A stretch of DNA of 34,721 nt from Trichococcus pasteurii. GTDB lineage: Bacteria; Bacillota; Bacilli; Lactobacillales; Aerococcaceae. How positions within the stretch are numbered: the stretch's first letter is position 1; the number at the start of each line of letters is the position of its first letter. The DNA is taken from assembly GCF_900112935.1 (NCBI RefSeq), contig NZ_FONM01000021.1, forward strand, positions 1 through 34,721, given 5' to 3'. The notes under the pieces were generated by a model. It did not search any database. It was not told the DNA's origin and saw only the letters and a list, made by a program, of their open reading frames with translations. Of this stretch, positions 1 to 34,721 are shown in pieces. The position numbers and the translations under genes were made by a program.

Positions 1-17
1 TACCTGAATTATTCATA
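1..17. repeat. IS left terminal inverted repeat
   Basis: TACCTGAATTATTCATA is the exact reverse complement of positions 1663-1679. In the IS1380 family the ends usually begin with CC, so the functional end may be base 3. Confidence 0.85.
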
Positions 18-204
18 CCACCCCAAATCTTGATATGAACAACTCTATTTCATCTGCAATATTGGATTTTTGGTAGAGCTGTTATTTTTTCCCTTTCAAA
101 ACGTCTCTTAGAGACGAAAAGAAGCACGGAATGCGATTGTTATTGTGTTTTTGGGCATACTAATTCCTTTGTTCGAACGTTTTTTTTAAATTTGCGGGGT
201 CTCC

Positions 205-1524
205 TCACCAAGACAAGGATTGAATTTGCCGTAGGATATGAAAAAATTCATCTTGGTAGACATGATGGGTGCTGAGTTTTAGCATCATGCGTCTTCCGCT
301 GTGGATCAGTTTCCCAGCGATCTTGAAAAACCGAAGACGAATACTTTGTATCTGTAGGCCTTTGGCCTTTTCCGGGAAAGCTAGTGTGCGTATAAAATTG
401 TTGATGTTATAGGAAAGGACGCTGACCATCATGCGGACGGCATTCTCCAAGAAATGAGAACTGTCCGTCTTGTCGAAGAAGAAGCCATTCTTGGCTTCCT
501 TGATGAAATTCTCCATCGTACCTCTCTTCCAATACGTTTGGTAGACTTGTTCAGTCGAGACAACATCGGATAGATTGGTGATAATGAATTCATGGTGGAA
601 AATCAGTTCATTTGCTTCCCTGACAGAACGAATGCAAACTCTACGATCATGCTTCCAAGTGCCGGCTTGGTAGCGAATGGAGTAGAAATGCTCTTCCTTC
701 TGACTCCATTCGGTCTCATCCCCAACTTGAACAAACTGTTCCGCGAACTTATGCAAGCGGGCATTCCGTTTGAGCCGAATGACGTACTGATGCTCTTTTT
801 CTTCACAGAGGTCATACAGTTCCGGCGCTGCAAAGCCACTATCTGCGCGGACAAGAATGGTGCTGACTGGAACGGTCTGATTATAGTGTTCAAGAAGCGG
901 ATTCAAAAAATCGGCTGCCCCGGTTGAGCAGTATGTGTTTCCGGAACGCAGTTCCGCCTTCAGAAAGTCCTTGGTCAGACCATCAAAGGCAACGAGCGGA
1001 TGATAACCGGTTGTTTGATAATGTGTGTTAAAGGCCGTTTCTTCTTGATCGCCGTAGGTGTCACTATATGTGGAATCCAAATCAAAAACCAGTTCTGTTG
1101 CATTACGTTGTATGCGTACCTTATCCAGAATCGCTTGATTGAGCGCTTGTAGCTGCAAAAGCGCATCGGGACTCTCACTAATGCGATCCCAAAAACGCGA
1201 AAGCGAAGGTTGTGAAGCCAATGTACTTTTTTCAAGCATCTGCTGGAAGAAAGGATCATGACGTAAGATGTTGGCAGATGCATCGGTATCATAGCCTGCA
1301 ATTAATTGGAAAATCAGTTGTTCAAGGATGGTTTCATTCGAATGTGTAGGTGAGAGACGGGAGTCTTGAAAATGAAGCTCTTTCTCCATCAACTGTTCGA
1401 ATCCGATTGAATGAAGGAATTCTTTAACCAAAATGAGACCAGCATCCGTGGAGAGATTACCTCCAGTATTTGTAACCGTCATTTTTTGATTGAATTTTAG
1501 AGTGTTTTCGTGTAAAGTTGCCAT
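205..1524 (-). CDS. IS1380-family DDE transposase
   Basis: This 439-residue protein is the only gene of the IS and has the usual length for IS1380-family transposases. It should cut and join the IS ends through an RNase H-fold DDE active site. The candidate first Asp is in FDLDSTYSD (D148/D150), the second is D228 in RADSGFA, and the Glu lies in the YREK signature Y331-R334-E338-K345 of YWKRGTMENFIKEAK. The IS4/IS1380 beta-strand insertion would fall between the second Asp and the Glu. The ATG is preceded by AAAGGGG with an 8-nt spacer. No frameshift or stop is visible, so the copy appears intact and possibly active. Confidence 0.92.
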   Translation of the reverse strand: MATLHENTLKFNQKMTVTNTGGNLSTDAGLILVKEFLHSIGFEQLMEKELHFQDSRLSPTHSNETILEQLIFQLIAGYDTDASANILRHDPFFQQMLEKSTLASQPSLSRFWDRISESPDALLQLQALNQAILDKVRIQRNATELVFDLDSTYSDTYGDQEETAFNTHYQTTGYHPLVAFDGLTKDFLKAELRSGNTYCSTGAADFLNPLLEHYNQTVPVSTILVRADSGFAAPELYDLCEEKEHQYVIRLKRNARLHKFAEQFVQVGDETEWSQKEEHFYSIRYQAGTWKHDRRVCIRSVREANELIFHHEFIITNLSDVVSTEQVYQTYWKRGTMENFIKEAKNGFFFDKTDSSHFLENAVRMMVSVLSYNINNFIRTLAFPEKAKGLQIQSIRLRFFKIAGKLIHSGRRMMLKLSTHHVYQDEFFHILRQIQSLSW

Positions 1525-1528
1525 TGAG

Positions 1529-1583
1529 AGAACCCCTTTCTATGGTTGTTGGTAGTACATTAACCATAACAGATAGGGGTTCT
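1529..1583. promoter_or_regulatory. Long hairpin upstream of the transposase
   Basis: Two arms, about 1529-1546 and 1562-1583, pair as AGAACCCC...TATGGTT with AACCATA...GGGGTTCT just upstream of the transposase start and cover its ribosome binding site. In many IS such hairpins sequester the site in transcripts that read in from outside; that role is inferred here. A second small stem, TTTCACACC/GGTGTGAAA, follows at 1586-1608. Confidence 0.5.
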
Positions 1584-1662
1584 TTTTTCACACCTTTTGG
1601 GTGTGAAAGTGAAATAAAGAATACGTTGATAGAACAACATTTCAAGGTGTTTTCTGAAAACC

Positions 1663-1679
1663 TATGAATAATTCAGGTA
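1663..1679. repeat. IS right terminal inverted repeat
   Basis: TATGAATAATTCAGGTA is the exact reverse complement of positions 1-17 and defines the right boundary of the IS. Confidence 0.85.
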
Positions 1680-1713
1680 CTACCTTTGAAAATAAATATT
1701 GGAGGCGGATGTA

Positions 1714-2652
1714 TTGGCATTTAAGGAACGCACGAAATCTATGCATTTACGCATTTATGAAATTTTAGCTAGTCGTATGAGATTGGATAAAGAAGATTTT
1801 TACTACTATCTCAATTTGAAAAAGGGATATGAGGGTGAGTGCCGATTTGACGGATTGACAGAAAAACTGGGGGCAAAATGTATTGTTCTGAATGATTTAC
1901 AGTTGGAAATTAGACGCTCTTCCTTACAGATAGACGCGTTGCTAATTTGTGAAGGTAAAATAGTGTTATATGAAATCAAAAATTACGGTGGGGTACATCA
2001 CTGGGGGCTGGAAGAATTTACGAAGCAATCGGGAACTACTTTGGAAAATCCTTCCCTGCAATTAACGAAAACAAAAGTAAGACTGCGGAAACTCCTGAAG
2101 AGCATGGGATATTCGATGGAAATTGAAGCATTCATTATATACGTAAATCCGGAATTTTCTATCTGGGGAGCCCCATGCGAGGGTGACAGCATTCTTCCTG
2201 GGCAGATTTCGGAGCATTTCCGTGAACTGCAAAATATGAAACCCGTAACAAATCCGGAATTGGAAAAGTTGGCGCAAGCACTTGTTGAATGTCATGATCC
2301 TGAGTATCCAAGTAAGTTGGTAAAATATGAGTATGAGAAAATGAATAAAGGCATTAATTGCCCAAAATGCGAGCTGCTCGTGCAAAATTTCTGCAGACGC
2401 TCCCATGTGTGTGAAAGTTGCGGCAAGAAAATGATGATTCAAAAAGCTATCAGCAACAGTATTTCAGACTTCCAAATCCTTTTTCCAGATGAAAAGCTGA
2501 CAACAAAGCGTTTGGCAGATTGGTGTGGAACAGAAGATACAAATCGCGTGTATAAGGTTTTGAAGCGAGAATATCAGGCTGCTGGAAGTGAGAGTGGCAG
2601 ATATTACATCCCGTTGAATAAACAGCCTATGCCCACGCGGTATGTTGACTGA
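1714..2652 (+). CDS. NERD-domain protein with zinc ribbon (paralogue 1)
   Basis: This 312-residue protein starts at a TTG (1714) placed 8 nt after GGAGG. That start aligns exactly with the ATG start of the paralogue at 33451 (MAFKERTK versus MAYKERTK). The NERD (nuclease-related) domain spans about residues 35-140. It has the PD-(D/E)xK-like residues E40/E42 in GYEGE, D74 in QID, and E87-x-K89 in YEIKN. A zinc ribbon follows (C216-x2-C219 and C233-x2-C236), then a conserved C-terminal module (about 250-298, FPDEKLTTKRLADWCG) that could be a small helical DNA-binding domain. NERD proteins are predicted nucleases; the substrate is unknown. The last nine residues and the TGA are encoded by the first unit of the adjoining 52-bp repeat array, and the paralogue lacks this tail. 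An IS lies immediately upstream, so expression may depend on the IS. Confidence 0.8.
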   Translation: MAFKERTKSMHLRIYEILASRMRLDKEDFYYYLNLKKGYEGECRFDGLTEKLGAKCIVLNDLQLEIRRSSLQIDALLICEGKIVLYEIKNYGGVHHWGLEEFTKQSGTTLENPSLQLTKTKVRLRKLLKSMGYSMEIEAFIIYVNPEFSIWGAPCEGDSILPGQISEHFRELQNMKPVTNPELEKLAQALVECHDPEYPSKLVKYEYEKMNKGINCPKCELLVQNFCRRSHVCESCGKKMMIQKAISNSISDFQILFPDEKLTTKRLADWCGTEDTNRVYKVLKREYQAAGSESGRYYIPLNKQPMPTRYVD

Positions 2653-2885
2653 ACGAGGAGCGACGAATGCAGAACAGTCGACGCCCGTGCGATGTGTCGA
2701 CTGAACGAGAAGCGGAAGGATACCGAAGAGTCGACGCCCATGCGATGTGTCGACTGAACGAAGGGCGGAGAACACAGAACAGCCGACGCCCGCGCGTTGT
2801 GTTGACTGAACGAGGAGTGAAGAATACCGAACAGTCAACGCCCACGCGATATGTCGACTGAACGTAGGGCGGGAGATACCGAAGG
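2621..2885 (+). repeat. 52-bp tandem repeat array, five units
   Basis: The word GTYGACTGAACG recurs at 2644, 2696, 2749, 2801 and 2853, a period of 52-53 bp. Each unit carries the inverted pair AGTCGAC and GTCGACT around about 13 nt, plus a GATACCGAACAG-like word, so each can fold as a hairpin. Units differ at scattered positions. The first unit codes for the C-terminus and stop of the NERD gene. There are no unique spacers of CRISPR type. After the array a perfect GCCGGCT/AGCCGGC hairpin (about 2892-2907) occurs without a T-run. The rest of the gap to 3040 is AT-rich and holds the toxin-antitoxin promoter. Confidence 0.9.
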
Positions 2886-2985
2886 ACCAATGCCGGCTCC
2901 AGCCGGCTGTTCGCGCAGCGTGATAAACATTCATTACTTTAAAGCAATAACCATTTTTTATATATTAAAGATACCATAAAAAGAC

Positions 2986-3014
2986 TTTTAAAGGATTTTT
3001 AAATGGTGTATACT
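2986..3014 (+). promoter_or_regulatory. Probable promoter of the toxin-antitoxin operon
   Basis: A good -10 (TATACT, 3009-3014) lies 12 nt before the ribosome binding site AAGGAG (3026-3031). The -35 at 17-bp spacing (TTTTAA) is poor. Type II modules normally autorepress at this position, but no clear palindrome was found. Confidence 0.4.
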
Positions 3015-3040
3015 GGGGATAAACTAAGGAGATGATAGAA

Positions 3041-3361
3041 ATGGACTTTAAAATTCTTGACGTCCCGACCACTTCCATATCTGAAGTGAAAAAATCCCCA
3101 ACCATCGTATTTAAAAAAGCTAAGGAAGAAAACACGCCTGTCTACGTTTTTAATCGTGGAGATGTTGCTGGCGTTATGCTGACGCAGGAACAGTACGAAT
3201 CTTTGACAAACGAAATCGAAGCATTACATGAGCGCGTATTGGATTTAGAGGTAGAGAAGCGTTTAGCTATCAAAGATTTAAAATTATATTCGGATGAAGA
3301 AGTCCGTGGCGCCAATGCCGATCAGTTTCTTACCATAGATGAGAATGACGGGTGGGAGTAG
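3041..3361 (+). CDS. Phd/YefM-family antitoxin
   Basis: This 106-residue protein is the first gene of a two-gene operon and should neutralise the toxin encoded 3 bp downstream and repress the operon. The N-terminal half has the Phd/YefM pattern: SISEVKKSP, then an alternating strand (TPVYVFNRGDVAGVMLTQEQYESL) that forms the DNA-binding dimer in this family. The C-terminal half is helical and acidic, as expected for the toxin-binding tail. The ATG at 3041 sits 9 nt after AAGGAG; an in-frame ATG at 3032 directly abuts that site and is less likely. The pair is bracketed by two arrays of the same 52-bp repeat. Confidence 0.85.
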   Translation: MDFKILDVPTTSISEVKKSPTIVFKKAKEENTPVYVFNRGDVAGVMLTQEQYESLTNEIEALHERVLDLEVEKRLAIKDLKLYSDEEVRGANADQFLTIDENDGWE

Positions 3362-3364
3362 TTT

Positions 3365-3661
3365 GTGCATAAGATAGAGTGGACGGCGTTATCAAAACAG
3401 GATTACGATTCTCTAGATGGAAGTCAGAAGATTTTCGTGGACAAAGCTATTGCAAGGATTAAAGAATCTGGCATGCAGGCAGGACAAGCATTGCACGGTT
3501 CACTTAGCGGGTGCGGGAAGCTGAAGAACAAAAAAATGGGGCTTCGAATTGTATTTCGGGAGGCCAATGGCAAAATCGAGGTTATCCAGATAGTTGCAAT
3601 CGGCAAACGTGACAAAAAAGAGGTTTACACAATAGCAGAAAATAGAATCAATGCTGAGTAG
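3365..3661 (+). CDS. RelE/ParE-superfamily toxin
   Basis: This 98-residue protein starts at GTG, 3 nt after the antitoxin stop, so translation is probably coupled. It has the RelE-like layout: N-terminal strand and helix (IEWTALSKQDYDSLDGSQK), a helix rich in Lys/Ile, then HGSLSGCGKLKNKKMGLRIVFRE and a terminal strand (VIQIVAIGKRDKKEVYTIA). RelE toxins cleave mRNA in the ribosome, whereas ParE members poison gyrase. The basic KLKNKKMGLRIVF core favours the RelE type, but this cannot be settled by eye. It appears full length and intact. Confidence 0.8.
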   Translation: MHKIEWTALSKQDYDSLDGSQKIFVDKAIARIKESGMQAGQALHGSLSGCGKLKNKKMGLRIVFREANGKIEVIQIVAIGKRDKKEVYTIAENRINAE

Positions 3662-3724
3662 CTATAGATAAAAATTGCTAAACACACCGAAGAAACTTCT
3701 TGATATGGATGGGTCGGTCGCCAG

Positions 3725-3866
3725 TGTCGGAAATCGGAGAATACTGAATAGCCGACGCCTGTGCGATGTGTCGCCTGAACGAAGAGCGGAGAATACCGAA
3801 TAGCCGACGCCTGTGCGATGTGTCGCCTGAACGAAGAGCGGAGAATACTGAATAGCCGAGAGTAAG
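3725..3866 (+). repeat. 52-bp tandem repeat array, second locus
   Basis: The word GTCGCCTGAACG occurs at 3770 and 3822, exactly 52 bp apart, with partial units on both sides, so there are about 2.5 copies. Orientation is the same as the array at 2621-2885. These copies are nearly identical to each other and carry GCC in place of GAC in the core. The remainder of the gap between 3661 and 4031 holds only a small hairpin and the terminator of the PTS operon. Confidence 0.88.
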
Positions 3867-3906
3867 CTTTTCTGTCGGGCGTTAGCCCAGGACAGTATCT
3901 GATTTA

Positions 3907-3931
3907 CCTGAGAGATTGGTTGTCTCTCAGG
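3907..3931. other. Perfect 9-bp hairpin without T-run
   Basis: CCTGAGAGA and TCTCTCAGG flank a 7-nt loop. No U-tract follows on either strand. It might stabilise the 3' end of the toxin-antitoxin transcript, but its function is unknown. Confidence 0.4.
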
Positions 3932-3948
3932 CTATCGCCCATCGAAAG

Positions 3949-4000
3949 CAAAAATCCCAGGCAGCCGCCTCTCCCGTGATGGAAGAGGCAGCTGCCTGGG
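3949..4000 (-). terminator. Rho-independent terminator of the PTS operon
   Basis: On the minus strand a long GC-rich stem (CCCAGGCAGC with GCTGCCTGGG, extended by an AGAGGC-type inner stem) is followed by five U residues, 31 bp after the EIIC stop codon. Confidence 0.85.
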
Positions 4001-4030
4001 TTCTGTTCATTCAGCGATAAGTTTTTACGA

Positions 4031-5338
4031 TTACTGATTTTCCATAGCGCTTTGGCGACTCAGGCTGTTCTCGTAGACTTTGAAGAACGGGTAGTAGATG
4101 AAGATGCTCAGAACGACCAGCCCGAAATAGAAGAGAACGTTTCTGAAGTCCATAGTGGCTAAATAAGCTTGCGCAAAGAAGGGCGTAAAGGACGGATCGA
4201 TGATATAGCCCATCGAAATGATGCCTGCTGCTTGTGCATAATAAGTCAAAACAAGATTGATGATCGGTGTCAGCAGGAACGGAATGGCCAAGATTGGATT
4301 AAAAACAATCGGCAAACCGAAAATCACGGGTTCATTGATACCACAGATACCGGGGATGATTGAAATCTTGCTTAACGTCTTCAGATGGACCAACTTGCTC
4401 CGCAGCATCAAGATGATCAAGCCCAATGTTCCGCCGGCACCACCCAAAACAGAGATTCTGAACATCTGCAGGTTCATGGCAACTGTTGCTTCTTGACCGC
4501 TGGCAACCAACTCACTGTTGATGCCGGTATTTGTGATTCCGATTGAAAACACGATCGGGAAAATGATGGAAGTTCCGTTGATTCCGAAAAGCCATAAGAA
4601 ATTACCGAATGTGACGATTGCGATGAATCCCCATAAGTTTCCGGAAAAATTCAATGCGGGAGTCAGCAACAACATGACGAATTGCGGGAAAGTGCTGCCG
4701 GTCAAGGCGATAATAAGTACATTTAATCCGTAAATCAGAATGATGTTCAAAAATAAAGGCAGCATGGAATTGACGAACGCTGTGACAGCCGGGGGAACCG
4801 TGTCCGGCATGGAAATCTTCCAGTTGCGGACTTCCACCAGACGGGATACTTCCACGACGATCAATCCGATGATGATGGCTACGAATAATCCGTTTGTGCC
4901 AAGAAACTCAGTTGAAATCTGTCCATCGACGCTGCTTGCGACCACAAGCATAAAGATCGCCAACGAGATCATACCGTTCATGGCAGCATCCAACTTGTAC
5001 TCGCGAGCCAAGGAATAGGAGATCCCGAAAGCACAGATCAGACCAAAAATACCCATTGTCATATTGTAAGGAGCAGTCAGCAGCTCATAGTTTGCAGAGG
5101 CGAAGTTTTTCCACGCGGCCAAAAAGCGCACGAAGATATTTGCCGTTTCGGGGTCATACAGATCCATGTTGATGGGTGGATTGGCGAAGATTAAGAAAAG
5201 CGATCCTACAACGATGAAGGGGAGCCCGAACATCATACCGGAGGAAATGGCTTTTAAATGAATTTGATTACCTATTTTTGTGCCTATCGGACTCAGCATG
5301 CGGTCCAGTTTTTCTAAAAAGGAATCCTTTTTGTTCAT
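4031..5338 (-). CDS. PTS EIIC permease, Lac/cellobiose family
   Basis: This 435-residue polytopic membrane protein is the sugar-translocating subunit of a phosphoenolpyruvate:sugar phosphotransferase system. About ten hydrophobic segments are visible, and the family motif is present as GINEPVIFGLPIVFNP (E336). In the cellobiose-type EIIC family the other sugar-contacting residue is a His in a GIHG motif; here that site reads FGING (N254), whereas the second EIIC in this window has GIHG. The substrate may therefore differ. No EIIA or EIIB is encoded nearby, so these must come from elsewhere. It follows the RarA-C-like gene by 20 bp and has an AAGGAG ribosome binding site; both lie under the divergent RpiR regulator. 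Confidence 0.9.
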   Translation of the reverse strand: MNKKDSFLEKLDRMLSPIGTKIGNQIHLKAISSGMMFGLPFIVVGSLFLIFANPPINMDLYDPETANIFVRFLAAWKNFASANYELLTAPYNMTMGIFGLICAFGISYSLAREYKLDAAMNGMISLAIFMLVVASSVDGQISTEFLGTNGLFVAIIIGLIVVEVSRLVEVRNWKISMPDTVPPAVTAFVNSMLPLFLNIILIYGLNVLIIALTGSTFPQFVMLLLTPALNFSGNLWGFIAIVTFGNFLWLFGINGTSIIFPIVFSIGITNTGINSELVASGQEATVAMNLQMFRISVLGGAGGTLGLIILMLRSKLVHLKTLSKISIIPGICGINEPVIFGLPIVFNPILAIPFLLTPIINLVLTYYAQAAGIISMGYIIDPSFTPFFAQAYLATMDFRNVLFYFGLVVLSIFIYYPFFKVYENSLSRQSAMENQ

Positions 5339-5358
5339 TACAACATCTCCTTATGATT

Positions 5359-5973
5359 CTATATTTGCCAGCTATTGAATACGAATGCGTTCGGAACGGT
5401 TTTATTAGGGTCATACTCTTTCAAAATGGCTTCGTATTCTTCTTTATAAGTATTGCTCACTTCCATTTGAGGAATGACTTTACTGGCTTCGTGCAGGAAA
5501 TGGAATGAATCGCGACCCATTTCCATACCGCGCGTCGTATGCTTATCCAAAGCGAAGTCCGGTACCTCCGGAACATATCCCATAGCAAAGCTTTTGATGA
5601 CAATATTTTTCAGCAAATCGGTTGAGCGATCTTTTTCGGATTCAGTCAGAACACGGATTGCGTGAAAGAAAAACATTGCCCGATCGGATTCGTTGTAGGC
5701 GAATTCCTTGCGCATCTGGTTAAAATTGTTCACCATTACTGCCGCATTAGGATTTCCCATGCCAATGTCTTCAACCGAGATGGCCAACAGTCTGCGCCAA
5801 AGCTTTTCTTCGAATTGAGGCGACGTAATGTACATTTCATATGCAAATTCGCAAGCTTCTTTCGTCATCCCGCGACGGATGCATTTTTGCAGGCTTGAAA
5901 TGACTTCGTCCCCGTTCAAATTATTTCGCGTGGTTGTTCTGGCCCACGGATCGGCAATATACTTTTCTTTCAT
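5359..5973 (-). CDS. Stand-alone RarA/MgsA C-terminal-like protein
   Basis: This 204-residue protein resembles the C-terminal part of RarA/MgsA AAA+ recombination ATPases. It has the helical stretch NGDEVISSLQKCIRRGMTKEACEFAYEM, then LWRRLLAISVEDIGMGNPNA, and later ALDKHTTRGMEMGRDSFHF. No Walker A or B motif is present, so it lacks the ATPase half. The second ATG (5973) is the likely start because GGAG lies 9 nt upstream; the ATG at 5988 has a weaker site. It is the first gene of an operon with an EIIC permease, which is not an obvious place for a replication protein. Its task in sugar uptake is unknown, and the family assignment is from motif similarity only. Confidence 0.55.
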   Translation of the reverse strand: MKEKYIADPWARTTTRNNLNGDEVISSLQKCIRRGMTKEACEFAYEMYITSPQFEEKLWRRLLAISVEDIGMGNPNAAVMVNNFNQMRKEFAYNESDRAMFFFHAIRVLTESEKDRSTDLLKNIVIKSFAMGYVPEVPDFALDKHTTRGMEMGRDSFHFLHEASKVIPQMEVSNTYKEEYEAILKEYDPNKTVPNAFVFNSWQI

Positions 5974-5999
5974 AGGTATCGTCTCCATTTCTTTTCTTG

Positions 6000-6008
6000 T
6001 GATATGAT
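6000..6008 (+). promoter_or_regulatory. Extended -10 promoter of the RpiR gene
   Basis: TGATATGAT reads as TGn plus -10 TATGAT, 22 bp before the ATG at 6031 and close to AGAGGTGA. The space to the divergent operon start is only 57 bp, so both promoters must overlap here and the regulator could control both. Confidence 0.5.
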
Positions 6009-6030
6009 AGGTTTTAAAGAGGTGACCAGC

Positions 6031-6756
6031 ATGAATATTGAAAATTTGTCAAATAAATATAACTTAAATGAAACGGAAAAAAACATTCTCTTATTTATCG
6101 AAACCCATGCTAAGGACATCAAAGCTTTAGGGATCCGGGGTGTCGCGAAACACTGTTATACTTCGCCGGCAACCATCATCAACTTAGCTAAAAAAATGAA
6201 TTTTTCCGGATACAGCGAGTTGGTTTTCAAAATCAAAGAGAATGAGGTCATGGACAAGGAACTGGCTTTATCTGAAACGACGAAAACATTGTTTTATAAA
6301 AAATCAGCAGAACACTACTACGAGGATTTTGAGAAGATAATGAACGATTATCAAGACAAAACGATCATGATTTTAGGCTCAGGTTTTTCTCAGATCATCG
6401 GAAATTATATAAACGAGTCTCTCATCATCAACGGCTTTCGGAGCATAGCCAATTCTCATTTGGAATTGATCCAAAGGGAGTATGCAAAAGAGACGCTGAT
6501 TATTGTAGTAACAGAATCGGGCGAAACGTCCCGATTGAAAGAACTGGTGAAGCAAGCAAATGAAAATGGGGTTGAGGTGTTGAGTTTCGTCGGCAATGCT
6601 AATTCGGCTATTGCGGAGTATTCCCGATTGGCTATAGCAACCAATGACGATATTCAATTCTCCAAAAATCCTCATGAACCCCATCTGTTTTATGGATCCA
6701 TTTTACTGATTTTCGAATTCCTGCTAAGCAAATATTTGAAGCAAACCATCAGCTGA
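6031..6756 (+). CDS. RpiR/MurR-family transcriptional regulator
   Basis: This 241-residue protein has an N-terminal helix-turn-helix domain (about residues 1-75; IRGVAKHCYTSPATIINLAKKMNFSGYSEL) and a C-terminal SIS sugar-phosphate binding domain (about 105-230; TIMILGSGFSQIIGNYI, then TLIIVVTESGETSRLKEL). RpiR proteins sense phosphosugars and control sugar uptake. It is divergent from the RarA-C-like/EIIC operon with 57 bp between the starts, so it probably controls that operon. The ATG at 6031 follows AGAGGTGA; the 9-codon upstream extension begins inside the promoter and is not used. Confidence 0.88.
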   Translation: MNIENLSNKYNLNETEKNILLFIETHAKDIKALGIRGVAKHCYTSPATIINLAKKMNFSGYSELVFKIKENEVMDKELALSETTKTLFYKKSAEHYYEDFEKIMNDYQDKTIMILGSGFSQIIGNYINESLIINGFRSIANSHLELIQREYAKETLIIVVTESGETSRLKELVKQANENGVEVLSFVGNANSAIAEYSRLAIATNDDIQFSKNPHEPHLFYGSILLIFEFLLSKYLKQTIS

Positions 6757-6971
6757 CAAATCCATATTAACAGGACAAGCAGTGTTAGCCTAGCTTATCG
6801 GTCCATTCTATAACCTGTTCAAAAATCTAAAAACACGTTCATAAAATCGCCCAAACAGCGAAAAAACTTTATATACCAGAACATTAACTTTTTTGGTTGG
6901 TAAATTGTTCGTTTTTCGGTTGGTTGGATACCGAAAAGCACAAAACACCCGACAAACGCCCAACTGCAAAG

Positions 6972-7008
6972 AAAAAAGCATCGGCTCCCACAGGAACCGA
7001 TGCTTTTT
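6972..7008. terminator. Bidirectional terminator
   Basis: AAAGCATCGG and CCGATGCTTT form a stem with an A-run on the left and a T-run on the right. On the minus strand it lies just after the YeiH-like stop codon and ends in six U; on the plus strand it ends in five U. Confidence 0.85.
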
Positions 7009-7014
7009 GATGTA

Positions 7015-8088
7015 TTATCCGAAAAACACCCGAATCAGAGCAACAGCCATCAAAACCTGCACCGCGCCGACGGTCAACCCGTAGAGCATGGCTTTGGGGC
7101 CTTCTTTGATGATGTCGGCGAATTTGACGCGCATGCCGATTGCAGCGAGGGCAGCGACTTCGAATTGGGTGCTGATGGCTTTGGAGGCGATCAGGACTCT
7201 ATCTGGGACGCCGATGAAGCTGCGGATCAGGAAGAAGACGACGAATCCGGTCAGGAACCAAGGCACGCCGTAGGAGACGGCGGCCGGACTAGCTGACGCT
7301 CCCGCTCCGTCAGCCGCTTCGCCTGCCGTAATCCCCGCGCGCTTTTTGCGCGTGAACAAAGATTCTCCTTCATTCATGTTCATGCGCCCGTACAATACGG
7401 CGACCCCGATGATCAGCAATACGCGCATGAGTTTGAAGACGGTCGCCAGGGTGACGACTTCGTCATTGACGAGTTTGGCGGCAGCGACGACTTGGCCGAC
7501 GGATTGGACGGTGCCGCCGATCAGGGCGGAGGTCCGCAGCGTGTCGCTGCCATAAAAAACTGCGCCCAGAATCGGCAGTAGGATCATCAACGCGGTACCG
7601 GTCAGGTTGACGATCGTGATCGAGATGCCTTTGTCCTTGTTGTCGGCTTGGACGATCGGCGAAACGGTGCCGATGGCAGAGGAACCGCAGACCGCGTTGC
7701 CGGCGCCCATCAGCAGCGCGAAGCGTTTGCCGAAGCCAAAGATTTTCCCCAAATGATAGGTGACGAAAATGGTCAGCCCCATCTGCAACATGATGAAGCC
7801 GAAGCCCTTGACCCCGGCCGACTTCAGTACTTGGAAATCCAAAATCAGCCCGTTCAACACGATGGCGTATTCTAGCAGCCTTTTTTCAGAAAATTTGGTT
7901 CCTTGGCCCAGTTCCGGCCGGTTCAGGAGCGTGTTGCCCAGCAGCATCCCCAAAAGGATGGCGATGAGCGCGGCGCCGAGTGTCGGCAGGAAGCGGGCGA
8001 GAAATTGACTGATCAAAGAGATGATGATGCTGGCAGCGAGGCCGGGCAGAATCCCATCCAGTTCTTTTTTGAGTGCGTTTATTTTCAT
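7015..8088 (-). CDS. YeiH-family putative sulfate exporter (UPF0324)
   Basis: This 357-residue integral membrane protein has about ten hydrophobic helices. Family-type stretches include LLGMLLGN, GAGNAVCGSSAIGTVSPIV, IGGTVQSVGQVVAAA and a C-terminal AIGMRVKFADIIKEGPKAMLYGL. The family is annotated as putative sulfate exporters, and in enterobacteria yeiH is linked to sulfite tolerance. A hydrophilic Ala/Gly-rich loop (about residues 247-272) looks like lineage-specific filler. An AGGAGG site precedes the ATG by 12 nt. The gene is divergent from a LysR regulator, the same arrangement as yeiH-yeiE in E. coli. Confidence 0.87.
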   Translation of the reverse strand: MKINALKKELDGILPGLAASIIISLISQFLARFLPTLGAALIAILLGMLLGNTLLNRPELGQGTKFSEKRLLEYAIVLNGLILDFQVLKSAGVKGFGFIMLQMGLTIFVTYHLGKIFGFGKRFALLMGAGNAVCGSSAIGTVSPIVQADNKDKGISITIVNLTGTALMILLPILGAVFYGSDTLRTSALIGGTVQSVGQVVAAAKLVNDEVVTLATVFKLMRVLLIIGVAVLYGRMNMNEGESLFTRKKRAGITAGEAADGAGASASPAAVSYGVPWFLTGFVVFFLIRSFIGVPDRVLIASKAISTQFEVAALAAIGMRVKFADIIKEGPKAMLYGLTVGAVQVLMAVALIRVFFG

Positions 8089-8145
8089 GAGTGCTAATAA
8101 CCTCCTTAAATGTTGCTTTACAGGTATCCATTTTACTCGACTTTT

Positions 8146-8176
8146 TGCATAAATAAAAATAATGATTTATTATGCA
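8146..8176. promoter_or_regulatory. Putative LysR operator between the exporter and regulator genes
   Basis: TGCATAAATAA and TTTATTATGCA form an interrupted inverted repeat, within which ATAA...TTAT gives the dyad typical of LysR-type sites. It lies 57 bp from the exporter start and 31 bp from the LysR start, where both activation and autorepression would be possible. Confidence 0.5.
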
Positions 8177-8207
8177 GGTATAAGTAAAAATAATGGAGGC
8201 GCCATAC

Positions 8208-9080
8208 ATGCTGGATTATCGCTACAAAACGTTCCTCACGCTGATCGAGGAGGGCAGCTACACGAAAACCGCCCAAAAATTGAACATTACCCAGCCGGCC
8301 GTCACCCAGCATATCCAGCATCTGCAGGAGGAGTTGGGCGTCCAGCTGTTCCGCTATGAGGGCAAGCAGCTGCTGGTCACCGAAAAGGGGCGCTATCTGG
8401 AGGAACAACTATCGCTGCTGAACCGCGATGTGGAGAGGATCCGCACACATCTGCTGCAGCAGGACGATGCGCCGACGCTGTCTTTCGGGGCGACACTGAC
8501 GATCGGCGAGTACGTCATGCCGGGACTGATCGGGAGCTACTTGGAGCAGCATCCGCGCCATCATTTATCGATGATCGTCGACAATACGGCCACGCTTACC
8601 GGCTTGATCCAGAAGGGGAAAATCGATTTCGCGCTCATCGAAGGCGACTTCAACCAGAGCCAACTCGGCTTCGAAAAGCTGTCCGATGAGCCGTTCATCG
8701 GGGTCTGTGCGGCTGTCAGCCCGTTGTGGCGCAGCGAACAGGATTTGGCGGCGTTGTTCAGCGAGCACCTGTTTGTCCGCGAGGAAGGCTCCGGTTCGCG
8801 GCGGATTCTGGAAAATGCCCTCCTGAAAGAGGGGGCGAACCTCAGCAGTTTCGGGCGGACGACCGTCGTCGGCGGTATCGGCCCGATCAAGCAGTTGGTG
8901 GCGGATAACCGCGGTATCGCCTTCCTCTATCGCATCTCGGTCGAAAAGGAACTGGAGGAGGGGACGCTGAAGGAGATTCCAATCCGTGGTTTTGCTGTGG
9001 CGCATCCGTTCCATGTTGTCCATCTGAAGGATTTCCGTGATCGCGGGCCGCTCCAGGAACTGTTGTCCTTTTATCGGTGA
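8208..9080 (+). CDS. LysR-family transcriptional regulator (YeiE/CysL-like)
   Basis: This 290-residue protein has an N-terminal winged helix-turn-helix (residues 1-60: YKTFLTLIEEGSYTKTAQKLNITQPAVTQHI) and a C-terminal periplasmic-binding-like effector domain (about 88-285). The ATG at 8208 is 8 nt after GGAGG; the ATG at 8193 overlaps that site and is rejected. It is divergent from the YeiH-like exporter, so by analogy with yeiE-yeiH it probably regulates that gene in response to an oxidised sulfur compound. The effector is inferred from synteny only. Confidence 0.88.
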   Translation: MLDYRYKTFLTLIEEGSYTKTAQKLNITQPAVTQHIQHLQEELGVQLFRYEGKQLLVTEKGRYLEEQLSLLNRDVERIRTHLLQQDDAPTLSFGATLTIGEYVMPGLIGSYLEQHPRHHLSMIVDNTATLTGLIQKGKIDFALIEGDFNQSQLGFEKLSDEPFIGVCAAVSPLWRSEQDLAALFSEHLFVREEGSGSRRILENALLKEGANLSSFGRTTVVGGIGPIKQLVADNRGIAFLYRISVEKELEEGTLKEIPIRGFAVAHPFHVVHLKDFRDRGPLQELLSFYR

Positions 9081-9171
9081 TGGGGATGCACGGAACTTTG
9101 CTGGGATGCGGCATTCCTCGGATTTTCGTGACGCGGATAAGAAATCCGAACGTTTCATCACCAATTAATCT

Positions 9172-9200
9172 TTGACAAACGTGGGGGAGTAGTGTAACTT
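9172..9200 (+). promoter_or_regulatory. Promoter and leader of guaC
   Basis: A consensus -35 (TTGACA, 9172-9177) and a -10-like TAACTT (9195-9200) are separated by 17 bp. Transcription would begin about 100 nt before the guaC ATG. The leader contains short stems (for example AGACA...TGTCT) but no riboswitch I can recognise. Confidence 0.6.
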
Positions 9201-9305
9201 ACTATTGGGACTTTACGATAGAAGACATTTTTTGCCTTCACGTCCGTGTCTGTGTAAAGCGATTCCCGCAAGGAAAAGTGCACTAACAGAAAGAGGGAAA
9301 TAGAA

Positions 9306-10337
9306 ATGAAAATTTTTGACTATGAAGACGTACAATTAATTCCGAACAAGAGTGTTGTTCAAAGCCGTTCTGAATGCGACACAACTGTCGTACTAGGTGG
9401 CCGCACGTTCAAATTGCCGGTGGTGCCTGCGAATATGCAGACGATCCTGGACGAAGAACTTGCTGAAAAGTTAGCACGGGAAGGTTATTTCTACATCATG
9501 CACCGTTTTGATGAGGCGAGCCGTTTGCCGTTCATCCAACGTATGCATGAAAAAGGTTTGTTTGCTTCCATCAGTTTGGGGATCAAAGAAGCAGAATTCG
9601 ATTTCGTAAATGAATTGGCGGCTAAAAAAGCCGTTCCTGAATATACAACAATCGACGTGGCGCATGGTCATTCCGATGAAGTCATCCGTATGATCAAACA
9701 CGTCAAAGCAGTGATGCCGGAAACATTCCTGATTGCCGGTAATGTGGGCACTCCTGAAGGCGTCCGTGAATTGGAAAACGCCGGAGCCGATGCTACAAAA
9801 GTGGGAATCGGACCTGGTAAAGTATGCACGACCAAAATCAAAACCGGTTTCGGTACAGGCGGCTGGCAGCTGGCAGCGGTAAGCTGGTGCTCGAAAGCAG
9901 CAAGCAAACCGATCATCGCTGACGGCGGGGTCCGCACAAACGGAGACATCGCCAAATCGATCCGTTTCGGTGCGACAATGGTCATGGTCGGCTCGTTATT
10001 GGCCGGACACGATGAGTCACCGGGCGAAACGAAGGAAATCAACGGCCGCTTGTACAAAGAGTACTTCGGCAGTGCTTCCGAATACCAAAAAGGCCAACGC
10101 AAAAACGTTGAAGGCAAGAAGATCCTGACGCCTTACCGCGGCACGATCGCCGATACTTTGAACGAAATGCGCGAAGACCTGCAGTCATCCATCTCCTACG
10201 CAGGTGGAAAAGATATCACAGCGATCCGCAAATGCGATTATGTGTTGGTTAAGAACTCCATCTACAACGGCGACAGCAACCAAGGCATCATCGAAGCCGG
10301 CCGCAGCTCCTACGGCGAAGGCGACACAATCCTTTAA
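9306..10337 (+). CDS. guaC: GMP reductase
   Basis: This 343-residue (beta/alpha)8 enzyme of the IMPDH/GMPR family reduces GMP to IMP and ammonia with NADPH, in cytosolic purine salvage. The active-site loop is [18 protein letters not shown] with catalytic C174. The phosphate-binding [21 protein letters not shown] and [16 protein letters not shown] segments are intact. No CBS domains are present, which separates it from IMP dehydrogenase. Compared with Gram-positive GuaC proteins of about 326 residues that end near KNSIFNGD, it carries about 16 extra C-terminal residues ([16 protein letters not shown]...). It is monocistronic: its own promoter lies upstream and a strong terminator begins 7 bp after the stop. 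Confidence 0.95.
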
Positions 10338-10344
10338 TCAACAA

Positions 10345-10402
10345 AAACCAGCCGCAGCGGCACCCGATTGCATTACGGGAGTCGCTGCGGCTGGTTTTAT
10401 TT
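10345..10402 (+). terminator. Terminator of guaC
   Basis: AAAACCAGCCGCAGCG and CGCTGCGGCTGGTTTT form a long perfect stem followed by a U-rich tail. Confidence 0.93.
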
Positions 10403-10671
10403 TACGGAAGTCATTCATCAAGGAACTATAGTTCGAGCATTTCAAGGGGCTCATCTTTTGGAGTGATCTTGTGTCAAGTTTCTGAATATTCCCTCAAAAA
10501 AATTCAACATGACTATACAAAGCGGGCCACTCAGCGAAAAACAATTTTGTATTTTCTGACCCTTTAGTATAATTATGTTGTATAATTTTCGGTTGATTGG
10601 TTAATATAATGGACGGTGTTCCCAGGGTGTAAAAGTAAGTAATTCAGACAAACTAATTGTATTTTATTGAA

Positions 10672-10700
10672 TTGACAAGGTTTAGAGGCACTTGTAATTT
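10672..10700 (+). promoter_or_regulatory. Consensus promoter without an obvious gene
   Basis: TTGACA (10672-10677) and TAATTT (10695-10700) are separated by exactly 17 bp. The next frames are only a few codons long, so it may drive a noncoding transcript. Confidence 0.45.
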
Positions 10701-10775
10701 CATATCGTTCAATATTGGCTGGCATTTTCTTGTTTTTTGGACATTAAAAAACAGATAGAAAAGATTACGCAGTGG

Positions 10776-10811
10776 TGCTATACTAATCTTAGTAAGAGAG
10801 CTCTTACTAAG
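10776..10811 (+). promoter_or_regulatory. Extended -10 promoter overlapped by a large palindromic operator
   Basis: TGCTATACT (TGn plus -10 TATACT, 10779-10784) is followed 3 bp later by a palindrome at 10788-10811 whose arms CTTAGTAAGAG and CTCTTACTAAG are perfect and separated by 2 bp. It would cover the transcription start, a classic repressor position. The regulator is unknown. Confidence 0.55.
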
Positions 10812-11026
10812 GTAAACAACTTTTGTTTAAATGGCAATAGTGCACAGCCAATTGTAGAACACATTTTAAGCAATCGCTGGAGGTAGGTTTATATCAATGA
10901 ATCACTAATGGAGCAGTCTGAAGTTTCTTTTCTGCCTATCCCGTAGCTGAAATCCTCCCCGCATTACCCCATCTGATTTTAATCATTTGATCGCAATACA
11001 TAACTTCGCTTCGCTATAATGAACGA

Positions 11027-11149
11027 ATATGAATTCTTCGCTACATTTTAGGTTCAGGCTGATGGGTTGGACGGAAAAGACGCTGAAGGAACAAAACAAC
11101 TGCGAAAAGTCTGGGACCGGAGTCCGAATCCGGCCCCAGACTGTTTTTT
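11027..11149 (+). ncRNA. Possible small RNA ending at a strong terminator
   Basis: A TATAAT (11015-11020, -35 poor) lies upstream of about 80 nt without a plausible coding frame, then a strong terminator at 11108-11149. This could be a discrete RNA of about 120 nt, or just the 3' end of a transcript from the promoter at 10776. Only position supports it; no known RNA family is recognised. Confidence 0.22.
11108..11149 (+). terminator. Rho-independent terminator
   Basis: AGTCTGGG with inner CCGGA pairs with TCCGG and CCCAGACT, followed by six U. No coding sequence ends nearby. Confidence 0.85.
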
Positions 11150-11185
11150 GATTTATCAATTATAGCTTTGTCAGGAGACAAACTG

Positions 11186-11223
11186 CAGGTTAGGACCCAA
11201 AAGTCCTGGCCTGTTTTTTTTTT
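11186..11223 (+). terminator. Second tandem terminator
   Basis: CAGG..AGGAC pairs with GTCCT..CCTG and is followed by ten T. It protects the convergent peptide gene, whose stop lies 27 bp further on, from read-through. Confidence 0.8.
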
Positions 11224-11249
11224 GGGAAGTGTGGAGTTACAAATAATCC

Positions 11250-11420
11250 TTATCCTATAAACCAAATAATATAAGGGGAATATTTTGCTGGTGCTTTTGC
11301 GATTTGTTCTTGCTGAACATCCTTGTTGGATGAGTTGGCATCAGTAGCTATATCCTTTAAAATAAAACTATTAGTGACCAGAACGCCTAGGGCTATGGAC
11401 AAAACAATAAACTTTTTCAT
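11250..11420 (-). CDS. Candidate secreted pheromone precursor (56 aa)
   Basis: This gene encodes MKKFIVLSIALGVLVTNS..., a basic start followed by a hydrophobic segment (residues 4-20) typical of a Sec signal. A polar linker follows (about 22-46), and the protein ends in a hydrophobic tail YSPYIIWFIG. GAGG lies 8 nt before the ATG, and a TATAAT is at 11464-11469. It is divergent from an RRNPP-type regulator with 118 bp between starts. Precursors of RRNPP signals such as PapR have this build: export signal, linker, and a C-terminal hydrophobic 5-10-residue pheromone that is re-imported by an oligopeptide permease and binds the TPR domain. The exact mature peptide (for example the last 7-9 residues) is a guess. 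A small membrane toxin or bacteriocin-like peptide is the main alternative. Confidence 0.65.
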   Translation of the reverse strand: MKKFIVLSIALGVLVTNSFILKDIATDANSSNKDVQQEQIAKAPAKYSPYIIWFIG

Positions 11421-11463
11421 GACAGCAACCTCTTTTCTGGATAATATTTTTCTTATTAACTAC

Positions 11464-11508
11464 ATTATAAAGAAGAAAAATGCATTTTTTCCTAATTAGT
11501 CGTATAAT
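11464..11508. promoter_or_regulatory. Divergent promoters sharing one palindromic operator
   Basis: The minus-strand peptide gene has TATAAT at 11464-11469 and the plus-strand regulator has TATAAT at 11503-11508. Between them a perfect 14-bp palindrome AAAAATGCATTTTT (11476-11489) covers or abuts both -35 regions, and neither -35 resembles the consensus. This suits a regulator that must help polymerase at one or both promoters. Confidence 0.5.
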
Positions 11509-11538
11509 ACTATAAAAACGAGAAGGTGAAGCCAGAAA

Positions 11539-12444
11539 ATGAAAAAAGACTTCGGAGATGTTCTTAAAGAAATCAGGATTGATAGGGGGTATTCTCAACA
11601 TTATGTCGCAGAAGGCATTATGGGGCAATCAGCGTACTCAAAAATTGAGAGAAGTGAAATGGAACCTTCTTTTCGAAAATGGTTAGCCATCCTGGAGAAA
11701 CTGAATGTTTCAGTGGATGAGTTCCGCTACATTCTGAATACAAAAAATTTAACTACAAAAGAAAAGATAATAAATGAGTTTTTCGCGTTGAATTATAATC
11801 ATCTGGATGATTTGAGATTGTTTAAAGATGAGATAGTTGCTTTCCTAAAAGAAGAGGAAGATTATTTGTTGAAAGATATTTTCTATGCATGCGAAAGTTT
11901 AATCATTTTAAATACAACTCAAAATGTTGAGGAGGCACAATCCTTTGCAAAAAAAATTTGGGAGCGGTTGGAGAAATTTGATAGATGGTATTTATTGGAT
12001 ATCCGATTGATAAACACTATTTTGTTCATTTTTCCTGTCGATGTGGCGGTGCATATCGGTGAAAGAGCAACCAAACAATTAATCCCTTACAATAATCTGA
12101 AGGAAGCCGATATTCTATTAATCAATATAGAGGTCAATTTAGCTGTCCTATTGATTGATGAGCAAAAATATCCTGAAGCTCTTTCGTACCTGGAAAAAGT
12201 GATTCCTTTATGCAAGAAACATCAAAAATATAGTCAGCTAGCGATTGCATATGCCAGAAAAGGAATCATCCTACAAAAAACTGGGAAAATGGATGAAGGC
12301 TCCGAGCACATTGAGAAGGCATACTCTATATTAAATGCTATCGAAGATAGGAAATTAATAGATGATTTAGGAAAGGAGCTTTCGCATTATCTGAATAAGG
12401 GGTGCGAAGGTCCGCTACAGCTAGAAATTTTGCAGCAGGAATAG
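11539..12444 (+). CDS. RRNPP-family (Rgg/PlcR-like) HTH-TPR regulator
   Basis: This 301-residue protein has an N-terminal XRE-type helix-turn-helix (about residues 6-45; LKEIRIDRGYSQHYVAEGIMGQSAYSKIERSEMEPS). The linker ILEKLNVSVDEFRYIL is typical of Rgg/MutR and PlcR proteins. The remainder is all-helical TPR-like repeats, clearest at LSYLEKVIPLCKKHQKYSQLAIAYARKG and MDEGSEHIEKAYSIL. RRNPP regulators bind a re-imported peptide pheromone in the TPR groove and then change DNA binding. AAGGTGA lies 9 nt before the ATG. The divergent 56-codon gene is the obvious cognate signal. The direct targets beyond that gene are not visible in the window. The split between Rgg and PlcR subfamilies is uncertain. 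Confidence 0.83.
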   Translation: MKKDFGDVLKEIRIDRGYSQHYVAEGIMGQSAYSKIERSEMEPSFRKWLAILEKLNVSVDEFRYILNTKNLTTKEKIINEFFALNYNHLDDLRLFKDEIVAFLKEEEDYLLKDIFYACESLIILNTTQNVEEAQSFAKKIWERLEKFDRWYLLDIRLINTILFIFPVDVAVHIGERATKQLIPYNNLKEADILLINIEVNLAVLLIDEQKYPEALSYLEKVIPLCKKHQKYSQLAIAYARKGIILQKTGKMDEGSEHIEKAYSILNAIEDRKLIDDLGKELSHYLNKGCEGPLQLEILQQE

Positions 12445-12504
12445 GCTGTCAATTCTTAGCAATTCAAATATAGGCTGCATCTTTCGTTAATAAAGCACAT
12501 AAAA

Positions 12505-12543
12505 TACGACTATCCAAGTCAAATGGATAGCCGTGTTTTTTTT
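12505..12543 (+). terminator. Terminator of the RRNPP regulator
   Basis: ACGACTATCC and GGATAGCCGT form a stem followed by eight U, 60 bp after the stop codon. Confidence 0.82.
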
Positions 12544-12574
12544 GTGGTTTCCGGCATCTGTTGAGCAGATAGAC

Positions 12575-12985
12575 TGGCGGACTCTCGGGTGTTGTGGATA
12601 CCGTCCTGGGCGGGCGCCCGACAGAAGAGAGAACTGTCTGGTGTTTTGTGTTTTTCGGTAACGATTCAGCCGACAGCCTGTCGGACTCTCGGGTAAAAGA
12701 GATACCGTCCTGTGCAGATGCCCGACAGAAGAGCGAACTGTCAGGTGTTATGTGGTTTCCGGTATCAGGTTAGTCGACAGCTGCATGAAGTCTCGGGTAT
12801 CTGGGATACCGTCCTGAGCTGACGCCCGACAGAAGGGCGACCTGTCTGGTGTTTTGTGCTTTTCGGTATCAGATTAGTCGACAGCCTGTCGGACTCTCGG
12901 GTAACTGAGTCACCGTCCTGGGCTGACACCCGACAGAAGAGCAATCTGTCAGGTGTTTTATCATTTTCGGTATCTATTCAGTCGA
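12575..12985. repeat. 104-bp tandem repeat array, about four units
   Basis: The word GACTCTCGGGT (one diverged copy) starts at 12580, 12684, 12788 and 12892, a period of exactly 104 bp. Each unit contains GATACCGTCCTG, CCCGACAG and GGTATC words. CTGTCGG/CCGACAG and AGTCGACAG/CTGTCGGACT can pair as hairpins. The period is twice the 52 bp of the arrays near 2.6 and 3.8 kb, and GATACCG and AGTCGAC words are shared, so the families may be related. No gene is seen between 12445 and 13062. Confidence 0.88.
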
Positions 12986-13012
12986 CAAATACGCGCGCTA
13001 TCGATAAACGAT

Positions 13013-13049
13013 AAAAAAGGAGGCGCCTCGATTTGAGGCACCTCCTTTT
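13013..13049. terminator. Terminator downstream of tRNA-Arg
   Basis: GGAGGCGCCTC and GAGGCACCTCC form a stem (one mismatch) bordered by A6 and T4. On the minus strand it closes the tRNA transcript with a U-run. Confidence 0.85.
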
Positions 13050-13062
13050 CATTATGTTTTTA

Positions 13063-13135
13063 CGGCCCTAAGAAGAATTGAACTTCCGACACCTCGTTTA
13101 GGAAACGAGTGCTCTATCCGCTGAGCTATAGGACC
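13063..13135 (-). tRNA. tRNA-Arg (anticodon CCT)
   Basis: The minus strand folds as a 73-nt cloverleaf. The acceptor GGTCCTA pairs with TAGGGCC (one G-U), the D-arm is GCTC/GAGC, the anticodon stem CTCGT/ACGAG encloses loop TTCCTAA with anticodon CCT, and the T-arm GGAAG/CTTCT has loop TTCAATT. The discriminator is G, and CCA is not encoded. It reads AGG codons. Confidence 0.96.
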
Positions 13136-13227
13136 AACAGAACACTATTCATTGTATCACTTATTGCGTGCAATTTCCATACCCATCCGAAAAAAATTCC
13201 CGCGAGTCACTGAAATGCGAAAAGCAC

Positions 13228-13253
13228 AAAAAGGGCAGCCAAGCAGCTGCCCT
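13228..13253 (-). terminator. Minus-strand terminator
   Basis: AGGGCAGC and GCTGCCCT form a stem followed on the minus strand by five U. The nearest upstream minus-strand gene is the small membrane protein that ends at 13380. Confidence 0.75.
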
Positions 13254-13379
13254 CTAAAACGTGTTCTGACTCCCAGAAATCTGTGCCTAAGCTGACTATC
13301 ATACACGGAAAAAAAGCGTCGATTTAGTGTTAGTCCTCTCAGTGCTCGATTTTTACCCGGGAATCATCACACTCTGATC

Positions 13380-13646
13380 TCATTCATTTTCCAATACCTC
13401 GATGCGCGCTTCCAAATCGGAGACCGTGCCCCTAAGCTCAGCGATTTCCGCCTGCAGACTCTCGATGTCGACCGGCCGCACTTCGCCATCCGCCGTGCCG
13501 CTCATTTGCTGGAAGACCAAAGTGAGGCCAAAAATCAATAGCACTGCACCGAAAATATACAACCAACTCAGGCTGGACGGTTTTTCTGGTTCCACCGCCT
13601 GTGAAACCTCCTCGAACTGTTCCATCCGTTTTTTTCGATCGACCAC
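13380..13646 (-). CDS. Small membrane-anchored coiled-coil protein
   Basis: This protein of about 88 residues is not recognised as a named family. It has a short basic/acidic N-terminus, one transmembrane helix (about residues 25-46, SLSWLYIFGAVLLIFGLTLVF), then a heptad-patterned C-terminus (IESLQAEIAELRGTVSDLEARIEVLENE) that should form a coiled coil. The first ATG of the frame (13694) overlaps a TATAAT -10, so it cannot be the start; the GTG at 13646, after an AGGGTG-like site, is my choice, and an ATG seven codons later is possible. The architecture suggests an oligomeric membrane-tethered protein of unknown function. Confidence 0.6.
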   Translation of the reverse strand: MVDRKKRMEQFEEVSQAVEPEKPSSLSWLYIFGAVLLIFGLTLVFQQMSGTADGEVRPVDIESLQAEIAELRGTVSDLEARIEVLENE

Positions 13647-13692
13647 GATAAACACCCTGCTTTCGTGAAGACTTGTCTGACTCTCTACCCAC

Positions 13693-13721
13693 ATTATAGC
13701 TTATCGAAAAACAGAACTAAA
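13693..13721 (-). promoter_or_regulatory. Promoter of the small membrane protein
   Basis: On the minus strand TTTAGT (13716-13721) and a perfect TATAAT (13693-13698) are separated by 17 bp. Confidence 0.5.
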
Positions 13722-13769
13722 GAAAAGTACCGTACCGTTACGAATTCTTAATAATGAGAAAACGGCGCC

Positions 13770-14710
13770 GTTACCTCCGGTGAACGGGGCTCTCACCGGA
13801 GTTGCGGTTCCCGGCAATAGGTTTCCTCCTGTGAAGGAATGTTGGCCGGAGCAGGCAGATTTGTGGCACGCTCTTCTTCGGTGAGCGGATTCTTATCGGA
13901 ACTGCCGCACCTATCCAGCCGCCAGCTTCGGCGAAGGCAAGCTTTATAGGAGCTGGTGCTTTCCTCCGGGGAACGGGGCTCTCGCCGGAGTTGCGGTTTC
14001 CGGTAATAGTCCTTCTCCTGTGAAGGAATGTTGGCCGGAGCTGGGAGATTTACGGCACGCTCTTCTTCGGTGAACGGATCCTTATCGGAGCAGACGCACG
14101 CATACGGACATCAGCTCCGGCGAAGCCAATCCTTATCGGAGCTGATGCTTTCCTCCGGTGAACGGGGCTCTCACCGGAGTTGCGGTTCCCGGTAATAGTT
14201 TTCCTCCTGCAAGCGAATGTTAGCCGGAGCTAGGAGATTTACAGCACGCTCTTCTTCGGTGAGCGGATCCTTATCGGAGCTGCCGCACCTATCCAGCCGC
14301 TAGCTCCGGCGAAGGCAAGCTTTATAGGAGCTGCTGCTTACCTCCGGCGAAAGATCCGCTCACCGGAGTTGCGGTTGCCGGTAATGCATTTCCTCCTATG
14401 AAGGAATGTTGGCCGGAGCTGGCAGCGATGCGGCACGCTCTTCAACGGTGAGCAGGTCCTTATCGGAGCTGCCGAACGCTCAAGTGCACCAGCTCCGGCA
14501 AGCAGGGGCTTAACCGTAGGACAGGGTGAGGCGCCATTACCTCCGGCGAAAGGTTCGCTCGCCGGAGTAGCGGTTTCCGGTAATATCATTCCTCCTGTGA
14601 AGGAATGTTGGCCGGAGCTGGCAGATTTGTGGCACGCTCTTCATCGGTGAGCGCATCCTCGTCGGAGCTGACGCCCCCTCGCAAGCATCAGCTCCGGCGA
14701 AAGCCCCCCA
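13770..14710 (-). repeat. 189-bp tandem repeat array, five units
   Basis: The word CCTCCGG followed by the same unit starts at 13774, 13963, 14152, 14341 and 14540 (spacings 189, 189, 189, 199). Each unit contains several potential hairpins, for example CTCCGGTGA/TCACCGGAG with a 9-nt loop, and CATCAGCTCCG/CGGAGCTGATG at 14109-14147, where pairing is kept by wobble in other copies. It is assigned to the minus strand because related copies at 16.3, 18.5, 33.0 and 34.4 kb read in the opposite direction. The units contain no conserved start signal or gene. Confidence 0.93.
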
Positions 14711-14718
14711 CAAACACA

Positions 14719-14743
14719 AAAAGCCTCCCGTCCCCAGGAGGCC
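14719..14743 (-). terminator. Terminator of the M29 aminopeptidase
   Basis: GCCTCC...GGAGGC followed by five U on the minus strand, about 20 bp after the stop codon. Confidence 0.88.
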
Positions 14744-14763
14744 AACCAATCAAACTATAACTC

Positions 14764-16008
14764 TTAAAACGCCCAATCCCCATTGCGGAAGATTGGCATA
14801 ACAGATCCGTCCTTGCGGATCCCATCAATATTCATATCAGCGGAGCCAATCATGAAGTCCACGTGCGTAGTCGAGCGGTTCAGGCCTGCTGCAGCCAGCT
14901 GTTCTTGGGTCATTTCGGTGCCGCCTTTGATGCTGGATGCATAAGCGGAGCCCAGCGCCAAGTGGTTGGAGGCATTTTCGTCGAACAGCGTGTTGAAGAA
15001 GACGATGCCGGATTGGGAGATCGGAGACGGATCCGGAACCAAGGCGACTTCGCCGAGGCTGCGTCCGCCGTCGTTTTCTTCGACCAGTCGGCGGATCGTT
15101 TCTTCGCCTTTTTCAGCTGTCACTTCGGTCACTTGGCCGTTCTCGAAGCGGAACGTCATCCCGTCGATGATGTTGCCGGCGTAACTCAGCGGTTTCGTCG
15201 ATTTCACGATACCGTCGATGCGGCGGAAATCAGGCGCGGAGAAGACTTCCTCGGTCGGCATGTTGGCGATGAACTTTTCGTTCTGCGCGTTCACGCTGCC
15301 GGCGCTCTCCCAGATGTGGTTCTCCGGCATGCCAACGATCAGATCGGTGCCGTTAGAGGCTGTATAATGCAATGTGTCGAATTGCTCCGCGTTTAGTACA
15401 TCGGCCTTCGACAGCAAGCGCGCTTCATGCGCATCCCAGGCAGCCACAGGATCGGCTTCATAGACGCGGCAAGTCTTGAAGATTTCGTTCCACAAGGCGT
15501 CGACTTGTTCCTCTTCGGTAGCCAGATCAGGGAAGACTTTCGCCGCCCATTTCGCGCCGGCTGCGGCAGCTACGGTCCAGCTGACTTTGTTGGCTTGGGT
15601 CGCGATGCGTTGCGCATCGAAGGCGACATTGTTTGCCTTTTGCACGGCAGCCAATTTCTTGCCGTCGACGCCGTTCAGCGCATCCGGATCGGCCGAGCGG
15701 ACAGAAAGGCGGCTCGCTTTCTTTTCGATCATGTCGAGACTTTCATCCACTTTGTATTGCGGGATATCCGTCATTCTCTCCTCGGACGTGTGCAGATACG
15801 TTTCGCGGGTGACGATATCGTCGGTCCACTTGACGATGACTTCCTCGGCGCCCAGCGCGTAGGCTTCCTTCGTCAACAGACGCGCGAAAGGTGCCTGCTC
15901 GACGTCGATGTTGATGACGATCGTGTGGCCTTTTTGCACATTGATCCCTTTCGAAACCAACAATTTGGCGTATTTTTGCAGATTTTCCTCAAAATTCGGT
16001 AATACCAT
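14764..16008 (-). CDS. M29-family metallo-aminopeptidase (PepS/AmpS-like)
   Basis: This 414-residue cytosolic enzyme removes N-terminal residues from peptides, using two metal ions. The C-terminal catalytic half shows the family metal ligands in context: Glu in NMPTEEVFSAPD, Glu in SLGEVALVP, His in DENASNHLALGSAY, and the His/Asp pair in STTHVDFMIGSADM. The N-terminal domain supplies the dimer and entrance. Length matches Lactobacillales PepS/AmpS (about 410). AGGAG precedes the ATG by 10 nt. It is monocistronic, with its own extended -10 promoter and terminator, and is a housekeeping gene between repeat loci. Confidence 0.93.
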   Translation of the reverse strand: MVLPNFEENLQKYAKLLVSKGINVQKGHTIVINIDVEQAPFARLLTKEAYALGAEEVIVKWTDDIVTRETYLHTSEERMTDIPQYKVDESLDMIEKKASRLSVRSADPDALNGVDGKKLAAVQKANNVAFDAQRIATQANKVSWTVAAAAGAKWAAKVFPDLATEEEQVDALWNEIFKTCRVYEADPVAAWDAHEARLLSKADVLNAEQFDTLHYTASNGTDLIVGMPENHIWESAGSVNAQNEKFIANMPTEEVFSAPDFRRIDGIVKSTKPLSYAGNIIDGMTFRFENGQVTEVTAEKGEETIRRLVEENDGGRSLGEVALVPDPSPISQSGIVFFNTLFDENASNHLALGSAYASSIKGGTEMTQEQLAAAGLNRSTTHVDFMIGSADMNIDGIRKDGSVMPIFRNGDWAF

Positions 16009-16046
16009 TGTGTATTCACTCCTATGTTGTTAAACGTAATGGAACT

Positions 16047-16055
16047 ATCATAGCA
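16047..16055 (-). promoter_or_regulatory. Extended -10 promoter of the aminopeptidase
   Basis: On the minus strand TGCTATGAT (TGn plus TATGAT, -10 at 16047-16052) lies about 40 bp before the ATG. The -35 is weak. Confidence 0.5.
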
Positions 16056-16118
16056 CAACTTACCTCTAGAGAATAGATAAGTTTCCCTTATATTTGTGCG
16101 ATATTGACCCCAAAACGC

Positions 16119-16142
16119 AAAAAAAACTCAGCCGAAGCTGAG
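16119..16142 (-). terminator. Minus-strand terminator without an assigned gene
   Basis: CTCAGC-CGAA-GCTGAG is followed on the minus strand by eight U. No supported coding gene ends upstream of it (16143-16320). It may end a short RNA or a decayed gene. Confidence 0.7.
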
Positions 16143-16324
16143 CTTTGTCTATTTAACCTTGGGGGGATTAAACAGAAGCTGGAACCACAAGGGCTCCTGT
16201 AATTGATATAAAATCGATTACATGTACTATATTCTCATATGCCACACAAGAATGCAATAGATTTTTGTGATAATGAACAAATTGGTTAAGGAAACGGGAG
16301 GCTGCCGGTGATGGGGGCAAAATC

Positions 16325-16520
16325 TCGCTCCTCCGATAAGGGCTGGCTTTGCCGGAGCTGGTGTTCATCATGGGCCGTCAGCTCCGACGAGGCCTTGCTC
16401 CCCGGAGCAGAGCGAGCCGCCTAACCCCCAGCTCCGGCTAACATTCGCCCGCAGGAGGAGAGCAGATTACCGGAACCACACCTCCGTTGAGAAGCCCTTC
16501 ACCGGAGGAAAGGGCAGCTC
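16325..16520 (+). repeat. 189-bp-family repeat, single copy upstream of the AAA/TOPRIM pair
   Basis: The copy contains the unit words AGCTCCGACGAG, CCCCGGAGC, CAGCTCCGGCTAACATTC, GCAGATTACCGGAA and TTCACCGGAGG in the order of the 13.8-14.7 kb units read in reverse complement. It is closely similar to the copy at 18483-18645 and in the same direction. It occupies most of the gap between the aminopeptidase and the ATPase gene. Confidence 0.88.
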
Positions 16521-16561
16521 CAATCAGGTTTGGATTCACCGAAGAATCCAATAACATCCTT

Positions 16562-16613
16562 AAAACATAAAAAATACGCATTTTCCGTATTTTTTATGTT
16601 TTTATGGTATAAT
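16562..16613 (+). promoter_or_regulatory. 17-bp perfect hairpin and extended -10 promoter of the ATPase gene
   Basis: AAAACATAAAAAATACG (16562-16578) pairs perfectly with 16586-16602 around a 7-nt loop. It is directly followed by TGGTATAAT (extended -10, TATAAT at 16608-16613). The hairpin occupies the -35 region, and on both strands it ends in T-runs. It may block read-through or act as an operator. The AGGAGG site starts 9 nt after the -10, so the leader is very short. Confidence 0.6.
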
Positions 16614-16634
16614 TGCAACATTAGGAGGGATAGT

Positions 16635-17864
16635 ATGATTCATATATTGAGATCTGAAATTGAAGGACTTACTCTGTTCAAAGATAAGAAAGTCATATTT
16701 GATTTAGTGGCAGAAAAAAATGTCACTGAGGAAGATGTGGTAAACGGTAATGTGAAGCGCGTTGATGATTTGATTGATAAACTGAACACAATAGCTTTAG
16801 TAGGTTCCAACGCTACCGGAAAAACGACTCAGCTGAGACTGATCAAAATGGTGATTAGTATCTTTTTAGCGCTTGATAGCCTGAATGATTTCGAAAATCT
16901 CGCCGATCAATTTGAAGACACCTTTCGTTTTACCAACTATTTTTACAATGCAAAAACTCTTTATAAAGTTGAATCATCCGTCGAAAAGACAACGTCTGGG
17001 GATTTTGCTTTTACGGAAGAAACGATTTATTCAAAAAAAGTCTATCCAAGTCATAAAAAATCTGAACTGTTCAGTTTTGACCTGAAAAAAAGAGGTCAAC
17101 AGGAACTATTAAAACGCTCAAGTCTTCCTTCTGAAATGAAAGCTTTCCTGAGGGATGACGACACCATTTTTTCTACTGTTGTCAGAAAAATAATGAATAA
17201 TAAAGTTCAAGACATTGTCATCGACGAAATTGACATGACGAACAAAAATAAGTTGACGACGAAAGATACGATACCTGTGGAATACATCAAATATTTCGAT
17301 CCATCCATCGAGTCCATCCGGATACTGTCTAAAGACGCACCAAGCGAAAAAATGAATGTTGAAGTAACCTTCAAAAATGATTCCGCCATTCAAGTGCCCT
17401 TAATTGAACTGTCGAACTACCTTTCATCCGGAACAATTAAAGGGATCAATCTCTTTATCGATATCGAAAAGACGCTGAAGAATGGCGGCTATTTGATCAT
17501 TGATGAAATTGAGAACCATCTCCATAAATCCATTATTATGAATATCATTCAAATGTTTGCGAATGCTCTCAACAAAAACGGAGCCACTTTGATATTTTCC
17601 ACTCATTATAGTGAAATCATTGATATGGTTCCCAGAACAGATATGATTTATGTAGCGACGAAGGAAGGAAATTTGATTCAACTCAAAAAAATGTCGCAAG
17701 TTTTAGGCGATGAAGACCGAAACGATAAGAAGAAAAGCGAAGTGCTTTTGAGCGGGAAATTAGATAACACACCGACCTATAAGGATTTGAAACGCGTACG
17801 ATCAAAGCTTAGAAGTGCTATATCTGAACCATCATCGGGAAATGATGGTGGTGCAGGCGAATGA
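16635..17864 (+). CDS. AAA/ABC-type ATPase of a putative defence pair
   Basis: This 409-residue protein has a Walker A GSNATGKT (57-64), an ABC-like signature LSSGT (263-267), Walker B YLIIDEIEN with D290-E291, and a switch His in FSTHYSE (H324). This is the SMC/OLD-like AAA_15/AAA_21 group common in anti-phage modules. The start is the ATG at 16635, 6 nt after AGGAGG; 35 upstream codons in the same frame run into the repeat and promoter. It overlaps the next gene by 4 nt (ATGA), so the two products are probably made in fixed ratio. By analogy with ATPase-TOPRIM systems it would be the sensor/activator. The specific system is not identified. Confidence 0.8.
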   Translation: MIHILRSEIEGLTLFKDKKVIFDLVAEKNVTEEDVVNGNVKRVDDLIDKLNTIALVGSNATGKTTQLRLIKMVISIFLALDSLNDFENLADQFEDTFRFTNYFYNAKTLYKVESSVEKTTSGDFAFTEETIYSKKVYPSHKKSELFSFDLKKRGQQELLKRSSLPSEMKAFLRDDDTIFSTVVRKIMNNKVQDIVIDEIDMTNKNKLTTKDTIPVEYIKYFDPSIESIRILSKDAPSEKMNVEVTFKNDSAIQVPLIELSNYLSSGTIKGINLFIDIEKTLKNGGYLIIDEIENHLHKSIIMNIIQMFANALNKNGATLIFSTHYSEIIDMVPRTDMIYVATKEGNLIQLKKMSQVLGDEDRNDKKKSEVLLSGKLDNTPTYKDLKRVRSKLRSAISEPSSGNDGGAGE

Positions 17865-18418
17865 GTATTTCCTTTAATGAAGACATCGCATGTTTTGTCG
17901 AAGGCAGCAGCGAAAAGGCAATAATGGATTTGTTGATTGACAATGATTGTCTCGTTTTTACGAGGGATAACCTTGCGGATGAACAATTTTTATCGATGCA
18001 AGAACTAGCCAAAAAGAATATTGAATTATTTTCTCAGAGAATCTTAAGTCAAGTCAACCGGGATGACAAGATGGATATCATCATTGTGCAAGATCGAGAA
18101 ATTTGGCCTGGTTTTAAAGATATCTACCAAGAAAAAATCGGGAACATCTATATTGTTCAGACCAAACCCGAGATTGAGATGTTAATGATCCATGAGAGAG
18201 GCTTATTTTCCGAATACCAAAAAGTCAAAAGTAAACAAACACCAAAAGCATTTTTATCAAATGAATTAAAGTTGCCAGAGAAAACCATCACATCGTACAA
18301 GTATCTTCAGAATTACTTCACGCCAGATAGTCTAATACAAGCGATCCTGTCCCACAGCCAAGTTACACGGAACTCAAAAAATATCCTTCAATTACGAGAT
18401 CTTTTGAAGGAAGTTTGA
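17861..18418 (+). CDS. TOPRIM-like (RloB/AriB-like) putative effector nuclease
   Basis: This 185-residue protein has a TOPRIM-type opening, CFVEGSSEKAIMDLLI (E14, G15, E18), then a strand ending in an acidic pair, DIIIVQDRE (D78, E80), and a later IVQTKPEIEMLMIHERG, which resembles the conserved region after the acidic motif in RloB-like proteins. TOPRIM domains cut DNA or RNA with Mg2+. It overlaps the ATPase gene by 4 nt and lacks its own strong ribosome binding site, so it should be translationally coupled. ATPase plus TOPRIM pairs include PARIS (AriA/AriB) and AbiL-like systems; this pair looks analogous, but the protein is shorter and I cannot assign it. Function is inferred from motifs and context. 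Confidence 0.6.
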   Translation: MSISFNEDIACFVEGSSEKAIMDLLIDNDCLVFTRDNLADEQFLSMQELAKKNIELFSQRILSQVNRDDKMDIIIVQDREIWPGFKDIYQEKIGNIYIVQTKPEIEMLMIHERGLFSEYQKVKSKQTPKAFLSNELKLPEKTITSYKYLQNYFTPDSLIQAILSHSQVTRNSKNILQLRDLLKEV

Positions 18419-18440
18419 TTGTGAATGCTTGATAAAATCA

Positions 18441-18477
18441 AATAAACGGGTCAATATGGGTTTTTGACCCGTTTATT
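18441..18477 (+). terminator. Hairpin after the AAA/TOPRIM operon
   Basis: AATAAACGGGTCA and TGACCCGTTTATT form a perfect 13-bp stem 22 bp after the stop. There is no long U-tract after it, so termination efficiency is uncertain. Confidence 0.65.
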
Positions 18478-18482
18478 GGGTA

Positions 18483-18645
18483 AGAGCTGAAACCATCAGC
18501 TCCGACTAGGTCATGCTCCCCGGAGAAGAGCGCGCCACCCACACCCCCAGCTCCGGCCAACAGTCGTTAGCAGGAGCTGAGCAGATTACCGGAAACCCAA
18601 CTCCGGCGAGAAGGGCGATCACCGGAGGACACAAGCAGAGCTTGA
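18483..18645 (+). repeat. 189-bp-family repeat, single copy downstream of the AAA/TOPRIM pair
   Basis: It matches the copy at 16325-16520 over most of its length (CAGCTCCGAC, CTCCCCGGAG, CCCCCAGCTCCGGC, GAGCAGATTACCGGAA, ATCACCGGAGGA), in the same direction. The two copies lie about 2.1 kb apart (equivalent points 16380 and 18498) and bracket the two-gene cassette. Confidence 0.88.
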
Positions 18646-18665
18646 ACGAAGTAGCATTCCGCAAA

Positions 18666-18701
18666 TTGACATAGTCTCATTCCACCATTAGTATGAGACT
18701 A
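18666..18701 (+). promoter_or_regulatory. Strong promoter with overlapping operator for the orphan RpiR gene
   Basis: TTGACA (18666-18671) and TAGTAT (18689-18694) are 17 bp apart. A perfect inverted repeat TAGTCTCAT (18672-18680) and ATGAGACTA (18693-18701) lies between and across the -10. This geometry suggests autorepression. Confidence 0.65.
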
Positions 18702-18727
18702 ACAGTTGAAATTAAACAGATAAGCAG

Positions 18728-19468
18728 GTGATCGCCATCTTCAACGCAGAAACTATCCGCAACTTCAACCCTACGGACTTCAAAATATACGAATGCATTT
18801 CGCAGAATGAACCGCTCGTCGTCTACATGACGATCCGGGAATTGGCGGATTGTGCAGGCGTGTCGACCGCTTCGATTTTGCGTTTTTGCCAAAAGTGCGG
18901 ATTCGCCGGCTACAAAGAGCTTAAGTTCACGCTCAAGAACATGCTGAAAAAACAGTCGAATGTTCCGAACAACAACGTTTCTGAAATCATCGACTGCATC
19001 CAGAAATTCGAACAGCCGCTCTACAAAGCCCGGCTAGAAAAAGCTTTGGATATTTTGTCGGAAGATGTGCAGATCATCTGCATCGGGATCGGTAATTCCG
19101 GGATCACGGCCCGTTATGCTGCCCGCCGGTTGTCATCGCTGAAGAAGTTTTCATTGTGTATTGATGATCCTTTCTACAGCGTGGAGTTGCCGAAAACCAA
19201 TACAGTTGCGCTCGCGTTTTCCGTTTCAGGTGAGCGGGAGGAAGTCATCCGCATGGTTGAATCCTTCAAAAAAAGCGGCTGCCCGACTATCGTGGTCACC
19301 GTCAGCGAGACTAGCTTGTTGTCCAAATACGCGGACGTCACCTTGCCATACTATCTCTCGTACAAAGGGCTGTCGAAAGTCATCGACACGACTTCACAAG
19401 TACCGGCTACCGCCTTGATCGAAATACTGGCGAACATGCTCTATGAAAGAAAACAGCAAGAAGCATGA
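18728..19468 (+). CDS. RpiR/MurR-family regulator without a linked sugar operon
   Basis: This protein of about 246 residues has a helix-turn-helix (MTIRELADCAGVSTASILRFCQKCGFAGYKELK) and a SIS domain (QIICIGIGNSGITARYAARRL, then VALAFSVSGEREEVIRMV). It should bind a sugar phosphate and control a sugar pathway. Start choice is unclear. The frame opens at GTG (18728), but that GTG is part of AGGTGA, which would be a ribosome binding site for a non-standard ATC codon at 18737; the GTG has no good site of its own. The gene has a strong promoter with an operator and its own terminator. No transporter or enzyme gene is adjacent: an ATPase/TOPRIM cassette lies on one side and a giant nuclease-like gene on the other. 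Confidence 0.85.
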   Translation: MIAIFNAETIRNFNPTDFKIYECISQNEPLVVYMTIRELADCAGVSTASILRFCQKCGFAGYKELKFTLKNMLKKQSNVPNNNVSEIIDCIQKFEQPLYKARLEKALDILSEDVQIICIGIGNSGITARYAARRLSSLKKFSLCIDDPFYSVELPKTNTVALAFSVSGEREEVIRMVESFKKSGCPTIVVTVSETSLLSKYADVTLPYYLSYKGLSKVIDTTSQVPATALIEILANMLYERKQQEA

Positions 19469-19473
19469 AATAT

Positions 19474-19500
19474 GACTTCCTACACTAGAAGTCTTGTTTT
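19474..19500 (+). terminator. Terminator of the orphan RpiR gene
   Basis: GACTTC-N8-GAAGTC followed by TTGTTTT, 5 bp after the stop. Confidence 0.75.
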
Positions 19501-19728
19501 ATGCGTTCTTTTTGTTTTGTAAAACATAATAATTTTTTGGCAATGTGACAAAATACAATGGTATCATTAAATTGTGCAAGGTTATTTGGTTGAATAGTAA
19601 TGCAGTATTATCCTGAATTTAGCCTATTCGAAATAGTAAGTAATCATTTATAAGATCACTATGGGACAAACGTTTAAACTTCGATCAAATATAATTAAGT
19701 GAAATTTGATGGCTTGGAGGCTGGGGAA

Positions 19729-22700
19729 ATGATTTTTGATAAAATTACACCTGAAAAATTAGATAGTTGGAGTAAAGATAACAGTAGACGAGCGCAAGAA
19801 ATACTACCTGAACTTGTTGCCAGATTGGTGCTAAGTAGTTCAAATAAAATTAAGAATTTTCATTTTCCATATGGTAAAGGAATTCAATATCCGGGGTATG
19901 ATGGCTACTTGGTAGTTGATGAAGCTACCAATTTTTTTCCAATTGGAACTTCCGTATTTGAATTTGGGACAAACGGAGATATTCAAGGGAAATTTGATGA
20001 AGATATAAAAAAAAGATCTGAAAACTCTGATGGACTGGATATAGAAAAAACAGCGTTCATATTCGTATCATCAAAAATATGGAATCATCGAACTTCTATT
20101 CAGAAAAAAATAACCTGCACCGCTAAATTATATAATTGGAAAGAAATTAAAATAATCGATGCTCAAACATTGTGCATGTGGGTTGACAACCATCCGGGTG
20201 TTTCAGTTTGGTTGATGGAAACCATGAATGGTAGCATTCATGGTGTTTCAACAGCCGAAAAATTTTGGAATGAAAAGATCGGAAACACAAGCCCAACTTT
20301 GACATACCAATTTTTCACAAATAACAGAGATGCAGAAGTAAAAAAAATAGAGAAGTGGATTTCAAAAAATAGTAGAGGTTTTTTCTTTATCAAGGCTGAA
20401 TCAGCTATTGAAGCAACGTTTTTTTTAATAGCGGCAATGAATAGTTTTGACATAGACATTCTCCATAAAGTTATATTAGTTTCTGACAGCAAAACATGGG
20501 ATAAAGTTATTTCAATGCAAAACAAAGACATTATTTTAGTTCCTACTTTCTCAGTTGATGAGAATATTTCTTGCCCCGACTATGTCAATGCAATATTACC
20601 TATTAGTAAATTTACTCCGCTTGCTAACGTATCAGATAAGTTTGATGGCGTTGAAATATACAGGTTTAAGCATGATCAGTTTCAGAAATCTCTTTTAGAA
20701 TTAGGAGTTTCTTCGGATGCCATATTTAGTTTGGAAAAAGAAACGAAAAGGTGCTTTCTGCCTTTATATCGAAATTTATCGACAAATCCTATTATCAAAC
20801 AACCAGGATGGCTTTCAACGTTAGGTGGTGAAATTGATTATTTAATTCCCCTTATGTTACTCAATTATATAAACATAGAGTCAAAAGGAGACTTGACAAT
20901 ACTCAAAATGTTAACTGATTTATCAAGTGAAAATTTTCTATCAAAACTTGATGATTGGACAAGAATCGAAGATTTTCCAGTTGTGAATGCTGGGAAAGTC
21001 TATCGAGTAGTTTCAATTCAAGACATGTGGTTGTTTTTAGGAGATAAGATTAAAAGAAAAGATATTGAGAATTTACAAAAAGTAATAATGTTAATTTTTT
21101 CAGAAACAATACCAAAGTACGATCTGCCTAAAGAACAAAGATACATGGCGAATATCATTGATAAAAAGGATAGGTATTCAAAGCAACTTATAGAAGGCTT
21201 AATAATCTCTCTGATTTTCTTGAAAGAAAGAGACTCAAAATTTTTAGAGACTTCTATTGGATCAACGGATGCTTTTGTAACAGTCTTATTAAGAGATGTT
21301 ATAAACAATGTTATGACGGAAAAACAATGGCTCTCAATTGCAGAATTTTTCCCATTGATTACCGAAGCTTCCCCTGAGACGATAATTGATCGACTGAAAA
21401 AAGAAATGAACAATTCAGAAAGTGAGTTTTGGGAATTATTTAAGGTAGGAGGAAGTAATAGTATTTTCTCAGGAGATGTCTACCATCATATTCTTTGGGG
21501 AATAGAGAGATTGGTTTGGATCGAAGAATATGCTGTGGATGCAATATTAATACTAACTAGATTAGCCCACAAAAAATTACCATTGCCAAGTGGTAATACA
21601 CCGGATTCTAGTTTGAACCAAGTATTTTACTTTTATTTTCCGCAGACAGCATTAAACAAAGATGAATTAATAAGATTATTGGGTAAAATTATTCGAGAGT
21701 ATCCTCAGGTGGGGTTAAAGCTTGTGGAAAATATGAGTGGATCGAGAAATCATGCGTTATTGACTATGAGTAAACCTCAATGGATTGAGTTCAATGATCC
21801 TTATGAAGTAAGATCATTAACAAATGCAGTAATCAGGGATTATAGAGATAAAATTGTGAAAGTTTTTTTCAAAAATGTAAAAGTTGGTAAAGACAGCACT
21901 GTTTTAAAAATCATATTTGAGAACTTAGACTTTTTCTATTATGATAATGAATCAACAATAAAGAATTTAGTGAAAGAGAATATTGATGAAATTCCAAATG
22001 AGCAAAGAGCAATCTTGGCAACATGCATTAGAAAAACTATTTTTAAAAATAAAAAATATATTGATGCTGAGTGGTTATTGCCAACCGAAGTTATCAAGTT
22101 TCTAGAAGAAATATTAACTGAAGTTGAACCTAGCGGTGTGTTAAAATTTCTGTACTTATGTGAGTACTCTCCCCCAATTAATAATCCTATACCTTATTCA
22201 AACACAACAGATTTTGACATGGAAAAGGAGGATAAGAGTATACATGCTGAGAGGGAAATAGCAATCTCAGAAATATTTAGAAGTGGTGGAATAGATGTTA
22301 TATTAGATTATTGTAAGTATATTGAAGATTCTTTTGGATTTTCAAGGATAATCGCAGAGAAAGTTTTGGCAGGTAAATTTGACATAGATTTTTTGTTGAA
22401 AATATCTCGATTTAATCTGAATTTATTCAGAGGTATAATTTATTCACTAAATAAAAATGGTTTGGACCTCATGTTTGAAACGTTAAAGCGTGCTGAAAAC
22501 ATAGAATGGGAACAAGAAGCTGAAATATTGAGCCAAGCAGCACCTAGTATGATATTGTGGGTAGAATTAGAATCAAAAAGAAAAGACATACTAGAATATT
22601 ATTGGAGAAAATCACCAATAGTATCAGTAAGTCATTTCGATGAACAAGAGGCCGACTACTACTTATCAAAGTTGATAGAACATAGCCGTGTAATCGAAGC

Positions 22701-23520
22701 CATTAATTCAATTGCTTACTCAACGTATAATAATTATGAAATGCTTCTGTTTCTGTTACTATCATTAAAATTATATTTAGAAGACGAAAAAAATATTGCT
22801 CAACTTGATTACAATACAGTTGTTCCACATAATATTCAGAATATTTTTAAAAAAATCAATCAAAATAAGAATAAGGATGTCGAAATAATAGGTGCTTTAG
22901 AATTATATTTCAATGATATTTTATCGTATGATTTCTTTCCGCAATGCATAAATGAATGGATTGGTAGGGAACCGGAAGTATACGTTCAAATTATTGAACA
23001 TGCATCTTCCAATAACATGGCAGGTGAAAAAAATAGGGTTTCTTTTTATAGGATGCTAAACAAAATAACAACTATTCCTGGATGTAACAAAGAGAACATA
23101 GACAAAGAAACTTTTGATAATTGGGTAAAAAATGTTGTTTCTGTTGCACAAAGAAAAATGTATGTGAAAGAAACTTATTATAGTTTAGGAACACTGCTAA
23201 GTTACTCGCCAAATGGAGATGACGATATTTTTCCTCATCAAGTAATTAGAGATTTTTTTGAAGAGAATATGCATGATTCAAAAATATCTGAGTTCCTTGT
23301 ACCTAATTTTATTACTGGGAAAATTAACCAACAAGGTATGGTGGCGAATTGGGGTAGTGTAGAAGCTGCAGAAGAAAATATGGCCAATAAATATAATTGT
23401 GATGCAAACACGATTAGGATTGACTATCCTGAGACAGCATCAATTCTTAGACGCCTGAGAGATCACTATATCTGGAGTTCAAAAAATTTGATGGATACGG
23501 ATGAATGGTATTTTGATTAA
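19729..23520 (+). CDS. Giant uncharacterised protein with nuclease-like N-terminus
   Basis: This 1263-residue protein begins at the ATG at 19729, 8 nt after GGAGG; the in-frame GTG at 19699 has no such site. Residues about 20-165 resemble a PD-(D/E)xK nuclease module of large defence proteins: PGYDGYL (D58), GTSVFEFGT (E78), a lysine at 88, then TAFIFVSSKIW and IIDAQTLCMWV. Residues about 200-360 look like the position of a STAND-type NTPase, but the P-loop is not recognisable (FFFIKAESAIEATFFLIAAM has no GKT). The remaining 850 residues are predicted helical repeats with no transmembrane segment. The gene is AT-rich compared with its neighbours and monocistronic, with a strong terminator. 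I infer an anti-phage or nucleic-acid sensing role; the family is unnamed to me. Confidence 0.5.
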   Translation: MIFDKITPEKLDSWSKDNSRRAQEILPELVARLVLSSSNKIKNFHFPYGKGIQYPGYDGYLVVDEATNFFPIGTSVFEFGTNGDIQGKFDEDIKKRSENSDGLDIEKTAFIFVSSKIWNHRTSIQKKITCTAKLYNWKEIKIIDAQTLCMWVDNHPGVSVWLMETMNGSIHGVSTAEKFWNEKIGNTSPTLTYQFFTNNRDAEVKKIEKWISKNSRGFFFIKAESAIEATFFLIAAMNSFDIDILHKVILVSDSKTWDKVISMQNKDIILVPTFSVDENISCPDYVNAILPISKFTPLANVSDKFDGVEIYRFKHDQFQKSLLELGVSSDAIFSLEKETKRCFLPLYRNLSTNPIIKQPGWLSTLGGEIDYLIPLMLLNYINIESKGDLTILKMLTDLSSENFLSKLDDWTRIEDFPVVNAGKVYRVVSIQDMWLFLGDKIKRKDIENLQKVIMLIFSETIPKYDLPKEQRYMANIIDKKDRYSKQLIEGLIISLIFLKERDSKFLETSIGSTDAFVTVLLRDVINNVMTEKQWLSIAEFFPLITEASPETIIDRLKKEMNNSESEFWELFKVGGSNSIFSGDVYHHILWGIERLVWIEEYAVDAILILTRLAHKKLPLPSGNTPDSSLNQVFYFYFPQTALNKDELIRLLGKIIREYPQVGLKLVENMSGSRNHALLTMSKPQWIEFNDPYEVRSLTNAVIRDYRDKIVKVFFKNVKVGKDSTVLKIIFENLDFFYYDNESTIKNLVKENIDEIPNEQRAILATCIRKTIFKNKKYIDAEWLLPTEVIKFLEEILTEVEPSGVLKFLYLCEYSPPINNPIPYSNTTDFDMEKEDKSIHAEREIAISEIFRSGGIDVILDYCKYIEDSFGFSRIIAEKVLAGKFDIDFLLKISRFNLNLFRGIIYSLNKNGLDLMFETLKRAENIEWEQEAEILSQAAPSMILWVELESKRKDILEYYWRKSPIVSVSHFDEQEADYYLSKLIEHSRVIEAINSIAYSTYNNYEMLLFLLLSLKLYLEDEKNIAQLDYNTVVPHNIQNIFKKINQNKNKDVEIIGALELYFNDILSYDFFPQCINEWIGREPEVYVQIIEHASSNNMAGEKNRVSFYRMLNKITTIPGCNKENIDKETFDNWVKNVVSVAQRKMYVKETYYSLGTLLSYSPNGDDDIFPHQVIRDFFEENMHDSKISEFLVPNFITGKINQQGMVANWGSVEAAEENMANKYNCDANTIRIDYPETASILRRLRDHYIWSSKNLMDTDEWYFD

Positions 23521-23642
23521 GCGAAGTAATCTCAAAAGCTACGTTTGTAGAATCAGGGAAAATAATTTTAGTTTTCATCCCAATCTCTTATCACTGATTC
23601 GTCTTTGAAAGTATTTAAAAAAATAACGTACAAATGCATAAG

Positions 23643-23697
23643 CCTGAATATTGACAAGTTAAACTTATTGTCAATATTCAGGTTCTTTGTGCTTTTT
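23643..23697 (+). terminator. Terminator downstream of the giant gene
   Basis: CCTGAATATTGACAA and TTGTCAATATTCAGG form a perfect 15-bp stem with a 10-nt loop, followed by a U-rich stretch. It also separates the convergent RpiR gene. Confidence 0.8.
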
Positions 23698-23724
23698 GAA
23701 GATATTATAAGATGATTTGGCAGC

Positions 23725-24471
23725 CTACCACACCTGATGCTCCCCATAACGCCGCGCCAGAGCCTCTACGTAATACAGCACCGGCAACTGCGACGAACCT
23801 CCACTACCAACGCCGTCCCGCATCGGAACATGATACGTCAAGATATCGTCGGCGATCTTGTGCACCTGCACATTTTCGTAGTTCGACACGACGAAAATCC
23901 GGTAACCCAACGCCTTCGCTGCACAAAGCTTGTTCAGAGCCAGCTCCTCGTCCTGCTGCACTGAAAAGTACAAGATGGCGCCGCTCTCGCCAAGGTCCAA
24001 TAAATTACGCAGCCGGAAAGAATCATCTGTGAAGTAGCGCGTCGTCATCCCGGCCGCGTTCAGCAAATAGGAAGCGTACTGCACCAGCTGGCCTTGCAAC
24101 CCCGCGTTTCCGAGCAAAATTTTGTCCTCGCATTCGATAAATCGGTCCATTACCGCCGCCATGCTCTCCTGGGGCCCGGTTTGCGAAACGGAGGAAAAGA
24201 ATTCCAGCAGGTACTCCAGTTCGTCATCCTTCTGTTCCACAGCAACAGCAACATCCTGCGCCAGAGAGTGCTGGTACTGATATTTAAATTCGGAAAAGCC
24301 ACTGCAGTCCATCTTCTTGCAGAAGCGCATGACGGTGGAGGAGGAGACGTTCACCGCTTCGGCGACGTCCTTCACTTTCATGCCGGGCAGTTCTTTCGGG
24401 TGTCGCAAAATGTAATCATACACGAGCCTTTCCAGCTCGTTCAGACTATTCACTCGATTGATTGTAAACAC
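23725..24471 (-). CDS. RpiR/MurR-family regulator of the beta-glucoside operon
   Basis: This 248-residue protein starts at a GTG (24471), 8 nt after GGAG, giving the usual RpiR N-terminus FTINRVNSLNELERLVYDYI. A 37-codon upstream extension in the same frame has no site and is rejected. The helix-turn-helix (MKVKDVAEAVNVSSSTVMRFCKKMDCSGFSEFK) is clear. The SIS-like domain is present (KILLGNAGLQGQLVQYASYL, ILYFSVQQDEELALNKL), but the SGxT-type Ser/Thr loop is replaced by SVQQDEE, so ligand contacts may be unusual. It is divergent from the EIIC-GH1 operon and probably senses a phosphorylated beta-glucoside. Confidence 0.86.
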   Translation of the reverse strand: MFTINRVNSLNELERLVYDYILRHPKELPGMKVKDVAEAVNVSSSTVMRFCKKMDCSGFSEFKYQYQHSLAQDVAVAVEQKDDELEYLLEFFSSVSQTGPQESMAAVMDRFIECEDKILLGNAGLQGQLVQYASYLLNAAGMTTRYFTDDSFRLRNLLDLGESGAILYFSVQQDEELALNKLCAAKALGYRIFVVSNYENVQVHKIADDILTYHVPMRDGVGSGGSSQLPVLYYVEALARRYGEHQVW

Positions 24472-24653
24472 GTTAACAGCTCCATCCTTTCTCGTAACAA
24501 CTCGGTTCTCCGGCAGCAGCCGGCCTGAACCTTTCCTCCCATTATATCGGAAAACACTCCGACCAACCGTATTTTTCCGCATAAATCCACCACAAATCCC
24601 AATCCATCAACGTTGTTACGCCCTGTGACAATTTCGCAACAAATGACAAAAAA

Positions 24654-24667
24654 CGAAACCGTTTTCT
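24654..24667 (-). promoter_or_regulatory. Catabolite-responsive element (cre) candidate
   Basis: CGAAACCGTTTTCT matches 12 of 14 positions of the CcpA box TGWAANCGNTNWCA. It lies between the divergent RpiR and PTS genes. Confidence 0.5.
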
Positions 24668-24732
24668 GAATGCCTCCAACTCATTGTTTTTCCCCCAGCC
24701 CGATGCTAAATTTATTCCAGTAAGGCAAAAGC

Positions 24733-24746
24733 GAAGTGGCCACTTC
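24733..24746. promoter_or_regulatory. Palindromic operator candidate for the RpiR regulator
   Basis: GAAGTGGCCACTTC is a perfect 14-bp palindrome at the -35 position of a probable promoter with -10 TATGAT (24763-24768) for the EIIC-GH1 operon. Confidence 0.5.
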
Positions 24747-24764
24747 CAAACTAATGCAACAATA

Positions 24765-24778
24765 TGATTGCGTTTACA
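24765..24778 (+). promoter_or_regulatory. Second cre candidate at the PTS promoter
   Basis: The reverse complement TGTAAACGCAATCA matches 13 of 14 positions of the CcpA consensus. It overlaps the -10 and start point of the PTS promoter, where CcpA would repress when glucose is present. Confidence 0.6.
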
Positions 24779-24850
24779 ACGATAGCCTTCCGGAATTCCT
24801 GAAACACCGCGTAACATACCAATCTACACGAAATAAAGGAGAGAAAAGAG

Positions 24851-26224
24851 ATGGATAAAATCCAAGAAATCATGGAACGCTTTTTCGTTCCCTTTGCTGC
24901 AAAATTGAACGGCCAACGCCACGTCGCGGCTGTCCGCGACGCCTTCACCTTGTCGTTTCCACTGACGATGGCCGGCTCGATGGTCTTATTGATCAACTAC
25001 GTATTATTGGATCCAAGCGGCTTCATCGCAAGCCTGCTGAATTTAGGAGAACTCATTCCCAATTTGACCGATTACCAAGCTATCCTCAGCTCCGTCATCA
25101 ACGGTACGACCAACATCCTGTCCTTATTGATCGCCTTCCTGGTCGCTTACCAATTGGCGGGCGAAATGGACGGCGATGGCGTTCTCTGCGGCATCACGTC
25201 CCTGTCTGCTTACTTCATCCTGTACCCGGGCGCGAAAGAATTCGCGGACGGCGGCATGGGGCTGTCGACGACTTATTTCCAAGCACAAGGCCTGTTCGTC
25301 GCCATCTTTGTCGGCCTGTTCGTTGCCGAATTGCTGACAAGATTAGGGAGAAACAAAAAATTGCGCATCTCGATGCCGGAAATGGTACCACCTGCAGTTT
25401 CAAAATCATTCAACTTGCTGATACCAATCATCATCACATTGGTTGCGACTGCCATCATGAATTTCGTCTTCGCGCAGATAACCGAAGATGGTATCCAAGT
25501 GCTGATATACAACACAATTCAAGCGCCGCTGACTTCACTGGGCAGCTCGATGGGCACAATCCTGACTTTTGTTTTCGTGCAGCAATTCCTTTGGGTGCTT
25601 GGGATCCACGGTCCGAATACGCTGAGCGCTTTGCGTTCCGTCATTTTCACCGAACAAGTGAACGACAATCTGGCTTATGTGGCAGAGAACGGATCGGCCT
25701 GGGGAGCGCCTTACCCGGTCAACTGGCAATCAATCAATGATGCTTTCGGGAACATGGGCGGATCCGGTGCAACGCTGGGGCTGATCATCGCCATCTTCTT
25801 GGTGGGTAAAAGGAACAAAGCCCAATATTCGATCGCAAAAATGTCCCTGGCACCGGGCCTTTTCAACATCAATGAACCGATCATCTTCGGCTTGCCGATT
25901 GTCATGAACCCGATCTACATCATCCCGTTCATCCTTTCGCCGATCGTCTGCAATATCATCGGTTATATCAGCGTGGTCGTACTGCAGCTGATGCCGCCAA
26001 TCGCCTACAGCGTCGCTTGGACAACGCCAGGCTTCCTGATTCCGTTCCTCGGTTCCGGCGCGAACAACATCATGTCGCTCGTCATCGGTGCCATCTGCTT
26101 GGCGGTCAGCACGGTCATCTACCTGCCGTTCGTTGTGGCTAGCACTAAAGCGGCAATCAATGCCGAAATGGAAGAAGAAGCGGAAAAAATGCAAGCAGCC
26201 AAACTGGCTGAAGAGGGGATATAG
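24851..26224 (+). CDS. PTS EIIC permease, Lac/cellobiose family (beta-glucoside)
   Basis: This 457-residue membrane permease takes up and helps phosphorylate a beta-glucoside. Both sugar-contact motifs of cellobiose-type EIIC are present: GIHG (H253) and FNINEPIIFGLP (E342). About ten hydrophobic helices are visible, and the charged C-terminal tail (MEEEAEKMQAAKLAEEG) is cytosolic. AAGGAG lies 9 nt before the ATG. The GH1 gene follows 3 bp later, so substrate entry and hydrolysis are co-expressed. EIIA and EIIB are not encoded here. Confidence 0.92.
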   Translation: MDKIQEIMERFFVPFAAKLNGQRHVAAVRDAFTLSFPLTMAGSMVLLINYVLLDPSGFIASLLNLGELIPNLTDYQAILSSVINGTTNILSLLIAFLVAYQLAGEMDGDGVLCGITSLSAYFILYPGAKEFADGGMGLSTTYFQAQGLFVAIFVGLFVAELLTRLGRNKKLRISMPEMVPPAVSKSFNLLIPIIITLVATAIMNFVFAQITEDGIQVLIYNTIQAPLTSLGSSMGTILTFVFVQQFLWVLGIHGPNTLSALRSVIFTEQVNDNLAYVAENGSAWGAPYPVNWQSINDAFGNMGGSGATLGLIIAIFLVGKRNKAQYSIAKMSLAPGLFNINEPIIFGLPIVMNPIYIIPFILSPIVCNIIGYISVVVLQLMPPIAYSVAWTTPGFLIPFLGSGANNIMSLVIGAICLAVSTVIYLPFVVASTKAAINAEMEEEAEKMQAAKLAEEGI

Positions 26225-27647
<1,423 letters not shown>

Positions 27648-27649
<2 letters not shown>

Positions 27650-27696
27650 TAATTAAACCCAGGACTTCCGAAAATGGAGGCCTGGGTTTAATTATT
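27648..27696 (+). terminator. Terminator of the EIIC-GH1 operon
   Basis: AATAATTAAACCCAGG and CCTGGGTTTAATTATT form a perfect 16-bp stem that starts inside the GH1 stop codon. The U-rich arm may serve as the tract. Confidence 0.75.
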
Positions 27697-27833
27697 ATCG
27701 AAGATACCTATTTTCAGTATCACTTTATCTGGAATAAAAAAAATTGGTTATAAATTTCCTGAAAACGGTAATCAAATAAAAAATAAGGATCCCGCATAAT
27801 GAATTTAAAGGCGTAGACAAGAATTAAATAGGG

Positions 27834-28523
27834 TCATTCTGCTTTTTCCAAGAATGACTCTTCATAAATAGCATTGTTAATTATTTTCCGAACACTTTCC
27901 ATTAAATTTAAAACATCTTTTTCTAGACTTTCATAATCCGCCTCTTGTATTCCTAACTTTTGGGAACCATGAGAAATATTATTTCTGTAATTCAATAACT
28001 TATTAATGGTATGCTCTGAAATATCAATTTTATCGAGTGGGAATCCCAGGCGATAAAGCATTTTCTTTAATACAATTGGCTTTAAGTTTGATTCTGTATC
28101 AACAACATCTTCAGGAATTGCAACAATCTCAGTGAGAAAGTTCGTAAATTCATCTACAAAAGAAATTTGTCGAGAATACTTGTGTAATTTACTATCTTCT
28201 GGTAAAAGTTTTTTGAACCTAGGATCTTTTTTTGTTTCATTCCCATATTCTAAGAAAATATTATTAAGAGAAGACGTTCGAAGATACAAGTTTACACTTG
28301 ACCTTATTAGCTTTTCAGAATTAATTGCATCTACATAAATTTGAAAAGCTGATTTACAAAAACCTTCATAGTACGAATAAAGCATCACTATAAGGGATTT
28401 TCTGTATCTATCTTTATCAATTTCTTTATTAATTAAAGACAATTGATTTTTAAGAAAGTAAAGCTCATCAACTCGCCAAGTTAATTCTTCTTCAATTTGC
28501 CCAATAACATCAACTTTGTTCAT
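27834..28523 (-). CDS. MAE_28990/MAE_18760-type HEPN nuclease
   Basis: This 229-residue all-helical protein has the HEPN RNase signature R-x4-H as RNNISH (R180, H185), and the N-terminal helix SLIVMLYSYYEGFCKSAF typical of the MAE_28990/MAE_18760 subgroup. HEPN proteins of this kind are RNases used as toxic effectors. The ATG overlaps the end of the DUF262 gene by 14 nt and has its own AAAGGAG site. It is the last gene of a methylase-DUF262-HEPN operon. The specific target RNA is unknown. Confidence 0.78.
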   Translation of the reverse strand: MNKVDVIGQIEEELTWRVDELYFLKNQLSLINKEIDKDRYRKSLIVMLYSYYEGFCKSAFQIYVDAINSEKLIRSSVNLYLRTSSLNNIFLEYGNETKKDPRFKKLLPEDSKLHKYSRQISFVDEFTNFLTEIVAIPEDVVDTESNLKPIVLKKMLYRLGFPLDKIDISEHTINKLLNYRNNISHGSQKLGIQEADYESLEKDVLNLMESVRKIINNAIYEESFLEKAE

Positions 28524-29622
28524 AAAGCTCCTTTACCTTTGCTTCCACAAAACCAATCCTATCGGCTAAAGGTTTTCTGAAATTTTTTCCCCCACCTGTA
28601 GTAATTTTTTTAAATTCAGGGTTCTCCTTAACAGCTATAAAAGCTTCTCTAAGCCGTGTCATTTCTTCCGCATTATTTTCATTTATCAAATCGAGAAAAG
28701 GCTGAATACCTAGTGAAAAGGCCTCGAAATGATAAGCTGAAAATGCATTTGTAGGTTTGCTCGTTGTGGACAGACCTGCAAATACTTGTCCGCCCATTGC
28801 AAAATCCAAGATCGCAAAAGTTTTTCTAAAAGTAACTAATTCTAAGGATGTATCTAATTCGCCCGCTTTTAACTTTAAAGTTGCAGATTCCATATATTCA
28901 GTAAGGAAGTCACTTACGTCATGAACATATTCACTGATATTATTTTTAAATGCCAAAAATCTTAGTACCAATTCCTGATCATATTTTTCATTAACTTTGT
29001 TTTCCGAAAGATTCGAAATAGTGCTTTGAAAATGAATATCACTACTGAAATTAATCAACAAATCATTAAATCCTGAATCTAGTAACCTAATAGTGCTATT
29101 TCGTATTTCTTGATTGCTTAATGTTTCGCCACCTGTATTAAGTCGTTTAAACATATAGTATCTAAGACGAGGATCACTTTCTTTTCTCAAAATTTCTACT
29201 CGTATAAAATTACGTTTAAGTTTAATTTCAAGAGGCTTTGGCAAATCTTCATATTTTAAGCCGTTTAGAGCTTCTACAATATCACAATCCACTAATTCCA
29301 GTGACTCTCCAGTGACCAGTTCTCCTCGAAAATTTAAATATGATGAAATACGTTGTAACCCATCAATTAATTCGTAAACTCCTTCTTCTAATTCTATAAC
29401 AAAGATAGGAGGAATAGGCAACTCTAATAACAACGACTCTATGAAACGGGATTGTTTTCCTACAGACCATCTAAACAACCGTTGATATTCTGGATCTATA
29501 ATCAATTCTTTATCCATATACATATCCAGTAACTCATTAAATGATAAATCTAAAGACCTTGTTCTTATTGTATTAATTTTTTCTTCGACAGCTTTTATTA
29601 AATCAATTCCTTCTATTGTCAT
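28510..29622 (-). CDS. DUF262 (GmrSD N-terminal/ParB-like) protein
   Basis: This 370-residue protein has an N-terminal DUF262 domain, with IDPEYQRLFRWSVGKQSRFIESLLLELPIPPIF and the hallmark DGLQR (87-91; usually DGQQR). In GmrSD type IV restriction and related systems, DUF262 is a ParB/sulfiredoxin-like NTPase-nuclease module. The remainder is helical without an HNH domain, so any nuclease partner must be separate; the HEPN gene downstream is a candidate. The start at 29622 uses the GGAG that lies inside the alternative upstream frame, 4 nt after the methylase stop. Confidence 0.82.
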   Translation of the reverse strand: MTIEGIDLIKAVEEKINTIRTRSLDLSFNELLDMYMDKELIIDPEYQRLFRWSVGKQSRFIESLLLELPIPPIFVIELEEGVYELIDGLQRISSYLNFRGELVTGESLELVDCDIVEALNGLKYEDLPKPLEIKLKRNFIRVEILRKESDPRLRYYMFKRLNTGGETLSNQEIRNSTIRLLDSGFNDLLINFSSDIHFQSTISNLSENKVNEKYDQELVLRFLAFKNNISEYVHDVSDFLTEYMESATLKLKAGELDTSLELVTFRKTFAILDFAMGGQVFAGLSTTSKPTNAFSAYHFEAFSLGIQPFLDLINENNAEEMTRLREAFIAVKENPEFKKITTGGGKNFRKPLADRIGFVEAKVKELYEQS

Positions 29623-29626
29623 TTCA

Positions 29627-30889
29627 TTATCTCCTTTCAAATATCAGTACAGTTTCAGTTGGGTTCGAAATAGTTCTATAATTTTTAGTTTTATTGTTAA
29701 TGGTTACCATCGTTTGCTTCTTCTCAAATGATTGCTTCAAGGTAGCTGACCAGCCATACTTATCAAATATTTCTTCAAAAACCACGGCTATATCTAAGTG
29801 GATATCTTTATAAAATGAATCCTGAACAACAATTATAATTTTGCTATTTTGTTTGCTCACCCGATTTAGTTCAGATATTGACATTGAAATACCATCAAAG
29901 TATTGAGAAAATTGCTTATAGTAGTAAGTTTTAGAAGCTTTAGATGCGTGATTGTAAACATTACTCATAAATGTTTGAGCAGTATTACTGAAATAGAAGG
30001 GCTGTTCTGATGAATTTTTTATTATTTTTGTTGTTCCAATCATCTCTTTTCTTAGTTCTTCAAAATCATTATCATTAGAAAAACCTAGTATAGCAAGCTC
30101 GACTCTCGTTGCAACTGCATAATCAATTCTTGTGCAATATGGTGGGGAAGTGATTGTTAGATCTACTGAGTTATCATCTAAAGGAATCTTTCTTGAATCC
30201 TGTGTCTTTAAAATAATATTTTGTGATATATTTTTTTTTCGCTTACTTAAAACGGTTTTTTTGCTTTGTAGCTCTTCCAAAAAAAGTTTTTCAAACTTTT
30301 TATGTGATATTTTTACTTTTTCTTCTTGGTTTTTTGCGACTTTTATCCATGTGGGATTTGAAGTATTGAACTTCTTTGTTAGTCTTTTGACAGTTTCAAA
30401 TAAAGCAAGGTAATAAAAAGCAGTAAGTCTATTTTTCACTACTAATTCTTTTTTTAGTAATAAAAACTTATGCGGTTCGCTTGTTTCATCTAAAAGGTTT
30501 GTCATAATTTCCAATTCTACATTTCTAATATTTCTAACGGATGTCTTAGTAAACCAAGCTTCCAAGGGATCTTCTTTGATATCATGATTTCTCAAATTTT
30601 GTATCGAGTTTAGTTCGATATTTTTAAATTCATTAATACTTAACAATTCTGCAGCAGCGATAACATTCATAACAGGATTTATATCAAATCCATAAACTTC
30701 TTTAGCTCCTAATTGGCCTGCTATCTTGCTAGTAGTTCCGCTCCCATTCCATGGATCCATAATAGTCAATTCGCTTATTTTATAGCCTTTTAACATATCT
30801 AAAACAAATTGTACTGAAAAACCAGCGTAGTATTTATAGAGCAAAGAAATATCATGTGGATTGTATTTTGGGTTCGTTATATTATTCAT
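29627..30889 (-). CDS. DNA methyltransferase with TSPPY motif
   Basis: This 420-residue protein carries AdoMet motif I, DPWNGSGTT (45-53), and GFDINP (68-73), and later the catalytic motif IV TSPPY (247-251), the type used by N4-cytosine and some N6-adenine methylases. About 170 residues lie between the motifs. Motif I precedes motif IV. It is the first gene of a three-gene operon with a short 4-bp gap to the DUF262 gene. In this setting it could mark self DNA while DUF262 and HEPN proteins form the restricting or toxic arm; that assignment is an inference. The specificity cannot be read from the sequence. Confidence 0.85.
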   Translation of the reverse strand: MNNITNPKYNPHDISLLYKYYAGFSVQFVLDMLKGYKISELTIMDPWNGSGTTSKIAGQLGAKEVYGFDINPVMNVIAAAELLSINEFKNIELNSIQNLRNHDIKEDPLEAWFTKTSVRNIRNVELEIMTNLLDETSEPHKFLLLKKELVVKNRLTAFYYLALFETVKRLTKKFNTSNPTWIKVAKNQEEKVKISHKKFEKLFLEELQSKKTVLSKRKKNISQNIILKTQDSRKIPLDDNSVDLTITSPPYCTRIDYAVATRVELAILGFSNDNDFEELRKEMIGTTKIIKNSSEQPFYFSNTAQTFMSNVYNHASKASKTYYYKQFSQYFDGISMSISELNRVSKQNSKIIIVVQDSFYKDIHLDIAVVFEEIFDKYGWSATLKQSFEKKQTMVTINNKTKNYRTISNPTETVLIFERR

Positions 30890-30917
30890 AAAAAATCATT
30901 CTCACTTTCGTTCATAT

Positions 30918-30926
30918 AGTATAACA
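30918..30926 (-). promoter_or_regulatory. Extended -10 promoter of the methylase operon
   Basis: On the minus strand TGTTATACT (TGn plus TATACT) lies 29 bp before the methylase ATG. The -35 is poor. Confidence 0.45.
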
Positions 30927-31383
30927 TACCAACATTTGCTTTTATTATTACAAAAGTAAAAAACACACCATGGATACTATCATAAATTAACTTAATCATA
31001 CGAAGAATACAATTTTTTAAAACTGCCTAGAACATGAAACGTTGCTTATATCGTATAACTCCTTTTTTCATTTAAATACAATCTTGGATTCGTAATATTT
31101 CTACCATTCCACAATTTATTCATTCGTGTATCGAATTATATATAGTTTTCAAAACTTCCACTATCACTCAAAACATAGTTAAGGAACACATTCTTTGGTT
31201 CATCTGAAATACTCTAGCTCACGAAAGAGATTGAGTGATATTATTTCCGAATGGAGAATCCTAAATATTCTGAAAAGGAAGTATGAGAGATATTTCTAAT
31301 AGAGGTAGCCTATTAGGCAGCCCATACTACGTAAACTTCTACAATATATAGAAAATGTCGGAGTTTCCGCGTCCACGCGAAAC
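30927..31383. other. AT-rich intergenic stretch without visible genes
   Basis: I find no coding frame with a ribosome binding site and no RNA gene here. Small inverted repeats (for example CTAATAG/CTATTAG near 31299-31319) are unremarkable. Low GC links it to the methylase operon rather than to the flavodoxin side, so it may mark the edge of acquired DNA. Confidence 0.5.
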
Positions 31384-31418
31384 AAAAAGGAACCGAGGGT
31401 CCTCAGACCGCTCGGTTC
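31384..31418 (-). terminator. Terminator of the coiled-coil protein gene
   Basis: GAACCGAG and CTCGGTTC form a stem followed on the minus strand by CTTTTTGTTT, 12 bp after the stop codon. Confidence 0.85.
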
Positions 31419-31429
31419 TTCACATATAC

Positions 31430-32332
31430 TCAAACCACTTTATTATCCTCATCCGCCAACACTGTCAGGGTCGTCTCCAGCTCGCGTTTCTTCTCGGCCA
31501 AACTTTCCATAACGTCTTCTGTGCTGTCCTGCAGCTTCTTCAAATTCTCGATGTTCTTCTCAATAATGGCTTTCGTTCCCCAATCGGAGAAGAGGTTGTC
31601 GAAGAAGATGTCCAGGGCGCGCTGGGTGGAGGAGATGGTTTCGAGGTCGCTCTCGAAGACGAAATCCAAGTCGCGCAGCTCCCGTGCAAAAGTATAGACG
31701 GTCTGTTCGAGATGCAGCAAGGAAGCCTCTGCCGCATCCAGCTTGTCGTGCTTCAGGAAATCAAGGATAAGGCTGCTGTCGGTGATCAGATCCCAAGTCG
31801 AAATAGCATCGGCGGCATCGAGCCCGCTGATGATATCCGAGAGGGATTCCAACACCGCAATCCCGGCTTGTTCGGCTTCATTCGTTTCGCGCCATTCGTG
31901 CTGCAGTGCGAGAATCTGTTGTTGGCGTTCGCTGACGACTTGGTTCATATCCGGATGTTTACGCAAGACGTCTTCCTTGATGTTGCGCAGTCGCAGTTTC
32001 TTTTCTTCGATATCTGCTTCGACTTCCTTGACTCTGCGCGCGGCGGCAATTTTCATCGCATAGGCCTTATCGAACTCGACTTTGGCGCCGATGATTTCGC
32101 GGTACTCTTTGTCATAGCGGCGGTCAAAGTTTCCGAAGAGCTTCAGGAGCGTATTCGAGAAGCTGTCATTGCGCAGTCGTTCGAGGTCGCGGTTCTCCTT
32201 TTCCAGCGTCGCAATGGCTTTTTCCAGTGCTTCTTGGTATTTCGAAAGATTCTCCTCGGCATTGAAAAGCTTGCGGGCCAACGACCCTAGCTGGAGCATC
32301 AATATTTCATATTCCATTCCGACATCCATCAT
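31430..32332 (-). CDS. Predicted coiled-coil protein of unknown function
   Basis: This 300-residue protein shows no membrane segment, signal peptide or enzyme motif that I recognise. Residues about 20-60, 90-160 and 260-290 have long charged heptad patterns (EENLSKYQEALEKAIATLEKENRDLERL; RRVKEVEADIEEKKLRLRNIKEDVL; KNIENLKKLQDSTEDVMESLAEKKRELE), so it is likely an extended helical cytosolic protein. The start lies just after AAGGGGG, with two adjacent ATGs. It has its own terminator and lies 106 bp downstream of the flavodoxin gene, which ends in its own terminator. Confidence 0.75.
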   Translation of the reverse strand: MMDVGMEYEILMLQLGSLARKLFNAEENLSKYQEALEKAIATLEKENRDLERLRNDSFSNTLLKLFGNFDRRYDKEYREIIGAKVEFDKAYAMKIAAARRVKEVEADIEEKKLRLRNIKEDVLRKHPDMNQVVSERQQQILALQHEWRETNEAEQAGIAVLESLSDIISGLDAADAISTWDLITDSSLILDFLKHDKLDAAEASLLHLEQTVYTFARELRDLDFVFESDLETISSTQRALDIFFDNLFSDWGTKAIIEKNIENLKKLQDSTEDVMESLAEKKRELETTLTVLADEDNKVV

Positions 32333-32361
32333 GATCCCCCTTCCAAGAAAAATGATTTTGC

Positions 32362-32406
32362 AAAAAAGAAGAGCTAGACGCAGGTATTCCCGAATGCCAA
32401 CTCTTC
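32362..32406 (-). terminator. Terminator of the flavodoxin gene
   Basis: Outer stem GAAGAG/CTCTTC with inner GGCATTC/GAATACC-type pairing is followed on the minus strand by six U. Confidence 0.75.
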
Positions 32407-32438
32407 CTTTTGTTTATTGCTGTAATGAATGGTGTTGC

Positions 32439-32888
32439 TTATTTGTTCAGCGCGGCTACCATAGCTTCAGAGAATTTCTGCAGGTTCGCGATGTCCTCTT
32501 CTTCGGCGTTCAAGTCGATCTTGACGTTTTCTGCGCCGATTGTTGCGCCGAATTTTTTGAATTGCGCTTCGAAATCATCGACTGCTTTGCAGTAATATTC
32601 ATAGAATGTATCCCCAGATCCGACGACGCCAGCGATTTTGCCTGTGAAGTCGACGTCTTCCATCTCTTCATAGAAGTCCATGAATTCGTCCGGCAAGTCG
32701 CCGTCCGTTCCGTATGTGTAGGTCGCGATGATGTTCATGTCATATTCCAAAAAGTCCTCTGGTGCAACTTGCGTGCATTCTTTTACTTCGACGTTTACAC
32801 CCAATGCTTCCAATTGGTCTGCAACGATATCGGCGATTTCTTCGGTATTCCCTGTCAAACTTGCGTATACGATCAATGCTGATGCCAT
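32439..32888 (-). CDS. Short-chain flavodoxin
   Basis: This 149-residue acidic FMN protein is a low-potential one-electron carrier in the cytosol. The phosphate loop is SLTGNTE (about residues 10-16), aromatic FMN-stacking positions are in TYTYGTDGDLP and SGDTFYEYYCKAVD, and the length matches short-chain flavodoxins of Lactobacillales. GAGGG precedes the ATG, and an extended -10 lies upstream. It is monocistronic. Confidence 0.95.
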   Translation of the reverse strand: MASALIVYASLTGNTEEIADIVADQLEALGVNVEVKECTQVAPEDFLEYDMNIIATYTYGTDGDLPDEFMDFYEEMEDVDFTGKIAGVVGSGDTFYEYYCKAVDDFEAQFKKFGATIGAENVKIDLNAEEEDIANLQKFSEAMVAALNK

Positions 32889-32929
32889 AGTATTTCCCTC
32901 TTTCTTCTCACGATTGCTTTCTTAAGCAA

Positions 32930-32938
32930 AGTATACCA
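32930..32938 (-). promoter_or_regulatory. Extended -10 promoter of the flavodoxin gene
   Basis: On the minus strand TGGTATACT (TGn plus TATACT) lies 41 bp before the ATG. A small TTGCTT/AAGCAA hairpin follows at the transcription start. Confidence 0.55.
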
Positions 32939-32999
32939 AAGTTCCGTCCGGTTGGCATCAAATAATCGCAGAATTGCGACAGGGTGTTCCACGGCCGTG

Positions 33000-33380
33000 C
33001 AGCTCCGACGAGCGCGGCCTTCGCCGGAGCTGGTGCGAGGGGGAGGGCCTGTCCTCCTGTTGGGGGTCGTTCGTCGGAGGACAGGGTGCGACCGCGTGCC
33101 TAGCTCCGGCAAACATTCGCTCGAAGGAGGACAGCAGATTGTTGGAACCCCACCTCCGTCGAGAGACCCGTTCGCCGGAGGAAAGCACTAGCTCCTGTTA
33201 GGGTTTGTTTCGCCGGAGTAGGCGAGAGCGCAAAACGCTCACCTGCGGCGAGCTTTCGTTCGACGGAGGACAAGCTCCGAATCCGCGCGCAGCTTCGGCT
33301 AACATTCGCTTGCAGGAGGAAGGCAGGTTACCGGCACCGCACCTCCGGCTAAAGGATACGTCGTCGGAAGTCGCTGCGGT
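33000..33380 (+). repeat. 189-bp tandem repeats, two units upstream of NERD paralogue 2
   Basis: Equivalent words recur exactly 189 bp apart: CGCCGGAG at 33022 and 33211, and AGCTCCGGC/AGCTTCGGC at 33102 and 33291. The units are the reverse complement of the array at 13770-14710. They fill nearly the whole gap between the flavodoxin promoter and the NERD gene, and an artificial 82-codon extension of the NERD frame runs through them. Confidence 0.92.
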
Positions 33381-33450
33381 AATAAAAAAAGCCAATGACG
33401 ATGGAATGCAGATACTACAGGTGACGATTCAATTAGAAGGAGGAGAACTA

Positions 33451-34350
33451 ATGGCATACAAAGAACGCACCAAACCGCGGATGCTCTGCATTTACGAAGC
33501 GTTGGCCAAACGGATGAAATTGGGGCAGGGAGATCAGTATTATTTGTTGCATATGGATGGAGGGTTCGAGGGCGAATGCGGGCTGGATGTGCATACGGAC
33601 GCGTTGGATTCGCGTTGTTTGGTGCTGAATGACCTGCAGTTGCGGCACAATCGCATTTCGATCCAGATTGATACATTGGTGATTTGTCCGGATAAGCTGC
33701 TGGTGTATGAAGCTAAAAACTATAAGGGTGACCATCAGTGGGGGCCAGTGACACTCCGGAAACCGAGCGGCGCCACGATGGAAAATCCGTCGGTCCAGCT
33801 GAATCGGACGATGGCAAGATTGGCCGTGCTGCTTGAGGATTTGAAAATCGATATGCCGATTGAAGGCTTCGTTGCGTTCATCAATCCTGAATTCAATTTG
33901 CTGAGTGCTCAAAAAATTGAGGATTACTTACTTCCCGGGCAGATTCCGCGTCATTTCCAGAATTTCCGGGTGAAGGGAGAAATCGGGCCGGAGCAACAGC
34001 GGCTGGCGGATTCGTTGATCCGGATGCACAATCCGCGCCATTTTGCCGAGGAAATGCCGGAAATCGACTACGCGAAGTTGCGAAAAGAGCTGTTCTGCCT
34101 GGATTGCGGTTCGGCGGTGCGCCTTGATGGGATCAAGTCGGTCTATTGTCCGGTCTGCAAAAAAAGGAGGCGGACGACGAAAACGATTCTGCACAATATC
34201 GAGGAGTTCCGGTTGCTTTTTCCGGATGCGAAAGTGACGACGCCGCGGATGGCCGAGTGGTGCGGGATGGACAATAAGGATCGGATTTATCGGGTTCTTT
34301 GCAAGAACTATAAAGCTGTGGGCAAATGCCACGGGCGCCATTATGTATAA
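33451..34350 (+). CDS. NERD-domain protein with zinc ribbon (paralogue 2)
   Basis: This 299-residue protein is a clear full-length paralogue of the protein at 1714-2652. The NERD core has E40/E42 in GFEGE, D74 in QID, and E87-x-K89 in YEAKNY. The zinc ribbon follows as CLDC and CPVC, and the C-terminal module reads FPDAKVTTPRMAEWCGMDNKDRIYRVL. The ATG at 33451 follows AAGGAGGAG and is the secure start. The protein is predicted to be a nuclease or nucleic-acid binding protein. It lies between two arrays of the 189-bp repeat in the same direction. A perfect 17-bp terminator stem follows the stop, and its sequence contains the CTCCGACGA word of the repeat family. Confidence 0.83.
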   Translation: MAYKERTKPRMLCIYEALAKRMKLGQGDQYYLLHMDGGFEGECGLDVHTDALDSRCLVLNDLQLRHNRISIQIDTLVICPDKLLVYEAKNYKGDHQWGPVTLRKPSGATMENPSVQLNRTMARLAVLLEDLKIDMPIEGFVAFINPEFNLLSAQKIEDYLLPGQIPRHFQNFRVKGEIGPEQQRLADSLIRMHNPRHFAEEMPEIDYAKLRKELFCLDCGSAVRLDGIKSVYCPVCKKRRRTTKTILHNIEEFRLLFPDAKVTTPRMAEWCGMDNKDRIYRVLCKNYKAVGKCHGRHYV

Positions 34351-34351
34351 G

Positions 34352-34394
34352 GGCAAGAACTCCGACGAAGCTGCGGCTCGTCGGAGTTCTTGCC
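34352..34394 (+). terminator. Terminator of NERD paralogue 2
   Basis: GGCAAGAACTCCGACGA and TCGTCGGAGTTCTTGCC form a perfect 17-bp stem immediately after the stop codon; the following U-tract is weak (TGTTTGCTT). Confidence 0.75.
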
Positions 34395-34424
34395 TGTTTG
34401 CTTATCTGAGGGATTGCATTGCGG

Positions 34425-34721
34425 CAGGAGAGTGTTCTCCGACGGGGGTTCCTTGGCCGGAGCTGGTGCGATGGGGAGATGCTGTCCTCCGACGAGAGAT
34501 TGTTCGCCGGAGGACAGGATCAAAGTCCGCGGTCAGCTCCGGCTAGGTTCCGGTAACAGGAGGACAGCAGATTGTTGGAACCGCAACTCCGTTGAGAAGG
34601 GCGCTCACCTGAGGAAGGCACCAGCTTCTGTTAGGATTTGCTTCGCCGGAGTTGGCGAGAGCGCGAAATCCGTACCTCCGACGAGCCTTCGTTCGCGGGA
34701 GGACAGACTGTGCCTGCGTGG
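34425..34721 (+). repeat. 189-bp repeats running off the window edge
   Basis: GGCCGGAG at 34455 and CGCCGGAG at 34644 are 189 bp apart, and the sequence follows the same order of words as 33000-33290. About 1.5 units are visible before the window ends inside the array. Confidence 0.9.

Follow-up and report, generated by a model that had tools for sequence, protein, structure and literature searches.

A divergent Rgg-type regulator and small peptide gene in Trichococcus: a probable quorum-sensing pair with its own pheromone code

A regulator and a divergent small gene

We analysed a stretch of 34,721 nucleotides from Trichococcus pasteurii, referred to here as the window. A preliminary description of this DNA had proposed that it carries a compact peptide signalling switch, made up of an HTH-TPR regulator and a divergent 56-codon gene for its pheromone. 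The genes concerned are as follows.

11539..12444, plus strand: RRNPP/Rgg-type receptor and transcription factor, 301 aa, assigned by Pfam, NCBIfam and fold
Regulator domains: XRE-type helix-turn-helix (HTH) at the N-terminus (residues 9-62) and TPR domain at the C-terminus
11250..11420, minus strand: predicted gene for the pheromone precursor, 56 codons and a stop, found in 11 of the 13 Trichococcus genomes
11253..11279, minus strand: probable pheromone SPYIIWFIG, the last nine codons (exact ends estimated), with the lowest pN and the recurring W-[FL]-x-G core
11429..11432, minus strand: GAGG, likely ribosome binding site of the peptide gene, from sequence

The regulator scored above the Pfam cut-offs for HTH_3, Rgg_C (52.5 bits, cut-off 27) and TPR_12, and matched the NCBIfam model TIGR01716 at 46.6 bits (cut-off 36.9), which confirmed the frame and its two-part architecture as first described. 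Its score against the Pfam model RNPP_C was 19.7 bits, below the cut-off of 26.5. The closest solved structures by sequence were Lmo0325 (E 3.8e-10) and Rgg2. A structure model made from a 16-sequence alignment was all-helical, with the TPR part mostly above pLDDT 80 and the HTH part near 45; in a Foldseek search with this model, Lmo0325, PlcR (3u3w) and Rgg2 ranked at the top and NrpR, ComR and PrgX followed closely. Taken together, these family and fold matches identify the regulator as an HTH protein with an Rgg-type TPR receptor. The earlier assignment to the broad class of PlcR-PapR, Rgg-SHP and ComR-ComS thus holds for an HTH-TPR receptor with a peptide gene, and is narrowed by the Rgg-type scores of the receptor.

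Orthologues of the regulator were present in 11 of the 13 Trichococcus genomes, at 75-84% identity besides the window's own copy, and the frame was open in all 11 (286-301 aa). Orthologues at 76-83% identity belong to T. ilyis, T. alkaliphilus, T. paludicola, T. collinsii, T. palustris and T. patagoniensis. The small gene was found in the same 11 genomes, always divergent and 111-118 bp away from the regulator; neither gene was found in the other two genomes of the set, G011 (99% complete) and G008 (51% complete). The peptide gene was intact in ten of the 11 genomes, and the frame can therefore be regarded as unbroken in close relatives with a single exception, G006 (L010), in which foreign sequence near the 3' end replaces the last residues while the regulator is retained. 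A metagenome contig (L063) carries an intact peptide with one difference from that of G006 over the first 50 residues. This contig, labelled as a Paludibacteraceae MAG, and a second one labelled Sedimentibacter sp. SX930 (L062) hold the Trichococcus pair at 77% identity, and both labels are probably wrong.

The ten intact copies of the peptide gene contained no stop in frame 0 and 3-10 stops in each of the other two frames. The pN/pS ratio was 0.42 for the peptide gene versus 0.18 for the regulator, and pN reached its minimum in the last 11 codons of the precursor (46-56). The C-terminus YSPYIIWFIG, read correctly in the preliminary description along with the limits of the frame, varies among the ten intact peptides within the consensus KY[ST][PT][NY][IM][IL]W[FL][IM][GN]. 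The N-terminus is signal-like, and the precursor matched no Pfam or NCBIfam model. Could this be a chance open frame beside an orphan Rgg regulator? Its small size would fit such an origin and nothing else does, whereas the frame and its C-terminus are conserved and the motif recurs in other genera, so that chance is hardly a credible explanation. Judged by this conservation, the small frame is a genuine gene.

Promoters and a candidate operator

The intergenic region contains two divergent promoters and two palindromic elements.

11464..11469, minus strand: TATAAT, -10 of the peptide promoter, from sequence
11487-11492, minus strand: GGAAAA, the poor -35 window of the peptide promoter, from sequence
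11476..11489: perfect 14-bp palindrome AAAAATGCATTTTT, in the promoter, not kept as a palindrome in orthologues
11497..11512: candidate operator TAGTCGTATAATACTA, reading TAGTATTATACGACTA on the peptide strand, with dyad symmetry at 6 of 8 positions and conserved spacing
11503..11508, plus strand: TATAAT, -10 of the regulator promoter, within the operator, from sequence

The ribosome binding site and TATAAT box that had been attributed to the small gene are thus in place. The preliminary description had further set the 14-bp palindrome on the -35 regions of both promoters. The palindrome is indeed perfect and spans the -35 window of the regulator (11480-11485, ATGCAT, placed assuming a 17-bp spacer), but it touches just three bases of the peptide -35 window, and just one of the 11 orthologues has a perfect 14-mer at this position (ten rows computed, that of G009 read by eye). 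We dropped it as an operator candidate for this reason, the adjacent TAGT-N8-ACTA core being conserved together with its spacing; the AAAAATGCATTTTT palindrome is probably not the operator.

The retained candidate, TAGTCGTATAATACTA, was exact in 9 of the 11 Trichococcus orthologues and had one mismatch each in G003 and G006. It lies exactly 27 bp from the -10 of the peptide gene in the window, and the same operator-to-TATAAT spacing was observed at all 11 Trichococcus peptide promoters. Searched for without the spacing, the 16-mer was not enriched: at two mismatches or fewer it gave 38 matches versus 59 for the reversed control across the 13 genomes, and 3 versus 3 in the window's own genome. 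We also searched with a spaced pattern (TAGT-N2-TAT-N3-ACTA, 25-29 bp, TATAAT), which was designed after the sites in the window and at flgB had been seen. It returned 15 matches in 10 of the 13 genomes, and none for the reversed control. Ten of the matches were at peptide promoters and five preceded flgB; the spacing was always 27 bp, although the pattern allowed 25-29 bp. These counts indicate that the specificity of the operator comes from the 27-bp spacing, the core alone being not rare.

The poor -35 window of the peptide promoter suggests that it depends on an activator. The opposite sign is conceivable, with the regulator repressing both the peptide promoter and those of its targets until the peptide relieves this repression, as in Rgg3 or PrgX; repressors do exist in the RRNPP superfamily, and the operator overlaps the -10 of the regulator itself, where binding would repress. 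However, at the peptide promoter and at the other spaced sites the core ends 27 bp upstream of the -10, beside the would-be -35, and the -35 window of the peptide promoter is poor (GGAAAA), which is a common layout for activation. We consider a repressor unlikely, and favour activation of the peptide promoter by the peptide-bound regulator.

Related pairs and known signalling systems

The preliminary description had called for a search for the same divergent pair in related genomes. In Jeotgalibaca, a genus of the same family (our group g12, named from locus L046, whose sequence is the same as that of J. caeni L065 across 3858 bp), a regulator 38-46% identical was present in 5 of 6 genomes; in G082 none was found at E 1e-40. 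Each of the five regulators has a divergent small gene of 42-47 codons, and the products end in DIWLIGGW (two genomes), DAWLIGGV, DVWLIGGL or DVWLIGGE (the last from a TTG start), giving the motif D[IVA]WLIGG. In a sample of 395 genomes of the order, 87 had regulators at E 1e-45 or better. We inspected 14 of the best loci outside Trichococcus and Jeotgalibaca for peptides, nine of family f2 and five of family f6. A divergent peptide was found in all nine f2 loci (for example, MKKVLKKLIAFLPVIWFIGGGG), 22-26 aa long from the likely ATG and ending in [IL]WF[IVM]GG or with more Gly. Two of the five f6 loci held a peptide, ending in IWLIGT or IWLIGTGPT, and the other three held no such peptide. The W-[FL]-x-G core recurs in peptides beside related regulators, and what the Trichococcus peptide has in common with those next to more distant regulators is the C-terminus, which the preliminary description took for the signal.

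In a tree of 42 regulators, the four peptide-bearing groups were each recovered as a single group, and regulators without such a peptide fell between them. The Trichococcus and Jeotgalibaca regulators came together with support of 96/91, along with one long-branched row without a peptide; the deeper joins are uncertain because of long branches. Besides this regulator, a second Rgg-type regulator, 34-36% identical, occurs in 10 of the 13 Trichococcus genomes (L055, at G000:C19:18964-19785, L014 and L047-L054). No recognisable divergent peptide was found upstream of it in three of these ten copies (L014, L047 and L055), nor in L056.

These comparisons bear on whether the peptide is a ligand at all. 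The product of the small gene might be secreted and hydrophobic but of a different kind (bacteriocin-like or membrane-active), and be under the control of the Rgg-type regulator without being read by it. Rgg-type regulators are known to control effector genes as well, and a signal-like N-terminus would suit such a product. Across genera, however, similarity is confined to the last 6-8 residues; precursor length varies from 22 to 56 aa, and the middle part is changed or missing. This pattern fits a ligand read by related receptors, and the grouping of peptide-bearing receptors in the tree points the same way. We regard a non-ligand role as very unlikely, and take the C-terminus to be the probable signal.

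Among known systems, the pair resembles the streptococcal Rgg/SHP circuits (Rgg2/Rgg3 with SHP2/SHP3) in several respects. The Trichococcus receptor passes the cut-offs of the Rgg C-terminal families; the small gene is divergent and its product has a basic start, a hydrophobic stretch and a hydrophobic, mostly Gly-ending C-terminus; and a conserved element, the candidate operator, lies upstream of the peptide promoter. SHP precursors are short, about 20-25 aa, their mature signal begins with Asp or Glu, and the signals are exported by PptAB and imported by Opp/Ami. The f2 peptides look like such precursors. The differences are a Trp-containing core in Trichococcus and related peptides, precursors of 42-56 aa in Jeotgalibaca and Trichococcus (with no Pfam or NCBIfam match for that of the window), a palindromic element of their own and a possible flagellar target. 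An Asp precedes the core in Jeotgalibaca but not in Trichococcus or f2.

PlcR-PapR shares the HTH-TPR receptor and the fold match noted above, and the PapR precursor, of about 50 aa, is likewise secreted and carries the signal at its C-terminus. However, the PapR gene lies downstream of PlcR on the same strand, whereas the Trichococcus peptide gene is divergent, and the PlcR chain matches the regulator only weakly by sequence (E 0.0017). ComR-ComS has an HTH-TPR receptor and a Trp in its signal, the double-Trp peptide XIP that controls competence, but ComR chains match the Trichococcus regulator at E ~0.2 only. RopB/LCP systems also combine Rgg-family receptors with peptide genes that are divergent in several cases, and a 2023 paper reports LCP pairs in Carnobacteriaceae, the LCPs being mostly 8-10 aa long and leaderless (PMC10518010); in contrast, the peptides of Trichococcus, Jeotgalibaca, f2 and f6 have leaders of roughly 14-48 residues. 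Lmo0325 of Listeria (PDB 4ryk) is the best match to the regulator by both sequence and fold, though the two are just 21% identical in the fold alignment. On these similarities, we place the pair in the Rgg/SHP-like kind with a signal code of its own, its 56-aa precursor departing from the SHP form.

The pair or its peptides were not described in the literature found; supplements and figures were outside this search, so that the pair may sit in a published list. The main texts of PMC11343458, PMC10075063, PMC9765709, PMC12700828, PMC10518010, PMC10626739 and PMC13361665, as far as available, do not name Trichococcus or Jeotgalibaca. In the accessible part of PMC10626739, Carnobacterium appears in a table row for RRNPP peptide synthases, with no sequences given there, and the large RRNPP survey PMC10075063 places its pairs in supplements and mentions, in the text available, two Carnobacteriaceae gene clusters in another context. 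The literature matches listed for Trichococcus motility included nothing useful.

Candidate targets and the proposed circuit

The five flgB-upstream copies of the operator-27-TATAAT module are in G000, G003, G004, G007 and G012, and these are the genomes whose flgB genes are at least 90% identical. The laboratory strain T. collinsii DSM 14526 carries both the pair and a site upstream of flgB. In G010 (T. palustris) flgB is distant (66%), and no core was found at four mismatches or fewer in the surrounding 10 kb. The flgB product of G000 passes the FlgB cut-off, and the gene heads a run of same-strand frames. The flgB start lies ~250-760 bp downstream of the operator-bearing promoter, and the leader contains a long hairpin in four of the five genomes (L070, L073, L081 and L093; absent in L094), followed by a T run in three, as judged by comparing the leaders by eye. 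In G000, the one genome folded, the hairpin has a stem of ~29 bp and -49 kcal/mol (first 150 nt; L070, left of 1501); it could be a terminator, an attenuator or a small RNA. Because of this hairpin and the distance to flgB, the promoter may drive a short RNA or an attenuated transcript, and the link between the module and flgB expression is uncertain. No conserved second pheromone gene was found in the flgB leader.

The five Jeotgalibaca peptide promoters carry a counterpart of the operator, AAATA[GT]TC-N6-GA[AC]TATTT, with 9-11 of 11 dyad positions, and it too lies 27 bp from TATAAT at all five. Allowing one mismatch or fewer, the 22-mer had 19 sites, or 31 strand-wise matches versus 14 for the reversed control; counted on both strands, G023 (7 versus 8) and G082 (1 versus 4) were not above control. 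A TANANT box at 27 bp accompanied 11 of the 19 sites, 5 at peptide genes and 6 elsewhere, of which four were in G080. Of these six, L148 stands before a transposase-like frame. Downstream of the other five are genes with products that, by eye, look secreted or anchored in the membrane and that matched no family above cut-off; two of them, from different species (L154 and L158), resemble each other. G082, the sole Jeotgalibaca genome without the regulator, held no spaced site. With the module at flgB in Trichococcus and a related one before these genes in Jeotgalibaca, a candidate regulon can be read from genomes.

The module might instead belong to another DNA-binding protein acting at the same promoters. 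A class D sortase gene is preceded by a similar palindrome, from which TATAAT is either 33 bp away or missing within range, and a degenerate form of the palindrome, TAGTCCTTTAAGACTA, persists in G011, which has neither regulator nor peptide. However, the 27-bp sites follow the regulator: in Trichococcus they were exact in 10 of the 11 genomes with it, present with one mismatch in the eleventh (G006) and absent from both genomes without it, and in Jeotgalibaca they occurred in 5 of 5 genomes with the regulator and 0 of 1 without. Another protein is accordingly judged distinctly unlikely, and we assign the sites tentatively to the Rgg-type regulator.

As to the sortase locus itself, a TAGTC-N6-GACTA core within a longer palindrome lies ~140-170 bp upstream of the class D sortase gene in six Trichococcus genomes (L071, L084, L087, L089, L092 and L095); L136 and L133 are further loci of this palindrome. 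In G002 the core stands before a truncated sortase copy, and in G009 (T. ilyis; L086, 1501-2065) the palindrome precedes a secreted-looking protein of 137 aa without a family. We dropped the sortase gene as a target: TATAAT was at 33 bp in 3 of the 6 genomes and at 27 bp in none, other sortase copies lack the core, and G011, which has no copy of the pair, retains a form of it.

The sequences themselves show the pair and its conservation, the C-terminus of the peptide, the operator at its fixed distance and the further sites; secretion, processing, import, binding, activation and a flagellar outcome are inferred. The 56-aa precursor would be secreted and trimmed to a hydrophobic C-terminal pheromone, approximately SPYIIWFIG or a shorter peptide containing IIWFIG, which would be re-imported through an oligopeptide permease and bind the TPR groove of the divergent regulator. 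At each target promoter, a dimer of the regulator would occupy the TAGT-N8-ACTA element that precedes the -10 by 27 bp. With peptide bound, it would recruit RNA polymerase to the peptide gene, which lacks a good -35, and so create positive feedback; in flagellated species it would also recruit RNA polymerase to a second promoter, upstream of flgB. As the operator covers the -10 of the regulator gene, occupancy should limit regulator synthesis. The genome of the window encodes an EcsB-family protein (352 bits) and four SBP_bac_5 oligopeptide-binding proteins as export and import candidates, both types being common. Overall, we estimate a probability of about 0.83 that the locus is an autoinducing Rgg/SHP-class peptide quorum-sensing circuit that uses a pheromone code of its own and perhaps extends to flagella.

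A wider reading, offered tentatively and at somewhat less than even odds, is that a Trp-Gly pheromone family with the core W-[FL]-x-G spans several Lactobacillales families, that its precursor has changed between an SHP form of 22-26 aa and a form of 39-56 aa with leader and spacer, and that in Trichococcus a copied promoter-operator module couples cell density directly to the flagellar cluster. An active module upstream of flgB would tie flagella to an Rgg-class peptide pheromone. The data suggest an undescribed way for environmental bacteria, here Trichococcus, to count their neighbours. Trichococcus and Jeotgalibaca would thereby gain a testable quorum-sensing system in which the signal sequence, receptor, operator and candidate targets are named, and the rule of an operator followed at 27 bp by TANANT lets candidate targets be found in genomes. 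The two precursor forms among related receptors should also be useful for studying the evolution of pheromone export routes.

Elsewhere in the window, one tRNA was the sole match at Rfam gathering scores, and a 1273-aa protein (19699-23520) had no Pfam or PADLOC match at E 0.001. Repeat arrays with units of ~52, 104 and 189 bp occupy 12574-12987, 2631-2872, 3735-3859 and 13765-14701, and related repeat sequence also adjoins the regulator in G001 (L003). At 16629-18418, an AAA ATPase that scores as AbiLi- and AriA-like precedes a 185-aa protein with no family; together they are possibly a two-gene phage defence module. On the minus strand at 27834-30889, a DNA methylase, a GmrSD_N (NsnA-like) protein and a HEPN protein are encoded consecutively and may form a restriction or defence cluster.
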